A model generated the notes under the pieces. That model saw nothing but the letters and a program-made list of their open reading frames with translations, was not told the origin of the DNA and searched no databases. Made by a program: the position numbers and the translations under genes. From Motilibacter deserti (GTDB lineage Bacteria; Actinomycetota; Actinomycetes; Motilibacterales; Motilibacteraceae): a DNA stretch of 64,000 nt. This document shows, piece after piece, positions 1 through 64,000 of the stretch; position 1 is the stretch's first letter, and every line of letters starts with the position of its first letter. The stretch covers positions 142,121-206,120 of the forward strand of contig NZ_JAANNP010000003.1 in the NCBI RefSeq assembly GCF_011250635.1, in the 5' to 3' direction.

Positions 1-1182
1 GCGAGCGTCCGCCGCTTGGGGACGGCCGACCACACCGCCGCCTGGCGGCTGAGCCAGCTCGCGTTCGGCGGGGACCAGCCGCCGCCCGGCCCCGAGGGGC
101 TCCCGACGGCGGGCCTGCGGCGCTGGGGCGTGGTCTCGGCCGACGGGGCGCTGCTGGCGAAGGCGACCGACCGGGAGCAGGATCACTGGTTCGGCGGCCG
201 GTTGGTCGCGGCGAGCGGGATCGCCGGCGTGGCCGTGGCCCCCGAGGCACGCGGGGAGGGGCACGCACGCCGGCTGCTCGCGACGGTGCTCGAGGCGGCG
301 CGTGAGCGCGGGGCGGCGGTCAGCACGCTCTTCCGGACCGCGCCGCAGCTCTATCGACGGCTGGGCTACGAGCACTGCGGGGCGCTCACGTGGACCGCCC
401 TGCCCACGGCCGCGCTCGCCGGGCTGCGCCGGCCCCCGGGCGTCGCGCTCCGTGCGGCGGCCGCGTCCGACGTGCCGTCGATCCGCCGGCTGTACGCCGC
501 GGTGGCCGCGGCCGGCAACGGCTACCTGGCCCGGACCGGCCCGCTGTTCGCGACCTCGGACGAGGACCTGGTCACGGCCTTCGACGGGCTGACGGTGGCG
601 GTCGACGACGACGGCCGGCTGGTCGGCTACTGCTCGTGGGACCGGGGCAAGGGCTACGACGAGGACGCCCGCGTGACGGTCTACGACCTGCTCGGTGCGA
701 CCGGTGGCGCGACGGCGGCCCTGCTCGCGATGCTGGGCAGCTGGGCGAGCGTCGCCCCGACGATCGCGATCCGGCTGCCCGACCCGGACCCGGTGCCGCT
801 GCTCGTCCCGCTGGCTGGGTCCCGCGTCGAGTCGAGCGTCGGCTGGATGCTGCGGGTCCTCGACGCGCCGGCGGCCGTCGCGGCCCGCGGCTGGCCCGTC
901 CACTTGCGCGGCTCGGTCGGGGTGGAGCTGCACGACGAGCTGTGCGGGTGGAACGCGGGCAGCTGGACGCTCGAGGTCGCCGGCGGTGAGGCGCGGCTGG
1001 TGCCGGGAGGCCGGGAGGGCGTACGCCTCGATGTGCGCGGCCTGGCGGTGCTCTATGCCGCGGCGGCGTCGCCAGCCGTCCTGCGCCGGGCGGGGCTGCT
1101 CGACGGCGGGGGCCGGGACGAGGACGCGTTCCTGGCGGCGGCGTTCGCCGGGCCGCCGCCCGCCCTCCTCGACTACTTCTGA
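1..1182 (+). CDS. Eis-like GNAT N-acetyltransferase (5' end outside window)
   Basis: Likely transfers acetyl groups from acetyl-CoA to amines. The Eis family is known for aminoglycoside and peptide acetylation. The frame is open to the left edge, so the true start is upstream; 393 residues are visible against about 400 for Eis. The acetyl-CoA loop VAPEARGEGHARRLL lies near visible residues 79-93. YRRLGYE at about 118-124 contains the Tyr that acts as general acid in Eis. The second half fits the duplicated GNAT plus SCP2-like layout. The protein ends in DYF, and Eis enzymes use an aromatic C-terminal carboxylate in catalysis. The substrate here is unknown. It converges with the HDOD gene 7 bp away. 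Confidence 0.8.
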   Translation, partial: ASVRRLGTADHTAAWRLSQLAFGGDQPPPGPEGLPTAGLRRWGVVSADGALLAKATDREQDHWFGGRLVAASGIAGVAVAPEARGEGHARRLLATVLEAARERGAAVSTLFRTAPQLYRRLGYEHCGALTWTALPTAALAGLRRPPGVALRAAAASDVPSIRRLYAAVAAAGNGYLARTGPLFATSDEDLVTAFDGLTVAVDDDGRLVGYCSWDRGKGYDEDARVTVYDLLGATGGATAALLAMLGSWASVAPTIAIRLPDPDPVPLLVPLAGSRVESSVGWMLRVLDAPAAVAARGWPVHLRGSVGVELHDELCGWNAGSWTLEVAGGEARLVPGGREGVRLDVRGLAVLYAAAASPAVLRRAGLLDGGGRDEDAFLAAAFAGPPPALLDYF

Positions 1183-1189
1183 CCCGGTG

Positions 1190-2128
1190 TCAGGCCGTGA
1201 CGGCTTCCTCAAGGTCCGCCGCGGCCTGGGCGAGCCGCGGTAGCAAGGGCGCCATGTCCTCGTCGTCGATCCGGCCCCGGGACAGCCGCTCCAGCGGCAC
1301 GGGCTCGTGCTCGGGGTTCGTGAGCCGCTCTCCGATCTCCAGCGACAGCCGCACGCAGACGGCGGCCGGCGCGACCACGCCCGTCGGGGGCTCGTCGACC
1401 GCTCGCAGGACCTGCGGCATCTCCACCGGGAACGACCAGGCGGCGAGCGCGGCCGACGAGACCTGCGTGTGCCCCATGCCGTAGCGAGCGCGCTCGGCCT
1501 CGAGCAGCCCCGCGCGCCCCGAGGCGGCGGTCAGGAGCCGGGCGTACTCGGGGTCGTGCTGGTTGAGCAGCGCCTGCCCGACCAGCGCCAGCAGCCCGAG
1601 GCAGAAGGTGTCGGGGGCGGGGAGCCCGAATCGCCGAGCCAGCTCGCCGGCGGTCACCGCAGTGGCCGTGGAGCGCTGCCAGAAGCCGGGCGGCAGCGCG
1701 TCGACGTCGTCCAGGCCGGCGGCGGCCACGACGGCGAGGCTGCGGACGGTGGAGAAGCCGACGGCCGTGACCGCGAAGGGGACGGTCCGGACCCGGCCGG
1801 ACAGCCCGTAGTACGCCGAGTTGGCCAGCCGCATCAGCCGGGCCGTCAAGGGGGCGTCCGCGCCGAGCACGCCGGCCAGGCCCGCCGCCGAGACGTTGGG
1901 GTCGTCGGTCAGCGAGATGACGTGCGCGGCCACGGGCCGCCTGGCCGGGACGGCGTCGAGCCCTAGCAGGAGCGTCGTCAGCGAGACGCGCTCGTCGCCG
2001 CCCTCGGCGTCGCCGCCCTCCGCGTCGCCGGCCACCGCGGCCTCCTCCGCCGGGCGGCGCCCGCCGGGCCGCCGGGCAGCCGCGCCGATCCCGTTGCTCC
2101 TGCCCCAGGCCCGGTACACGGTGCTCAT
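1190..2128 (-). CDS. HDOD domain signalling protein
   Basis: 312 residues. HDOD is a non-catalytic HD-like fold found in signalling proteins; the partner here is unknown. Residues 1-50 are low complexity (AEGGD repeats). The HDOD domain runs from about 50 to 250 and contains the helix LMRLANSAYYG at 98-108, typical of the family. No EAL or GGDEF partner domain is present. The ATG at 2128 is preferred because GGGAGGAGGG lies about 10 nt upstream; the frame stays open further upstream but without support. The 215 bp upstream separates it from a divergent Tudor-like gene. Confidence 0.75.
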   Translation of the reverse strand: MSTVYRAWGRSNGIGAAARRPGGRRPAEEAAVAGDAEGGDAEGGDERVSLTTLLLGLDAVPARRPVAAHVISLTDDPNVSAAGLAGVLGADAPLTARLMRLANSAYYGLSGRVRTVPFAVTAVGFSTVRSLAVVAAAGLDDVDALPPGFWQRSTATAVTAGELARRFGLPAPDTFCLGLLALVGQALLNQHDPEYARLLTAASGRAGLLEAERARYGMGHTQVSSAALAAWSFPVEMPQVLRAVDEPPTGVVAPAAVCVRLSLEIGERLTNPEHEPVPLERLSRGRIDDEDMAPLLPRLAQAAADLEEAVTA

Positions 2129-2343
2129 CTGTCGGGATCCCTCCTCCCGCCGCTGCCTCCATGGTCGGTGCCGAGACGACGGATCCGCGGGGTGCGCGCG
2201 ATCTCCACTCGCCCGGCGCAGCCCGTTCGTCCCGGGCCCTTCGGGCGCCGATGAGGGAATCGCCCGCGGTGAGCGGTTTGCCCCAGCTGTGAATCGCTCG
2301 CCGCGACGGGGGTAGGCCACCGGCACCGACGAAGGAGGCCGCC

Positions 2344-2556
2344 ATGGGTGAGGCGCTGCACAAGGGCGACAAGGTCGAATGGAGCTCGCACGGCGGGAAG
2401 GCCGTGGGGAAGGTCGAGGAGAAGATCACCTCCGACACGCACGCGGCAGGCCGGACCGTGCGGGCCAGTGAGGACGACCCGCAGTACCTCGTCAAGTCCG
2501 AGAAGAGCGGCGGGGAGGCGGTCCACAAGCCGGGCGCGCTCCGTCCCGCGGACTGA
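2344..2556 (+). CDS. DUF2945 / HVA1 Tudor-like small protein
   Basis: 70 residues matching the DUF2945 (hypervirulence-associated Tudor-like) family. It starts with the typical HKGDKVEWSSHGGKAVGKV and has a mid-protein segment EDDPQYLVKSEKSG followed by a basic-acidic tail. The family is a small beta-barrel of unknown cellular role, often near stress genes in actinobacteria. The start is clear: AAGGAGG lies 6 nt before the ATG. It is monocistronic, divergent from the HDOD gene and convergent with RNase D. Confidence 0.8.
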   Translation: MGEALHKGDKVEWSSHGGKAVGKVEEKITSDTHAAGRTVRASEDDPQYLVKSEKSGGEAVHKPGALRPAD

Positions 2557-2593
2557 CCTCACGCCGGGGTCCCGGTCGCGGGGCGCCTGCCCG

Positions 2594-3865
2594 TCAGTCG
2601 CCCCGCTGCTCGGCCGCGCCCGCCGGCTCCCGCCCCGCACGGTCGAGCGCGCCGGTCAACGGCGAGGCCGTCAGCCGCACCTGCCACTCGCGGGCGCCGT
2701 GGCGGCGCAGGAAGCCCGCGACCGTCGCCACGTCGACCGACTCCGGCGGCGCCCAGGCCAGCCGGCGGACGGTGTCCGGAGTCAGGAGGTTCTCGACCGG
2801 GAGCTCGTGCTCGTCGGCGAGCGCGCCGACGGCCGCCCGCGCGGCCGCGAGCCGGGCCGCCGCCGCCGGGTCGCGGTCCGGCCAGGAACGGGCCGGGGGA
2901 GGGCTGTCGTGCGGGGGCGACACCTCGGGGAGCGTCGACTCGGCAGCGTCGAGGCCGCGGCGGATCGCGTCCACCCACAGGCCCGCGCGGCGCCGGGTCG
3001 AGCGCCCGCCGAACACCGGCAGCGCGAGCAGGTCGGGCACGCTGCGCGGGGAGGCGAGGGCGGCCTCCACGATCGCGGCGTCCGGCAGCACGCGGCCGGG
3101 AGCGACGTCGCGGTCGCGGGCGACGCCGTCGCGGGCCTGCCAGAGCTCGCGCACGACGGCGAGCTGGCGGCGCTTGCGGATGCGGTGCAGCCCCGAGGTC
3201 CGGCGCCAGGGGTCGGTCCGCGGGGCGGGGGGAGGCGCGGCGGCGAGCGCGGCGAACTCCTCGCGTGCCCACTCGAGCTTGCCCGCCGCGCGCAGCCGCT
3301 CCTCGAGGACGTCGCGCAGCTCCACCAGGACCTCGACGTCGAGAGCGGCGTAGCGCAGCCAAGGCTCGGGCAGCGGGCGGGTCGACCAGTCGGCGGCCGC
3401 GTGCCCCTTCTCGAGCGCGTAGCCGAGGACATCCAGCACCATCGCGCCCAGCCCGACGCGCGGCATGCCGAGCAGGCGGCCGGCCAGCTCGGTGTCGAAC
3501 AACAGGGTCGGGCGCATGCCGATCTCGGCGAGGCAGGGAAGGTCCTGGCTGGCCGCGTGCAGCACCCATTCGGTGTCGGCCAGCGCGGCCCCCAGGCCGC
3601 TGAGGTCGGACAGTGCGATGGGGTCGATCAAGGCCGTCCCGGCGCCGGCGCGGCGCAGCTGGACGAGGTAGGCCCGGGCCGAGTAGCGGTAGCCGGACGC
3701 GCGCTCGGCGTCGATGGCGACGGGGCCGCTGCCCGCGGCGAACGCCGCGACCGCCTCCTCGAGCTCGCCGGCGGCCTCGAGCGGGGCGGGGACGCCGTCG
3801 CGCGGCTCGAGGAACGGGGCGGCGTCCTCCTCGCTGCTCGGTCCCGCCTCGGCGCGTGAAGTCAT
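2594..3865 (-). CDS. rnd: Ribonuclease D (DEDDy exonuclease plus HRDC)
   Basis: 3'-5' exoribonuclease acting on tRNA and other structured RNA ends. 423 residues. The three DEDD motifs are visible: D52 and E54 (AIDAE), D108 (HAASQD), and Y172 with D176 (RYAALD), which is the DEDDy class. An HRDC nucleic-acid-binding domain follows at about 235-315. The ATG at 3865 gives the normal N-terminus; the frame upstream is open but lacks conserved sequence. The order RNase D, response regulator, DUF3000, hemE on neighbouring coordinates is, from memory, also found in Streptomyces. Confidence 0.88.
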   Translation of the reverse strand: MTSRAEAGPSSEEDAAPFLEPRDGVPAPLEAAGELEEAVAAFAAGSGPVAIDAERASGYRYSARAYLVQLRRAGAGTALIDPIALSDLSGLGAALADTEWVLHAASQDLPCLAEIGMRPTLLFDTELAGRLLGMPRVGLGAMVLDVLGYALEKGHAAADWSTRPLPEPWLRYAALDVEVLVELRDVLEERLRAAGKLEWAREEFAALAAAPPPAPRTDPWRRTSGLHRIRKRRQLAVVRELWQARDGVARDRDVAPGRVLPDAAIVEAALASPRSVPDLLALPVFGGRSTRRRAGLWVDAIRRGLDAAESTLPEVSPPHDSPPPARSWPDRDPAAAARLAAARAAVGALADEHELPVENLLTPDTVRRLAWAPPESVDVATVAGFLRRHGAREWQVRLTASPLTGALDRAGREPAGAAEQRGD

Positions 3866-4025
3866 GGACCGAACCGTACGACTACGCAGCCCTGTGTCGT
3901 GCGACGGCGCTCCGGCGCGCCGCCGGCGCCGCCCCCGACTGCCGTCCGGTGCCGGGCACGCGGACGCCCGCTGGCGCACCCGCGAGGGGCGCGGCCGGCG
4001 GGCAGGCGCAGCGCCACCGGCACGG

Positions 4026-4673
4026 TCAGTCGATCGCTCCGGCACGCAGCGCGACCATGACCATCTCCGCCCGGTCGCCCGTGCCGAGCTTGCGGGCGAT
4101 GCGGGCCAGGTGGCTCTTGACCGTCAGCGCGGACAGGCCGAGCGCCTCACCGACGTCCTTGTTGGACTGGCCGTCGGCCACGAGGGAGAGGACCTCGAGC
4201 TCGCGGGTCGACAGCTGGGCGACCGCGCCGCGGGACGCGGGACGCGCGTCGACCGGGCGCAGCGGCCCGCCCGTCAGCGGCTGCGCGGGCAGCGCGGGGA
4301 CCGGGTCGCCGGACACGACGAAGCCACGGGCACCGGCCGTCAGGGCGGCGCGCACCGCGTACGGGTCGGGGTTGCCGGCGAGGACGACCCCGTGCTGCCA
4401 GCCGGCCGAGCGCAGCTCGGACAGCAGGCCGAGGCCCACGCCGTCGGGCAGGGCGGTGGCGACGACGGCCAGGTCACGGCTCGCGCTGCTGCGCGAGCGG
4501 GCGCGGGCCTCCGCTGCGCTGGCGGCCTCGAGGACGTCACGCGCGCCCAGGGCGCGCAGGGTGCGCGCGACCGACTCACGGGCGAACGGGTTGCCTACGA
4601 CGACGAGCGCCGTGAAACGGGCCGGGCGACCGGTGGGCAATGCCCCGGTCGCGCGGTCGACGAGTGTCGTCAT
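4026..4673 (-). CDS. LuxR-type response regulator with degenerate receiver
   Basis: 215 residues: an N-terminal receiver-like domain (about 20-135) and a C-terminal LuxR/NarL helix-turn-helix (about 150-200, STRELEVLSLVADGQSNKDV and TVKSHLARI). The receiver lacks its chemistry. The acidic pair is replaced by GN (VVVGNPF), the phospho-acceptor position in VVATALP is Ala72 rather than Asp, and the usual Lys is Ser in GFVVSGD. It should therefore bind DNA without classical aspartate phosphorylation. GGAGG 7 nt before the ATG fixes the start. No histidine kinase gene is adjacent. Confidence 0.85.
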   Translation of the reverse strand: MTTLVDRATGALPTGRPARFTALVVVGNPFARESVARTLRALGARDVLEAASAAEARARSRSSASRDLAVVATALPDGVGLGLLSELRSAGWQHGVVLAGNPDPYAVRAALTAGARGFVVSGDPVPALPAQPLTGGPLRPVDARPASRGAVAQLSTRELEVLSLVADGQSNKDVGEALGLSALTVKSHLARIARKLGTGDRAEMVMVALRAGAID

Positions 4674-4802
4674 GGTGATCCTCCGTGATCGAACCTGCCT
4701 AGCTCCTGACTCCCTCATCGGCGAGCCGGAGGCCGGGCTGAAGCTTTCGGCGGCGCTGCGCCGCGTCACGGAGTGGACGAACCGTCACTAAACGGACGGC
4801 TT

Positions 4803-5453
4803 CTAGCGACGGCTCCCAAGCAGTGCGACCCCCGGCGGCAGCGGCGGCAGCCCGGCGGAGCTCGCGCACAGCTGCGCGAACGCGGAGACGTGCGCGTGCA
4901 GAGGGTGGTCGGGAGAACTGCTGTCCGGGCCCGTCCTGAGGGTGTGGCCGAGGTCGATGTCGGCCGGGGTCCACGAGGCCCTGAGCTCCAGCTGTGCGGT
5001 CGCCCGCTCCGCCATCGCCCCGAAGCCCTCGGACGTCACCCGGGTGACCGTTCCGCTGAGGTTGGCCGCCCGCGCCCCGTTCGCCTCGAGCGCCTCTTCG
5101 AGCCACGCCCAGCCCACCCGCGGAAGCAGCGGGTCCGCGGCCATCTCGAGCTCGAGCTCGGCCCGCACGTACGCGACGAGGCGCGTCGTGCCCTGCCAAG
5201 CCTCGTGCCCGGCCGGGTCGTGCAGCAGGACCAGGCGGCCTGTCGCCGCCTCCTCGCCGTCGACGAGCACGTCGGCGGTCAGTGCCGCACTGAAGGGGGC
5301 GAGCCGCTGCGGCCCGGCCGTCTCCTCCAGCTCCACCTCGGGCCGGACCCGGACGTCGCGCAGCCCGCCTCGCAGCCGCAGCCAGGCGGCCTGCTCCGGC
5401 GAGAGCGTGCCCTCGGCGGCCGGCGGCTGGGGCGGGACCTGCGAGCCTGCCAT
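4803..5453 (-). CDS. DUF3000 domain protein
   Basis: 216 residues resembling the actinobacterial DUF3000 family; molecular function is unknown. No signal peptide or membrane segment is seen. The centre has a regular alternating pattern typical of a soluble alpha/beta protein (VELEETAGPQRLAPFSAALT, then VLLHDPAGHEAWQG). The ATG at 5453 is chosen because family similarity begins there. It lies between a small cysteine-rich gene and the atypical response regulator, all on the minus strand, so co-transcription is possible; 129 bp separate it from the regulator. Confidence 0.75.
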   Translation of the reverse strand: MAGSQVPPQPPAAEGTLSPEQAAWLRLRGGLRDVRVRPEVELEETAGPQRLAPFSAALTADVLVDGEEAATGRLVLLHDPAGHEAWQGTTRLVAYVRAELELEMAADPLLPRVGWAWLEEALEANGARAANLSGTVTRVTSEGFGAMAERATAQLELRASWTPADIDLGHTLRTGPDSSSPDHPLHAHVSAFAQLCASSAGLPPLPPGVALLGSRR

Positions 5454-5479
5454 GCTTCCCGCCGCCCGGGGAGCGGTCC

Positions 5480-5764
5480 TCAGGCGGTACGGGGGAGCGT
5501 CGACCATCGGGCAGCCGTCTCGTCGGTGGGCAGGGGCACGGCGGTGCGCGCCCGGAAGCGCGCGGCCGACGGCGCGGGGTCGGGCGCGGGGTCGGTGAGG
5601 CCGACCACGACCGCACTGCCGCAGTCGGTGCAGGCCAGGTCGGGACAGTCGGTGTGGCCCTCTCCGCAGGGCGGCGCCTCGAAGGCGCGCGGGCCCCCGC
5701 ACTCGGCGCAGTCGAGCAGGTGAAGGGGACGCATCGTCACGGTGCTCAGTGAGACAGTGGTCAT
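5480..5764 (-). CDS. Small cysteine-rich (zinc-ribbon-like) protein
   Basis: 94 residues. Two cysteine pairs, CAEC and CTDC (with further [11 protein letters not shown]-like residues between), look like a treble-clef or zinc-ribbon site. The C-terminal third is Pro/Ala-rich. Function is not recognised. GGAGGAGG lies 5 nt before the ATG at 5764, strong support for translation. It is transcribed towards the DUF3000 gene (26 bp gap) and divergently from hemE, so it probably shares the regulatory region with hemE. Confidence 0.65.
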
Positions 5765-5990
5765 GAGGCCTCCTCCGGCCGGGCCGCCCGCACAGGGATG
5801 TCGTCGGGTGGCACGGTTGCTTCGCCGAACGCCCTCACCGTCGCACGAGCCACCGACAGAACGCCGTCAGCGCCGCGGGCCGGGCGTGTCGCGCCCGGCG
5901 TGTCGCGGCTTCCCGCCGCTGGCGTCGGTGCACCGGCGCTGGCGCGCGGACGGTTCGCGGCACCCGCTGCGCTCTGGGAGCATTGAGCCG

Positions 5991-7136
5991 GTGAGCAGCC
6001 CTGTCGCCGACGTCCCCGCCTCCCTCCCGCCGACGCCCGCCGCGGGGCCGAGGCCCGGCTCCTCCGTCCCGGTCGGGGCGTCCCGCCCGGCCGCGGGCTG
6101 GCGCGACCGGCCCGGCGACCCGTCACCGTTCCTCGCGGCCTGCCGCGGCGAGCGCGGGTCGTGGACGCCGGTCTGGTTCATGCGGCAGGCGGGACGCTCG
6201 CTGCCGGAGTACCGCCGCGTCCGCGAGGGTGTGCCGATGCTCGAGAGCTGCGCGCGTCCCGACCTCGTCGTCGAGATCACCATGCAGCCGGTGCGTCGCT
6301 ACGGGGTCGACGCCGCGATCTTCTACAGCGACATCGTCGTCCCGCTGAAGGCGATCGGGCTGGACCTCGACATCGTGCAAGGGGTCGGGCCGGTGATCGC
6401 CGAGCCGATCCGCACGGCCGCCGACGTCGAGCGGCTGCGCCCGCTGGAGCCGGACGACGTCGCATACGTCACCGAGGCCGTGCGGGGGCTGGTCGGCCAG
6501 CTCGGGGCCACGCCCCTCATCGGCTTCGCCGGGGCGCCGTTCACCCTGGCCAGCTACCTCGTGGAGGGCGGGCCGTCCAAGGACCACGCCCGCACCAAGG
6601 CCCTCATGCTCGGCGAGCCGGCGGTGTGGGCGGCCCTGATGGAGCGGCTGGCCGGCATCAGCGCCGCGTTCTTGCAGGTGCAGGTCGACGCGGGCGCGCG
6701 AGCCGTGCAGCTCTTCGACTCCTGGGCCGGTGTGCTTCCGCGGCGGATGTACGCCGAGCACGTGGCCCCCTGGTCGGCGCAGGTGCTCGCCCGGCTCGAG
6801 GGCCAGGTGCCGCGGATCCACTTCGGCGTCGGGACGGGTGAGCTGCTCGCCGACATGGCCGGGGCGGGGGCCGACGTCATGGGCGTCGACTTCCGGGTGC
6901 CGCTCGACGAGGCCGCTCGCCGCGTCGGCGCGGAGCGCCCGCTGCAGGGCAACCTCGACTCGGCCGTCGTGCTCGCGCCGTGGCCGGTGGTCGAGCGCGA
7001 GGCGCGCCGCGTCCTGGGGGAGGCGCGCGAGCTGCCCGGGCACATCTTCAACCTCGGGCACGGCGTGCTCCCGGCGTCGGACCCGGACGTCCTCGCCCGG
7101 CTCGTCGAGCTGGTCCACACCGAGACGGCGCGGTAG
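5991..7136 (+). CDS. hemE: Uroporphyrinogen III decarboxylase
   Basis: Decarboxylates the four acetate side chains of uroporphyrinogen III to give coproporphyrinogen III. 381 residues from the GTG at 5991, slightly longer than the usual 340-360 because of a Pro/Ala-rich N-terminal extension. Signatures [16 protein letters not shown] (60-75) and [16 protein letters not shown] are intact. The start is uncertain since the frame is open back to 5742; GGGAG lies about 10 nt before the GTG. hemG and hemQ of the same pathway lie 3.3 kb downstream, separated by the PRC-barrel and lipoprotein genes. Confidence 0.93.
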
Positions 7137-7276
7137 CAGCGCCGGACCCGGCGGGCATCGAAGCGGCCGGCCGGGCCGGGCTCGGCCCGTGCCGGCGTGT
7201 GGTTCCGTCCGGCCGGGATGGGTAGCGGTTCCTGCGAAGGCGCGCCGTCGGGCGCGGCCGACGCGAGGAGGAACGG

Positions 7277-7693
7277 ATGAGCGGGCCGGACGAGATCGTC
7301 CCCGGCGTGACGGTGCGAGACGAGGACGGCGGGGTCGTCGGTGCCGTACGGCTGGTCTATGCCGACGACGAGACACGGCGGCCGGAGTGGGTCGTGATCG
7401 ACCTCGAGGAGGGAGCCCGCTTCGTGCCGGTCTTCCCCGCCGTCGTGCGCGACGGCGAGGTCCACGTGCCGTTCTCCGCGGCGACGATCGCATCGGCCCC
7501 GTACTTCGACCCCGACGCGGGGCACCTGTTCCGGCAGAACGAGGCGGACCTCTACGACCACTACGACCTGCCCTACGACCGGACCGCGATCCTCGCGGTG
7601 GGGCAGCCGAACGCCGAGGACTACACCTCCGGTCAGCCCGCGCCGGGCACGCAGCCGACGCACTCGGCCCAGGCACCCGGGGGCGCGCTGTGA
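7277..7693 (+). CDS. PRC-barrel domain protein A
   Basis: 138 residues with an N-terminal PRC-barrel-type beta domain (about 8-85; VVGAVRLVYADDETRRPEWV) and a disordered, acidic/Pro-rich tail. PRC-barrels are small beta-barrels found in RimM and in stand-alone proteins of unknown role. GAGGAGGAA lies 4 nt before the ATG. Its stop overlaps the next start (GTGA), so translation of the following gene is probably coupled. First of a three-gene cluster that ends with a second PRC-barrel protein. Confidence 0.75.
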   Translation: MSGPDEIVPGVTVRDEDGGVVGAVRLVYADDETRRPEWVVIDLEEGARFVPVFPAVVRDGEVHVPFSAATIASAPYFDPDAGHLFRQNEADLYDHYDLPYDRTAILAVGQPNAEDYTSGQPAPGTQPTHSAQAPGGAL

Positions 7694-8055
7694 CTTCGGG
7701 AGCCTCGGAGCAGGACAGCACCGTCGACCCGGCGCTGCACGGCGAGGCCTCGCCGCACGCCGCGACGACGGTCGGCGGCCAGAGCAGCCGGATCAGCGGC
7801 GACGAGCCCGGCCTGGAGGGCGCCGACGCCGAGCCGCGGCCGACCGACGGCGGGCAGCCGGCGTACGAAGGCCATCTGCCGAGCCCGGGAGCGCCCACGC
7901 CGGCCCAGACCGGTGGGCTGTCCCCGCGCGAGGAGATCCAGCAGGCGGTGGACATCGAGCTGAGCGGGGAGCAGTTGAGCGCCGAGCAGTCGGCGCGGCG
8001 GGCAGAGGGCGAGCGGTACGCGGCGGGCAACGCCGCCGGCGAGAACGCGAGGTGA
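7690..8055 (+). CDS. Small acidic, probably disordered protein
   Basis: 121 residues from a GTG overlapping the stop of the PRC-barrel A gene. Composition is dominated by Ala, Gly, Glu, Ser and Pro. The only ordered-looking stretch is near the C-terminus (SPREEIQQAVDIELSGEQLS), probably a helix. No family recognised. Coupling on both sides (GTGA into it and GTGA out of it) indicates that it belongs to the same operon and may act with the PRC-barrel proteins. Confidence 0.55.
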   Translation: MTSGASEQDSTVDPALHGEASPHAATTVGGQSSRISGDEPGLEGADAEPRPTDGGQPAYEGHLPSPGAPTPAQTGGLSPREEIQQAVDIELSGEQLSAEQSARRAEGERYAAGNAAGENAR

Positions 8056-8678
8056 GCCAGATGGTCGACAGCGAGCTGATCCAGCGCCTCATGGGCGTCG
8101 AGGTCCACGGGAGCGACAAGACCCTCATCGGCCGGGTCGCGGAGGTCTATCTCGACGACGACAGCGGCGTCCCGGCCTTTGTCACGGTGAACAGGGGAGC
8201 GCTCTCCTCCCGGCAGGCGTTCGTCCCGCTCGCCGGGGTGAAGGAGGGGAAGACCGGCCTCGTCGTGGCCTGGCCCGCGGACAAGGTCAAGGACGCCCCG
8301 AGCGTCACCGCGAGCGGTGGCGGCATCACGCCCGAGCAGCGTGACGAGCTGCTGCGCTACTACGAGGTGACGCGGGAGGACGTCGCGCGCGGCCCGCAGC
8401 TGCCGATGAAGTCGGGAGACCTCTCGGGCGCGCACGGCGGCGAGGTGACGATCGGCACCGGCCCGGACGGGACGCGGACCGGCACGGCAGGGTTCAACAG
8501 CGCGGCGGGGACCGCCTCGCTGCGCGAGCGGGGCACGGACGCGGGCGACAGCTACGACCCGAAGGAGTACTACGCCGTCAGCGACTCCGGCGAGCACCTG
8601 CCCATCGAGGTCGACGCGGCCGGCCAGCACGTGGTGGACGTGTCCGTGCGCGAGCGGCAGCGCGACCAGCAGCCCTGA
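8052..8678 (+). CDS. PRC-barrel domain protein B
   Basis: 208 residues with an N-terminal PRC-barrel (about 8-90; TLIGRVAEVYLDDDSGVPAF then AFVPLAGVKEGKTGLVV). A short helical segment follows with PEQRDELLRYYEVTRED, as in many actinobacterial PRC-barrel proteins, then a low-complexity tail. Start at the GTG at 8052, overlapping the previous stop; an in-frame ATG at 8061 is an alternative. It ends 30 bp from the convergent methyltransferase-like gene. Role unknown; related stand-alone proteins are usually described as stress or desiccation linked, which is not shown here. Confidence 0.75.
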   Translation: MSQMVDSELIQRLMGVEVHGSDKTLIGRVAEVYLDDDSGVPAFVTVNRGALSSRQAFVPLAGVKEGKTGLVVAWPADKVKDAPSVTASGGGITPEQRDELLRYYEVTREDVARGPQLPMKSGDLSGAHGGEVTIGTGPDGTRTGTAGFNSAAGTASLRERGTDAGDSYDPKEYYAVSDSGEHLPIEVDAAGQHVVDVSVRERQRDQQP

Positions 8679-8708
8679 CCCTCGGGCGGCACCGGGCGGC
8701 ACCGGGCG

Positions 8709-9422
8709 TCACGGGCGGACGACCCAGACGACGTCGGGTGCGCCCCTGACGACGGGCACCTCGTGGGCCTGCACGCTGCCGAAGGCGGCGCGCAGCCGCC
8801 GCTCGAACTCGGGTGAGGGCGCCGCGCTCCACACCCCGACCGCGCCGTACGGCGCGACCAGCCCGTGGGCGAGCGCGAGCCCGTCGGCCGACCAGAGCAC
8901 GCCGTTGGCGGGCCGGACGAGCCAGTCCGGCCCGTTGTCGGTGTCCAGGCACAGCGCGTCCACGAGGCTTGCCTCCGGGCCGGCGCCCGCGAGCTCGCGG
9001 AGCCGGTCGGCGAGGTCGGCGACCACGACGCGGACGCGCGGGTCCTCGAGCGCGCCGCCGGTGACCCGGCGCAGCGGGCCCTCATGCCAGGCGACGACGG
9101 CCGGCTCGAGCTCGACCACCTCGACGGCGGCGACGTCCGGGCGCCCGAGCGCCTGCAGCAGGCTGAAGCCCACCCCGAGGCCGCCGATGAGGACGCGCTT
9201 GCCCTGCCCTGCGACCGCATCGAGGGTTGCGTCGACGAGGAGCCGCTCGGACCGGCCGTCCAGGGTGTCCATGAGGAACGTCCCGTCGGCGACGATCTCC
9301 AGAGTGCCGTCGCGCTCCTGCAGGACGAGCTCGCCACTGATCCCGCGGGCCCGCTCGAGCACCGTCGCCGGCCCGGCGCCGCTGCGGTCCGGGCCGACGC
9401 CGCGCCGTTCCGCCGAGGTCAC
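8709..9422 (-). CDS. Spermidine-synthase-like SAM-binding protein
   Basis: 237 residues with a Rossmann methyltransferase core: [16 protein letters not shown] is the nucleotide-binding loop, [14 protein letters not shown] the acidic end of strand 2, and [15 protein letters not shown] the motif IV region. The layout matches spermidine-synthase-like proteins, but I see no clear polyamine-site signature, so aminopropyl transfer is not assured. The GTG start at 9422 overlaps the stop of the upstream DUF4349 gene (GTGA), indicating translational coupling. Confidence 0.7.
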
Positions 9423-10357
9423 TCCGGCACGGTAGCCGCCCGCCCGCGGCGCTCGGCGGCACGGCTCGCCACCCTCCGCGCGTACCACGCGGCCAGCCCC
9501 AGCAGGGCGAGCACGGGGAGGAACGGCAGCACGGCGCCGAGCACCGTCAGCAGCACGGCGACGCTCGCGGTCAGCGCCTTCCACCCGCCGGAGAGGCCGG
9601 CCCCGAACCCCTCGTCGCCGTCGCCCTCGGAGACCGCTCGGCCGACGAAGGTGACCGTCACGGTGGAGTACGTCGTGCTGTCGCGCAGTGCGGTCTGCCG
9701 TGCCTCGAGCGCCTCGAGCTCGGCGGTCCGGGTCGCGAGCTCGCGCTCGAGCGACACGACGTCACGGACCGAGGCCGCCCGGCGGTAGAACCCGCGGACG
9801 CGCTCGACGCTCTCCCGGGCGTTCGCCAGTCGGGCGTCCACGTCGGCGACCTGCTGGGTGACGTCGGAGACCGACCGCCCGCGGGCGAGCACGTCGCCGT
9901 AGCCCTCAACGGCGCGGACGACCTGCTCGGCCTGCTCGGGCGGCACGCGCAGCGTGACGACGGCCCGGGCGTGCTCGGGGTCGTCGGGGTCGCCGCTGCC
10001 GTCCTCCCCGTCCAGTCGCCCGCCGCGCTGCGTGGCGAGGTCCGCGGCCCGGCGCGCGGCGTCCGACACGTCGTCGACGCGGACCGTCCGCGTGACCGAC
10101 ACGATGAGGGCGCGCGCGGTCAGGACGGCCGGCTGCGCAGGGGCGGCGACCCCGGCCGACCCTCCGGCCGCGGCGTCCGCGGCGCTCTGCGGCGGGGCGC
10201 CCCGCTCGGCGCCGGGGGCCGCGGCCGGAGCCGGCGCGGCCACGTTGGCCGCCGCCGAGTCGCTGTCGTCGTCGTTGGCCGTGCAGCCGGCCAGCCCCAC
10301 CACCCCCAGCACCAGCACGGCCAGCGCCGTCCCGCGTACTCCCGCTCGGTCGTCCAT
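9419..10357 (-). CDS. DUF4349 membrane lipoprotein
   Basis: 312 residues. A lipoprotein signal ([10 protein letters not shown], Cys25) predicts anchoring on the outer face of the membrane. It is followed by a long Ala/Pro-rich linker, a beta domain at about 80-150, a predicted coiled coil (about 175-230, [20 protein letters not shown]), a beta hairpin ([10 protein letters not shown]) and a C-terminal transmembrane helix with a basic tail. This architecture is typical of DUF4349 proteins, whose function is unknown. GGAGGGGAA precedes the ATG. It is divergent from hemG with 115 bp between. Confidence 0.8.
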
Positions 10358-10472
10358 CGGCTTCCCCTCCAGCCCGGGCCGCTGCTGCGGCGCTCCTTCC
10401 TCCGACGCGGCGAGCACGTCCTCGGTTGCGCCCCCGGGTCTCGGTTCGGTTGCGGCTTGGGAGACTGCTGCC

Positions 10473-11894
10473 ATGCACGTGGTGGTCGTGGGTGCCGGCA
10501 TGGCGGGCCTCGCGGCCGCCTGGGACCTGCTGTCCGGGCCGGGCGCACCCCGGGTCACGATCCTCGAGGGCGCGCCGCGCGTCGGCGGCCCGCTGCTCGT
10601 GTCGGAGGTGGCCGGGGTGCCGGTCGACGCCGGCGCCGAGTCCCTGCTCGTGCGGCGGCCGGAGGCGCTCGAGCTGGCTCGCGCGGTCGGGCTCGGGGAC
10701 GACCTGCGGCCGGCGGCGACGACCGCGGCCGGCGTCTGGAGCCGCGGCGGGCTCCGCGGGCTACCGGCCGGCTCCGTGATGGGCGTGCCCACGTCGGTGG
10801 CGTCCCTCGCGGGCACCGGCCTGCTCACCGACGCGGAGCTCGAGCGCGCCGCGCAGGACGAGTCGATGCCGGGCGAGCCGCCGCAGGACGACGTCGCCGT
10901 CGGACGCCACGTCGCGCAGCGCCTCGGCGCGGCAGTGGCCGACCGGGTGGTGGAGCCGCTGCTGGGCGGGGTCTACGCCGGGCACGCCGCCGAGCTGTCG
11001 CTGCAGGCCACCGTCCCGCAGCTCGCCGCCGCCGTCCGCTCCGAGCGCTCGCTGCTCGCGGCGGCCCGCCGGGCCCGCGGCTCGGCGCCAGGGGGCAGCG
11101 GCCCGGTGTTCGAGGCACCCGTGGGCGGGGTGGGCCGGCTTCCGCTCGCCGTGGCGGACGCGGTGGCCCGGCTGGGCGCCGAGGTCCGGCTCGGCGCGCC
11201 CGTGCGCGAGCTGCACCGCACGCCGGGCGGGTGGCGGCTCGTGACCGGGGACGCCCGCCACCCGGTCGCCGTCGAGGCGGACGCGGTCGTGCTCGCGGTG
11301 CCGGCCGCTCCGGCCGCCCGCCTGCTGGCCGGCGAGGTGCCCGCGGCCGCCGCCGAGCTGGCGACGATCGAGTACGCGAGCGTCGGGCTCGTCACGCTCG
11401 CCTGGCCGCTTCCCGCCGCGGCACGCGCGCCGCAGGGGAGCGGGCTGCTGGTTCCGCCCGTCGAAGGCCGGCTGGTCAAGGCCGTGACGCTCTCGTCGCG
11501 CAAGTGGGGGTGGTACGCCGACGCCGCCCCCGGGCTGCTGCTCGCCCGCGCCAGCGTCGGGCGCCACCGCGAGGAGGCCGCGCTGCAGCGCGACGACGAC
11601 GACCTTGTGGCCGCGGTCCGGGCCGAACTGCGCGAGCTGATCGGTGTCGACGCCGAGCCGCTGGACGCGCGGGTGACCCGCTGGGGCGGTGCGCTCCCGC
11701 AGTACGCCGTGGGCCACCTGGACCGGGTCGCGCGCGTCCGGGCCGCCGTCGCGGGCGCCCCCGGCCTGGCGGTCGCCGGAGCCGCGTACGACGGGGTCGG
11801 CGTCCCGGCGGTCATCGCGAGCGGTCGGCGGGCGGCCGAGCAGGTGCGTGCCCACCTCTCGGATGCCGCCGCACGAGCGGGAGGGGGACAATGA
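10473..11894 (+). CDS. hemG: Coproporphyrinogen III / protoporphyrinogen oxidase
   Basis: FAD-dependent oxidase. In Gram-positive haem synthesis this family (HemY/CgoX) oxidises coproporphyrinogen III to coproporphyrin III, and the neighbouring hemQ favours that route. 473 residues. The N-terminal FAD motif [16 protein letters not shown] is at 4-19. [12 protein letters not shown] and the C-terminal [18 protein letters not shown], typical of the family, are both present. An unusually Asp/Glu-rich segment is seen near residue 130. The stop overlaps the hemQ start (ATGA), giving translational coupling. Confidence 0.92.
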
Positions 11895-12631
11895 GCGGCA
11901 TGACCGATGCTGCTGCCCCCGTCGACGCCCCCGCCGCCAAGCCGAAGGCCCGCGACCTCAACAAGGTCGTCCGCTACACGATGTGGTCGGTCTTCAAGGT
12001 CGACGGCAGCCTCGGCGACGACGCGCACCGCGCGGCCCTCGCAGCGGAGGCGGCCGAGATCCTCGCCGAGCTGGGGGAGAAGTCCGACCTGGTGGTGCGG
12101 GGGACGTACGACCTCGCCGGCCTGCGCGCCGACGCGGACATGATGATCTGGGCGCACGCGCCGACCAGCGACGTGCTGCAGGAGGCCTACGCGCGGTTCC
12201 GCCGGACCCGGCTGGGCCGCGGGCTGGCCCCGGTGTGGTCGCAGATGGCGCTGCACCGGCCGGCCGAGTTCAACAAGAGCCACATCCCGGCCTTCCTCGC
12301 TGAGGAGGAGGCGCGGCAGTACGTCTGCGTCTACCCGTTCGTCCGGTCCTACGAGTGGTACCTCCTGCCCGACGAGGAGCGGCGGGCGATGCTGTCCGAG
12401 CACGGGCAGATGGCGCGCGACTTCCCCGACGTGCGGGCGAACACCGTCGCGTCCTTCGCGCTCGGCGACTACGAGTGGATGCTGGCCTTCGAGGCCGACG
12501 AGCTGCACCGCATCGTCGACCTGATGCGCGTGCTGCGCGGCTCGACCGCCCGTCGCCACGTGCGCGAGGAGGTGCCGTTCTTCACCGGCCGGCGGCTGCC
12601 GCTGCGCGAGCTGGTTGCCGCCCTGCCCTGA
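11891..12631 (+). CDS. hemQ: Coproheme decarboxylase (HemQ, chlorite dismutase family)
   Basis: Removes two propionate carboxyls from coproheme to make haem b, the last step of the coproporphyrin pathway. 246 residues from the ATG overlapping the hemG stop; an in-frame ATG nine bases later is an alternative. The proximal ligand His171 is in [11 protein letters not shown]. The catalytic Tyr148 is in YVCVYPF, the tyrosine that forms a radical in actinobacterial and firmicute HemQ. A Pro/Ala-rich N-terminal extension of about 20 residues is present. A strong hairpin follows 25 bp after the stop. Confidence 0.94.
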
Positions 12632-12656
12632 CTTCAGCGCGTCGACGGCGCACGCC

Positions 12657-12689
12657 GCGAGCCGCCTCCCCGACGGGGAGGCGGCTCGC
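12657..12689. terminator. Bidirectional hairpin between hemQ and msrB
   Basis: Perfect 15-bp inverted repeat (arms 12657-12671 and 12675-12689) with a 3-nt loop, between the convergent hemQ and msrB genes. It has no long T-run on either side, as is common in high-GC actinobacteria. Confidence 0.75.
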
Positions 12690-12716
12690 CGCGTCTGCGG
12701 CAGCAGGCGGTGCGCC

Positions 12717-13148
12717 TCAGCCCGCAGTGGGCTCGAGCTTTATCGACACCGAGTTGATGCAGTAGCGCAGGTCCGTGGGCGTGGGGTAGCCCTCGCCCTC
12801 GAACACGTGGCCCAGGTGGGAGCCGCAGTTGGCGCAGCGCACCTCGACCCGCACCATCCCGAGCGAGCGGTCCTCAATCAGCTCGACCGCGTCGCTGTCC
12901 TTCGGGTCGAAGAACGACGGCCAGCCGCAGTGCGACTCGAACTTGGTCTCGGAGCGGAACAGCTCCGCGCCGCACGCCCGGCACGCGTAGACGCCCTCGG
13001 CCTTCGTGTCGACGTACTCGCCCGTGAAGGGGCGCTCGGTGCCGGCCTGCCGCAGGACGTGGAACTCCTGCGGCGAGAGCTGGGCACGCCATTCGTCCTC
13101 GGTCTTCTGGACCGGATAGGTCTTCTCGTTCTGCACTCCGGATGCCAT
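12717..13148 (-). CDS. msrB: Peptide-methionine (R)-S-oxide reductase
   Basis: Repairs methionine-R-sulfoxide in proteins. 143 residues. Zinc ligands C56/C59 (CRAC) and C105/C108 (CANC) are intact, as are SHCGWPSFF and the catalytic Cys130 in [12 protein letters not shown] resolving Cys at the usual position is not obvious, so recycling may use thioredoxin directly. The ATG at 13148 gives the family-typical length. The gene stands alone and converges on the haem genes. Confidence 0.95.
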
Positions 13149-13381
13149 ACCCCGACGGTACGTCCCCTGCCCCGCCCCGGTCCCGTGCCGCCCGCTCCCG
13201 TGCTCCAGGGGGCCAGCCGTCGTCCACAGGCCTCCCGCCCGGCGGACCGGATCCACAGCTTTCGGTCACGGTTCACCGCAACGCCACGACGAGGACATAC
13301 TTCGGGAGCCCTCACCCGGTTGGGTGCACGCCGACCGCACGGCGCCGCCCTCCGGCGTCACGAGCCGAGAAGGACCGTTCC

Positions 13382-16300
13382 ATGCCCTTATGTCGCACGG
13401 CCGGCGCGCTCGCGTTGTCCGCCCTGGTGCTCGCGCTCCCCGCGACGCCGGCCCTCGCCGACCAGACTCCGGCGACCCTGCCCTTCGCCCAGAACTGGTC
13501 CGACCCGGGCCTCATCGTCACCGCCAACGACTGGGGCGGCGTCCCGAGCATCGTCGGCTACCGCGGCGACGGCCTCGCGGCGACCAACCGCGACCCGCGC
13601 ACCGTCGTGGCCGACGGCTCGTCGACCCCGCTCAACGTCTTCGCCCAGTCCACGGCGGCGAACACCGGCGGCGGGGTCCACGAGGTGACCGCCGCGCAGA
13701 CCATCGCGCTGCAGGGCAGCGGCACGGCCCAGGCCCCGCACATCGTGGTCCGCCTCGACACCCGAGGCCAGACCGAGGTCAACGTCGCCTACACGCTGCG
13801 CGACCTCGACGCCGACGACGCCGGCGCCCAGCAGGTCGCGCTGCAGTACCGCGTCGGGGGCAGCGGCAACTACGTCGACGTCCCGGCCGGCTACGTCGCC
13901 GACGCCTCGCAGCCGCCCGCGGCCGACGGCACCCCGTGGAGCCAGCGCGTGAGCGCCGCGCTGCCCCCCGCCGCGGCCGGCCAGGCCGTCGTCGACGTCC
14001 GCATCCTGACGACCGACACGACGGGCAGCGACAGCATGACCGGGGTCGACGACATCTCGATCACGGGCGCGGGCGGGCAGGGCCCGGCCTCGCCGGTCGC
14101 GGCCTGCCCGTCGTCGCTGGCGACCGTCGTCGGCACGGCCGCGTCCGCCCCGGTGAGCGCGGCGGACGCGGACAGCGGAGTGGCTGCCGTCACGATCACG
14201 TCGGCGCCCGTCGCCGGCATCGGGCTCACGGCCGTCACGCCCAGCCCCGCGGTCGGCCAGCCGGCGACGGCGACGCTGTCGGTCGGGGCGGCGACCGCGG
14301 TGGGCGCCTACCCCGTGACCCTCGCCTTCTCGACCGCGGACTCGCCCGCGCAGACGGTGTCGTGCACGGTCCAGGTCCGCGTGCTGCCGCTGTCGCTCGT
14401 CTCCCAGGTCCAGGGCGGCGGGGCCGAGTCCCCTGTCGTGGGCAGCGCGGTCGCGGTCGAGGGCGTCGTGACGTCGCTCCTCACCGCCTCCGACGTGCTC
14501 ACCGGGTTCTTCCTGCAGGAGGAGGCCGCCGACGTCGACTCCGACCCGACGACGTCCGAGGGCGTCTACGTCTTCTGCGGCGCGGCCTGCCCGGCCTCGC
14601 TCACGCCCGGCAGCCGGGTCCTCGCCATCGGCACCGCTGCCGAGTACTTCGGCATGACCCAGGTCGACGTGCGCAGCGGCTCGGCCCGCGTCACCGGCAC
14701 CGCCACGGTCCCGGCCCCCGTCGACGTGGCCCTCCCGGCGCCGGTGGCGACGACGGACCGCTCGGCCTACGAGAGCGTCGAGGGCATGGTCGTGCGCTTC
14801 CCGGCGAAGCTGACGGTCACGGAGTACTTCGAGCTCGCCCGCTACGGCCAGCTCGAGCTCACCGCCGGCAGCCGGCCCTTCCAGTTCACCCACGTCTCGG
14901 CGCCGAGCGCGGCGGGCAACGCCGCCTACCTCGCCGAGCAGGCCAAGAGCCGGATCATCCTCGACGACGACAACGACGACCAGAACGACGCCGTCTCGGG
15001 GCCGCAGTCGAACGAGCCGTTCCCCTACCCGTCCGGCGGCCTCTCCGTCATCAACCGCTTCCGCGGCGGCGACACGATCAGCGGTCTCACCGGCGTCCTG
15101 CACTACTCGTTCAACGGGACGTCCGGCACCGACGCCTGGCGGGTGCGGCCCCTGGCGACCGCGACCTACGCCTTCACCGCGCAGAACCCGCGGACCGCGT
15201 CTCCGAGCGTCGGCGGCCGGCTCAAGGTCGCCAGCTTCAACGTCCTCAACTACTTCACCACCATCGACACGACGCCGTCGGACAACACCGGTCCGTGCGG
15301 CCCGCTGGGCAACCAGGACTGCCGCGGAGCCGACTCGGAGGTGGAGCGGCAGCGCCAGCTGACCAAGATCGTCGAGGCGATCAGCGGCATCAACCCCGAC
15401 GTCGCCGGTCTGATCGAGATCCAGAACGACAGCGGCCAGGCGCTGGCCGACGTGGTCGCCGCGCTCAACGCCAAGGTCGGCGCCGGCACCTACGCCGGCC
15501 TGGACACCGGTGTCATCGGCGGGGACGCGATCAAGGTCGCGATGATCTACAAGCCGGGCGTGGTCGACCTCGCCGGCGGCTACAAGGTGCTGACCTCGGC
15601 CGTGGACCCGCGCTTCCTCGACAACCGCAACCGGCCGACGCTCGTCCAGACCTTCCGCGAGCGGTCGACGGGCGAGAAGTTCACCCTCGCGGTCAACCAC
15701 TTCAAGTCCAAGGGCTCGGCCTGCACCGGCGACCCCGACCTCGGCGACGGCCAGGGGAACTGCCCGGTCACCCGGCGCGACGCCGCCCGGGCGCTGGCCG
15801 ACTTCCTGGCGACCGACCCGACCGGCAGCGGCGACCCCGACGTCCTCGTCGTCGGCGACCTCAACGCCTACCGGATGGAGTGGCCGCTCCAGGAGCTCGA
15901 GGCGCGCGGCTACGTCGACCTCGCCGAGCGCTTCGTCGGTGACGAGGCCTACAGCTACGTCTTCGACGGCCAGCTCGGCTACCTCGACCACGCGCTCGCC
16001 AACCGCTCCCTCAACTCCCAGGTGACGGGGGCGGCCGAGTGGCACATCAACGCCGACGAGCCCCCGCTGTTCGACTACAACGACGAGGTCGCCGACGCCG
16101 GCGAGGCCGCGTTCGAGCGCGAGTCCGACGCCCGCCCGCTGTACGCCGCCGACCCCGCCCGGGCCAGCGACCACGACCCGGTGGTCGTCGGCCTCGACCT
16201 CGCTCCGGCCCTCCTCGACGCGCCCGCGCTGACCGTCCGCGCCGGGCAGACGTTCAGCGCAGCGCTCGGCCGGCTGCCGTTCGCGGTGCCGAGCACGGCC

Positions 16301-16489
16301 GGCCTCTCGGCGACCGTCGAGTGGGGCGACGGGACCACGTCGGCGGGCACACTGGCCGGCCCGCTGTCCTCGCTCGGCGTCTTCGCCAGCCACCGGTTCG
16401 CCGCGGCCGGCAGCTACCCGGTGGTCGTGCGCGTCGTGCGCGGCGGGACGACCGTGGCCTCGGTCAGCACCACGGTGACCGTGAGCTGA
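13382..16489 (+). CDS. Secreted ExeM/NucH-type endonuclease
   Basis: 1035-residue extracellular nuclease. A Sec signal peptide (about 1-26, ending ALA-DQ) is followed by a beta-rich N-terminal region (30-250), an Ig-like segment, and an OB-fold-like part (about 335-450). An endonuclease/exonuclease/phosphatase domain begins at LKVASFNVLNYF (about 614); its catalytic elements include VVGDLNAY and SDHDPVVVGLDL (about 929). A PKD-like domain (WGDGT, about 945-1035) ends the protein. DUF-type ExeM homologues degrade extracellular DNA; nutrient scavenging is the likely role. AGAAGGA precedes the ATG by 8 nt. A strong hairpin follows. Confidence 0.88.
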   Translation: MPLCRTAGALALSALVLALPATPALADQTPATLPFAQNWSDPGLIVTANDWGGVPSIVGYRGDGLAATNRDPRTVVADGSSTPLNVFAQSTAANTGGGVHEVTAAQTIALQGSGTAQAPHIVVRLDTRGQTEVNVAYTLRDLDADDAGAQQVALQYRVGGSGNYVDVPAGYVADASQPPAADGTPWSQRVSAALPPAAAGQAVVDVRILTTDTTGSDSMTGVDDISITGAGGQGPASPVAACPSSLATVVGTAASAPVSAADADSGVAAVTITSAPVAGIGLTAVTPSPAVGQPATATLSVGAATAVGAYPVTLAFSTADSPAQTVSCTVQVRVLPLSLVSQVQGGGAESPVVGSAVAVEGVVTSLLTASDVLTGFFLQEEAADVDSDPTTSEGVYVFCGAACPASLTPGSRVLAIGTAAEYFGMTQVDVRSGSARVTGTATVPAPVDVALPAPVATTDRSAYESVEGMVVRFPAKLTVTEYFELARYGQLELTAGSRPFQFTHVSAPSAAGNAAYLAEQAKSRIILDDDNDDQNDAVSGPQSNEPFPYPSGGLSVINRFRGGDTISGLTGVLHYSFNGTSGTDAWRVRPLATATYAFTAQNPRTASPSVGGRLKVASFNVLNYFTTIDTTPSDNTGPCGPLGNQDCRGADSEVERQRQLTKIVEAISGINPDVAGLIEIQNDSGQALADVVAALNAKVGAGTYAGLDTGVIGGDAIKVAMIYKPGVVDLAGGYKVLTSAVDPRFLDNRNRPTLVQTFRERSTGEKFTLAVNHFKSKGSACTGDPDLGDGQGNCPVTRRDAARALADFLATDPTGSGDPDVLVVGDLNAYRMEWPLQELEARGYVDLAERFVGDEAYSYVFDGQLGYLDHALANRSLNSQVTGAAEWHINADEPPLFDYNDEVADAGEAAFERESDARPLYAADPARASDHDPVVVGLDLAPALLDAPALTVRAGQTFSAALGRLPFAVPSTAGLSATVEWGDGTTSAGTLAGPLSSLGVFASHRFAAAGSYPVVVRVVRGGTTVASVSTTVTVS

Positions 16490-16508
16490 CCTCGACCCTG
16501 CGCGGCGT

Positions 16509-16545
16509 GACGCGTCCCGGCGGGCCCCTTCCGCCGGGACGCGTC
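16509..16545. terminator. Terminator hairpin after the ExeM/NucH gene
   Basis: Perfect 15-bp stem (arms 16509-16523 and 16531-16545) with a 7-nt loop, 20 bp after the nuclease stop codon. Confidence 0.8.
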
Positions 16546-16640
16546 GTGTGCGCGGCTCCACTCGTCCGCGTGCACGGGGCGCAGGGCCGCTCCCACTACG
16601 CTTGACCTGCCACGTTTCGCATCTGCCGGAGGCTTCTTCG

Positions 16641-17876
16641 ATGACCGTACGTCGTGTTGCGCTGCTCACCGCCGGGGGCCTCGCGCCCTGCCTGTCCTCT
16701 GCCGTCGGGGGCCTGATCGAGCGCTACACGGAGATCGCGCCCGAGGTCGAGATCCTGCTCTACCCGGACGGCTACGCCGGTCTCCTCGAGGGCCGCGGCA
16801 CGCTCGTGACTGCTGAGGGCCGGGCCCAGGCCGGCCGGCTGCACGCCTTCGGCGGCAGCCCGATCGGCAACAGCCGCGTCAAGCTCACCAACGTCAAGAA
16901 CCTCGTCGAGCGCGGGCTGGTCAAGGAGGGCGACGACCCGCTCAAGGTCGCGGCTGACCAGCTCGTCAAGGACGGCGTCGACGTGCTGCACACCATCGGC
17001 GGCGACGACACCAACACCACCGCGGCGGACCTCGCGGCGTACCTCAAGACCAACGACTACGACCTGACGGTCGTCGGGCTGCCCAAGACGATCGACAACG
17101 ACGTCATCCCGATCCGGCAGAGCCTCGGCGCGTGGACCGCCGCCGAGCAGGGCGCGCTCTTCGCCCGCAACATCCTCAACGAGACGACCTCGAACCCGCG
17201 GATGCTCATCGTCCACGAGGTCATGGGGCGCCACTGCGGCTGGCTGACCGCCGCGACCGCCAAGGCCTACCACGACCAGGTCCGGCTCGACGACCTCGCC
17301 GGCAAGTTCGCGCCGGCCCTCGGGCTGGACCCGCGCCGCTTCGACGTGCACGGCGTCTACCTGCCCGAGCTCGAGTTCGACATCGACGCCGAGGCCGAGC
17401 GCCTGAGCAAGCTCGTCGACGAGCTGGGCGGGGTCAACCTCTTCGTCAGCGAGGGCGCGGGCGTCTCCACCATCGTCGCCGAGCTCGAAGCGAGCGGCGC
17501 CGAGGTCCAGCGCGACCCGTTCGGCCACGTGATGATCGACAAGATCAACCCGGGCGCGTGGTTCGCCAAGCAGATGGCCGGCAAGATCGGCGCCGAGAAG
17601 ACGATGGTCCAGAAGAGCGGCTACTTCAGCCGGTCGGCCGCGGCGAACCCGCAGGACCTGCGCCTCATCAAGAGCTGCACCGACCTCGCCGTCGACGCCG
17701 CGCTGCGCCACGAGGGCGGCGTGATCGGCCACGACGAGGAGCGCGGCGACGTGCTGCGCCCCATCGAGTTCGAGCGCATCAAGGGTGGCAAGGCGTTCGA
17801 CACGACCGTGCCGTGGTTCGTCGAGCTCATGGAGTCGATCGGCCAGCCGATCGGCGCCGTCGCCGCGTCGCACTGA
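16641..17876 (+). CDS. pfp: 6-phosphofructokinase, probably pyrophosphate-dependent
   Basis: Phosphorylates fructose-6-phosphate. 411 residues of the group II PFK type. The sequence GGDDTN (about 120) places Asp where ATP enzymes have Gly, and PKTIDND carries the accompanying Lys. This pair is associated with PPi as donor, so a reversible PPi-PFK is predicted; phosphoryl-donor specificity is inferred, not shown. MGRHCGWLTA forms part of the sugar-phosphate site. The ATG at 16641 follows GGAGG by 9 nt. Monocistronic, bounded by hairpins on both sides. Confidence 0.88.
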   Translation: MTVRRVALLTAGGLAPCLSSAVGGLIERYTEIAPEVEILLYPDGYAGLLEGRGTLVTAEGRAQAGRLHAFGGSPIGNSRVKLTNVKNLVERGLVKEGDDPLKVAADQLVKDGVDVLHTIGGDDTNTTAADLAAYLKTNDYDLTVVGLPKTIDNDVIPIRQSLGAWTAAEQGALFARNILNETTSNPRMLIVHEVMGRHCGWLTAATAKAYHDQVRLDDLAGKFAPALGLDPRRFDVHGVYLPELEFDIDAEAERLSKLVDELGGVNLFVSEGAGVSTIVAELEASGAEVQRDPFGHVMIDKINPGAWFAKQMAGKIGAEKTMVQKSGYFSRSAAANPQDLRLIKSCTDLAVDAALRHEGGVIGHDEERGDVLRPIEFERIKGGKAFDTTVPWFVELMESIGQPIGAVAASH

Positions 17877-17902
17877 CCTGCGTCGCACTGACCTACCTGG
17901 AC

Positions 17903-17944
17903 GCAGAACGGCGCACGTCCCTGCCGGGGCGTGCGCCGTTCTGC
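17903..17944. terminator. Terminator hairpin after phosphofructokinase
   Basis: Perfect 15-bp stem (17903-17917 with 17930-17944) and a 12-nt loop, 26 bp after the stop. Confidence 0.8.
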
Positions 17945-17998
17945 GCCCACGCGGGGTGGCGGGTGGCACCTGTCGGTGCCCGGCCCTAGGTTGACCGC

Positions 17999-19090
17999 AT
18001 GCCGTCGCCGTTCACCGAGGTCGAGGTGGGGGACCGGGTCGTCAAGGTGACGAACCCGGACCGCGTCTACTTCAGCCAGCGCGGGGAGACCAAGCTCGAC
18101 CTGGTCAACTACTACCTCGCCGTGGGCGACGGCATCGTGCGCGCGCTGCGCGAGCGCCCCTGCATGCTCAAGCGCCACCCCGAGGGCGCGGACGGCGAGG
18201 CGGTCTACCAGAAGCGCGTGCCCGTGCAGCACCCCGACTGGCTGCAGACGGTCCGGGTGAAGTTCCCCAGCGGCCGCCACGCCGACGAGCTGTGCGTCAC
18301 GCACCTGGCCGACGTCATCTGGTGCGTGCAGATGTCCACGATCGAGTTCCACCCCTGGCACTCGCGCCGCGCGGACACCGAGCGCCCCGACGAGCTGCGC
18401 ATCGACCTCGACCCGCAGCCCGGCACCGGGTTCGAGGAGGCGCGGCGGGTCGCGCTCGACGTGATCCGGCCGATCCTGGACGAGCTGGGCTGGGTCGGCT
18501 GGCCGAAGACGAGCGGCAACCGCGGGATGCACATCTACGTCCGGATCCGCCCCGAGTGGGGCTTCACCGACGTGCGCCGCGCTGCCCTCGCGCTCGCCCG
18601 CGAGGTCGAGCGGCGGGCGCCGGAGCTCGTCACCACCAAGTGGTGGAAGGAGGAGCGCGGGGAGCAGGTGTTTGTGGACTACAACCAGAACGCCCGCGAC
18701 CGGACGATCCGCTCGGCCTACTCGGTGCGGGCGACGGGGGAGGGGCGGGTCTCGACCCCGGTGACGTGGGGCGAGCTCGAGCACCTGGACCCGCACGACT
18801 TCACGATCGCCACCGTGCCGGCCCGGTTCGCCGAGCTCGGGGACGTGCATGCGGGCATCGACGAGGTGGCGGTCGGGATCGAGCCGCTGCTCGAGTGGGC
18901 CGATCGCGACGCGGCACAGCACGGGCTGGGCGACGCGCCGTACCCGCCGAACTATCCCAAGATGCCCGGCGAGCCGATGCGCGTGCAGCCGTCGCGGGCG
19001 CGGGCACGTCGGGACACGCAGGACGAGGGCGTCGAGGACGCCGCAGCCGGGGTGCAGGCCGGCGACGCGGCCGAAACTCCCGCGAGCTGA
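17999..19090 (+). CDS. Stand-alone LigD-type polymerase/primase domain
   Basis: DNA polymerase of the archaeo-eukaryotic primase superfamily, as in LigD of bacterial end joining. 363 residues. The metal-binding pair D136/D138 sits in LRIDLDPQPGTG. KTSGNRGMHIYV (nucleotide-binding) and DYNQNARDRTIRSAYSVR near the third catalytic Asp are conserved. No ligase or phosphoesterase domain is fused, so this is a PolD-type stand-alone protein. The last 45 residues are a charged tail. A LigC-type ligase is encoded 0.9 kb away on the other strand. Ku is not in the window. Confidence 0.88.
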   Translation: MPSPFTEVEVGDRVVKVTNPDRVYFSQRGETKLDLVNYYLAVGDGIVRALRERPCMLKRHPEGADGEAVYQKRVPVQHPDWLQTVRVKFPSGRHADELCVTHLADVIWCVQMSTIEFHPWHSRRADTERPDELRIDLDPQPGTGFEEARRVALDVIRPILDELGWVGWPKTSGNRGMHIYVRIRPEWGFTDVRRAALALAREVERRAPELVTTKWWKEERGEQVFVDYNQNARDRTIRSAYSVRATGEGRVSTPVTWGELEHLDPHDFTIATVPARFAELGDVHAGIDEVAVGIEPLLEWADRDAAQHGLGDAPYPPNYPKMPGEPMRVQPSRARARRDTQDEGVEDAAAGVQAGDAAETPAS

Positions 19091-19122
19091 GCGATAGCTC
19101 ACACCGGTAGCATTTGCTATGC

Positions 19123-19148
19123 GGAATGCCCTCCGCCTGTCGATCGTT
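19123..19148 (+). promoter_or_regulatory. Candidate SigR-type promoter
   Basis: GGAAT at 19123-19127 and GTT at 19146-19148 are separated by exactly 18 bases. This matches the GGAAT-N18-GTT pattern recognised by the actinobacterial disulfide-stress sigma factor SigR/SigH. It ends 17 bp before the ATG of a small ORF and lies in a locally AT-richer segment. An eight-base match can occur by chance in 64 kb, so the case rests on the position. Confidence 0.4.
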
Positions 19149-19165
19149 GCAGCAAACGACAAGAG

Positions 19166-19375
19166 ATGGCTCGCTGGGCCGCACGGGTGAACCCCCGACG
19201 GCTCCTGTCCGAGGCCCGCACCAGGGCCGGGCGGGCGGGAGACACTGCGCAGGCGGGTCGATGCCATGAGGGGGAACGGATGGAGGACGCAGTGCGTGAC
19301 GCAGTGCTGGATCTGACGACGTCTGAGGAGCCGACCACGAGCGGCGTGGCGAACCCGAAGCGAGTCCGGCTGTAG
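19166..19375 (+). CDS. Small ORF of unknown function behind SigR-like promoter
   Basis: Encodes up to 69 residues, basic in the first half and acidic in the middle. The first ATG (19166) lies about 10 nt from the predicted transcription start and has only a weak AAGAG upstream. An in-frame ATG at 19280 has GGGGGAA 4 nt before it and would give a 31-residue peptide beginning MEDAVRDAVLDL and ending PKRVRL. No family recognised. A strong hairpin follows 29 bp after the stop, so the segment looks like a complete transcription unit. It could instead be a non-coding RNA. Confidence 0.35.
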   Translation: MARWAARVNPRRLLSEARTRAGRAGDTAQAGRCHEGERMEDAVRDAVLDLTTSEEPTTSGVANPKRVRL

Positions 19376-19404
19376 CTGCGGCGCCGCGAGCGGCCGAGAC
19401 GTGA

Positions 19405-19440
19405 CGAGGGGCGGGGCACCGGCAGGTGCCCCGCCCCTCG
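19405..19440. terminator. Terminator hairpin between small ORF and Usp-like gene
   Basis: Perfect 16-bp stem (19405-19420 with 19425-19440), 4-nt loop. It can serve the plus-strand small ORF and the minus-strand Usp-like gene ending at 19469. Confidence 0.8.
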
Positions 19441-19468
19441 CGCTGTCTGCGGAAGCTGCAGCGGAAGG

Positions 19469-19957
19469 TCAGCTCACGACCCGGTCGGTGCCGGCGATGA
19501 CGTGCAGGACGGGCCGCCCGCTGGCCTCGCGCAGCCGGCTCGCCCAGTCACGGCGGACGGCCTCCTCGACGTAGTGCGGCTCCGTCACGACGATGACCTC
19601 GTCAGCGCCCAGGTCGCTCGCCGCGACGGCCGCCTCGTCCACCGGGTCGTCCCCGGTGAGCGCCCCGGCGGCCTCGACCCCGGCGGCCTGCAGCGCCGCG
19701 ACCGAGGCCTCGAGCGCCTGCTGCGCGGTGGCCCGCGCCTCGTCCGGCGCCGGGGCGCCCGGCTCGCGGACGGCCTCGGCCAACCGGCCGAGCGCCACGT
19801 CGTCCAGCGCCTCGACCAGCCGGTTGCGCCGGGTGTCGACCGGCACGAGCACGTGCGCGCGGACGGGCTCGGGGTCGTGCAGGTGCGCCACCCGCTCGAC
19901 GTCGTGGGGGGTCAGGGCGTCCTCGGTCAGCACCAGGATCGTGTACACGTCCCGCAC
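19469..19957 (-). CDS. Universal-stress-protein-like protein
   Basis: 162 residues with an alpha/beta pattern like UspA-type nucleotide-binding folds (YTILVLTEDALT, then a long helical middle, then GADEVIVVTEPHYVEEA and a C-terminal GRPVLHVIAG strand). The canonical ATP-binding G-x2-G-x9-G motif is absent, so it is probably a non-ATP-binding relative. The start is a GTG at 19957, 15 bp after the ligase stop, so it is likely the second gene of a ligase-usp operon. Confidence 0.6.
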   Translation of the reverse strand: MRDVYTILVLTEDALTPHDVERVAHLHDPEPVRAHVLVPVDTRRNRLVEALDDVALGRLAEAVREPGAPAPDEARATAQQALEASVAALQAAGVEAAGALTGDDPVDEAAVAASDLGADEVIVVTEPHYVEEAVRRDWASRLREASGRPVLHVIAGTDRVVS

Positions 19958-19972
19958 GCTAGCGCCCGCCGG

Positions 19973-21037
19973 TCACGCGCCGGAGAGCACCTCGGCCAGG
20001 TCGTACCTCGCCGGCACCTCGAGCTGGGCGTAGGTGCAGCTCTCCGGCTCCCGGTCCGGCCGCCAGCGGCGGAAATGCGCGGTGTGCCGGAACCGCGTCC
20101 CCTCCATCGCGTCGTAGCGCACCTCGCACACCAGCTCCGGGCGCAGCGCGACCCACGACAGGTCCTTGCCGGCGTTCCAGCGGGACTGGGCGCCGGGCAT
20201 CCGGTCGGCCTCGTGCGCGGAGGCCTGCGCCCAGGCGCCCCAGGGATGGGCGGCCAGGTCGTCGGTGCGATAGGGCGCCAGCTCCTCCACGAGCTCGGCC
20301 CGCCGCTTCATCGGGAACGACGCGGCCACGCCGACGTGCTGCAGCGCGCCGTCGGCGTAGAGGCCGAGCAGCAGCGAGCCCACGACGCCGCCGGACTTGT
20401 GCCACCGGAACCCGGCGACCACGCAGTCGGCCGTGCGCTCGTGCTTGATCTTGAGCATCGCGCGGACGTCCTGCTGGTACGTCAGCGTCTCCGCCTTGGC
20501 GACCACCCCGTCCAGCCCGGCCCCCTCGAACTCGCCGAACCACCGGTGCGCGGTGGCGACGTCGCGGGTGACCGCGGTGACGTGGACTGGTGCCGAGACG
20601 CCGGCGAGCGCCTCCTCGAGCCGCGCGCGCCGCTCGGCCAGCGGCCGCTGGGTCAGGTCCTCGTCGCCGAGGGCGAGCAGGTCGAACGCGACGAACGAGG
20701 CCGGCGTCTCCGCAGCCAGCCGGTTGATCCGGGAGGCGGCCGGGTGGATGCGCTGCAGCAGCGCCTCGAAGTCCAGCCGCGGCCCGTTCGGGACGATGAT
20801 CTCGCCGTCGACCACGCACCGCTCGGGCAGGTGCTGCTTGACCGCCTCGACCACCTCGGGGAAGTAGCGGGTCAGCGGCCGCTCGTTGCGTGATCCCAGC
20901 TCGACCTCGTCGCCGTCACGGAAGACGACGCAGCGGAAGCCGTCCCACTTCGGCTCATACAGGAATCCCCCTTCGGGGATCTCCTTGACGGCCTTCGCGA
21001 GCATGGGCGAGACGGGGGGCATGACCGGAAGGTCCAT
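19973..21037 (-). CDS. ligC: ATP-dependent DNA ligase (LigC type)
   Basis: Seals nicks using ATP. 354 residues, a two-domain ligase: adenylation domain with nucleophile Lys30 in EPKWDGFR, VDGEIIVP (motif III region), FVAFDLLAL, GLDGVVAK (motif IV) and ADCVVAGFRWH (motif V), followed by an OB-fold domain. Length fits LigC rather than full LigD. The ATG at 21037 gives the usual N-terminus. It is placed opposite the stand-alone LigD-type polymerase; together they could provide a split version of LigD functions in repair. Confidence 0.88.
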   Translation of the reverse strand: MDLPVMPPVSPMLAKAVKEIPEGGFLYEPKWDGFRCVVFRDGDEVELGSRNERPLTRYFPEVVEAVKQHLPERCVVDGEIIVPNGPRLDFEALLQRIHPAASRINRLAAETPASFVAFDLLALGDEDLTQRPLAERRARLEEALAGVSAPVHVTAVTRDVATAHRWFGEFEGAGLDGVVAKAETLTYQQDVRAMLKIKHERTADCVVAGFRWHKSGGVVGSLLLGLYADGALQHVGVAASFPMKRRAELVEELAPYRTDDLAAHPWGAWAQASAHEADRMPGAQSRWNAGKDLSWVALRPELVCEVRYDAMEGTRFRHTAHFRRWRPDREPESCTYAQLEVPARYDLAEVLSGA

Positions 21038-21055
21038 GCGTGCATCCTGGCACTC

Positions 21056-21460
21056 ATGAGCTCGACGGATGTGCGCAGGCGGGCGCTCGCGGGGCTGCTG
21101 CTCGGTGCCGGGACGACGCACTTCGCGTTCCCGCGCGTCTACGAGGCGGTCGTCCCGCCGGCTCTCGGCAGCAGGCGCGCCTGGGTGTGGGGGAGCGGGT
21201 CAGCCGAGCTCGCCGTCGGCACGGCGCTCCTCGCGCGGCGTCCCGCTCACCGGCGCGCAGCCGCGCTCGCCGCGGCGGGCCTGTTCGTCGCGGTCTATCC
21301 CGCCAACCTCTGGATGACGTACGCCGCGGTGCGCGACCGCCGTTCGCGGGCGTACGTCGTCGCGACCCTCGTCCGGCTGCCGATGCAGGTGCCGCTGGTG
21401 CTGGCGGCGCTGTCGGTGGCGCGGGACGTCAGCCGAGCCGCCCCTTCTCCAGGACGGTGA
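21056..21460 (+). CDS. DoxX-like small membrane protein
   Basis: 134 residues with about four transmembrane segments (near 8-22, 44-62, 68-88 and 105-122), hydrophobic and Arg-flanked, similar to DoxX-like proteins of unknown function. HFAFPRVYEAVVP near residue 22 and YPANLWM near 82 fit this family. Divergent from ligC with 18 bp between starts, so the promoters must overlap. The last 32 bp overlap the 3' end of the convergent secreted protein gene. Confidence 0.7.
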   Translation: MSSTDVRRRALAGLLLGAGTTHFAFPRVYEAVVPPALGSRRAWVWGSGSAELAVGTALLARRPAHRRAAALAAAGLFVAVYPANLWMTYAAVRDRRSRAYVVATLVRLPMQVPLVLAALSVARDVSRAAPSPGR

Positions 21461-22760
21461 CGGCCACCGGCGGGAACCAGGACAGCCGGCGGATGAAGGG
21501 CGTGACGCGGCCCGACGTCGGCGACAGCGCATAGACCGCGGTGCGGGTCGCCCCGCCCGGGCGCGGGACCAGGCCGGTCATGAGGAGCGCGTTCCCGCGC
21601 CGGCCCAGCACCGGGTTGAGGAAGCCGGTGGGCGCCGGCAGCTGCCGGGCCCGCACCACGCGCGCCGCGCGCCCGTCGACCGGCGAGCGGACGAGCACCG
21701 TGCGCGCGGTGCGGTAGTCCTCCCTGTCCTGGGCGAGGAGCCAGACCTCCCGGCCGTCGGAGGAGAAGACCGGCCCGCCGCGCTGCTGCCCTCCCGGGCG
21801 CGCGAGCGGCGTGGCCCGCCCGCTCGCGACGTCGACCAGCACCGACCGCCGCGCGACGAGCGTCGGCTCGTTCCCGGCGTAGTCGTAGTCGTCCACGGCC
21901 GCCGCGACCCGGCGCGAGTCCGGGCTCCAGGCGAAGGACCCGTAGCGGTCTGCCAGCAGGGTGCGGACGGCGCCCGAGCGCAGATCCAGCACCGCCAGGT
22001 CGGTCCGGTTCCAGCGCGGCCCGGGAGCCGCCCGCCCGAGGGCGAACGCCAGCCGGTGGCCGTCGGGGGAGAACTGCAGGTCGGTGGCGGTCGCCCCGCT
22101 GGCGACGGGATAGCTGCGCGTCCTCCCCGACGCGACGGCGAGGACCGTGATCCGGGCCGCGCCGCGCGACGCTGTGCCGAAGCCGACGTGGCGCCCGTCC
22201 GGGGCGAGGACCAGAGGAGCTCCGAGCCCGCTGCTGGGGAAGGTCTCGCGCCGGGTGAGGGACGACGGGAGCCGGAGCCACTCGCGGCCGCCGTCGGCGT
22301 CGAGCGCGACGCGGTCGTAGTAGCCGTCCAGGACCCGCACCGGGCGCCGCGGACCGGCGGGCGGTGCGGAGATCCGCTCGCCGGTGAGGGGGTCCTCTAC
22401 CACCGAGCGGCTCCAGTCGAGGACCTCCCGCACGGTGAACACCCGCTGCACGGCTGCGTCCGCGAGCCGGCGCAGGCCCGCTGAGTCCTGGGGCACGGCG
22501 GGCACCGATCGCGGGACGATCCCATAGCCAGCGGTCGCCGCGGCGCGGCCGGCCGGCGCATCGGCCAGGAGCGGCACGGTCGTCGGGTCCGCCGGCGCCG
22601 GTGGCACGGTCCGCGGCAGCAGCCCGGGGCCCGGGGCGACGGCGGCCACGACGGGAGGCACCGCGCCGGCTCCGGGCGCCGCGTACGCGGGCGGAAGGGC
22701 TGCAAGCGTCGCGGCGAGCGGCAGCAGGGCGAGGACTCGCAGCGGGCGCGCAGGTGCCAT
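21429..22760 (-). CDS. Secreted beta-propeller-like (TolB/WD40-type) protein
   Basis: 443 residues with an N-terminal signal peptide (about 1-27, LAALPPAYA-AP). Repeated blades of the TolB/PD40 type follow: LVLAPDGRHVGFGTAS, LQFSPDGHRLAFALG, FAWSPDSRRVAAAVD and PVFSSDGREVWLLAQ. These give a propeller-like fold; ligand unknown. A Pro/Ala-rich linker occupies about 30-90. The ATG at 22760 starts the signal sequence. It follows the RibD-like reductase gene on the same strand by 31 bp, so they may be co-transcribed. Confidence 0.75.
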   Translation of the reverse strand: MAPARPLRVLALLPLAATLAALPPAYAAPGAGAVPPVVAAVAPGPGLLPRTVPPAPADPTTVPLLADAPAGRAAATAGYGIVPRSVPAVPQDSAGLRRLADAAVQRVFTVREVLDWSRSVVEDPLTGERISAPPAGPRRPVRVLDGYYDRVALDADGGREWLRLPSSLTRRETFPSSGLGAPLVLAPDGRHVGFGTASRGAARITVLAVASGRTRSYPVASGATATDLQFSPDGHRLAFALGRAAPGPRWNRTDLAVLDLRSGAVRTLLADRYGSFAWSPDSRRVAAAVDDYDYAGNEPTLVARRSVLVDVASGRATPLARPGGQQRGGPVFSSDGREVWLLAQDREDYRTARTVLVRSPVDGRAARVVRARQLPAPTGFLNPVLGRRGNALLMTGLVPRPGGATRTAVYALSPTSGRVTPFIRRLSWFPPVAVTVLEKGRLG

Positions 22761-22791
22761 GACGTTCCCCCGTCGGTCGTCGAGCAGGCGA

Positions 22792-23550
22792 TCACCCTGC
22801 CACGGGCGACGCCTCCCCGGCAGCCGATCGGTAGCGCAGGAACAGCTCGCCGTCCTCCTCGAGCAGGGACGCAAGCGAGAGGCGCGCCGGCGGCTCGAGC
22901 CCCGGGCCGACGAGCAGGCGGCCCGCGCCGCCCCCGCGCAGCTGCGGCGACACGGTGAGGCAGAGCTCGTCCAGCAGGCCGGCGGCCGCCACGTCGCGCA
23001 GCAGCGACGGCCCACCCTCGCAGAGGACGGAGGCGAAGCCGCGCCGCCGGAGCGCGTTCACCGCGGCCGGTACGTCCACGGTCTGCTCGCCCACGACGTC
23101 CACGTCGGCGACCCGGCGGGCGGCGGCGATGCGGTCGGCGCCTGCTGCCGCGCAGGTCAGCACGACCGTGCGCGCGGGGCCGGCGAACAGGGCCGACGTG
23201 AGGTCGAGGTCGAGCGCGCGGGTGACCACCGCGATCGCGGCGGTGGGCGGGCGGCCGGCGGCCACCCTGCGCTCGGGGTAGGTCTCGTGCGGCTGAACGG
23301 CGGCGTACCCCTCGGCGCGGGCCGTCCCGGCGCCGACCAGCACCACGTCGGCGAGCGCGCGCAGGACCCGGAAGACGCGCTTGTCGGCGGGGCCCGACAG
23401 GCCGCCGGACCGGCCGTCGGTGCTGGCAGCCCCGTCGAGAGAGGCGACCATGTTGGCGCGCAGCCAGGGGCCGTCAGGGCAGGCGTAGGCCGCGAAGAGC
23501 GCGTCGATGTCGAGGCCCTCGACGGCCGGGACCGGGAGCAGGCGCCGCAC
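22792..23550 (-). CDS. Pyrimidine/dihydrofolate-reductase-like (RibD C-terminal) protein
   Basis: 252 residues of the RibD C-terminal/bacterial DHFR-like fold. NADPH-type reductases of this group act on riboflavin or folate-like substrates. The motifs MVASLDGAAS (substrate loop), VLVGAGTARAEGY and VLCEGGPSLLRDVAAAGLLDE are present. No deaminase domain is fused. GTG start at 23550, where family similarity begins. It is divergent from zapE with 71 bp between. No other riboflavin gene is nearby, so the substrate is uncertain. Confidence 0.8.
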   Translation of the reverse strand: MRRLLPVPAVEGLDIDALFAAYACPDGPWLRANMVASLDGAASTDGRSGGLSGPADKRVFRVLRALADVVLVGAGTARAEGYAAVQPHETYPERRVAAGRPPTAAIAVVTRALDLDLTSALFAGPARTVVLTCAAAGADRIAAARRVADVDVVGEQTVDVPAAVNALRRRGFASVLCEGGPSLLRDVAAAGLLDELCLTVSPQLRGGGAGRLLVGPGLEPPARLSLASLLEEDGELFLRYRSAAGEASPVAG

Positions 23551-23621
23551 GCCGGGATCCTCGCACGGGGGCGCGCGCCCGGCGGCACGCGGAGCTGGGG
23601 CCGGACATAGAGTTCGGGCCC

Positions 23622-24662
23622 GTGACCGCCGCTGCGCCCGACGCCGTGCCTGCCGCGCAGCCGTCCCGGCTGGTCGACCGGGAGCCACGCGTGCCCGCCG
23701 ACCGGCTCGTGGCCGAGCTGGTCCCGCCGCCGCACTTCGACGGCGTGCGCTTCGAGACGTACGTCCCGGACCCCGCCCAGCCGTCGCAGTCCGCGGCCGT
23801 CGCCGCGCTGCGGTCGTTCGGCGCCACGCTCGCGGCCCCGCCCCCGCGCCGCGGGCTCTTCCGCCGCTCCGCGCCGCCGGAGGGGAGGCCCGGGGTCTAC
23901 CTCGACGGCGGCTTCGGGGTCGGCAAGACCCACCTGCTGGCCTCGCTCTGGCACGCGTCGCCGGGGCCGAAGGCGTTCGGCACCTTCGTCGAGGTGACCA
24001 ACCTCGTGGGCGCCCTGGGCTTCGGCGCCACCGTCGAGGCGCTCGGCGGGCACAAGCTGCTCTGCATCGACGAGTTCGAGCTCGACGACCCCGGCGACAC
24101 CGTGCTGGTGTCGACGCTGCTCGGGCGCCTCGTCGACTCGGGCGTGCGCCTCGCCGCGACGAGCAACACCCTGCCCGGGGCGTTGGGCGAAGGCCGCTTC
24201 GCCGCACAGGACTTCCTGCGTGAGATCCAGGGCCTCTCGGCGCGCTTCGACGTGGTGCGCGTCGACGGGGAGGACTACCGCCACCGCGGGCTTCCCGCCG
24301 CTCCCGAGCCCGGCGACGACGAGGACGTGGCCCGGCGTGCGGCGACGACGCCGGGGGCGACGCTGGACCGCTTCGACGAGCTGCTCGCTCATCTCGGGCG
24401 GGTTCATCCGAGCCGCTACGGCGCCATGCTGGACGGCGTGGCCGCCGTGCACCTGCTCGGCGTGCAGCCGGTGTCGGACCAGAGCGCCGCCCTGCGGCTG
24501 GTCGCGCTGGTGGACCGGATGTACGACCGCGACGTCCGCGTGGTCACGAGCGGAGTCCCGCTCGACCGGCTCTTCCCCGACGAGCTGCTGCGCGGCGGCT
24601 ACCGCAAGAAGTACCTGCGCGCGGTCAGCCGCATCGTCGCGCTCTCCCGCGTCGCCGGCTGA
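23622..24662 (+). CDS. zapE: ZapE/AFG1-type ATPase
   Basis: 346 residues. Walker A GGFGVGKTH at 96-104 and Walker B LLCIDEFEL at 146-154, then SNTLPG and the arginine-rich C-terminal region typical of AFG1/ZapE ATPases. ZapE in E. coli associates with division; AFG1 helps turn over membrane proteins. The role in actinobacteria is unproven. The GTG start at 23622 is the first in the frame with similarity. The last 8 bp separate it from the convergent YciI gene. Confidence 0.88.
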   Translation: MTAAAPDAVPAAQPSRLVDREPRVPADRLVAELVPPPHFDGVRFETYVPDPAQPSQSAAVAALRSFGATLAAPPPRRGLFRRSAPPEGRPGVYLDGGFGVGKTHLLASLWHASPGPKAFGTFVEVTNLVGALGFGATVEALGGHKLLCIDEFELDDPGDTVLVSTLLGRLVDSGVRLAATSNTLPGALGEGRFAAQDFLREIQGLSARFDVVRVDGEDYRHRGLPAAPEPGDDEDVARRAATTPGATLDRFDELLAHLGRVHPSRYGAMLDGVAAVHLLGVQPVSDQSAALRLVALVDRMYDRDVRVVTSGVPLDRLFPDELLRGGYRKKYLRAVSRIVALSRVAG

Positions 24663-24670
24663 CCCGGCGC

Positions 24671-24955
24671 CTACTGCGGAAGAGCGCTTCCCACGACTGT
24701 CGTCCAGGGGCGGATCGACCACTCGAGGACGAGCCCCTCGCGGACGTACGGGTCCTGCTCCACGAACGCCTCGACGACTGCCCGGTCCTCGACGTCCCAC
24801 ACGAGCAGCGCCCGGTCCGCCGGCTCGGACAGCGCCCCGCCGAGCACCAGCTCGCCGCGGTCAGCGGCGGCGCGGGCGAGGCCGAGGTGCTCGTCGCGGA
24901 GCGGCGCGCGGCGCTCGACGTAGTCCACGACGAGGGCGTACTCCAGAAGCAGCAT
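24671..24955 (-). CDS. YciI-like small protein
   Basis: 94 residues, YCII ferredoxin-like fold. It opens with a beta strand LLEYALVVDYVERR, has a central LVLGGALSEPADRALLVW and ends with LEWSIRPWTTV, all typical of this family. Function is poorly defined; some relatives act as dehydrochlorinase-like enzymes or fused accessory domains. The ATG at 24955 lies 12 bp from the end of the upstream GlsB-like gene, so the two form an operon. Confidence 0.8.
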   Translation of the reverse strand: MLLLEYALVVDYVERRAPLRDEHLGLARAAADRGELVLGGALSEPADRALLVWDVEDRAVVEAFVEQDPYVREGLVLEWSIRPWTTVVGSALPQ

Positions 24956-24967
24956 TCGTGAACTCTA

Positions 24968-25228
24968 CTACCAGCGGTTGCGACGGGAGCGCTCGAGCGC
25001 GCTCACCAGCGAGACGAGGACGGCGGCGACGACAACCTGGATCGCGAACGTGGCGATGCCGCCGGCGTCGATCGAGTTGCCGATCGAGAGCCCGGCGACC
25101 GCGCCGACGATGCCGATGAGGATGGTGAAGAGGCAGCCGATGGGGTTGCCACCGGGGGCGATGAGCCGGCCGAGCAGCCCGATGAGGATGCCCGACCCGA
25201 GCGCGCCGAGCAGGCTCGAGGTGTCCAC
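24968..25228 (-). CDS. GlsB/YeaQ/YmgE-type membrane protein
   Basis: 86 residues with three hydrophobic segments. The family-typical GSGILIGLLGRLIAPGGNPI near residues 11-30 is followed by a second helix (LFTILIGIVGAVAGLSIG) and a third. Members are stress-induced small membrane proteins of unknown function. GTG start at 25228. Divergent from the methyltransferase gene with about 30 bp between, so their promoters overlap. Confidence 0.85.
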   Translation of the reverse strand: MDTSSLLGALGSGILIGLLGRLIAPGGNPIGCLFTILIGIVGAVAGLSIGNSIDAGGIATFAIQVVVAAVLVSLVSALERSRRNRW

Positions 25229-25260
25229 GATTCCAGCGTATGCGGCGGCAGGATGGGTGG

Positions 25261-25959
25261 GTGAGCCGTCTCGCGTGGGACCACAACGAGTACTACCACC
25301 GGCTGCTGCTGCGCCAGCTGCCCGCCCGGCCGCAGCGCGTTCTGGACGTCGGCTGCGGCGCGGGCCTCCTCGCGGGCAAGCTGGCCGCCCGCGCCGACCG
25401 CGTGGACGCCGTCGACCGGGATGCAGGCATGGTGGCGGCGGCCGCCCGGGCCGTGCCCGCCAACGTGTCCTGCCGCTGCGCGGACTTCCTGCTCGACGAC
25501 GTGCCGATCGGGGCGTACGACGCTGTGGTGTCGGTGAGCGCCCTGCACCACATGCCGCTCGAGCCGGCGCTGTCCCGCATGGCGGAGGCCCTGCGCCCCG
25601 GCGGCGTGCTGGCGGCCGTGGCGCTGCCCAGGGTCGACCTGCCGCGCGAGCTGCCCGTCGAGCTCGCCGCCGCGGTGGCCCAGCGCGGGCTCGCCGTGAC
25701 GTTCGGCATCGGCCGCGCGGTGCACGGTGGTGGCTGCCACGCCCATGAGCCCGACTCCGACGCCATGCCGATGGTCGACCCGGTCCTGACCACCGACGAG
25801 GTGCGCCGGCAGGCGCAGGCCGTCCTGCCGGGAGCGCAGGTGCGCAGGCTGCTGTTCTGGCGCTACCTGCTGCGCTGGCGCAAGCCGCTCGGCGACGGTC
25901 AGGCCAGCTCCACGACCGCGACCGAGTCGGCCGGCACCTCCAGCACCTCGCCGTCGTAG
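25261..25959 (+). CDS. SAM-dependent methyltransferase
   Basis: 232 residues of class I methyltransferase fold. Motif I VLDVGCGAGLLAGKLA, VDAVDRDAGMV (motif II) and YDAVVSVSALHHM (motif IV) are clear. SRLAWDHNEYYHRLLL at the N-terminus resembles small-molecule methyltransferases. The substrate cannot be told. Start is ambiguous: GTG 25261 (CAGGA upstream) or ATG 25240 (no ribosome-binding site). The last 61 bp overlap the 3' end of the convergent treZ gene. Confidence 0.8.
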   Translation: MSRLAWDHNEYYHRLLLRQLPARPQRVLDVGCGAGLLAGKLAARADRVDAVDRDAGMVAAAARAVPANVSCRCADFLLDDVPIGAYDAVVSVSALHHMPLEPALSRMAEALRPGGVLAAVALPRVDLPRELPVELAAAVAQRGLAVTFGIGRAVHGGGCHAHEPDSDAMPMVDPVLTTDEVRRQAQAVLPGAQVRRLLFWRYLLRWRKPLGDGQASSTTATESAGTSSTSPS

Positions 25960-27638
25960 GAGACGCCGCCGCTCTCCAGCAGCACCTGCACCTGCTGGTC
26001 CTCCGAAAGCACGACGGACGCTGCCTCCTCGGCGAGGTTGACCACGACCCGGATCGGCCCGCGGTGCACGACCAGCAGGCCGCCCTCGTCGTCGAGCTCG
26101 ACCGCGACCTCGTCCAGCCTCGGGTCGGTGAGCTCCGGGCGGGAGCGGCGCAGCGCGATGAGGGCGGAGTACCACGCCAGCAGGCCCCGCTCGTCGCGCT
26201 GGCGCTCGTCCCAGTCGAGCACGGAGCGGTCGCGCGTCGCGGCGTCCTGCGGGTCGGGCACGTCCTCCTCGGCCCAGCCGTGGGACGCGAACTCGCGGCG
26301 CCGGCCCTGGCGTACGGCCTCGGCGAGCTCGGGCTCCTGGTGGTCCGTGAAGTACTGCCACGGCGTGGCGGCGGCGTACTCCTCGCCCATGAACAGCATC
26401 GGGGTGAACGGCCCGGTCAGCACCAGCGCCGCTGCGATCTTGAGCCGCCCGTCGGTGAGCGTGGCCGCGAGCCGGTCGCCGGTGGCGCGGTTGCCGACCT
26501 GGTCGTGGGTCTGGGTGTACGCGACGAAGCGGTACGCCGGGATCCGTGGGTCGACGGGGGCCCCGTGCGTGCGGCCGCGGAAGGAGGACCAGGTGCCGGC
26601 GTGGAAGAACGCACCGGTGAACGTGGCGGCCAACGCCTCCGTCGGGTCCTCGGCGAAGTCGGCGTAGTAGCCCTGCGACTCGCCGGTGAGCAGCCCGTGC
26701 AGCGCGTGGTGCACGTCGTCGTCCCACTGCGCGGTCAGGCCGTAGCCGTTCGCCTCGCGGGCGGTCACGAACGACGCGTCGTTGCGGTCGCTCTCGGCGA
26801 TGAGCGAGAGCGGGCGGCGCAGCGCCGTCGAGAGCCGGTCCACCTCGTCGGCCAGCTCGGCCAGGACGTGGGTCGCGCGCTCGTCGACCAGCGCGTGCAC
26901 GGCGTCCAGGCGCAGCCCGTCCACGTGGAAGTCGCGCAGCCACGTCGTGGCGTTGTCGATGAGAAAGCGCCGGACCTCGTCGGACCCCTCGTCGTCGAGG
27001 TTGACCGCGTCGCCCCACGGGGTCGAGTGGCGGCCGGTGAAGTACGGCCCGAAGCGGCTGAGGTAGTTGCCGCTCGGCCCGAGGTGGTTGTAGACGACGT
27101 CCAGCACCACGCCCAGCCCGCGCGCGTGCGCCGCGTCGACGAAGCGCTTGAAGCCGTCGGGCCCGCCGTAGGGCTCGTGGGCCGCGTAGAGGTGGACGCC
27201 GTCGTACCCCCAGCCGTGCCGCCCGGGGAACGACGCGATCGGCATGACCTCGACGAGGTCGATCCCGAGCTCGGCCAGCTCGTCGAGACGCCCGATCGCG
27301 GCGTCGAACGTGCCCTCGGCCGTGAAGGTCCCGACGTGCAGCTCGTAGACCACCGACCCCGCGAGCTGCCGGCCCGTCCACCCGGTGTCGGTCCAGCCGA
27401 AGCGGTCGTGCTCGTAGACCCGGCTGGGGCCGTGCACGCCCTCGGGCTGCCAGAGCGAGCGCGGGTCGGGCGTCGGCCCCTCGCCGTCGACGACGTAGCC
27501 GTAGTCGGTCCCGTGCCCGGCGTCCGGCACCTCGAGCGTCCACCACCCGCCCTCGCCGGAGGTCATCGGGCTGCGCTGCCCGGACAGGTCGAGCTCGACG
27601 TCGTTGGCCTTGGGCGCCCATACGCGGAAGGTCGTCAC
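25899..27638 (-). CDS. treZ: Malto-oligosyltrehalose trehalohydrolase
   Basis: Releases free trehalose from maltooligosyl-trehalose, the last step of the TreX/TreY/TreZ route. 579 residues: an N-terminal CBM48-like domain (RVWAPKANDVELDL), a GH13 barrel with VYELHVGTFTAEGTFDAAI, GWGYDGVHLYA, VVLDVVYNHLGPSGNYL, the nucleophile region FHVDGLRLDAVHAL and the acid region LIAESDRND, and a C-terminal beta domain. GTG start at 27638 next to a divergent ppk2. The usual partners treY and glgX lie 2.7 kb upstream on the same strand. Confidence 0.94.
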   Translation of the reverse strand: MTTFRVWAPKANDVELDLSGQRSPMTSGEGGWWTLEVPDAGHGTDYGYVVDGEGPTPDPRSLWQPEGVHGPSRVYEHDRFGWTDTGWTGRQLAGSVVYELHVGTFTAEGTFDAAIGRLDELAELGIDLVEVMPIASFPGRHGWGYDGVHLYAAHEPYGGPDGFKRFVDAAHARGLGVVLDVVYNHLGPSGNYLSRFGPYFTGRHSTPWGDAVNLDDEGSDEVRRFLIDNATTWLRDFHVDGLRLDAVHALVDERATHVLAELADEVDRLSTALRRPLSLIAESDRNDASFVTAREANGYGLTAQWDDDVHHALHGLLTGESQGYYADFAEDPTEALAATFTGAFFHAGTWSSFRGRTHGAPVDPRIPAYRFVAYTQTHDQVGNRATGDRLAATLTDGRLKIAAALVLTGPFTPMLFMGEEYAAATPWQYFTDHQEPELAEAVRQGRRREFASHGWAEEDVPDPQDAATRDRSVLDWDERQRDERGLLAWYSALIALRRSRPELTDPRLDEVAVELDDEGGLLVVHRGPIRVVVNLAEEAASVVLSEDQQVQVLLESGGVSYDGEVLEVPADSVAVVELA

Positions 27639-27716
27639 GGCGCACTCTCTGCCCCGCGGCGGCCCCGGCCACTCCACCAGGTTTGAGAGCCGGGGGAGCC
27701 CCGACATGATCCCGTC

Positions 27717-28583
27717 ATGGCGAAGCACAAGAAGGCGCCGGCGCCGAGTGTCAGCGAGCTGCTCCGGCTGGTCCCGGCCGAGCCCGTCGATCTCGCAGGC
27801 ATCGATCCCCGCGGCACGCCGGGCGTCACCGGGGGCAAGGGGGCGGCCGGAGACGCCCAGCAGGAGCTGGCGGTGCAGCTGGCCGACCTGCAGGAGCGGC
27901 TGTACGCCTCCGGGCGCACCGGTGGGCAGCGCCGGGTCCTGCTGGTCCTGCAGGGCATGGACACCTCCGGCAAGGGCGGCACGGTCCGCCACGTGCTCGG
28001 CCAGGTCGACCCGCAGGGCGTCACCGTCGCGGCGTTCGGGCGGCCCACGGAGGAGGAGCTGCACCACGACTTCCTCTGGCGCGTCGAGCGCCGCCTCCCG
28101 CCGGCTGGGTCGATCGGCGTGTTCGACCGCTCGCACTACGAGGACGTCGTCGTGACCCGCGTGCGCGGCCTCGTGCCGCGCAGCACGTGGAGCCCGCGCT
28201 TCGGCATCATCAATCGCTGGGAGGAGCGGCTGGTCGACGAGGGCTGCACCGTGCTCAAGGTCTTCCTGCACATCAGCCGCGAGGAGTCCCGGCGCCGGCT
28301 GCTGGCCCGGCTCGACGACCCGCGCAAGCACTGGAAGTTCTCCGGCGACGACATCGACGACTGGGGCCGCTGGGACGCCTACACGGACGCCTACGAGGAG
28401 GCGCTGCGCCGTTGCGGCACCGAGCGGTCGCCCTGGTACGTCGTGCCGGCCGACCGCAAGTGGTACCGCAACTGGGCGGTCACCGCGCTGCTCGTCGAGC
28501 ACCTCACGGCGCTCGGCCTCGAGTGGCCCGCCGGGACGTTCGACGTCGCCGCCGAGCGGGCGCGGCTGCTCACGGCACCCTGA
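27717..28583 (+). CDS. ppk2: Polyphosphate kinase 2 family protein
   Basis: Transfers phosphate between polyphosphate and nucleotides; PPK2 subclass (NDP or NMP kinase) cannot be set by eye. 288 residues. P-loop GMDTSGKGG at 80-88 and DRSHYED at 137-143, then a lid region with many Arg/Lys and the C-terminal WYVVPADRKWYRNW, all typical. ATG at 27717, 78 bp from the divergent treZ start. A strong hairpin follows. It sits inverted inside the trehalose gene set. Confidence 0.92.
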   Translation: MAKHKKAPAPSVSELLRLVPAEPVDLAGIDPRGTPGVTGGKGAAGDAQQELAVQLADLQERLYASGRTGGQRRVLLVLQGMDTSGKGGTVRHVLGQVDPQGVTVAAFGRPTEEELHHDFLWRVERRLPPAGSIGVFDRSHYEDVVVTRVRGLVPRSTWSPRFGIINRWEERLVDEGCTVLKVFLHISREESRRRLLARLDDPRKHWKFSGDDIDDWGRWDAYTDAYEEALRRCGTERSPWYVVPADRKWYRNWAVTALLVEHLTALGLEWPAGTFDVAAERARLLTAP

Positions 28584-28589
28584 CCGCAG

Positions 28590-28625
28590 GCGAGCCCGCC
28601 TTCCGGGGCAGGAAGGCGGGCTCGC
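28590..28625. terminator. Terminator hairpin between ppk2 and RTX protein 1
   Basis: 15-bp stem (28590-28604 with 28611-28625), 6-nt loop, followed by a T-rich tail on the plus strand; placed between convergent genes. Confidence 0.8.
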
Positions 28626-28653
28626 GGTCTTTCCGGCGGGAGAGAGCGCTCGC

Positions 28654-29385
28654 TCAGAGCCACTTCTGGCAGCTGCTGAGCGTGTCGCCGGCGTCCTTGC
28701 GGCAGGAGTTGGTGCCGGTGGAGCCGTCGCCGAAGTCGCCGCCGACGCCGTCCCTGGTCCTCAGCACGTCGTCGTCCGCGCCGCCCCAGACGTAGTCGTA
28801 GACCCCGTTGTCGCCGCTGGCCGCGTCCAGGACGTCGTCGCCGGCGCCGCCGTCGGAGTAGTCCGAGTCGCCCTGGCCGTAGATCACGTCGTCGCCGCCG
28901 TCGCCGGAGAGCGTGTCGGCGCCGTTCGAGCCCGCGATGTAGTCCTCGTCGGCGCCGCCGGAGACTACGTCCTTGCCGCCGCCCCCGATGATCGTGTCGA
29001 TCCCGGAGCCGCCGTAGATCTCGTTGAGGCCCTCGGCGAAGGTCGGGGTGTCGTCGTCGCCGTAGACGCGGTCGTTGCCCGCGCCGGCACAGATCGTGTC
29101 GTTGCCGGTGTAGCCGTAGATCCAGTCGTTGCCGCCGTAGGCCACGATGACGTCGTCGTTGGGCGTGCCGTGCAGCGCGTCGTTGCCGCTGGTGCCGACG
29201 ATCGTGGCGACCTTGCCGTCGCAGATCGGCAGCTGCATCACGTCGCCGGGGCCCGGGAAGGGCGTCTCCGACTGCCCGGGCGGCGGCACCGTGGCGTGCG
29301 CGGCCTGCGGGGCGACCACCGAGAGGCCGGCGCAGAGGGCGGTGGCGGCGAGCGTCGTCCAGCGGACGGAGTTGGCGAACATCAT
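28654..29385 (-). CDS. Secreted RTX-type calcium-binding repeat protein 1
   Basis: 243 residues: Sec signal peptide (about 1-32, AAHA-TVPP), then a run of glycine-rich nonapeptides of the GGxGxDxxx type (GGNDWIYG, GAGNDRVYG, GGDDVIYGQGDSD), which should fold as a calcium-filled beta-roll. Conserved Cys in PICDGK, TICAGAG and near the C-terminus suggest disulfides. No enzymatic domain. It is paralogous to the next gene. Two overlapping ATGs (29385, 29382) share one GAGGAGA. The upstream operator is shared with the paralogue. Confidence 0.85.
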   Translation of the reverse strand: MMFANSVRWTTLAATALCAGLSVVAPQAAHATVPPPGQSETPFPGPGDVMQLPICDGKVATIVGTSGNDALHGTPNDDVIVAYGGNDWIYGYTGNDTICAGAGNDRVYGDDDTPTFAEGLNEIYGGSGIDTIIGGGGKDVVSGGADEDYIAGSNGADTLSGDGGDDVIYGQGDSDYSDGGAGDDVLDAASGDNGVYDYVWGGADDDVLRTRDGVGGDFGDGSTGTNSCRKDAGDTLSSCQKWL

Positions 29386-29463
29386 TGTCTCCTCAGGAAT
29401 TGTCCGTGGGGCACCGTGCCCCGTCGCTGATTAGGAATGCTAGGGCCGCCATCTGATGCGAAC

Positions 29464-29502
29464 TGTCAGCGGAATGACGCGCCGAATGTCATGGCGCTGA
29501 CA
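29464..29502 (-). promoter_or_regulatory. Operator A: double GTCA-N6-TGAC palindrome
   Basis: Two 14-bp palindromes of the form GTCA-N6-TGAC, at 29465-29478 and 29488-29501, centres 23 bp apart, together a 39-bp inverted repeat with TGTCAGC/GCTGACA ends. It lies 78 bp upstream of the RTX 1 start. An identical layout occurs before RTX 2. Probably two dimers of one regulator bind here; the regulator is unknown. Confidence 0.7.
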
Positions 29503-29524
29503 TTCCACTCCTCGGGTGGAAGCG

Positions 29525-29556
29525 GAAAACCCCCCGGCCAACAGGCCGGAGGGCTT
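29525..29556 (-). terminator. Rho-independent terminator after RTX protein 2
   Basis: GC-rich stem around CCGGCC/GGCCGG with a TGTT loop; on the minus strand it is followed by TTTT. It separates the RTX 2 transcript from the operator of RTX 1. Confidence 0.8.
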
Positions 29557-29574
29557 TCTGCGCCACGTCACCGC

Positions 29575-30264
29575 TCAGATCAGGACGTTGCAGCCCGCGA
29601 CCGCGTCACCGCCGTCCTTCGCGCACTTGTCCGAGCCGGTCCCGGCACTGCCGGTGTCGTTGCCGACCCCGTCGTCGGTCCAGAGGGTGTCGTCCTCGGT
29701 GCCGCCGTAGACGAGGTCCATCGAGCCGTCGTCGTGGAGCACGGCGTCGAGCCCGTCCTTGCCGGCGCCGCCGTCGGTGTAGTCGATCCCCGCACCGCCG
29801 ATGAGGTGGTCGTTGCCGTCGCCCCCGACGAGCGTGTCCCCGCCGTCGTTGCCGCTGACGAAGTCGACTCCCGCCCCTGCGTCGACGGCGTCGGAGCCGC
29901 GGCTGCCGAAGACGGTGTCGTTGCCGTCGCCACCGAAGACGGTGTTGAGGCTGTCGTAGTTCTGCGGGTACGGGACGTCCGCGTAGACGAGGTCGTTCCC
30001 CGCGCCCGCGCAGATCGTGTCACCGCCGCTGAGGCCGTCGATCCGGTCGTTGCCGCCGAGCGCCACGATGACGTCGTGGCCGGCCGTGCCCACGATGACG
30101 TCGGCCGCACTCGTGCCGACGATCGTCGCCGGTTTGTTGTCGCACACCATGATGCCGAAGTCGGGAGGCCCGACGATGCCGGCCGAGGCCGATTGCGGAG
30201 CGGCGAGCACGAGCAGGCCGGTGACACCGACACCCGCGACGACTGCCTGGAGAGATACGCGCAT
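29575..30264 (-). CDS. Secreted RTX-type calcium-binding repeat protein 2
   Basis: 229 residues, a paralogue of the downstream RTX 1 gene. Signal peptide about 1-28 (SASA-GIV), then GGxGxDxxx-type repeats (GGNDRIDGLSGGD, GGDGNDTVFG, GGDGNDHLIG) forming a predicted beta-roll. The Cys positions (MVCDNK, TICAGAGND, DKCAKD, AGC near the end) match the paralogue. Function unknown; probably an extracellular structural or adhesive protein. GGAGG 7 nt before the ATG is buried in a 17-bp hairpin. Operator B and an own terminator make it a separate unit. Confidence 0.85.
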   Translation of the reverse strand: MRVSLQAVVAGVGVTGLLVLAAPQSASAGIVGPPDFGIMVCDNKPATIVGTSAADVIVGTAGHDVIVALGGNDRIDGLSGGDTICAGAGNDLVYADVPYPQNYDSLNTVFGGDGNDTVFGSRGSDAVDAGAGVDFVSGNDGGDTLVGGDGNDHLIGGAGIDYTDGGAGKDGLDAVLHDDGSMDLVYGGTEDDTLWTDDGVGNDTGSAGTGSDKCAKDGGDAVAGCNVLI

Positions 30265-30272
30265 GAGCAGTT

Positions 30273-30320
30273 CCTCCTGTCTCCTGTGGCGGCGGTTTGC
30301 CGCCCACAGGAGACAGGAGG
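30273..30320 (-). promoter_or_regulatory. Hairpin sequestering the RTX 2 ribosome-binding site
   Basis: Perfect 17-bp stem (30273-30289 with 30304-30320), extended by 4 bp after a bulged C (30303), with a 5-nt loop. In the minus-strand mRNA the GGAGG (30277-30273) that serves the start at 30264 is fully paired with an upstream CCTCC. It could act as a translational switch, a thermosensor, or a read-through terminator for treY, whose stop is about 50 bp upstream. Confidence 0.7.
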
Positions 30321-30346
30321 GACTGTGAAAGGATTAGATTCCGGAC

Positions 30347-30385
30347 TGTCAGCGCAATGACGCAGCGTTTGTCATCCGGCTGACA
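30347..30385 (-). promoter_or_regulatory. Operator B: double GTCA-N6-TGAC palindrome
   Basis: Same architecture as operator A: palindromes at 30348-30361 and 30371-30384, centres 23 bp apart, TGTCAGC at one end and GCTGACA at the other. It lies 82 bp upstream of the RTX 2 start and overlaps the last codon of treY. Confidence 0.7.
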
Positions 30386-32824
30386 CTTCGCGGGCGAGCA
30401 GCACGACCGGCAGCGTCGAGAGCAGCCCGCCGAGGCGCACGCTTCCGCCGGCGAACGACGCTCCCGTCAGGCGGTCGACCCACCGGCCCGCGGGCAGTTC
30501 GACCGTCTCCTCGGCCCAGCCGCCGGCCCGCTCGAGGCCCGCCCCCAGCCGGGTGGTGACGACCGCGACCGAGCCGCCGCGTACGAACCCCAGGGCGTGG
30601 GGGGAGGACGACGTCAGCGGCTCGTAGGAACCGGAGGCCCCGAACGCCTCGGGCCGCTCGCTCCGCAGGCGCAGCGCCTGCGACACGACCAGCAGCTTCT
30701 CCGCGTCCAGGCCGTCGGGCTCCATGCCCCCGTCGAGCGCGGACAGCAGGTCCTTGCGCCGGTCGTAGTCGACCGGGCGGCGGTTGTCCGGGTCGACGAG
30801 CGAGAGGTCGACGATCTCGGTGCCCTGGTAGACGTCCGGGACGCCCGGCATCGTCAGCTGCAGGAGCTTCTGCCCCAGCACGTTGACCCGGAAGTACGGC
30901 GCCAGCCGCTCGACGAACGCCTCGACCGATTGGGTGATCGAGGGATCAGCAATCACTGCTTCGGCGAACTTCTTGACGTCCGTGTCGTAGCGCTCGTCCG
31001 GCTCGGTCCACGTCGTGTGCACCTTGGCCTCGCGCGTGGCCTTCTCGAGGTACGCCGTGAGCCGGTCGGCGGTGAGCGGCCAAGCTCCGACGACGATCTG
31101 CCAGAGGAGGTACTCCGTCGCGGCGTCGGGCCAGCCGACGTCCGACCGGTGCTTCGCGGCGAGCGCACGCCACTCGGTGACCGCGCCGGCCCACGCCTCC
31201 GGCAGCTCGCTGAGGACCGCGAGCCGCGCGCGCACGTCCTCCGATCGCTTGGTGTCGTGCGTCGACAGCGTCGTCATGGCGTACGGCCAGTCGCTCTGCT
31301 GCCCGGCGCACCACTCGTGCCACTCCTGCGGCCCGACGCCGAAGCGCGCCGGGTCGCCGCCCACCTCGTTGAGCGAGACCAGCGGGTGCCAGCGGTAGAA
31401 CGCGGTGTCCTCGACGCCCTTGGCCATGACCGGGCCGCAGGTCTGCTGGAAGCGGGTGACGAACTCGTCGAGCCGCCGCCCACGGCCGAGCCGGCCGAGC
31501 ACCAGGTCACGCACGAGGTCGAGCGTGGCGTGCCGCTCCTCGGGCAGCTGCTCGCGGGCGGCGGCGGCCGCGTCCTCGACCACGCGGACGCTGTCCGGGT
31601 GCGGCTCCTCGCCGGGCACGACGTAGGCCCGGTAGACCGGGAACGCGACGAGCAGCTCCACGATCGCCTCGCGCAGCCCGCGCCGCGTGTGGTCGCGCAG
31701 GTGCACGTCGTCCGCGCAGACCGCGGCCGCGACCTCGACGAGCCGGGCGACCTCGGCGTAGAGCCCGTGCTCGACGACCCACCGCTTGGCCTCGGCGACG
31801 ACCTCGTCGAAGTCCTCGGGCAGCGCGGTCAGCTGGGTGTGCAGCGTCCGCAGCGGGTCGGCCCCGTCCGGGTCGACGAAGACCCCGCCGGCCCGGAGCA
31901 GGGCGTCGTAGCCCGTGGTGCCGGCCGTCGGCCAGTCGGCCGGCAGCGACTCGTGCCCCTCGGTGATCTTCTCGACCACGACCCACGCGCCGTCCGACGC
32001 GCGCTCGAGCCGGCGCAGGTAGTCGCGCGGGTCCGCGAGGCCGTCCGGGTGGTCGATGCGCAGGCCGTCGATGCCGCCCTCGCGCAGCAGCGACACGAGC
32101 ACCGCGTGCGTCTCGGCGAAGACCTCCTCCTTCTCCACGCGCAGGCCCGCGAGCGTGTCGATGTCGAAGAAGCGCCGGTAGTTGAGCTCCTCGTCCGCGA
32201 CCCGCCAGTAGGCCAGGCGGTACCACTGCCGGTCCACGAGCCGGTCCAGCGGCAGGTCCTCCGTGCCCTGCCGGACCGGGAAGACGTGGTCGAAGTAGCG
32301 CAGCACGGGCTCCCCGCCCGGCCCGCCCTCGCGGTCGAGCGTGATCTCGCCGTCGTCGAGCGCCTCGCCGATGCGCTTGCCGAGCACCGGCATCAGGACG
32401 GCGTGCGACTCCACCGACCAGTCGACGTCGAACCACGCGGCGTAGGGCGAGCGCGGGCCGTCGCGCAGCACCGACCAGAGCGCGCCGTTGAGCGTCTCCG
32501 GCGTCGGGACGGCCATGTGGTTGGGGACCACGTCGACGACGGCGCCGAGCCCGGCCCCGCCGAGCGCCTCACGCAGCCGCGAGAAGCCCTCGGCGCCGCC
32601 CAGCTCCTCGTTGAGCCGGCTGTGGTCCACCACGTCGTAGCCGTGCTGGGAGCCCGGGGCGGCCTGCAGGATCGGGGAGAGGTACGCGTGGGAGACCCCG
32701 AGCGAGGCGAGGTAGCCCGCCTGCTCGGCGAGGTCGGTGAAGCCCCACGACGGGTTCAGCTGCAGCCGATAGGTCGACGACGGGACGGGCTTGCCCGACG
32801 AGGGCAGGTGGCGCGGCTCGCTCA

Positions 32825-32825
<1 letters not shown>
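30372..32825 (-). CDS. treY: Malto-oligosyltrehalose synthase
   Basis: Converts the reducing end of malto-oligosaccharides into a trehalose unit. 817 residues. STYRLQLNPSWGFTDLAEQA near the start and DVVPNHMAVPTPE, with FFDIDTLAGLRVE, IDGLRIDHPDGLADPRDYL (catalytic region) and GVEDTAFYRWHPL, are family hallmarks. The ATG at 32825 overlaps the stop of glgX (ATGA), so the two are translationally coupled. The operator of RTX 2 overlaps its 3' end. Confidence 0.95.
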
Positions 32826-34930
<2,105 letters not shown>

Positions 34931-35092
34931 GCTCTCCCTCTCTCGTTGCACTTTCACATCACGTGCCCAGCTTGAACACACTGCCGACCCGGGGTACGCG
35001 AAGGCACACCGGGGGCTCCGGCGCTCTCACCCTCCCCCGGGGAGGCGAGCCCCATGCCTGTCGGCCTTCTCACGCGGTCGGCGGGCGATCGG

Positions 35093-36301
35093 TCAGCCCG
35101 TCGCGACGCGGCCGACGACGATCACCGCGGGCGCGCGGACCCCTTGCTCCTCGGCCAGCCGGGCGATGTCGGCGAGCGTGCCCCGAGTGACCCGCTGCTG
35201 CGCGGTGTAGGCCGACTCGACGATCCCGACCGGGAGGGCGGGGTCGGCGCCGGCCGCCTGCAGCCCCTTGGCCGCGTCCGCGAGGTGGGTGACGCCCATG
35301 AGCAGCACGAGGGTCGAGCCGCGCTCGAGCAGGCGCGCGTACGCCTCGAGGGTGTCGGGCTCGACCACGTCGTGGCCGGTCGCCACGGTGAACGAGCGGG
35401 CCACGCCGCGGGACGTGACGGGCATGCCGGCCACGGACGGGGCGGCGATCGCGCTGGTCACGCCAGGCACGACCTCCACGGGCACGCCCGCGGCGCGGCA
35501 GGCGGCGACCTCCTCGGGGCCACGGCCGAAGACGTAGGGGTCCCCGCCCTTGAGCCGGACGACACGACGGCCGGCCAGCGCGTGCTCCACGAGCAGCCGC
35601 TCGATCTCGCGCTGGGGCACGGGGTGGTGCCCGGGCTGCTTGCCCACGTCCACGACGACGACGTCCTCGTCGAGCTCGTCGAGCAGGGCGGTCGGCCCGA
35701 GCCGGTCGGTGACGACGACGTCGGCCTCGGCGAGCAGCCGGCGGCCGCGGGTCGTGAGCAGACCGGGGTCGCCCGGCCCGCCGCCGACCAGCGCCACGGT
35801 GCCGACGCCAGTGGCGGGCGGGCGGTGCCGGCGCAACGGCAGCTCGCCGCTGTCCAGCGCGCGCGCGACCGCGTTGCGCAGGGCGCGGGCGCGCAGTGGG
35901 TCGCGCCCGGCCGACACGGCGACCAGCACGTCGTCGCGGCGGGTGGCCGCGGGCGTCCAGGCGGCCGAAGCGGCGGCGTCGTCGGCGCGCACGCACCACA
36001 CCCGGGCCGCTTCCGCATCGGCGGCGACCGCGGCGTCGACGGCCGGCAGCCCGGTGGCGGTGTGGACGAGCCAGACCCCGTCGAGGTCGTCGGGCTCGTA
36101 GCCACGGCGCTCCCAGCGCAGCGCGCCGGAGTCGGCGAGCGTGCGCAGGTCCCCGATCGCGTCCGGCGCCACGACGGTCACGTCCGCGCCTGCGTCGAGC
36201 AGGCCGCGGGCACGCCGCAGCCCGACCGGGCCGGCGCCGACCACGAGGGCACGGCGCCCGGCGAGGCCGAGCAGCAGCGGGTATCCGGATGCGGTGTCGA
36301 T
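35093..36301 (-). CDS. cobA: CysG-type fusion: precorrin-2 dehydrogenase plus uroporphyrinogen-III methyltransferase
   Basis: Makes the sirohaem precursor for sulfite reductase. About 402 residues. The N-terminal NAD-binding domain (RRALVVGAGPVGLRRARGLL, about 15-150) resembles CysG-B/Met8; the C-terminal SUMT domain begins at VALVGGGPGDPGLLT and carries VVRLKGGDPYVFGRG and PVTSRGVARSFT. No ATG, GTG or TTG lies in a suitable place; the closest usable codon is an ATC at 36301 before DTASGYPLLLGLAG. The start is therefore provisional. It follows the ABC permease gene by about 70 bp in a sulfur operon. Confidence 0.85.
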   Translation of the reverse strand: MDTASGYPLLLGLAGRRALVVGAGPVGLRRARGLLDAGADVTVVAPDAIGDLRTLADSGALRWERRGYEPDDLDGVWLVHTATGLPAVDAAVAADAEAARVWCVRADDAAASAAWTPAATRRDDVLVAVSAGRDPLRARALRNAVARALDSGELPLRRHRPPATGVGTVALVGGGPGDPGLLTTRGRRLLAEADVVVTDRLGPTALLDELDEDVVVVDVGKQPGHHPVPQREIERLLVEHALAGRRVVRLKGGDPYVFGRGPEEVAACRAAGVPVEVVPGVTSAIAAPSVAGMPVTSRGVARSFTVATGHDVVEPDTLEAYARLLERGSTLVLLMGVTHLADAAKGLQAAGADPALPVGIVESAYTAQQRVTRGTLADIARLAEEQGVRAPAVIVVGRVATG

Positions 36302-36369
36302 GCCGGAGATTGTCGCAGGCCCCGCCGCCCGCGCAGGCCGCTGCGGGGGAGCAGGCGGCCGGCAGTGCG

Positions 36370-37266
36370 TCAGCCGCGTTCGAGGAGCAGCCCGCGCCGC
36401 TTGAGGACGCGGCGCTCGAGCGGGGTGAAGAAGGCCAGCTCGATGACGATGCCGACGAGCAGGATGAAGAAGACGCCGGAGAAGACCCACGGCATGTCGC
36501 CGAGCGTGCGCGCGTCGTCGAGGTAGCCGCCGAGGCCGCGCCGGATGTCGTTGCTCTTCACGATCAGCTCGGCGGCCATCAGCGAGCGCCAGGAGAACGC
36601 CCAGCCCTGCTTGAGGCCCGCGATGTAGCCCGGCAGCGCGGCGGGCAGGACCACGTGCCAGACGGCGCGGAAGCCGCGCGCGCCGAGGACGTGGCCGACC
36701 CGCAGCAGCAGCGGCGGCACCTGATCGACGCCGGAGAGCAGCCCGTTCGCGATGGACGGGACGGCGCCGAGCAGGATGACGGCGAGCATCGCCTTCTCGG
36801 TCAGCCCGAACCAGATGATGGCGACCGGCACCCACGCGACGGACGGCAGCACCTGCAGGCCGGACAGGAGCGGGCCGAACCCGGCCCGCAGGAACTTCAC
36901 CTGCGCGACGACGACCCCGATCGCCGTGCCGACCAGCACGGACAGGGCGAAGCCGACGGCTCCGCGCTGCAGGCTCCCGCGGAAGGAGTCCACCACCGCA
37001 CCGTCGGCCCACTGGTCTGCTATGGCGTGCCCGACGTCCATCGGCCCGGGGAACTTGTTGACCGGCGGGTCGAGGACCACGATCGCGAGGTTCCACAGCA
37101 CGTAGAGCCCGACGAGGACGACGAGCGGGGGCAGCGCGGCCTGCAGCCAGCGGCGCCACAACGGCCGCTCGGAGCCGGTCTCGAGCGCGAGCGCGTCCAG
37201 GCCGGCCTCGAGCTGGCCGTCGTCGACCGAGCGGGCGTCGTGCTTGACGGGGTCACTGACGGACAT
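36370..37266 (-). CDS. ABC transporter permease (sulfonate/nitrate/taurine type)
   Basis: 298 residues with about six transmembrane helices and the permease coupling signature near GLKQGWAFSWRSLMAAELIV. Belongs to the SsuC/TauC-like group. Context with cysH, sulfite reductase and a sirohaem enzyme suggests an organosulfur substrate such as an alkanesulfonate; this is inference. Start ATG 37266 overlaps the ATPase gene by 14 bp, so the transporter genes form one operon with the solute-binding lipoprotein first. Confidence 0.85.
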   Translation of the reverse strand: MSVSDPVKHDARSVDDGQLEAGLDALALETGSERPLWRRWLQAALPPLVVLVGLYVLWNLAIVVLDPPVNKFPGPMDVGHAIADQWADGAVVDSFRGSLQRGAVGFALSVLVGTAIGVVVAQVKFLRAGFGPLLSGLQVLPSVAWVPVAIIWFGLTEKAMLAVILLGAVPSIANGLLSGVDQVPPLLLRVGHVLGARGFRAVWHVVLPAALPGYIAGLKQGWAFSWRSLMAAELIVKSNDIRRGLGGYLDDARTLGDMPWVFSGVFFILLVGIVIELAFFTPLERRVLKRRGLLLERG

Positions 37267-38089
37267 CGATGGAGCCCTTCTGCTCGGCAGCGGCCTCGGC
37301 GGTGGCGTGCCGGCGGATCTCGGTGCTGAGCCGCTCGGTGATCTCGCCGGCCAGGGCCGACACGTCGGGTGCCTCGATGCGCCGCGGCTGGGCGATGTCG
37401 ACCTGCCACTCGCGGATCACCCGGCCCGGCCGGGACGAGAGCAGGACGACACGCTGCCCCAGGCGCACGGCCTCGCGCACATTGTGCGTGACGAAGACGA
37501 TCGCGACGCCGGTCTCCTCCCAGATCCGGATCAGCTCGCCGTGGAGCGCGTCCCGGGTGATGGCGTCGAGCGCGGAGAACGGCTCGTCCATGAGCAGCAC
37601 GGGCCGCTTCTGCGCGAGGGCACGCGCCAGCGCGACGCGCTGGCGCATGCCCCCGGACAGCTCGTGCGGCCGCTTGTCGTACGCACCGTCGAGACGCACG
37701 AGCGAGAGGAGCCGCTCGGCCTCGGTGCGCCGGTCGGACCGGGAGACCCCGCGCAGCCGCAGGGCGAGCTCGACGTTGCGTCCTGCCGTCAGCCACGGGA
37801 ACAGCCCGCCCTCCTGCGGCATGAGGGCGGCGCCGTCGCCGGCCACCGCCACCTCGCCGGCCGTCGGCCTGTCCAGGCCGGCGATCAGCGAGAGCAGGGT
37901 GGACTTCCCGCACCCCGAGGCGCCGAGCAGGGCGACGAACTCGCCCGGTGCCACGTCGAGCGACACCCGGTCCAGTGCGAACACGGCCCCTTCGCCGCGG
38001 CCGAAGGCCTTGCGCACGCCGCGCACGGAGACGACGGGCGTCGTGCCGGCCGGGCCCGCAGGCGTGCCGACCGCGTCGATCAGGGTCAT
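37253..38089 (-). CDS. ABC transporter ATPase (sulfonate/nitrate/taurine type)
   Basis: 278 residues. Walker A GASGCGKST (56-64), Q-loop near MPQEGGLFPWLT, signature LSGGMRQRVALARALAQ, Walker B LLMDEPFSALD and the H-loop in IVFVTHNVREAV are intact. It powers import by the adjacent permease. The ATG at 38089 lies 60 bp from the upstream solute-binding gene. Confidence 0.9.
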   Translation of the reverse strand: MTLIDAVGTPAGPAGTTPVVSVRGVRKAFGRGEGAVFALDRVSLDVAPGEFVALLGASGCGKSTLLSLIAGLDRPTAGEVAVAGDGAALMPQEGGLFPWLTAGRNVELALRLRGVSRSDRRTEAERLLSLVRLDGAYDKRPHELSGGMRQRVALARALAQKRPVLLMDEPFSALDAITRDALHGELIRIWEETGVAIVFVTHNVREAVRLGQRVVLLSSRPGRVIREWQVDIAQPRRIEAPDVSALAGEITERLSTEIRRHATAEAAAEQKGSIDVRQ

Positions 38090-38149
38090 CGTGCTACCTC
38101 TCAGTCCTTGGGACGTGGTCCTCAGCGAGCCGCCGGCCGGCCTGTGGGC

Positions 38150-39268
38150 TCAGACGCCGAGCCCGGCGTCGTCGACCGCCGGCTTGCCCTGCTCCTCGAG
38201 CACCTGGTTGAGCAGCGACAGGTCGTAGATCCCGTTCAGGTCGGGCTCGTCGAGCAGCCCGGCCTCCACGGCGTTGTCCGCGGCCTGCTTGAGCGAGGAC
38301 GCCACGGGGTCGTCGGTCACCTCGATGTTGGAGAACGCGCTGTCCAGGATCGGCTGAGCCAGCCCCTTGCCTGTCTCCTTCTCGATCTGGGCGTTGAGGT
38401 CGGCCTTGGCCTCGTCGGGGTTCGCGGCGATCCAGGCGTTGGTCTCGACCTGCCCCTCGAGCAGCGCCTTGACCGTCCCGGGGTAGTCCGCGAGGAACTT
38501 CTGCGACACGACCAGGTGGGTCGTCACGAAGCGGCCCTGCGGCCAGAGCGTCTTCTCGTCGACGAGGACCTTGGCCCCGGCCTCCTGGACCAGGCGCGAG
38601 GACCACGGCTCCGGCAGCCAGGCACCGTCGATGTTGCCGTCCTGGAACTGCTGCAGCGTGGTGGCGTTCTCGGTGTTGACGATAGAGACGTCGCCCTTGC
38701 CGGTCACGGGGACCTTGAGGCCGTTCTCGGCCAGCCAGGCGCGCAGCGCGACGTCCTGGGTGCCGCCGAGCTGCGGTGTCGCGAGCTTCTTGCCCTTCAG
38801 GTCCGCGGCCGAGTCGATCCCGGGCTTGACCACGAGCGCGGCGCCGCCGGAGGTCGCGCCCCCGACGATGCGCAGCAGCGTCCCGTTGCTCTTGACGTAG
38901 CCGTTGATGGCGGGGTTGGGGCCGAGGTACGCGGCGTCGAGCGAGCCGCCCGTGATCGCCTCGACGGCGGCGGGCCCGGCGTTGAAGATCGACGTCGTGA
39001 TCTTGGTGTCGCCGAGAGCCTTCGCGTAGAACCCCTCGGCGATGCCGACCAGCGGCGTCGCGTGGGTGACGTTGGCGAAGTACCCCAGGCGCAGCTCCGA
39101 CGCGGTCGGCGCGTCGGTGGCGGCGGCCACGGAGGCGGCCGGCGCCGCGGCGGGGCCGCCGCTGTTGTCGTCGGCGCTCGCGCACGCGCCGAGCGCGGCG
39201 AGGAGCGGGAGGGCGAGCAGCGGTGCGACGGAGCGCCGCCAGCGGCCGGGGCGGGACGTTCGGGTCAC
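38150..39268 (-). CDS. ABC transporter solute-binding lipoprotein (sulfonate type)
   Basis: 372 residues. A lipobox (LLAALGAC) gives lipid anchoring outside the membrane. The body is a SsuA/NrtA-like periplasmic fold: LRLGYFANVTHATPLVGIAE, AAVEAITGGSLDAAYLGPNP and DGNIDGAWLPEPWSSRLV are typical. GTG start at 39268 with GAAGGA 8 nt upstream. The 5' region contains a palindrome, a strong ribosome-binding site for a possible leader peptide, and the cysH terminator. Confidence 0.88.
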   Translation of the reverse strand: MTRTSRPGRWRRSVAPLLALPLLAALGACASADDNSGGPAAAPAASVAAATDAPTASELRLGYFANVTHATPLVGIAEGFYAKALGDTKITTSIFNAGPAAVEAITGGSLDAAYLGPNPAINGYVKSNGTLLRIVGGATSGGAALVVKPGIDSAADLKGKKLATPQLGGTQDVALRAWLAENGLKVPVTGKGDVSIVNTENATTLQQFQDGNIDGAWLPEPWSSRLVQEAGAKVLVDEKTLWPQGRFVTTHLVVSQKFLADYPGTVKALLEGQVETNAWIAANPDEAKADLNAQIEKETGKGLAQPILDSAFSNIEVTDDPVASSLKQAADNAVEAGLLDEPDLNGIYDLSLLNQVLEEQGKPAVDDAGLGV

Positions 39269-39377
39269 GGTCGGAGTCCTTCGTGGGAAGCGGCAGGGCG
39301 GAGCGTGCACGGATGCGGCGCGGTACGCCCGGAAGCCCTCGAGCGCGGGGGGCGGTCGGGGCCCGGACGGGTGGCGC

Positions 39378-39461
39378 CTAGCGACATCGCTCCTGGGCCC
39401 GCGGCGCAAGGAGGAAGCCGGAGGAGCGGTCGGACGGCTCCCGGACTACGCGGATCTGCAC
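39378..39461 (-). CDS. Candidate leader peptide before the sulfonate-type transporter
   Basis: 27 codons from a GTG with a very good GGAGGAG 5 nt upstream; the peptide ends in ...QERCR, with one Cys codon near the stop. It lies between the palindrome at 39487-39505 and the solute-binding protein gene, about 110 bp before it. A cysteine-responsive leader would fit the context, but the sequence does not match the usual leader pattern and may be chance. Confidence 0.35.
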   Translation of the reverse strand: MQIRVVREPSDRSSGFLLAPRAQERCR

Positions 39462-39486
39462 CGACTCCTCCTCACGGTCTGATCGC

Positions 39487-39505
39487 GCCTACAAGTTTGG
39501 TAGGC
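39487..39505 (-). promoter_or_regulatory. Palindromic operator-like site before the transporter operon
   Basis: Inverted repeat GCCTAC-N7-GTAGGC in a locally AT-rich stretch, next to a TAAATT-like sequence on the minus strand, about 220 bp before the lipoprotein gene. Probably a repressor site for the sulfur transporter; regulator unknown. Confidence 0.45.
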
Positions 39506-39520
39506 AATTTAGCCGGGCAA

Positions 39521-39554
39521 AGCCGGTCCTCGCGACCCGACACGAGGACCGGCT
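39521..39554. terminator. Terminator hairpin after cysH
   Basis: 12-bp perfect stem (39521-39532 with 39543-39554), 10-nt loop, followed by TTT on the minus strand, 75 bp after the cysH stop. Confidence 0.8.
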
Positions 39555-39628
39555 GAAAATTTCTCCGGACAGCCCGGACGAATCAGGCGGGATGCGCTCC
39601 ACGCCCCGTTGATCCAGTCCGCCCGGCC

Positions 39629-40354
39629 TCACATGTGGATGCCGCACTCCGTCTTCGACATCCCCGCCCAGCGGCCGGCGCGGGCGTCCTCGCCGGGTGC
39701 GACGCGCCGCGTGCACGGCTCGCACCCGACCGACGGGTAGTCGTCCCAGACCAGCGGGTTGAGCAGGACGCCGTGCTTCTGGGCGTACGCGTCCACCTCG
39801 TCCTGGGTCCACCGTGCAAGCGGGTTGACCTTGACCTTCTCGCGCTTGGCGTCCCAGCCCACGACCGGCGTGCCCGCCCGCGACGGGCCTTCGTCCCGGC
39901 GGACCCCGCTGCCCCACGCGTCGTACTCGGCGAGCACGCGGTTGAGCGGGTCGACCTTGCGCATGGCGCAGCAGAGGTCGGGGTCGCGCTCGTAGAGCCG
40001 CTCGCCGTAGACCTCGTCCTGCTGCTTGATCGACAGCAGCGGCAGCACCGTGCGGACGCGGACCGGGTAGGTCGCCTGCACCGCGTCGCGGGTGCCCATT
40101 GTCTCGGCGAAGTGGTAGCCGGTGTCCAGGAACAGCACGGTGATGCCTGGCACGACCTGGCCCGCCAGGTGCGAGAGCACGGTGTCCCCACCCATAGAGC
40201 CGGTGATGGCGAAGCGGTCGCCGAACGTCTCGCCCGCCCACGCCAGCACGTCCTCGGCCCGCGCGTCCTCGAGGTCACGCCCGGCCTGCAGCGCCAGCTC
40301 GCGCAGCTCCTCCGGGGAACAAGCGCCCAGCAGGGGCTCGGTCGTCAACGTCAT
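39629..40354 (-). CDS. cysH: Adenylyl-sulfate reductase, iron-sulfur type
   Basis: Reduces APS (possibly also PAPS) to sulfite. 241 residues. The four [4Fe-4S] cysteines C128/C129 (LCCAMRK) and C211/C214 (CEPC) mark it as the APS-type reductase. The catalytic Cys237 is in KTECGIHM at the C-terminus, and TGSMGGDTVL near 51-60 resembles the nucleotide-binding loop. GGAGG 8 nt before the ATG; the start overlaps the stop of the zinc-ribbon gene (ATGA). Last gene of the sir operon. Confidence 0.94.
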   Translation of the reverse strand: MTLTTEPLLGACSPEELRELALQAGRDLEDARAEDVLAWAGETFGDRFAITGSMGGDTVLSHLAGQVVPGITVLFLDTGYHFAETMGTRDAVQATYPVRVRTVLPLLSIKQQDEVYGERLYERDPDLCCAMRKVDPLNRVLAEYDAWGSGVRRDEGPSRAGTPVVGWDAKREKVKVNPLARWTQDEVDAYAQKHGVLLNPLVWDDYPSVGCEPCTRRVAPGEDARAGRWAGMSKTECGIHM

Positions 40355-40551
40355 GCGCTCGTCCCTCCTTCGACGGTGCCGGTGCCGGCCGCGCCCGGAG
40401 CGGAAGATCCGCCCAGGGCGAGGCCGACCAGCTTGACGGTGAACACCCGCAGGCACGCCCCGCATGCCCACGCCGCATGTGACGCTTCACTCGGGCGCAG
40501 GTCCTCCTCCCCGCAGTAGGGGCAGTGGAACGGGACGGCGCGCTCGCTCAT
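40351..40551 (-). CDS. Small zinc-ribbon protein between sir and cysH
   Basis: 66 residues with CPYC and CGAC pairs separated by 20 residues, a rubredoxin/zinc-ribbon-like arrangement, and a Gly/Ala-rich tail. Similar small proteins lie between these two genes in other actinobacteria, from memory; none has a proven role. It is translationally coupled on both sides: ATGA with the sir stop and ATGA with the cysH start. That suggests a stoichiometric partner of sulfite or APS reduction (electron carrier or assembly factor). Confidence 0.8.
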   Translation of the reverse strand: MSERAVPFHCPYCGEEDLRPSEASHAAWACGACLRVFTVKLVGLALGGSSAPGAAGTGTVEGGTSA

Positions 40552-42209
40552 CGCAGGTCGGCCTCCTCGGCCCGCGCCACCCAGGCGGCGAAGGCCTCGC
40601 CGTCGGAGCGCTGGGCGTCGAAGCGCGTGGCGACCCGCTCGATGTAGTCCGGCAGCTCGGCCGCGGAGACCTTGAGCCCGCGCAGCTTGCGGCCGAAGCC
40701 GGCGTGGGCGCCGAGGCCGCCGCCCAGGTGGACCTGGAACCCGTCCTCGTGCTCGCCGTCCGGCCCCTGCACAACCATGCCCTTGAGGCCGATGTCGGCG
40801 GTCTGGATGCGGGCGCACGAGTTCGGGCAGCCGTTGAGGTGCACCGAGAGCGGCTGGTCAAAGGCCGGCAGCCGGCGCTCGAGCTCGTCCATGAGCGCGC
40901 TCGCGCGGCCCTTGGTCTCGACGATGGCGAGCTTGCAGTACTCGATGCCCGTGCACGCCATGGTGCCGCGGCGGAAGACGCTGGGCCGGGCCTGCAGGTC
41001 GAGCGCCTCGAGCGCGGCGACCAGGGGCTCGACCTTCTCCAGCGGCACGTCCAGCACCAGCAGGTGCTGCTGCGCGGTGAGCCGGACCCGGTCGCTGCCG
41101 ACGGACGCGGCGAGGTCGGCGACCTTGCTCAGGATCGCGCCGCTCACCCGGCCGGTGCGCGGGGCGACGCCGATGTAGTAGTGCCCGTCACGCTGCTGGT
41201 GGACGCCGATGTGGTCCCGCTCGTGCGGCGGCGGGGGCACCGGGGCCGGGCCGTCGACGAGCTTGCGGGAGAGGTACTCGTCCTCGAGCACCTGGCGGAA
41301 CTTCTCCGCGCCCCAGTCGGCCATCAGGAACTTGAGCCGGGCCCGGTTGCGCAGCCGGCGGTAGCCGTAGTCGCGGAAGATCGAGCAGACCCCGGCCCAG
41401 ACGTCGGGGACCTCCTCGATCGGGACCCAGACGCCGAGCCGCTCGGCGATGCGCGGGTTCGTCGAGAGCCCGCCGCCGACCCAGACGTCGAAGCCGGGGC
41501 CGTGCTCGGGGTGGACGACGCCGACGAAGGACACGTCGTTGACCTCGTGGGCCACGTCCTGGCGCGGGGACCCGCTGATCGCGGTCTTGAACTTGCGGGG
41601 GAGGTTCGAGAACGCCGGGTCGCCGATGAACCGGCGCTTGATCTCCTCGACCGCCGGGGTGCCGTCGAGGATCTCGTCAGCCGCCACGCCCGCCACGGGC
41701 GAGCCGAGGATGACGCGCGGGGTGTCGCCGCAGGCCTCCTCGGTCGTGAGGCCGACCGCCTCGAGCCGCTGCCAGATCGCCGGAACGTCCTCGATGCGGA
41801 TCCAGTGCAGCTGGATGTTCTGCCGGTCGGTGACGTCGGCGGTGTCCCGGCCGTACGCGGTGGAGACCTCGGCGATCGCGCGCAGCTGGGCGAGGCTGAG
41901 CTGCCCGCCGTCGACGCGGACGCGAAGCATGAAGTACTCGTCGTCGAGCTCGTGCGGCTCGAGCACCGCCGTCTGGCCGCCGGGGATCCCGGGCCGGCGC
42001 TGGGTGTAGAGGCCCCACCAGCGCAGTCGGCCGCGCAGGTCCTGCGGGTCGATGGCGTCGAAGCCGCGCTGGGCGTAGACGTCGAGGACCCGCCGGCGGA
42101 CGTTCAGCCCGTCGTCGTCCTTCTTGAACTGCTCGTTCGGGTTGAGGGGCGTGAAGTATCCGAGGGCCCACTGGCCCTCACCCTTCTTCCGCCGCGGCGC
42201 GGGAGGCAA
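40548..42209 (-). CDS. sir: Ferredoxin-dependent sulfite reductase (sirohaem, 4Fe-4S)
   Basis: Reduces sulfite to sulfide in cysteine synthesis. 553 residues. The two ferredoxin-like half-repeats are visible. Sirohaem/cluster Cys residues lie in TMACTGIEYCKLAIVETKG and HLNGCPNSCARIQTADIGL. VTDRQNIQLHWI, plus EACGDTPRVILGSPVAG, match the NirA/SirA group. A TTG start at 42209 with AAGGA 7 nt upstream is chosen because similarity begins there. First structural gene after the leader peptide at 42363-42440; then zinc-ribbon and cysH follow with ATGA overlaps. Confidence 0.92.
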   Translation of the reverse strand: MPPAPRRKKGEGQWALGYFTPLNPNEQFKKDDDGLNVRRRVLDVYAQRGFDAIDPQDLRGRLRWWGLYTQRRPGIPGGQTAVLEPHELDDEYFMLRVRVDGGQLSLAQLRAIAEVSTAYGRDTADVTDRQNIQLHWIRIEDVPAIWQRLEAVGLTTEEACGDTPRVILGSPVAGVAADEILDGTPAVEEIKRRFIGDPAFSNLPRKFKTAISGSPRQDVAHEVNDVSFVGVVHPEHGPGFDVWVGGGLSTNPRIAERLGVWVPIEEVPDVWAGVCSIFRDYGYRRLRNRARLKFLMADWGAEKFRQVLEDEYLSRKLVDGPAPVPPPPHERDHIGVHQQRDGHYYIGVAPRTGRVSGAILSKVADLAASVGSDRVRLTAQQHLLVLDVPLEKVEPLVAALEALDLQARPSVFRRGTMACTGIEYCKLAIVETKGRASALMDELERRLPAFDQPLSVHLNGCPNSCARIQTADIGLKGMVVQGPDGEHEDGFQVHLGGGLGAHAGFGRKLRGLKVSAAELPDYIERVATRFDAQRSDGEAFAAWVARAEEADLR

Positions 42210-42362
42210 GCGCGATCCTTACGTGTTCGGGACGGCCCTCGCCGCGGCGCGCCGGTGCGCCGACAGGGGGGCGACATGCGAGGGGGACAATCGAGGGGAC
42301 ATCTGCAGGGGCCAGTCAACAGGGCCAGGGCCCGACGTGCGGCGGAAAGGGCGTCAACGCCG

Positions 42363-42440
42363 TCAGCAGCCGGGACAGACCGCGCTCGACACGTGGCCGT
42401 GGTCCACGTGGAGCCGCGCGACGAGGCGCACCGAGGTCAT
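42363..42440 (-). CDS. Cysteine-attenuation leader peptide
   Basis: 25 codons; the peptide begins MTSVRLVARLHVDHGH and ends AVCPGC, with Cys codons at positions 22 and 25. Actinobacterial sulfur genes often carry such leaders with an RxHVD segment and late Cys codons; ribosome stalling on Cys codons when cysteine is scarce is thought to open the downstream gene. It precedes sir by 154 bp, enough for alternative RNA structures. Possible ribosome-binding bases AGGGGACC lie before the ATG. Too short for standard gene finders. Confidence 0.75.
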   Translation of the reverse strand: MTSVRLVARLHVDHGHVSSAVCPGC

Positions 42441-42602
42441 GGTCCCCTAGGGTCCTCCGTCGGTCCGGCGGGAGCAAACGTCGTCCACATGCTGAGACGG
42501 GAATGGGGGAGGCTTGACACCGCACGTCCCGGCAGTCCCATCGCGACGCGCGCGGAGCCTCCGGAGACGTTCCGGGGCCGCCGTGACGACTACGGTGAGT
42601 GT

Positions 42603-43565
42603 GTGAGCACCGGCGCTGCGGGGCGGGCAGCCGGGCGGGTACGCACCTCCTCGGCCCGCGCCGTGTTCTGGCGGCTGCTGCGCGGGACCATCGCGACCTG
42701 CTTCCGCTACCGCGTCACGGGGCTGGCCGCCGAGGCGGGGTTCTTCGCCCTGCTCAGCCTGCCGCCGCTGGTGCTCGGCCTGGTCGGCGCGCTGGGCTAC
42801 GTCGACTCCTGGCTGGGCAGCGACACCGTCTTGCAGGTGCAGACGTCGATCACCAACACCGCGAGCGACGCGCTGACCCAGCAGACCGTCGACGAGGTCA
42901 TCACCCCGATGCTCGACGACGTGCTGCGCGGCGGGCGCCCCGACATCATCTCGATCGGCTTCCTGCTCGCCCTCTGGTCCGGCTCGCGCGCCCTCAACGT
43001 CTACGTCGACACCGTGACGATCATGTACGGCCTGTCCGGCCACCGCGGCATCGTGCGCACGCGCGCCCTCTCGTTCACGCTCTACGTCTTGGCGCTGGTG
43101 CTCGGCACCGCCGTGATCCCGCTCGTGATCGCCGGCCCCGGGCTCGTCGGCAAGACGCTGCCGGAGGGCTACGAGCTGCTGCAGCGGATGTACTGGCCCA
43201 TCGTCCTGCTCGTCTCCGTGCTGCTCGTGGCCTCGCTCTACCACATCGCCGTGCCGGTGCGGACGCCGTTCCGCCGCGACGTGCCCGGGGCCGCGCTCGC
43301 CGTGGCGCTGTGGGTCGTCCTGAGCTTCGCGCTGCGCTGGGTCATCCGCGAGAGCGTCGGCGGCACGTCGATCTACGGCCCGCTGACCGCGCCGATCGTC
43401 GTGCTCGTGTGGCTGTACTTCCTCGCCATCGCCGTGCTGATCGGGGCCGCGATGAACGCCGCGTGGGACGAGGTGTGGCCGCTGCGGGCGGTGGCCGAGG
43501 AGCGGCGCCGCCCGGTCGCGCACCCCGCGGAAAACCCGCTGACACCGGTCCCCGGGGACCGCTAG
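42603..43565 (+). CDS. YihY/BrkB-type membrane protein
   Basis: 320 residues with about six transmembrane helices. N-terminal FRYRVTGLAAEAGFFALLSL matches the YihY (formerly RNase BN/BrkB) family. Function in actinobacteria is unproven. GTG start at 42603 by similarity; the frame is open upstream and no ribosome-binding site is clear. The C-terminal region has LYGPLTAPIVVLVWLYF-like spacing and then a hydrophilic tail. It stands alone, divergent from sir. Confidence 0.8.
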   Translation: MSTGAAGRAAGRVRTSSARAVFWRLLRGTIATCFRYRVTGLAAEAGFFALLSLPPLVLGLVGALGYVDSWLGSDTVLQVQTSITNTASDALTQQTVDEVITPMLDDVLRGGRPDIISIGFLLALWSGSRALNVYVDTVTIMYGLSGHRGIVRTRALSFTLYVLALVLGTAVIPLVIAGPGLVGKTLPEGYELLQRMYWPIVLLVSVLLVASLYHIAVPVRTPFRRDVPGAALAVALWVVLSFALRWVIRESVGGTSIYGPLTAPIVVLVWLYFLAIAVLIGAAMNAAWDEVWPLRAVAEERRRPVAHPAENPLTPVPGDR

Positions 43566-43864
43566 CGTCGTCATCGACGAGCTGGACGGCCCGCCGGGAC
43601 ACGCCCCGGGCCCTCGTCGGAGGCACGCAGCGGAGAGGGGGCGATGAGGATGGACGCCGTCTTCGTGGTGCCCGCCGCCGGCCCCGGCCGCGGGACCAGC
43701 CGCTGCGCCTTCGTCGGCCGATCGCCCTCGGCCGCCCCGGGACTCCTCGCCTCGACGGTCTTCTCGGCCCGCTCGACGACCCAGGACCCGGACTCCGACG
43801 ACCCGGCGCCCCGCTAGCGCCGTCCGCGCCGCAGGGGCGCCCCTCCTCGACAGGGACCCCTGAC
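43566..43864. other. Intergenic region with a possible 57-codon ORF
   Basis: 299 bp between the BrkB-type gene and rsgA. It contains an ORF (43644-43817, ATG preceded by GGAGAGGGGG) for a 57-residue peptide of low complexity with no recognised family. Nothing else is evident. Confidence 0.3.
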
Positions 43865-45025
43865 GTGCATCTGCTTCCGTCCACTTCCCCTTCCACCTCT
43901 TCTTCCTTCTCGGCTCCGCCCACCGACGACCCCGTGCTCACGGCCCTCGGCTGGGACGCCTCCCTCGCCGCGGCGTACGCCTCGGCATGCTCGTCCCTGC
44001 GCGGTGGTTCGTCCGCGCCCGACGGGGTGCAGCTGGCCCCGGCGCGCGTGGCCCGCGTCGACCGCGGCGCTTCCGAGGTCCTGACCGCGCAGGGCCCGCT
44101 CCGGGTCGAGCACGCGGCCGCCGTGCTCGAGGCCGGCCGGATCGACCCGACCACGGCGCCCTGCGTCGGCGACTGGGCCGTCGTACGCGGCGGCGAGGTC
44201 CCGCGCCTGGTCGCGCTGCTGACTCGCCGGACGGCGTTCGTCCGCCTCGGCTCGGCGCCCGGCACCTCCGCCGGGCAGGTGCTGGCCGCCAACGTCGACG
44301 TCGCGCTCGTCGTCGAGCCGCTCGACCCCCAGCCCCACCCCGGCCGGGTGGAGCGGCTGCTCGCGCTGGCGTGGGAGAGCGGCGCCCGGCCGCTGGTCGT
44401 CCTCACCAAGGCCGACCTCGTTCCGGACGCTGAGGCGCTGCGCGACGAGGTCGCGGCGGCGGCGCCCGGCGTCGACGTGGTGCTGGCCAGCTCGTGGACC
44501 GGGAAGGGGCTGGACGTGGTGGCGGCGTACGCCACCCCGGGCACGACGCTCGCCCTGCTCGGCCCGTCCGGTGCGGGCAAGTCGAGCCTGCTCAACGCCC
44601 TGTCCGGCGGGGACGTCGCCCGCACCGGGGCGACACGGGCCGACGGGAAGGGCCGGCACACGACGGTCTCCCGGGAGCTGGTCCGGCTGCCCGGGGGCGC
44701 GACGCTGATCGACACCCCCGGCCTGCGCGGCATCGGGGTGGTCGCGGGGGAGCAGGCGCTGGAGCAGGCGTTCGCCGACGTGGCGGCGCTCGCGCGCCGC
44801 TGCCGCTTCGCCGACTGCGGCCACGGCGTCGAGCCGGGGTGCGCGGTCCTCGAAGCGGTCGAGGCCGGGGAGCTGCCCGAGCGACGGCTGCACAGCTGGC
44901 GCAAGCTCGAGCGTGAGGCGCGCTGGGTGGCGAGACGTCAGGACGCCCGGGCGCAGGCGCAGGAGCGCAACCGGTGGAAGGCGGTGCACAAGGAGATGCG
45001 CCGCAGCGGGCGGGCCCGGCCCTAG
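43865..45025 (+). CDS. rsgA: Ribosome small-subunit GTPase RsgA
   Basis: Late 30S maturation factor. 386 residues with the circularly permuted GTPase order: G4 TKAD (about 180), then G1 GPSGAGKSSLLNALSG, G3 DTPGLRGIG, and a zinc-binding C-terminus (CRFADCGHGVEPGC) that supplies the Cys3His site. An OB-fold-like N-terminal region is present. The GTG at 43865 is the provisional start; the Ser/Thr/Pro-rich 20 residues after it are poorly supported. Confidence 0.9.
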   Translation: MHLLPSTSPSTSSSFSAPPTDDPVLTALGWDASLAAAYASACSSLRGGSSAPDGVQLAPARVARVDRGASEVLTAQGPLRVEHAAAVLEAGRIDPTTAPCVGDWAVVRGGEVPRLVALLTRRTAFVRLGSAPGTSAGQVLAANVDVALVVEPLDPQPHPGRVERLLALAWESGARPLVVLTKADLVPDAEALRDEVAAAAPGVDVVLASSWTGKGLDVVAAYATPGTTLALLGPSGAGKSSLLNALSGGDVARTGATRADGKGRHTTVSRELVRLPGGATLIDTPGLRGIGVVAGEQALEQAFADVAALARRCRFADCGHGVEPGCAVLEAVEAGELPERRLHSWRKLEREARWVARRQDARAQAQERNRWKAVHKEMRRSGRARP

Positions 45026-45093
45026 CCCGTCGCGCCGGACACGCCGGGAGGGCCGCCGGGTGTCCGCTCGGGGGTGCCGGGCAGAATCGGCGC

Positions 45094-45306
45094 ATGTCGA
45101 CTGCGTCCCGGACCCCCGACGGCCCCGCCCGCTCCGCCAGCCGCCCCGCGATCGGGGACGAGCCGTACTCCGCGCGCCGGCACGGCAGCTCCGAGGACGC
45201 GTGGGACCTGCTCGGCCGCGTCGTGCTGGTGGTCGGCGGCCTGGCCTTCCTCGCGGTCGTGATGGCGTACGGCATCTGGCTCTTCGTGGAGGCCTCCGGC
45301 CTCTGA
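45094..45306 (+). CDS. Small single-pass membrane protein
   Basis: 70 residues: a hydrophilic N-terminus and one transmembrane helix near the C-terminus (VVLVVGGLAFLAVVMAYGIW, about 44-63). Family not recognised. ATG at 45094; the ribosome-binding site is weak. It lies 68 bp after rsgA and may be co-transcribed. Confidence 0.55.
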   Translation: MSTASRTPDGPARSASRPAIGDEPYSARRHGSSEDAWDLLGRVVLVVGGLAFLAVVMAYGIWLFVEASGL

Positions 45307-45359
45307 CCGGAGGCCGTCTGCCCGGATGCCATCTGTCCGGATGCCCCGTTCGCCCGGCT

Positions 45360-45381
45360 TTCGGAAACAGTACGTTCCGAA
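45360..45381 (+). promoter_or_regulatory. 22-bp palindromic operator over a promoter
   Basis: TTCGGAA and TTCCGAA arms separated by 8 bp. A TAGGCT -10 box (45382-45387) follows directly, with the GTG of the next gene 7 nt later, so the site spans the expected -35 and spacer region. The arrangement fits repressor control of a leaderless transcript. Confidence 0.55.
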
Positions 45382-45394
45382 TAGGCTGCGGTTC

Positions 45395-45691
45395 GTGAGC
45401 AACGTCGGTGAGCTCGTCGCGGCCCACCTTCCCGAGCTGACGGCCCTGGCGGCCACGCACCGCCTGGTCGACCTCGCGCCCGCGGAGGGCGCCGAGGTGA
45501 GCGCGGAGCTCGCGCCGGGCGCGACGTACGCCGATGTGCATCGGTTCGAGCAGGCTGCTGCGGCCCTGCTCGGCGTTCCCGTCGCGGTCGTCAGCAAGGC
45601 GGCCGCCGCGGTGCCCGGAGCCGGCGCGACGCCCGATGCCCCCGCTCGCCAGGTGGTGCTCCCCGAGGGCCGGGTCTCGGCGCACGGGTGA
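45395..45691 (+). CDS. Small protein of unknown function, leaderless
   Basis: 98 residues, helical, with VVDLAP-like and Ala-rich segments; no known family. The GTG lies exactly where transcription should start from the TAGGCT box, so a leaderless mRNA is probable. A 22-bp palindrome covers the promoter. It is followed by uspA, 55 bp away. Confidence 0.5.
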   Translation: MSNVGELVAAHLPELTALAATHRLVDLAPAEGAEVSAELAPGATYADVHRFEQAAAALLGVPVAVVSKAAAAVPGAGATPDAPARQVVLPEGRVSAHG

Positions 45692-45746
45692 GGCCGGCCG
45701 CGCCGGAGCACGGGAGATGTGCGGGCGAAACGGGTAGGTCAACAGC

Positions 45747-46214
45747 ATGACCGACCAGGCGACGCAGGCGACGATCGTGATCGGGACCGACGGGTCGGAG
45801 TCCTCGCGGGACGCCCTGCTGTGGGCCGCCGACGCGGCCCGCCGCACGGGCGCGAGACTGCGGGCCGTCTACGCCTGGGAGGTGCCTGCCGTCTCGGGGC
45901 TGGCCCTCGGCTTCGTTCCCGAGCCGGACCCCGACGTGTCGGCCACCGCCGGGCGCGAGGTCACGAAGAACGTCACGCAGGCGCTCGTCGACGCGGGCTA
46001 CGCCGACCTGCCGTTGGAGGTGCGGGTCCGCGAGGGCCACGCCGCCCAGGCCATCCTCGACGAGTCCGCGGACGCCGACCTCATCGTGGTCGGGAGGCGG
46101 GGGAGCGGCGGCTTCGCGGCGGCGGTCATGGGCTCGGTCAGCCGCTACGTCAGCGCCCACGCCGACCATCCCGTCGTGGTCGTGCCGTGCGGCGGGAAGC
46201 GCAAGAAGCGCTAA
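45747..46214 (+). CDS. Universal stress protein UspA family
   Basis: 155 residues of the UspA fold: IVIGTDGSESSRDALLWA near the start, the central VRVREGHAAQAILDES and the ATP-binding G-x2-G-x9-G(S) motif in GRRGSGGFAAAVMGSVS near residue 120, so an ATP-binding member is expected. A lysine/arginine-rich tail ends it. ATG at 45747. The 180 bp after it holds no gene before the tRNA cluster. Confidence 0.88.
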   Translation: MTDQATQATIVIGTDGSESSRDALLWAADAARRTGARLRAVYAWEVPAVSGLALGFVPEPDPDVSATAGREVTKNVTQALVDAGYADLPLEVRVREGHAAQAILDESADADLIVVGRRGSGGFAAAVMGSVSRYVSAHADHPVVVVPCGGKRKKR

Positions 46215-46358
46215 GAGCCGAGCGGACGGGGCGCCGAGTAGCGCTGGGACCGCAGCGACGGGAAGCGCAAGGCGACGGAGGGCCCCAGTGGGGACAAGCA
46301 CCCAGCCACGCAAGGCGGCAGTGCGGAGACCCTCAGTCGAGCCCGGTCCGGGAACGCA

Positions 46359-46389
46359 ATAAGCCGCACGCGTGAAGCGTGCGGCTTAT
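46359..46389. terminator. Terminator of the tRNA cluster
   Basis: 13-bp stem (46359-46371 with 46377-46389), 5-nt loop, followed by TTGCGTT on the minus strand; it ends the tRNA operon. Confidence 0.75.
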
Positions 46390-46395
46390 CCGGGA

Positions 46396-46470
46396 TGGTG
46401 GGCGATACTGGGATTGAACCAGTGACCTCTTCCGTGTCAAGGAAGCGCTCTCCCACTGAGCTAATCGCCC
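46396..46470 (-). tRNA. tRNA-Val (GAC)
   Basis: 75 nt with CCA encoded. Acceptor stem GGGCGAT/ATCGCCC pairs fully. The anticodon loop TTGACAC gives anticodon GAC, reading GUC and GUU. Last of three tRNAs on the minus strand. Confidence 0.92.
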
Positions 46471-46506
46471 GAGGCGTTGCCGCCGACGATGTCGCGGCAA
46501 TCTGCG

Positions 46507-46577
46507 AGGTGGAGACGGGATTTGAACCCGTGTAGACGGCTTTGCAGGCCGTTGCCTCGCCTCTCGGCCACTCCACC
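46507..46577 (-). tRNA. tRNA-Cys (GCA)
   Basis: 71 nt, acceptor stem GGTGGAG/CTCCACC, anticodon loop CTGCAAA (GCA), discriminator U73 as required for cysteine. CCA is not encoded. Confidence 0.92.
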
Positions 46578-46608
46578 GAGGTGAGGCACGGGAGTCCCGA
46601 CCTCTCCG

Positions 46609-46681
46609 AGCGGACGACGGGATTCGAACCCGCGACCCTCACCTTGGCAAGGTGATGCTCTACCAACTGAGCCACGTCCGC
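46609..46681 (-). tRNA. tRNA-Gly (GCC)
   Basis: 73 nt, acceptor stem GCGGACG/CGTCCGC, anticodon loop TTGCCAA (GCC), discriminator U. CCA is not encoded. First gene of the three-tRNA minus-strand operon. Confidence 0.92.
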
Positions 46682-46839
46682 GTGTCGTCTCGGTGAGGGC
46701 TTCCGCTCTCCCCGGCGACGAGAAGAACTCTACCCCACGCCAGGACCGGGGTGCACCGCCCCTCCCTGTCGTGTCCCGCCGCATCCGCATCCCGGGACCG
46801 GACGGCCCGGCCGCCGGTGCCCCGGCTAGCGTCGCCACC

Positions 46840-47844
46840 GTGCGTCGACCTCCCCTGGCCTGGCTCGGGGGCCGCCTCGCGACCGGGCTGCAGGCGGTGA
46901 CCGACGACCCGGCCGACCTCGACGGCGGCGGCTGGTGGGCGGTGGTGCAGACGTTCGAGGGAGCCTTCCGGGCCGCCCGGTTCGCGGACGTCCGACGTGC
47001 CCCGCTCCCGCCGGCGCCCCCGTGGGCCCGGCTCGCGCGGGACGGCTGGCACTCGTCGGTGGGGCGGGAGGCGTACGTCGAGGCCGTGCAGGACGTCCGC
47101 GCCCGCATCGGCCGCGGCGAGGTCTACCAGGTGAACGTCTGCCGGGTGCTGCACGCGCCGGCGCCCGCAGCCGACGTCGTCGCGCTCGGCCACGTCCTCG
47201 CGGCGGGCAACCCCGCGCCGTACCTCGGAGTCATCGACGTGCCCGGGGTCGCGCAGCTCGCCACGGCGAGCCCCGAGCTGTTCCTCGCCCGGCACGGCGC
47301 CCGCGTGACGTCGATGCCGATCAAGGGGACGGCGCGCACGCCCGATGGCCTCACCCCCAAGGACACGGCGGAGAACGTGATGATCGTCGACCTGGTGCGC
47401 AACGACCTCGGCCGCGTGTGCCTCCCCGGGTCGGTGCGGGTGGAGTCGCTCTGCCGCGTCGAGCGCCATCCCGGGCTCGTCCACCTCGTCTCGACCGTGA
47501 CCGGCGACCTGCGGCCCGGGACGGGCTGGGCGGAGCTGCTCGCGGCCGCGTCCCCGCCCGGCTCGGTCAGCGGCGCGCCCAAGCACACCGCGCTGGCGGC
47601 GATCGCAGAGCTCGAGCCGGCGCGGCGCGGCCCCTACTGCGGGGCGGTCGGTTGGGTGGACGCCGGTCGCGGCACCGCCGAGCTCGCGGTGGGCATCCGC
47701 ACGTTCTGGGTGGAGGACGGGGTGCTGGGGTTCGGCACCGGAGCGGGGATCACCTGGGGGTCGGACCCGGAGCGCGAGTGGGAGGAGACCGAGCTGAAGG
47801 CCGAGCGGCTGCTCGCCCTGGCCTCGGACGGGGAGGCCCGGTGA
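46840..47844 (+). CDS. pabB: Aminodeoxychorismate synthase component I
   Basis: Makes 4-amino-4-deoxychorismate for folate. 334 residues. GRGEVYQVNVCR, ASPELFLAR, MPIKGTARTPDG, DLVRNDLGRVC and PPGSVSGAPK are conserved anthranilate-synthase-type motifs. The GTG at 46840 is preferred because TAGCGT sits 7 nt upstream as a -10 box, suggesting a leaderless mRNA. The stop overlaps the next gene (GTGA). No glutaminase (pabA) is adjacent. Confidence 0.88.
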   Translation: MRRPPLAWLGGRLATGLQAVTDDPADLDGGGWWAVVQTFEGAFRAARFADVRRAPLPPAPPWARLARDGWHSSVGREAYVEAVQDVRARIGRGEVYQVNVCRVLHAPAPAADVVALGHVLAAGNPAPYLGVIDVPGVAQLATASPELFLARHGARVTSMPIKGTARTPDGLTPKDTAENVMIVDLVRNDLGRVCLPGSVRVESLCRVERHPGLVHLVSTVTGDLRPGTGWAELLAAASPPGSVSGAPKHTALAAIAELEPARRGPYCGAVGWVDAGRGTAELAVGIRTFWVEDGVLGFGTGAGITWGSDPEREWEETELKAERLLALASDGEAR

Positions 47845-48680
47845 CCGGGGTCGGCGACGTCACGGTCTGGCTCGAGGGGCGCGTGCTCCCGGGCTCTCAG
47901 GCCCGGGTGAGCGCGCTGGACACCGGGTTCACGCTCGGTGACGGGGCGTTCGAGACCGTTCGGGTCCAGGACGGCGTCCCGCTCGCCCTGACCCGCCACC
48001 TGAGCCGGCTCGCCGCGTCGGCCGCACAGCTGGGCATCCCCGCCCCCGGGCCGCGGGTGGTCCGTGCGGGCGTCGCCGAGCTGCTCGCCGCCGCCCCGGG
48101 CGCCCCGGCTCAGCGCCTGCGCATCACCGTGACCGGGGGTCCGGGGCCGCTGGGCCCCTCGCGCGCCGACGGCCCGGCGACGCTCGTGCTCGCCGTCGCC
48201 CCGCTCGGCCCCCTCCCCGCGGACGTCGGGGTCGTGCGGCTGCCCTGGGTGCGCAACGAGCGCTCTGCGCTGGCCGGCGTCAAGGCGGTGTCGTACGCCG
48301 AGAACGCGCAGATCCTGGCCGAGGCGCGGCGTCACGGTGCCGATGAGGCGCTGCTGGCGAACACCCGCGGCGAGCTCTGCGAGGGCGCCGCGGCCAACGT
48401 CTTCGTACTCCTCGGCGGGCGGCTGGTGACCCCGCCGCTGTCCAGCGGCTGCCTGCCCGGGGTCACCCGGGCGCTCGTGCTGGAGGCCACCGGGGCGGTC
48501 GAGGCTCCGGTCCCGTATGCCGCCCTCGACGAGGTCGAGGAGGCGTTCCTCACCTCCTCGATCCGCCGGGTCGCGTCGGTCGCCAGGATCGACGGGCGGC
48601 TCCTGCTGGCGCCGCGCCGGCGTACGCGCGACGCCGCCGCCGCCCTGGCCGCGCTGCTGGCGGCCGACCCCGACCCGTGA
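47841..48680 (+). CDS. pabC: Aminodeoxychorismate lyase / class IV aminotransferase
   Basis: 279 residues of the PLP-dependent fold type IV family; with pabB it probably forms 4-aminobenzoate. GDGAFETVRVQDG near the start, KAVSYAENAQILAEAR (PLP-lysine region) and EALLANTRGELCEGAAANVF are typical. GTG overlapping the pabB stop indicates translational coupling. It converges on the SsgB-like gene 93 bp away. Confidence 0.85.
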   Translation: MTGVGDVTVWLEGRVLPGSQARVSALDTGFTLGDGAFETVRVQDGVPLALTRHLSRLAASAAQLGIPAPGPRVVRAGVAELLAAAPGAPAQRLRITVTGGPGPLGPSRADGPATLVLAVAPLGPLPADVGVVRLPWVRNERSALAGVKAVSYAENAQILAEARRHGADEALLANTRGELCEGAAANVFVLLGGRLVTPPLSSGCLPGVTRALVLEATGAVEAPVPYAALDEVEEAFLTSSIRRVASVARIDGRLLLAPRRRTRDAAAALAALLAADPDP

Positions 48681-48773
48681 GGTGCGCCGGTGCCGGCGCT
48701 CTGTCCCCTGAGGCGCGCTCAGAGAACGAGGGTCGAGAGGGGAGTGGCGAGAAGGACCTTCAAGCGGCGAGCG

Positions 48774-49193
48774 TCAGGTCGCGAGCAGGGCGGCCAGGGT
48801 GGAGTCGAGATCGAGGTAGCGGTGCTCCTCGCCGGGCGGGACGACGAGGGCGGTCCGCGCCACGAAGTCGCGCAGCACCTCCGCGGGTGCCTCGAGCAGG
48901 GCCTTGCCGTCGGGGGAGGACAGGGCCAGGTAGACGACCTCGTCGTCCGGGTCGGTGCTGGGCCACACGCGGACGTCGCCCTGGCCGACGGGACGGTTGA
49001 CCCCGGCGGCGATCAGCTCACGAGCGAAGACCCAGTCGACGCCCTGGCCGCCCGTGCGGAAGGTGGCCTGCACCGCGTAGGGGTCCGCGGAGTCGTAGCG
49101 GAGGACGACGGGCACGGGGACGGACGCCTCACCGGGTACGACCAGGCGCACGTCCAGCTCGCAGGTCACCGTGGCGGCAGGGCGACGGTCCAT
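48774..49193 (-). CDS. ssgB: SsgB-like cell-division/sporulation regulator
   Basis: 139 residues of the SsgA-like protein family, found only in actinobacteria. SsgB recruits FtsZ in Streptomyces. LVVPGEASVPVPVVLRYDS and DPYAVQATFRTGGQGVDWVF match the family. The length of about 137-139 is that of SsgB. GAAGGG precedes the ATG by 10 nt. The adjacent PGPGW membrane protein gene is divergent. Whether it acts in sporulation or general division in this strain is unknown. Confidence 0.82.
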   Translation of the reverse strand: MDRRPAATVTCELDVRLVVPGEASVPVPVVLRYDSADPYAVQATFRTGGQGVDWVFARELIAAGVNRPVGQGDVRVWPSTDPDDEVVYLALSSPDGKALLEAPAEVLRDFVARTALVVPPGEEHRYLDLDSTLAALLAT

Positions 49194-49411
49194 GGTCGAG
49201 AACCCTTCGGCTCGGGGGCAACGCGTTGATGCTCGACGCTGAGTTGCCCGGGCCGGGAGACCCCAAAACGCCGTAGGCTCGGCGACAGCGGCCGCGCCCT
49301 CCCGGCGTGGCTGCCCGGGGGGCAGCGCGCGGCGCCGTCCCTCCGGTGGCGGCGACAGTACTCCACCGGCCTTTCCTTCCAAAGGCCCGAATCCGGACAG
49401 GGAGCGACGTG

Positions 49412-49846
49412 GTGAGCGCGCAGCAGGGGCCGGCCGAGGTCGATCAGGGCGGCGCGACCCGGCTGGAGCGCTACCACGCCTGGCGGGACCGGCGGATCGC
49501 CACGAGCCGTACCCGGCGGATGGTCTGGCGCGCGATCGTCGGCGCGCTGGGCGGCCTCATCGTCGTCGTCGGCCTCGCCCTCGTGCCGCTGCCCGGGCCC
49601 GGCTGGCTCATCGTCTTCCTCGGGGTCGGCATCCTCGCGACCGAGTTCACCTGGGCCGAGCGGGTGCTCGAGTTCGGCAAGGACCTGCTGGACAAGTGGA
49701 CCGACTGGCTCGGCCGCCAGCCCCTGTGGGTGCGCGGTCTGATCGGCCTGGCCTGCTTCGCCTTCGTCTGCGCCGTGGTCGTCGTGACGCTGCGGATCCT
49801 CGGCACTCCGGGATGGGTGCCGGAGTGGGTGCCGCTGGTCCGCTAG
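49412..49846 (+). CDS. TIGR02611/PGPGW family membrane protein
   Basis: 144 residues with two transmembrane regions. The signature LVPLPGPGWLIVFLGVGIL at about 56-74 defines the family; a second hydrophobic segment lies near 110-130 (LIGLACFAFVCAVVVV). Function is unknown. GTG at 49412 has GGGAG 8 nt upstream. Divergent from the SsgB-like gene and followed by tRNA-Val. Confidence 0.82.
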   Translation: MSAQQGPAEVDQGGATRLERYHAWRDRRIATSRTRRMVWRAIVGALGGLIVVVGLALVPLPGPGWLIVFLGVGILATEFTWAERVLEFGKDLLDKWTDWLGRQPLWVRGLIGLACFAFVCAVVVVTLRILGTPGWVPEWVPLVR

Positions 49847-49891
49847 AGTGTGCGCAGCACGTCGGGGCCGGCGACGCCGGTTCCCGAGCGC

Positions 49892-49966
49892 GGGCGATTA
49901 GCTCAGTGGGAGAGCGCTTCGTTCACACCGAAGAGGTCACTGGTTCGAACCCAGTATCGCCCACCA
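49892..49966 (+). tRNA. tRNA-Val (CAC)
   Basis: 75 nt with encoded CCA; the anticodon loop TTCACAC gives CAC, reading GUG. Almost the same as the tRNA-Val (GAC) at 46396-46470 but on the opposite strand. Confidence 0.92.
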
Positions 49967-50004
49967 CGGCCCTGCCGGCTTCGGCCAGCAGGCTGCGGTC
50001 GACC

Positions 50005-50032
50005 AGCCGCACCCCTCGGGGTGCGGCTTTTT
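50005..50032 (+). terminator. Terminator after tRNA-Val (CAC)
   Basis: Stem 50005-50015 with 50018-50028, short loop, followed by a run of T (50028-50032). The clearest Rho-independent terminator in the window. Confidence 0.85.
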
Positions 50033-50432
50033 CGTTCCCGCCGCCCCGGCGGGTGAGCCGCGGTCGCCGCGGTCGATCCCAGAATTCCGCAACGGTGGTA
50101 GTGAAAAAAGGTAGGCCGCCGGTGAACGGTGGCGGTCGCTCGATCGAGAGCATCGCGGTTGGACGTGCAAGCAATTCCGTCCTTCACGGGCAACGGCCCG
50201 CCGCCGCCGCTGTCGCACGATGCGCGAAGGCTTCGGCCGCTGATGAGGTCGCACGACGACACGCTTGCTCGTGCGGGCTCGCCCCCTCGCCGGTGAGCCG
50301 ACTGCAATTCCTCGCGCATTCAGCGGGAATGCCCGGCCTGCTTTGCGCCCGACCGCGTGCCGTCGGCGCGCCGGTCGCCGATCATGGTCTACTTCGAACG
50401 AGCCCTGTTGATGGAGGAGGAGTCGGAGACGC
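50033..50432. other. 400-bp region upstream of lsr2
   Basis: No convincing gene. It is AT-richer than its surroundings near 50085-50120 (AAAAAAGG) and near 50290-50345, with repeated GCAATTCC-like blocks. It probably carries the lsr2 promoter and may bind Lsr2 itself. Confidence 0.4.
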
Positions 50433-50786
50433 ATGGCGCAGCGGGTGGTCACTGAGCTGATCGACGATCTCGACGGTGAGAGCGAGGCGGTCGAGACCGT
50501 CACGTTCGGCATTGACGGGGTGACCTACGAGATCGACCTCAACGAAGAGCACGCCGAGGAGCTCCGCACCCTGATCGAGGGACACGCGCTGCACGGTCGC
50601 AGGCTCGCCGCGAGCCGCGGCGGCCGCCGGCGCGGTGGTGCGCGGAGCGGTCCGGCGTCGTCGGCCGGGGCGTCCGGTGCGGACCCGAAGCTCATCCGCC
50701 AGTGGGCCCAGGAGCAGGGCTACGAGGTCAGCGCGCGTGGCCGCGTCAGCAAGGCGCTGATCGAGGCCTATCACGCCGCGCAATAG
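50433..50786 (+). CDS. lsr2: Lsr2 nucleoid-associated protein
   Basis: Xenogeneic silencer that binds AT-rich DNA. 117 residues. The N-terminal dimerisation domain (VVTELIDDLDGESEAVETVTF-type pattern) is followed by a flexible linker and a DNA-binding domain that ends ARGRVSKALIEAY, with the RGR AT-hook-like motif. GGAGGAGG lies upstream of the ATG. Monocistronic; the gene after it has its own start 109 bp away. Confidence 0.95.
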   Translation: MAQRVVTELIDDLDGESEAVETVTFGIDGVTYEIDLNEEHAEELRTLIEGHALHGRRLAASRGGRRRGGARSGPASSAGASGADPKLIRQWAQEQGYEVSARGRVSKALIEAYHAAQ

Positions 50787-50895
50787 CCTGCCGGGCGCCG
50801 GCACCCCGTCCGGCCGTCGCGGTGCGAATGCGCCGGACCGGGTACTGGTCGAGCTGTAGGGCGCCAACCAACACGACGTCGGGTGGCCGGGCGAA

Positions 50896-53247
50896 GTGGC
50901 ACATCGGGGGAGCGGGCCGGCTGCGACGGCCGAGCCGATCGAACGAGCGGTCGACGCTGCTTCTCGGCTGTCCGCAGCCCGGGGCGCGCAGAACGACCTG
51001 GCGCCGTTGGGGGAGAGCCTCGACGCCTTGGCCCGGTTGGCGGCCCGGGTCAGCGGAGCCGAGAGCGGCCGCGTCACGCTGGTCCTGCCCGGGCGGCAGG
51101 TCCACGTCGGGCGCAGCGACGCTGCCCTGCCGATCGAGGAGCACTGCCCGGACGGCGAGGAGCCTTGCGCGGCCGTGGTCGCGAGCGGCCGGCCCGTCGT
51201 CGTGCCGGACTCCATGCAGGACGCGCGCTTCGGCCGCGCCTGCGCCGGGCCCAACGGCTTCCGCTCGTACGCGGGGGCGCCGGTGTTCGCGGCCGACGGC
51301 CAGTGCGTGGGCACCGTCTCGGTCCGCGACAGCTCGCCCCTCCCGGCGGGCACGCGCGTCGACGTGCTGTCCGCGGGGCTGGTCGACGTCGCCCGGCAGG
51401 TGACCGCGCTGCTGGCCGTCGCTGGCCGGCAGGGCGAGCGGGCGGCGCAGCTGCGGGTGCTGGCTGCCGTGGCCGCCGGCAGGCCGCTCGGGGAGGTCCT
51501 CGACCTGCTCGCGGCCGAGGTCGAGGCCCTGCTCGGGCCGGGGCTGCGGTGCTCCGTGCTCGTGATGGACGAGGCGACCCGGACCCTCTGCGACGCCGCC
51601 GGGCCGAGCCTGACCCGGGAGTTCCGGCTGGCCGTGGACGGGCTGGCCGTCGCGGAGGGGCAGGGACCGTGCGGCACGGCGGCCCATCGGCGCGAGCCGG
51701 TCGTCGCCACGGACCTCAGCGACCCGGTCTGGCGGCCGTTCCTGCGGCTGACCGCCGAGCTCGGTATCGAGGCATGCGCCTCGTTGCCCGTCCTCTCGCC
51801 AGGTGGGGAGCCGCTCGGCACGTTCGCGCTCTACCGTGACCGGCCCGGGGAGCCCACCGCGTACGAATGGGCGACGTTGCGCAGCTTCTGCGACCTGACC
51901 CGGCTGGTGATCGAGCGCTCCCGGGCCCAGTCCGAGCTGACCCGGCTCGCCACGCTGGACGAGGTCACGGCGCTGCTCAACCGGTCGACGTTCCTCTCGC
52001 ACGCGGCCGCCGCGCTCGCCCGCGCGCCGGCGCCGGGGACGGACCATGTGCTGCTCTTCTGCGACGTCGACCAGTTCAAGCTGGTGAACGACTCGCTGGG
52101 GCACGCAGCGGGCGACGCCTACCTCGAGCGTGCCGCCGAGGCGCTGCGCGAGCGGTGGCCGGGCGACGTCATCGCCCGGTTCGCCGGCGACGCCTTCACC
52201 GTCCTCGCGGCGGACGTCCCCCGGCAGGGCGTGCAGGCGCTCGCGGAGCGCGCGTGCACGGCCTTCTCCGTGCCGCTGCGGCTCGGCGGGCACGACCTCC
52301 AGCTGTCCGCCAGCGTGGGGGCGGCGTACACGGATGTCAGCGGGTCCGCGCTGGACGGACTGCTGCGCGACGCGGACCTCGCGATGCACGAGGCCAAGCT
52401 CGCCGGCCGCGCTCGCGCCCGGGTCTGCGACGCGGGGCTGAGAGGACGGGCCGCGTCCCGGGCAGAGCTGGTGCTCGCGCTCCGCCAGGCGATCGCGGCC
52501 GGCGGGACGTCGCTCGCCTACCAGCCCGAGATCGACCTGGTCACCGGAGAGCTGCTCGGGCTGGAGGCGCTGTGCCGCTGGGCCCGGCCGGAGAGCGGGC
52601 CGGTGAGCCCCGCGGAGTTCATCCCGCTGGCGGAGGAGGCCGGGCTCATCGGCGAATTGGGCCGGCACGTCCTCGCCACCGCCCTCGCCGACCTGGCCGG
52701 ATGGCGCGCCCGGACGCCGGTGCGCAGCGAACTGACCGTCTGGGTCAACGTCTCCCCGCTCCAGCTCAACGACCCGCGATTCGCCGCCGTCGTGGCGGAG
52801 CTGCTGGAGCAGAGCTCGGTGCCCGGCGGCTGCCTCGGGCTGGAGGTGACCGAGAGCGCGGTCATGGCCCAGGACGCCGCCACCCGCGCCCAGCTGCACG
52901 CGCTGCGCGAGCTCGGTGTCCGGGTGGCTGTCGACGACTTCGGGACCGGATACTCCAGCCTCGGCGCGCTCAAGGCGCTGCCGGTCGACCTGCTCAAGAT
53001 CGACCGGTCCTTCATCGACGGGCTGCGCGGACGCGGGTCCGACGCGCAGATCGTCACGGCGATCCTCGCCATGGCGGACGCGCTGGGCCTGGCCGTGCTC
53101 GCCGAGGGCGTCGAGCGCGACGACCAGCTCTCCACCCTGATCGGCCTCGGGTGTACGCGGGGGCAAGGCTTCCTGCTCGGCCGGCCGGCCCCGGCCGGTG
53201 TCGTCGAGGCCGTCATACGCGGCTCCCGCCGACGGGCGGGGACGTGA
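50896..53247 (+). CDS. GAF-GGDEF-EAL cyclic-di-GMP phosphodiesterase-type protein
   Basis: 783 residues: two GAF-like regions (about 30-170 and 180-345), a GGDEF domain (355-510) and an EAL domain (520-775). The GGDEF site reads AGDAF (430-434), and the RxxD inhibitory site is WPGD, so cyclase activity is doubtful. The EAL domain keeps LEAL (556-559), VNVSPLQL, LEVTESAV, DDFGTGYSSL, LKIDRSF, LAEGVE and QGFLLG, so phosphodiesterase activity is expected. It starts at a GTG at 50896. Soluble; no membrane segment. Confidence 0.87.
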   Translation: MAHRGSGPAATAEPIERAVDAASRLSAARGAQNDLAPLGESLDALARLAARVSGAESGRVTLVLPGRQVHVGRSDAALPIEEHCPDGEEPCAAVVASGRPVVVPDSMQDARFGRACAGPNGFRSYAGAPVFAADGQCVGTVSVRDSSPLPAGTRVDVLSAGLVDVARQVTALLAVAGRQGERAAQLRVLAAVAAGRPLGEVLDLLAAEVEALLGPGLRCSVLVMDEATRTLCDAAGPSLTREFRLAVDGLAVAEGQGPCGTAAHRREPVVATDLSDPVWRPFLRLTAELGIEACASLPVLSPGGEPLGTFALYRDRPGEPTAYEWATLRSFCDLTRLVIERSRAQSELTRLATLDEVTALLNRSTFLSHAAAALARAPAPGTDHVLLFCDVDQFKLVNDSLGHAAGDAYLERAAEALRERWPGDVIARFAGDAFTVLAADVPRQGVQALAERACTAFSVPLRLGGHDLQLSASVGAAYTDVSGSALDGLLRDADLAMHEAKLAGRARARVCDAGLRGRAASRAELVLALRQAIAAGGTSLAYQPEIDLVTGELLGLEALCRWARPESGPVSPAEFIPLAEEAGLIGELGRHVLATALADLAGWRARTPVRSELTVWVNVSPLQLNDPRFAAVVAELLEQSSVPGGCLGLEVTESAVMAQDAATRAQLHALRELGVRVAVDDFGTGYSSLGALKALPVDLLKIDRSFIDGLRGRGSDAQIVTAILAMADALGLAVLAEGVERDDQLSTLIGLGCTRGQGFLLGRPAPAGVVEAVIRGSRRRAGT

Positions 53248-53393
53248 CGCCGGCCGGCCGGCCGCGCCGGCGGGCGCCTCTGCGCCGATCGCCCGCGCCG
53301 CCGGCTCGCGCGCGACGGTAGGGTCGGCGCTCGACCCACCGTTGCCTGCGACCCGGCGTGCCCGGTGCAGGCAGCCCGACTAGGAGGCCAGCC

Positions 53394-55373
53394 GTGCCCG
53401 ACCTGCGCATCACCGTCGCGTCCCCTGCCGAGCGGGCGGAGCGCGAGGTTCCGCAGGGCACGACGGCGGCGGACGTCGTCGGGGGCGACCGGGCCGTGGT
53501 CGTCGCCCGCGTCAACGGCGTGCTGCGCGACCTCACCCACGTCCTGGCCGACGGCGACGTCGTCGAGGCGGTGCGCAACGACGAGCCGGACGGCCGCGCG
53601 GTCGTCCGCCACTCGGCCGCGCACGTGCTCGCCCAGGCAGTCCAGGAGCTGCACCCCGAGGCGAAGCTCGGCATCGGCCCGCCGATCGAGAACGGCTTCT
53701 ACTACGACTTCGACGTGGACAAGCCGTTCACTCCGGAGGACCTGTCGGCGCTGGACAAGAAGATGCAGGCCATCGTCAAGGAGGGCCAGGCCTTCGCGCG
53801 CCGCGTCGTCACCGAGGACGAGGCCCGGGCCGAGCTCGCCGACGAGCCCTACAAGCTCGAGCTGATCGGGCTCAAGGGCGGCTCCGACGGCTCCTCCGGC
53901 GGCGAGGAGTCGGTCGAGGTCGGCGGCGGCGAGCTGACGATCTACGACAACCTGCGCCGGGACGGCAGCCGCGCCTGGCGCGACCTCTGCCGCGGCCCGC
54001 ACGTCCCGACCACCCGCGCGATCCCGGCCTTCAAGCTGATGCGGACGGCGGCGGCCTACTGGCGCGGCAGCGAGAAGAACCCGCAGCTGCAGCGGGTCTA
54101 CGGCACCGCGTGGGAGTCCAAGGACGCCCAGAAGGAATACCTGAACTTCCTCGCCGAGGCCGAGAAGCGCGACCACCGTCGGCTGGGCGCCGAGCTCGAC
54201 CTCTTCAGCTTCCCCGACGAGATCGGGTCCGGGCTCGCGGTCTTCCACCCCAAGGGCGGCGTGATCCGCAAGGTGATGGAGGACTACTCGCGGCGTCGCC
54301 ACGAGGAGGCGGGCTACGAGTTCGTCAACACCCCGCACCTCACCAAGGGCAAGCTCTTCGAGGTCTCGGGCCACCTGGACTGGTACGCCGAGGGCATGTA
54401 CCCGCCCATGGAGCTGGACGAGGGCCAGCGCTACTACATGAAGCCCATGAACTGCCCGATGCACAACCTGATCTTCCGGGCGCGTGGGCGGTCCTACCGC
54501 GAGCTGCCGCTGCCGCTGTTCGAGTTCGGCACCGTCTACCGCTACGAGAAGTCCGGCGTGGTGCAGGGCCTGACCCGTGCACGCGGATTCACGCAAGACG
54601 ATGCACACATCTACTGCACGCGCGAGCAGATGGCCGAGCAGCTGGACAGGCTGCTCACCTTCGTGCTGAACCTGCTGCGCGACTACGGCCTCGACGACTT
54701 CTACCTCGAGCTGTCGACCCGCGACCCGGAGAAGTCGGTCGGCACCGACGAGGCGTGGGAGGAAGCGACCGAGACGCTGCGCCAGGCCGCGCAGAAGCAG
54801 AGCCTCGAGCTCGTCCTCGACCCCGGCGGCGCCGCGTTCTACGGGCCGAAGATCTCGGTCCAGGCCAAGGACGCGATCGGCCGCACCTGGCAGATGTCGA
54901 CCATCCAGCTGGACTTCAACCTGCCGGAGCGGTTCGAGCTGGAATACCAGGCGGCCGACGGCACCCGTCAGCGCCCGGTCATGATCCACCGCGCGCTCTT
55001 CGGCTCCATCGAGCGGTTCTTCGCCGTGCTGCTCGAGCACTACGCCGGCGCCTTCCCTCCCTGGCTCGCCCCGGTGCAGGTCGTCGGCATCCCCATCACC
55101 GACGCGCACGTGCCCTACCTGCAGGACGTGGCGGCGCAGCTGCGGGCGCGCGGCATCCGCGTGGAGGTCGACACCTCCGACGACCGCATGCAGAAGAAGA
55201 TCCGCAACGCCCAGAAGCAGAAGGTGCCGTTCATGCTGCTGGCCGGCGACGAGGACGCGGCGAAGGGCGCGGTGTCGTTCCGCTACCGCAACGGCGAGCA
55301 GAAGAACGGCGTGCCGGTGGCCGACGCCGTCGCCGAGGTGCTCGATGCGGTCGAGCGCCGCGTACAGGTCTGA
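53394..55373 (+). CDS. thrS: Threonyl-tRNA synthetase
   Basis: 659 residues: N-terminal TGS domain (about 1-60), editing-type domain (61-230; [14 protein letters not shown]), catalytic class II core with zinc ligands in NCPMHN, DDAHIYC and [12 protein letters not shown], motif 2 [14 protein letters not shown] and motif 3, and a C-terminal anticodon-binding domain. GTG at 53394 has TAGGAGG 8 nt upstream. A 26-residue Gly/Ser-rich insert lies near residue 165. HIT and PIP-synthase genes nearby match a syntenic actinobacterial block. Confidence 0.95.
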
Positions 55374-55389
55374 GCGTGGCGGCTCCGGC

Positions 55390-55947
55390 ATGACGGGGGA
55401 GCAGCCCGACCTCGTCGAGCAGCAGGGCGTCGGGGTGCCCGACGCCCTGGGCCGGCTCTGGACCCCGCACCGGATGGCGTACATCCGCGGGGAGAACAAG
55501 CCGTCCGCCGACGGCGCGCAGGCCTGCCCCTTCTGCCACATCCCCTCGCTGTCCGACGAGGAGGGGCTGGTCGTCGCGCGCGGCGAGCTCGTCTACGCCG
55601 TGCTCAACCTCTACCCCTACAACGCCGGGCACCTGCTCGTGGTCCCCTACCGCCACCTGCCCGACTACACCGACATCGACCTGGCCGAGACGGCCGAGCT
55701 CGCCGCCTTCACCCAGGCGGCGATGCGCACCGTCCGGCTCGTCAGCGGCGCACAGGGCTTCAACATCGGCATGAACCAGGGCAGCATCGCGGGCGCGGGC
55801 ATCGCCGCGCACCTGCACCAGCACGTCGTGCCGCGCTGGGGCGGGGACACCAACTTCATGCCCGTGGTGGCCCACACGCGGGTGCTCCCGCAGCTGCTGG
55901 GCGAGACGCGTCGGCTGCTCGCCTCGGCGTGGCCCGGCGACGCCTGA
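55390..55947 (+). CDS. HIT family nucleotide-binding protein
   Basis: 185 residues. The HIT motif HLHQH at 141-145 and zinc-type CPFCH (C46, C49) mark an AP4A phosphorylase-like HIT hydrolase. NIGMNQGSIAGAGI is a family segment. The ATG at 55390 is 16 bp after thrS, so they are probably co-transcribed. Its last 92 bp are overlapped by the convergent HTTM gene. Confidence 0.88.
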   Translation: MTGEQPDLVEQQGVGVPDALGRLWTPHRMAYIRGENKPSADGAQACPFCHIPSLSDEEGLVVARGELVYAVLNLYPYNAGHLLVVPYRHLPDYTDIDLAETAELAAFTQAAMRTVRLVSGAQGFNIGMNQGSIAGAGIAAHLHQHVVPRWGGDTNFMPVVAHTRVLPQLLGETRRLLASAWPGDA

Positions 55948-56764
55948 GGCCGGTGACGGCAGGGACGATCCGCTCGAGAGGCAGGAACGCCGCCAGGCAC
56001 ACGACCAGCGGCAGGAAGTGGATGCGCGTCGCGGCCCAGGTCGCCAGGTGGAAGCCCACGAGCACCGTCGCCCCGACCGCCTGCCAGCGCGCACGCACGA
56101 AGAGCAGTGCAGGTGTCAGGGCCTCCATGACGAGGACGCCCCACTGGCCTGCGCGCAGCAGCCACGGGAACTGCGCGAGCACGTCGCCGAGCTGCGTGCC
56201 GCGCCGCGACATCGCCCAGGCGAACGTGGCCCCCGTGGCCCATCCCCACCCGCCGAAGCGCACCTTGGCGACGGCGCTGAGGAAGTAGGTCGCGACGCAG
56301 GCGACCTGCACGGCGCGGAGGGCGAAGCCGGCTGCCGCGCTCGTCCGCGGGTCGCGCAGCCCGGCCGGCCCGACGGTCGCCACCGCGAAGAGCCCGACGA
56401 CGAGGGCGAAGTGGTCGTGGTCGATCTTGCCGTAGGAGAAGGCGATCGAGACCCAGTCGAGGAACGCGACGGCGAGGACGGCGCCGGCCAGCCGGGGCAG
56501 CCGGCCGACGGCCACGACCAGCGCGGCCACGACGAGCACGGCGGCCAGGCCCTCGACGTACGCCGGGCCCGGCGCCGGCAGGTCCAGCGCGCGCCGCAGG
56601 AGCAGCGGCTGGTAGAGCTCGTCCGGCCCCTTGGCGTGCGGCACCACGTCCGCGGTGAGGAGGGCGATGTCGGCCAGCACGAAGAGGGCCAGCAGCCGCC
56701 GGACGACGGCCAGCCGGGCGAGCGGCACGGCGGGCGCCAGCCAGCGCTCCAGCCGGCTCGTCAC
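55856..56764 (-). CDS. HTTM-domain membrane protein 1
   Basis: 302 residues with about eight hydrophobic helices, of the HTTM domain class (related to vitamin K gamma-carboxylase and to SdpB). AFSYGKIDHDHFALVVGLF and ACVATYFLSAVAKVRFGGW are family features. The C-terminal 45 residues are basic and poorly conserved. GTG start overlapping the stop of its small partner (GTGA). The 3' end overlaps the HIT gene by 92 bp. Second half of a duplicated two-gene cassette. Confidence 0.8.
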   Translation of the reverse strand: MTSRLERWLAPAVPLARLAVVRRLLALFVLADIALLTADVVPHAKGPDELYQPLLLRRALDLPAPGPAYVEGLAAVLVVAALVVAVGRLPRLAGAVLAVAFLDWVSIAFSYGKIDHDHFALVVGLFAVATVGPAGLRDPRTSAAAGFALRAVQVACVATYFLSAVAKVRFGGWGWATGATFAWAMSRRGTQLGDVLAQFPWLLRAGQWGVLVMEALTPALLFVRARWQAVGATVLVGFHLATWAATRIHFLPLVVCLAAFLPLERIVPAVTGLRRRRATPRRAADASRPAAAGAPACGPPRA

Positions 56765-57204
56765 GGGGCGCCCCACGCGGCCACCGGCTCCTGGACCGGG
56801 TCGAGCAGGCGGCCGCCGCGCATCCGCGTGACCCGCTCGAGCAGCTCGACGCGGACCAGTCGCGGGCGGTCGGGATGGAGCGCGGCCCAGGCGTCCGCGA
56901 GCGCCGCCAGCCGCTCGGGCCGGGACCGGAAGCCCTCCAGCTGGCCCTCGACCTCGGCCCGGTTCATCCCCACGGTCTCGTTGGTCAGGGCGAGCTCGCG
57001 GCGGTCGCCGCGCGCGTCGACCGCCATCACGAAGGCCGCGCGCACCTCGCCGTCGGGGTCGGTGCGGAAGGCGAACTGCGACATCGGGGCGAACGGCCAG
57101 TGGTCGTCGACCCCCCGCAGGCTGCCGTAGGCCGCCCCGGCGGTGACGGCCGCCAGCGCCACGCCCCGCCACAGCAGCGCACGGCGGGTCAGCGGGAGGT
57201 CCAC
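56761..57204 (-). CDS. Small single-pass partner of HTTM 1
   Basis: 147 residues: an N-terminal transmembrane helix (RGVALAAVTAGAAYGSL, about 13-29) and an extracytoplasmic domain with DDHWPFAPMSQFAF and ALTNETVGMNRAEVEGQ. The paralogue at 58094-58564 shares DDAWPF and LTAENVGMNRAEAEGQ. This family is not recognised; in size and partnership it resembles SdpA of the Bacillus SDP system. GTG start at 57204, 16 bp inside the HTTM 2 gene. Confidence 0.7.
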   Translation of the reverse strand: MDLPLTRRALLWRGVALAAVTAGAAYGSLRGVDDHWPFAPMSQFAFRTDPDGEVRAAFVMAVDARGDRRELALTNETVGMNRAEVEGQLEGFRSRPERLAALADAWAALHPDRPRLVRVELLERVTRMRGGRLLDPVQEPVAAWGAP

Positions 57205-58106
57205 GCCGGCCTTCCCCCGGCCACGCGTCCGCGGGCCCGCCGCACGACGGCGTCGAGCCGCGGCGCCAGCCGCTCCAGCGGCAGGAAGGCCGCGAGGCAC
57301 AGGGTGTGCGGCCAGAAGAAGATGCTCGTGCCGGCGTACGTCGCGATGTGGAAGGCCAGGAAGAACGCAACGATCCGGGCGCGCCAGCGCGGCCCCACGA
57401 AGAGCACGACGGGGGAGAGCAGCTCGAACGCCACGATCACCCACTGGCCCGCGTGCAGCGTCCACGGGACGTCGAGCATCCATTCGGAGAGCACGGTCCC
57501 GCGCCGGTCGACGGCCCGGGCGAGCGTGGCCGAGTTGACCCACTCCCAGCCCCCGAACCGAACCTTCGCCCAGGCAGCGTAGAAGTAGGTCGCCACCACC
57601 GCGAGCTGCACGGTGCGCAGCGCCCACCCGGCGGCCTCGGACGGACCGCCTCCACGCAGCCGTGCCCGCCCGACCGTGGGGAGCACGGCGAGGGCGACGA
57701 GGAAGGCGAACCGGTCGTGGTCGACCTTTCCGTAGGAGAAGGCGACGACCTGGTACTCCGCCCAGAGCAGCAGGACGGCCGTCCCGAGCAGCCGCGGCGC
57801 GCGCCCGCTGAGCGCCGCGAGCGCGAGCAGGGCCGCACCCCACTTGCAGACGAGGACGAGGGCCTCGGTCGGCACCGGCAGGTGCAGCAGCCGGCCGACG
57901 AGGAGCGGGGAGTAGAGGTCGGCGTTCGCCGCGCTGCGCGTGTCGCCGATCGTGTGCAGCAGCAGGACGTCGAGGGGGACGAACAGGTAGACGAGGACGC
58001 GGAAGACCGCGACGCGCTCGAGCGGCACCGCGGGGAGCAGCCAACCCCGGGCGCGATCGAGCCGGGCCGGCGCGGGCGCTGCCGTCGGGGAGGTCACCGT
58101 TCCCAT
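57189..58106 (-). CDS. HTTM-domain membrane protein 2
   Basis: 305 residues, paralogous to HTTM 1, with the same order of helices: VAFSYGKVDHDRFAFLVAL, VVATYFYAAWAKVRFGGW, and a FHIATYAGTSIFFWPHTL segment near the end. HTTM proteins often work with a second protein; here its partner is the upstream gene. ATG at 58106 overlaps the partner gene by 13 bp. The stop overlaps the next cassette. Confidence 0.8.
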   Translation of the reverse strand: MGTVTSPTAAPAPARLDRARGWLLPAVPLERVAVFRVLVYLFVPLDVLLLHTIGDTRSAANADLYSPLLVGRLLHLPVPTEALVLVCKWGAALLALAALSGRAPRLLGTAVLLLWAEYQVVAFSYGKVDHDRFAFLVALAVLPTVGRARLRGGGPSEAAGWALRTVQLAVVATYFYAAWAKVRFGGWEWVNSATLARAVDRRGTVLSEWMLDVPWTLHAGQWVIVAFELLSPVVLFVGPRWRARIVAFFLAFHIATYAGTSIFFWPHTLCLAAFLPLERLAPRLDAVVRRARGRVAGGRPAWTSR

Positions 58107-58564
58107 GTCGCGAGCACTTCCCTTCGCACCTCGCCGGTCGGCCGCCGGTCCTGCAGCACCGTCGCGACGCGGACGAGCCGCACCGCGGCCCAGGCCGGGT
58201 CCGCCGGGTGCAGCCGGGCGTGGGCGTCGGCGAACCGGGCGAGCAGCGCCGGATCGGCGACCAGCCGCGGCTGCTGGCCCTCCGCCTCGGCGCGGTTCAT
58301 CCCGACGTTCTCGGCCGTGAGCGGCGTCTCGGCCCACGTGCCGTCGGCCGTCTGCCGCTCGAGCGTGAGGACGGTGACGACGCCGGAGGGGTCGGTGCTG
58401 GTGGCGTACATCCGGAAGGGCCCGAACGGCCAGGCGTCGTCCTGGCCCCAGAGCGTCCCGGCCGTGAGCAGCAGGGCGCCGACGGCCGTCAGGGCCACGC
58501 GCCACGACACGGCCGTCAAGGAGAGCCGGCCCTCGGCTGCTGGCACCACTGGACCCCCCGGCAC
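58094..58564 (-). CDS. Small single-pass partner of HTTM 2
   Basis: 156 residues; N-terminal transmembrane helix (VALTAVGALLLTAGTLW) and an extracytoplasmic region with DDAWPFGPFRMYA and LTAENVGMNRAEAEGQ, shared with the paralogue. GTG at 58564. First gene of the four-gene minus-strand unit and divergent from the GH15-like gene, 54 bp away. Confidence 0.7.
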   Translation of the reverse strand: MPGGPVVPAAEGRLSLTAVSWRVALTAVGALLLTAGTLWGQDDAWPFGPFRMYATSTDPSGVVTVLTLERQTADGTWAETPLTAENVGMNRAEAEGQQPRLVADPALLARFADAHARLHPADPAWAAVRLVRVATVLQDRRPTGEVRREVLATWER

Positions 58565-58618
58565 CCGGGGAGACTAACCGGCCCCACCCGTAGAGTGCCC
58601 GTCATCAGGAGGCGAACG

Positions 58619-60103
58619 ATGTGGGCGGCGTGGCACGGGGTGGCCGCGGTCCTCGTCGCATCCGCGCTCGTGGCGGGCGTCACCGCGGCGGCTCCCGGGC
58701 CACCGCCGCCGCTGCAGCTGCGCAGCCAAGGGCTGGCCGGTGTCCCCGGGTCGGTCCGCGTCCTGCACGAGGAGCGGCCGGGCGCGGAGTACCTCCCGGG
58801 CAGCAGCGTCCTGCGCCTGCCGGACGGAAGCCTCGTCCTGGGCGCCGCGGCGCCCTCGGTGCAGCGGCCCGCTCGACTGGATCTCGACGCGTCCGAGCGG
58901 GTCGAGCGGCAGGCCGCCGAGCTCGCCGCCGAGTCCCGGCGCTGGCTCGCCGCCGGCACGGTGCCGGATGGCGATCCCGACGGCGGCCCCGTCGGCGGCC
59001 GCGGCGACGGCGCTGATGGCGACTCGGGGGCGACGGCGCAGCTGCGCGACATGGCCGAGCGGGCGCTGCTCGACCTGCGGCTGTTGACCCGGCCCGACGG
59101 AGCCTCGCTTGCCGCGCCCGAGGGCATCTGGGCGTACGTCTGGCCGCGCGACGCGGCGTTCGTCGCCGCCGCCTTCGCGGCCACCGGGCATGCGGGCGAG
59201 GCGGAGGCGGTCCTGCGCTGGCTCGCCCGCGAGCAGCGCCCGGACGGGACCTGGGCCGCCCGCTCGCTGCCCGACGGCTCCGGCCCGCCCGACGACCGGC
59301 CGGACCAGCTGGACGCCACCGGCTGGGTGCCGTGGGCGGTGTGGGCGACGGTCGAGGAGATGCGCCGGGCCGGCGACCGCACCCGTGCCCGCGCGCTCTC
59401 GTCCGAGCTGGCCCCCACGGTCGCGCGCGCCGTCGCCGCCGTGGTCGGGCGGCTCGGCCCGGACGGGCTGCCCCCGGCGACCCCGGACTACTGGGAGGTC
59501 GCCGTCGACGGCCCGACGCTGGGGACCGTCGGGCCGCTGCTGGCCGGGCTGCGCGCCGCCGGGGAGCTGGCCCGGCAGAACGGGGACCTCGCGACCGCTG
59601 GGGCCGCGGCCGAGGGCGTACGCCGGCTCGAGCCCGCGGTCCGCGCGGCCTGGCCGCCCGCCACCCCGACGAGGTACGCCGACGGCGCCGGCGGTGTGGA
59701 CTCCGCCGTGGTCTGGCTCGCTCCGCCCTTCGGGGACGGCTCACTGCTCGGCCCCACGACCCTCGACCGCGCCGAGCAGGCCCTGCGCACGCCGAGCGGC
59801 GGCGTGCGGCCGGGGGAGGAGTTCACCAACCCCAGCACCGCATGGACGCCGGAGACCGCGGGCTTCGCCCTCGCGTACGCCGCCATGGGCCGCCGGGCCG
59901 ACGCGCTCCGGCTGCTGGACTGGCTGGCCGCGCACCGCACGTCCCTCGGCGCGCTGCCGGAGAAGGTCGACGCCTACGGAGCCCCGGCGTCGGTCGCGCC
60001 GCTGGGCTGGACCGCCGCGACCGTCCTGCTCGCGCTGACGGCCCTCGAACGCCCGCTCGGCGTGCCCGGTGAGCAGGAGGAGCCGGCGCGACCGGGCGGC
60101 TGA
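58619..60103 (+). CDS. Secreted GH15-like (glucoamylase-type) protein
   Basis: 494 residues: signal peptide (about 1-22), then a beta-rich N-terminal part and an (alpha/alpha)6-type helical barrel. WAYVWPRDAAFVAAAF and RPDQLDATGWVPWAVW resemble GH15 active-site regions (with Asp and Glu as general base and acid). STAWTPETAGFALAYAAMGR lies near the end. Activity on starch is plausible but not proven. AGGAGG 7 nt before the ATG. Confidence 0.75.
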   Translation: MWAAWHGVAAVLVASALVAGVTAAAPGPPPPLQLRSQGLAGVPGSVRVLHEERPGAEYLPGSSVLRLPDGSLVLGAAAPSVQRPARLDLDASERVERQAAELAAESRRWLAAGTVPDGDPDGGPVGGRGDGADGDSGATAQLRDMAERALLDLRLLTRPDGASLAAPEGIWAYVWPRDAAFVAAAFAATGHAGEAEAVLRWLAREQRPDGTWAARSLPDGSGPPDDRPDQLDATGWVPWAVWATVEEMRRAGDRTRARALSSELAPTVARAVAAVVGRLGPDGLPPATPDYWEVAVDGPTLGTVGPLLAGLRAAGELARQNGDLATAGAAAEGVRRLEPAVRAAWPPATPTRYADGAGGVDSAVVWLAPPFGDGSLLGPTTLDRAEQALRTPSGGVRPGEEFTNPSTAWTPETAGFALAYAAMGRRADALRLLDWLAAHRTSLGALPEKVDAYGAPASVAPLGWTAATVLLALTALERPLGVPGEQEEPARPGG

Positions 60104-60268
60104 CCCCGCGCACCTCGGCGGCGGCCCGGAAGAGCGCCAGGCCCAGCGAGGAGGGGTTCCCGGGAGCCTCGTCGAACCTGCGCGCCGGCGGCGGGCCGTC
60201 CTGGGAGGACGCCGGCCGCGCTGCGCTCGGGCCCACTGCTGCGCACCGCCTTCCCGGCACCGGCTCCG

Positions 60269-62431
60269 CTAGTGCGCGGCGGTCAGCACCTTCGCCGCCA
60301 GGTGGCTCGGCATCGGCTCGTGCCGGGCGTAGGACCGGGTGAACGTCCCGCTGCCGTGCGAGAGCGAGCGCAGCTCGATGGCATAACGCGTGATCTCGGG
60401 TTCCGGAACCTCGGCGCGTACGAGCGTGCGCCCGCCCGGCGCCGGCTCGGTCCCGAGCACGCGGCCCCGCCGCCCGGACAGGTCGCTCATGACGGCCCCC
60501 ACGTATTCGTCGGAGACCATCACCACGAGCTCGTCGACGGGCTCGAGCAGCGTCACCGAGCCGCCGGCGGCCGCGTCGCGCAGCGCGAGGCCGCCGGCCA
60601 TCTGGAAGGCCATGTCCGAGGAGTCGACCGAGTGCGCCTTGCCGTCGACGAGCGTGACGCGGACGTCGACGACCGGGTAGCCGGCACTGACGCCCTTCTC
60701 CATCTGCGCCCGCACGCCCTTCTCCACCGACGGGATGAACTGGCGCGGGACCGCCCCGCCGACGACCTTGTCCACGAACTCGAACCCCGCGCCGGTCGGC
60801 AGCGGCTCGACCTCGATGTCGCAGATCGCGAACTGCCCGTGGCCGCCGGACTGCTTCACGTGGCGGCCGTGCCCCTTGGCCGGCGCGGAGAAGGTCTCCC
60901 GCAGCGAGACGCGGAGGGGCTCGGTCTCGACCCCCACGCCGTAGCGCCCCTGCAGGCGCGAGAGCACCACGTCGACGTGCGCCTCGCCCATGCACCAGAG
61001 CACGAGCTGGCCGGTCTCGCCGTCCTGCACGAGCCGCAGCGTCGGGTCCTCCGCGACGAGCCGGCCGAGGGCGACGCCGAGCTTGTCCTCGTCGCTGCGC
61101 GAGCGCGCGCGGATCGCGACGGGCAGCAGCGGCTCCGGCATCGTCCACGGCTCGACGAGCAGCGGGTGCTCCTTCGCCGAGAGGGTGTCGCCCGTCTCGG
61201 CCCGCGTCAGCTTCGCCACCGCGCAGATGTCGCCGGCGATGCAGGCCTGCACCGTCCGCTGCACCTTGCCGAGCGGGGACGAGAGCGCGCCGATCCGCTC
61301 GTCGACGTCGTGGTCCGCGTGGCCGGCCGTCTCGCCGAAGAACGACGCGGCGTGGCCGGAGACGTGCACCGGCAGGTCCGGGCGCAGGGTCCCCGAGAAG
61401 ACGCGCACGAGGCTGAGCCGCCCGACGTAGGGGTCGGTCGTCGTCTTGACGACCTCGGCCACCAGCGGGCCCTCGGGCGAGCAGGCCAGCGGTGGCTGCG
61501 GCTCCCCGTCGGGCGTCGTGACCGCCGGGAGCGGGTGCTCGAGCGGGGAGGGGAACGCCTGGGTCATCAGCTCCAGCAGCTCGACCATGCCGACGCCGTC
61601 GAGGGCGGACACCGGCAGCACCGGGTAGAAGCTGCCGCGCGCGACCGCCTTCTCCAGGTCCTCGATGAGGGTCTTGACGTCGAGGTCCTCCCCGCCGAGG
61701 TAGCGGTCCATCAGCGTCTCGTCCTCGGACTCGGCGATGATCCCCTCGATGAGCGCGGCGCGCGCGTCGGCCGTGCCCTCGATGTGCTCGGGCTCGGCGT
61801 CGTGCTCGGCGCGCGCGCCCTCGGAGTAGTCCGCGATCCGCTGCGACAGCAGCGCGTAGAGCCCGGCGACCTTGCCGTCGTCGGCGAGCAGCGGGACGTA
61901 CGCCGGCAGCACCCCGTCGCCGAACACCCGCTGGCACACGGCGACGGACTCGTCGAAGTCGGCCCGCTCCTTGTCCAGCTTCGTGACGACCACCGCACGC
62001 GGCATGCCGACCGCCGCGCACTCCTCCCACAGCATCGAGGTGGAAGCGTCCAGCCCATCCACGGCGGAGACCACGAAGAGCGCTGCGTCCGCCGCGCGCA
62101 GCCCGGCCCGCAGGTCGCCCACGAAGTCGGCGTAGCCCGGGGCGTCGAGCAGGTTGACCTTGACTCCGTCGTGCTCGAGCGGCGCGAGCGCGAGGGAGAC
62201 GGTGCGCTGCTGGCGGGCCTCGGCCTCGTCGAAGTCCGTCACGGTGCTGCCGTCCTCGACCCGGCCGGGGCGCGGGATCGTCCCGGCCGCGACGAGGACG
62301 GCCTCGACCAGCGTGGTCTTCCCCGCGCCGGAGTGCCCGACGAGCACGACGTTGCGGACCTGCTCCGGTCGGTCGACGACAGGTGCCGGCCCGCCTCCCG
62401 CGGCTCCTGACTGGCTCGCTGTGGGTGCCAC
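60269..62431 (-). CDS. EF-G2-type translational GTPase
   Basis: 720 residues, a second EF-G of the actinobacterial EF-G2 class. G1 GHSGAGKT at 32-39, DAPGYADF (G3) and TKLDKER (G4) differ from canonical EF-G. Domains III-V are complete, with QSGGHGQFAICDIEV. The role is uncertain: EF-G2 of mycobacteria binds GTP but does not support translocation on its own. GTG at 62431 preceded by GAGGAGGG. Confidence 0.88.
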   Translation of the reverse strand: MAPTASQSGAAGGGPAPVVDRPEQVRNVVLVGHSGAGKTTLVEAVLVAAGTIPRPGRVEDGSTVTDFDEAEARQQRTVSLALAPLEHDGVKVNLLDAPGYADFVGDLRAGLRAADAALFVVSAVDGLDASTSMLWEECAAVGMPRAVVVTKLDKERADFDESVAVCQRVFGDGVLPAYVPLLADDGKVAGLYALLSQRIADYSEGARAEHDAEPEHIEGTADARAALIEGIIAESEDETLMDRYLGGEDLDVKTLIEDLEKAVARGSFYPVLPVSALDGVGMVELLELMTQAFPSPLEHPLPAVTTPDGEPQPPLACSPEGPLVAEVVKTTTDPYVGRLSLVRVFSGTLRPDLPVHVSGHAASFFGETAGHADHDVDERIGALSSPLGKVQRTVQACIAGDICAVAKLTRAETGDTLSAKEHPLLVEPWTMPEPLLPVAIRARSRSDEDKLGVALGRLVAEDPTLRLVQDGETGQLVLWCMGEAHVDVVLSRLQGRYGVGVETEPLRVSLRETFSAPAKGHGRHVKQSGGHGQFAICDIEVEPLPTGAGFEFVDKVVGGAVPRQFIPSVEKGVRAQMEKGVSAGYPVVDVRVTLVDGKAHSVDSSDMAFQMAGGLALRDAAAGGSVTLLEPVDELVVMVSDEYVGAVMSDLSGRRGRVLGTEPAPGGRTLVRAEVPEPEITRYAIELRSLSHGSGTFTRSYARHEPMPSHLAAKVLTAAH

Positions 62432-62699
62432 GAGGCCCTCCTCGGTGTGCGGTCGGACAGATCGGCTCGCGACGAAGCGTCCTCCGACCGCCCGGCCGCC
62501 CGCAAGGGCCCCGGGGCGTGCCCGCGAGCGGGCGCGCTGCTAAGGCGGGCGTGCGCCGCGGCGCCGGCCCGTCGCCACGCCGCGGCCCGCCGGCGCGTGC
62601 CCGGAGGTGCTCGACGCCGTCACTACGATGGCAGACACCACCGCGCAGCTCAGCGAGGACGACCTGCCCGGCGCGGTGGCCGCCGGCGACAGGACGAGG

Positions 62700-63377
62700 A
62701 TGCTCAATCGGTACGCGCGCGCCTTCTTCTCGCGCGTCATGACCCCGATCGCGCGCGGGCTGCTGCGGGCCGGCGTCAGCCCCGACGTCATCACCCTGCT
62801 CGGCACGCTCGGCGTCTGCGTCGGCGCGCTGGTGTTCTTCCCGCGCGGGGAGTTCTTCTGGGGCAGCTTCTTCATCACCTGGTTCGTCTTCAGCGACATG
62901 ATCGACGGGACCATGGCGCGGCTGTCGGGCCGGTCCTCGGTGTGGGGGGCGTGGCTCGACTCCTGCACCGACCGCGTCGGCGACGCGGCGATCTTCGCCG
63001 GGATCCTGCTCTGGTGGGTGGGCGACGGCGACAACCCGTTGCTCGCGGGGCTCGCGCTCTACGGCCTGGTCGCAGGCTCGGTCGTGTCCTACGTCAAGGC
63101 GCGGGCCGAGGGGCTCGGGATGCGCGCCGACGTCGGCGTCATGGAGCGCTCCGACCGGCTGGTGACCATCCTCGTCGCGACCGGCCTCGACGGGCTCGGG
63201 GTCCCCTGGATCCACACCGTCGCGCTGTGGCTGGTCGCCGTCGGCGCGACCGTGACGGTGGTGCAGCGCGCGCTGCTGGTCCGCCGCCAGGCGCTCGCGC
63301 GGGCCGATGCGACCCCCTCCGGGGGCCAGGGTGCGGGATCCCCGCGCACCGGTACGCCCGCCGGGCCCGGCGCCTGA
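62700..63377 (+). CDS. pgsA: Phosphatidylinositol-phosphate synthase
   Basis: Joins CDP-diacylglycerol and inositol-1-phosphate, the first step to PIMs. 225 residues with several membrane helices. The CDP-alcohol phosphotransferase motif DMIDGTMAR...G...D...D is seen in DMIDGTMARLSG and WGAWLDSCTDR. Start ATG 62700 is chosen by similarity (MLNRYARAFF); 62628 is possible, but TACGAT there looks like a -10 box. The acyltransferase follows 11 bp after the stop, giving an operon. Confidence 0.9.
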   Translation: MLNRYARAFFSRVMTPIARGLLRAGVSPDVITLLGTLGVCVGALVFFPRGEFFWGSFFITWFVFSDMIDGTMARLSGRSSVWGAWLDSCTDRVGDAAIFAGILLWWVGDGDNPLLAGLALYGLVAGSVVSYVKARAEGLGMRADVGVMERSDRLVTILVATGLDGLGVPWIHTVALWLVAVGATVTVVQRALLVRRQALARADATPSGGQGAGSPRTGTPAGPGA

Positions 63378-63388
63378 GGACGCCGGGG

Positions 63389-64000
63389 GTGCGCGAGCGG
63401 CTGGTCCAGCGGCTGACGCTCGCGGGCTACTCCGCGGGCTGGGCGCTCGTCCGCCGGCTGCCCGAGCGGGCGGCGTACGCGCTGTTCGGCGCGCTCGCCG
63501 ACGTGGCGGTGCGCCGCGGCGGGCGCGGGGTGCGCCGGCTCGAGGCGAACCTGCGCCGCGCCGCGCCCGCGGCCGGCCCCGACGAGCTCGCGGCACTGGT
63601 GCGGGCGGGCATGCGGTCCTACCTGCGCTACTGGTGCGACACCTTCCGCATGTCGGACTGGCCGCGCGAGCGTGTCATGGCCACGACGACCGTGGTGGAC
63701 GGCCACCACGTCAGCGAGGCGCTGGCCGCCGGCCGCGGGTTCATCGGCGCGCTCCCGCACATGGGCAACTGGGACCACGCCGGCGCCTGGGCCGCGGCCG
63801 TCCACGCGCCGGTGCTCAGCGTCGCGGAGCGGCTGCGCCCGGAGGAGCTCTACGACCGCTTCGTCGCCCACCGCCGGCGCCTTGGCATCAGCGTCCTGCC
63901 GCTGACCGGAGGCGGCGCGCTTGTGCCGGCGCTGCGCGACTGGCTGCGGGCCAACCGCATCGTGTGCCTGCTGACCGACAGGGACCTCAGCGCGACCGGC
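63389..64000 (+). CDS. Phosphatidylinositol mannoside acyltransferase (3' end outside window)
   Basis: 204 residues are visible before the window ends. The lysophospholipid-type acyltransferase motif HMGNWD (in ALPHMGNWDHAGAW) is intact, matching the PatA/lauroyl-transferase family that acylates PIMs in actinobacteria. GTG start at 63389. It follows the PIP synthase by 11 bp, so the two are co-transcribed; a mannosyltransferase gene would be expected next. Confidence 0.88.
   Translation, partial: MRERLVQRLTLAGYSAGWALVRRLPERAAYALFGALADVAVRRGGRGVRRLEANLRRAAPAAGPDELAALVRAGMRSYLRYWCDTFRMSDWPRERVMATTTVVDGHHVSEALAAGRGFIGALPHMGNWDHAGAWAAAVHAPVLSVAERLRPEELYDRFVAHRRRLGISVLPLTGGGALVPALRDWLRANRIVCLLTDRDLSATG

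Follow-up and report, generated by a model that had tools for sequence, protein, structure and literature searches.

A tandem pair of small membrane protein-HTTM modules of two ancient types in Actinomycetes, with an HTTM subunit related to vitamin K-dependent carboxylase

Four overlapping minus-strand genes at positions 55856-58564 of a 64,000-nucleotide stretch of the Motilibacter deserti genome (the window) form two modules, each made of a single-pass membrane protein and an HTTM protein. Their arrangement raises the question of what such a module does, and whether it is to be compared with the SdpA-SdpB pair of SDP toxin maturation or with vitamin K-dependent carboxylase (VKGC; GGCX in the numbering used here). 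The locus was analyzed at the level of gene layout, distribution, sequence profiles and predicted structure.

Gene layout, pairing and the two types

The type I module consists of the partner protein small-I (58094..58564, minus strand; 156 residues) and HTTM-I (57189..58106, minus strand; 305 residues, about eight transmembrane helices). The type II module consists of small-II (56761..57204, minus strand; 147 residues) and HTTM-II (55856..56764, minus strand; 302 residues). Small-I begins with GTG; the actual start codon may be a few codons downstream. Small-I and HTTM-I overlap by 13 bp counted from the ATG of HTTM-I, or by GTGA if the fourth codon is the start; HTTM-I and small-II overlap by 16 bp, and small-II and HTTM-II by GTGA. 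The original prediction, made from the window sequence, of a cassette in two copies with these overlaps, and with the motifs DD.WPF and GMNRAE common to both small proteins, was confirmed. The modules are flanked by thrS and a HIT-domain gene, both convergent, by a divergent GH15-like gene, and by an EF-G-like gene and a pgsA-like CDP-alcohol phosphatidyltransferase gene. Between HTTM-II and the HIT-domain gene there is a 92-bp overlap of the 3' ends (55856-55947), and a shorter convergent overlap of the same kind was seen in another genome (G003, locus L178).

In a sample of 395 genomes of the class, the small protein and HTTM-I had reliable matches in an identical set of 50 genomes (Fisher p = 1e-64, uncorrected for relatedness). 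The 56 small-protein genes and 56 HTTM genes in these genomes formed 56 adjacent same-strand pairs, with gaps of -9 to +195 bp between the matched stretches. The few remaining matches in the 395 genomes were near the threshold (G232, G367 and G258) or truncated at the edge of a contig (G039). When named genomes were scanned with the HTTM protein only, 361 relatives were obtained, and among the best 80 of these 361 a small-protein gene lay upstream in every case. Co-occurrence of the small protein with HTTM genes elsewhere, the lack of which had been named among the grounds for refuting the original prediction, was observed in both surveys. The module is compact, strictly paired and widespread in culturable actinomycetes such as Knoellia, Phycicoccus, Blastococcus, Modestobacter, Micromonospora and Kineosporia; further hosts in the HTTM scan include Pedococcus, Geodermatophilus, Klenkia and Allonocardiopsis. 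Searches of plasmids with the small protein and the HTTM protein gave no match for either. So far as seen, the two-gene module is confined to Actinomycetes.

Small-I and small-II are 40% identical (BLASTP, E = 1e-18), and HTTM-I and HTTM-II are 48% identical over 269 residues (E = 3e-72). A motif in the small protein, P[FW][RK]M[YF] in type I and [PS][ML].Q[YF] in type II, divides the modules in two. A maximum-likelihood tree made from the HTTM proteins alone, with the small proteins left out, separated exactly these motif types, with one change on the tree and a branch support of 97. Each type forms a branch of its own that extends over many families. One module of each type is present in the window. 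G003, G004, G157, G050 and two Kineosporia species likewise carry the two types together, often at the same site, next to thrS-HIT and EF-G/pgsA. The two types are therefore ancient paralogues that were retained with their own partners. Of the proposed duplicated cassette the two copies stand, but they are anciently diverged; a recent tandem duplication was ruled out by the HTTM tree. The match between HTTM type and partner type is consistent with, but not proof of, a specific complex of HTTM and small protein, because the paired genes are always adjacent and matched inheritance alone would also yield it.

The HTTM protein and its relation to vitamin K-dependent carboxylase

The sole sensible Pfam match was HTTM (PF05090), with E = 5e-6 and 26.7 bits for HTTM-I and E = 1.7e-4 and 21.7 bits for HTTM-II. 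Both scores fall slightly short of the Pfam cut-off of 27.7 bits, which several close relatives of the two proteins pass. An AlphaFold2 model of HTTM-I (pLDDT 93, pTM 0.89) was used in a fold search of the PDB, where the 16 best matches were all GGCX (probability 1.00 in 14 cases), with TM scores up to 0.63 and E values from 5e-3. In hhalign comparisons the HTTM profile scored 84 against bacterial VKGC (E = 4e-11, 251 columns; comparison set drawn from other Actinomycetota), 48 against SdpB (E = 6e-6) and 37 against DUF5819-type HTTM proteins, with unrelated controls at most 19. A relation of the HTTM subunit to VKGC is supported by these results. Both kinships named in the original prediction were found, that with SdpB being the more remote.

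K218 of GGCX serves as the base for deprotonation of vitamin K hydroquinone, and the substrate Glu is coordinated by H160 (PMC12589487). By alignment, the equivalents of K218 and H160 are K181 (codon 57564-57566, minus strand) and H130 (codon 57717-57719, minus strand) in HTTM-I, and K167 (codon 56264-56266, minus strand) and H116 (codon 56417-56419, minus strand) in HTTM-II. K181 and H130 are invariant in all 63 module HTTM sequences and align with a lysine and a histidine that are invariant in 8/8 bacterial VKGCs. Alignment of one bacterial VKGC (L169) to the GGCX chains of the PDB placed the same residues opposite K218 and H160. SdpB (6/6) and DUF5819-type HTTM proteins (20/20) keep the lysine, but the position of H130 is occupied by Gly or Asp (Gly in SdpB). 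The window HTTM proteins thus have a fuller GGCX-type active site than SdpB, with both residues that GGCX needs for coupling quinol oxidation to Glu carboxylation. The equivalents of GGCX W223 and F286 are likewise invariant in the module HTTM proteins. Equivalents of K181, Y174, W189 and H253 are shared by every HTTM group tested, SdpB included. R183, R201 and R202, which lie close to or within the loop following K181, are invariant in the module HTTM proteins, and R201 and R202 are not conserved in other HTTM groups.

The likeness to VKGC comprises the HTTM fold and the equivalents of K218, H160, W223 and F286; VKGC also scored highest among the profiles, and no other protein was matched in the PDB fold search. 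The module and VKGC differ in several respects. The module HTTM proteins have about 300 residues and no fused lumenal domain, whereas VKGCs have 430-760 residues, and a separate single-TM partner without a family name is encoded. GGCX N159 is replaced by Asp, and nothing in the module HTTM chain corresponds to the GGCX linker residues Y395 and M401/M402. The VKGC lumenal domain (PF22777) is absent from HTTM-I, HTTM-II and the whole genome. There is no known Glu-rich substrate, and no VKOR was found in the genome of the window, so that some other reductase would have to serve a vitamin K epoxide cycle. Full-length VKGC with both HTTM and PF22777 does occur in some Actinomycetota lineages outside the family of the window (L169-L176), and an LPRTG-like anchored protein is encoded directly upstream of L169.

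The small partner protein

Small-I is composed of an N-terminal transmembrane helix (residues 16-39), a WPFGPFRMY segment and an extracytoplasmic beta-helix-beta-beta domain, as judged from its sequence and a confident AlphaFold2 model (pLDDT 91). Small-II has WPFAPMSQF in place of WPFGPFRMY. The order of parts in the family is one transmembrane helix with arginines on its N-terminal side, the motif D-x-x-[WF]-P-[FL]-x-P, and a strand-helix-strand-strand domain. E95, P46, A92 and P105 are invariant, and 66 of the 83 family members have no cysteine. Neither singly nor as an 83-member family did the small proteins match a Pfam or NCBIfam family; the AlphaFold2 model had no significant fold match in the PDB, and PDB sequence searches with queries A3 and A2 gave no match. 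The family, described earlier as lacking a name, is new to the databases searched. Annotation of HTTM loci should accordingly track the partner as well as the HTTM protein.

The small-protein profile had no significant hhalign match to SdpA, to DUF5819 or to the VKGC lumenal domain. The comparison with SdpA, for which 10 SdpA sequences and 38 unrelated control families were used, gave a score of 14, with a control median of 12 and a top control score of 20. The score against the lumenal domain was 14.7, and unrelated controls reach 20. By eye the small protein resembles that domain (a strand, a helix with DP..LL..A, a strand and ...DGR), but with the score inside the control range the protein was rejected as a homologue of the lumenal domain, and the likeness was taken as functional analogy only. 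By anatomy, its architecture and position are those of a detached TM9-plus-lumenal domain, a part that is missing from the module HTTM protein. With neither significant similarity to the lumenal domain nor a significant fold match in the PDB, the notion of a split VKGC is based on position and the order of domains.

A relationship of the small protein to SdpA, suggested in the original prediction, was not recovered by the profile search. SdpA has conserved cysteines, in contrast to the 66 cysteine-free small proteins. Pfam SdpA (PF17418) matched 0/83 small-protein members and nothing in the genome of the window. SdpC (TIGR04032) was likewise absent from the genome, the best hit (E = 0.58) being below cut-off and away from the module, and the NCBIfam SdpB model matched 0/19 module HTTM members at E <= 1. 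Sdp loci on plasmids contain SdpA and SdpB, in most cases together with an annotated SdpC precursor or SdpI. Neither SdpC nor SdpI is encoded beside the module, and there is no room for a toxin precursor adjoining it, in line with what had been noted earlier. From the control-range SdpA score and the absence of SdpA and SdpC from the genome, we conclude that the module is not an SDP toxin-maturation locus.

A possible two-subunit enzyme, its alternatives and candidate substrates

The reading that we prefer, and to which we give about an even chance, is that the window encodes two ancient paralogous copies of a two-subunit, VKGC-like, menaquinol-dependent membrane enzyme in which the small protein replaces the missing lumenal domain. 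Catalysis would fall to the HTTM protein, which is related to the transmembrane half of VKGC/GGCX and probably binds menaquinol in its pocket. The invariant lysine (GGCX K218) would deprotonate the menaquinol, and the resulting base, together with the invariant histidine (GGCX H160), would activate, and probably carboxylate, an acidic side chain in a protein that has been exported, at the outer face of the membrane. The small protein would stand in for the C-terminally fused TM9 and lumenal domain of VKGC, dock on the HTTM subunit and hold the substrate, and each HTTM type would work with its own small-protein type.

Carboxylation is the favoured but unproven reaction of this two-subunit enzyme on exported proteins. 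The full claim of a split vitamin K (menaquinone)-dependent carboxylase, with an HTTM subunit and a separate substrate-binding subunit in two ancient types, carboxylating exported bacterial proteins, is possible, if rather doubtful. Against the preferred reading, the conservation of the lysine and the quinone pocket is shared with SdpB, whose chemistry is to our knowledge not known to be carboxylation. Vitamin K-dependent carboxylase activates human clotting factors; if exported proteins are carboxylated by the module, it would be a two-part form of the clotting-factor carboxylase and a route to new bacterial Gla-type proteins.

We consider it unlikely that the module is a menaquinol-dependent HTTM enzyme of a non-carboxylating kind, in which the lysine/quinone half-reaction would drive dehydration, oxidation, epimerization or cleavage of an exported peptide. 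Such an enzyme would fit the four residue positions common to all HTTM groups and the lack of a detected VKOR, and HTTM proteins appear to modify exported peptides in both SDP and linaridin maturation. For the linaridins, which are RiPPs, an HTTM protein (e.g. crdG) has a partner encoded with it; this HTTM protein is assumed to contribute to maturation by acting on the peptide, by an unclear mechanism (PMC9927463). That partner is an alpha/beta hydrolase within a RiPP cluster, and no RiPP genes are present at the window module. The histidine at the position used for Glu carboxylation in GGCX speaks against a non-carboxylating enzyme, being invariant here and in VKGC and absent from SdpB and DUF5819-type HTTM proteins.

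A non-enzymatic membrane complex, acting for example in quinone sensing or in lipid or envelope homeostasis tied to the adjoining phosphatidylinositol locus (thrS-HIT-module-pgsA), appears distinctly improbable. The module does lie repeatedly between HIT and pgsA, in the family of the window, G157, G050 and Kineosporia, but it is located elsewhere in Knoellia, Micromonospora and Geodermatophilaceae, its catalytic-type residues are invariant, and it runs opposite to thrS and HIT and is thus outside their operon. Very improbable is an SDP-like system in which a divergent SdpA and its HTTM protein mature a secreted toxin encoded elsewhere: the order and overlap of the genes match SdpA-SdpB of plasmid Sdp loci, both partners are single-TM and the best local hhalign path sets GMNRA against GLDRR of SdpA, not significantly, but the profile, cysteine and genome evidence given above stands against it, and VKGC outscores SdpB as a match to the module HTTM profile.

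For the two-subunit enzyme, an indirect pointer to substrates came from the sister cassettes of DUF5819 (PF19136) and HTTM, in which a single-TM partner is likewise encoded upstream of HTTM, often in tandem copies. Nine such loci were examined (L220-L228, in G123, G153, G114, G105, G137, G022, G059, G030 and G023). In 7/7 non-Streptomyces genomes, from three families, the cassettes adjoin genes for sortase-anchored surface proteins, all seven with LPxTG/LAxTG and mostly of the 'choice-of-anchor G' type (NF033766), mostly bearing acidic repeats, for example (EVDGT)n or (DA)n. The two loci of family f19, inferred to be probably Streptomyces, had no surface-protein gene. Some genomes encode one surface protein per tandem cassette; surface protein and cassette alternate in L228, and two surface proteins are followed by two cassettes in L220 and L221. 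For the window, the proposal in the original prediction that the two copies serve two substrates is possible. These surface proteins are candidate HTTM substrates, and by analogy they may point to acidic exported substrates for the small-HTTM module. The window module differs in that it does not adjoin such proteins; in addition, the partner families are unlike by profile, and DUF5819-type HTTM proteins lack the histidine. A scan for acidic proteins and LPxTG near small-HTTM modules gave nothing consistent and no linked substrate gene. PF19136 was found neither in the genome of the window nor among the 83 small-protein members, and a search of a limited collection of papers for DUF5819 and 'choice-of-anchor G' returned nothing.

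Other partners and neighbours were also recorded. Two divergent HTTM genes have an upstream single-TM partner of another kind, with WPLSAFRLFS in L148 and FEQGWGMFVFRP in L139, which suggests that actinomycete HTTM genes as a rule have a single-TM partner upstream. A gene for a DCC/DUF393-like thiol-disulfide oxidoreductase adjoins the small-HTTM module in several families (L104, L084, L103, L079, L233 and L235), and in Niallia (L167) a DUF393 gene lies ahead of SdpA-SdpB as well. Next to the module in L046, and in 13 other loci from Blastococcus or relatives, is a gene for a CrtO/CrtI-like FAD-dependent oxidoreductase; in family f20 (L229 and L230) such a gene lies on the opposite side of the module.
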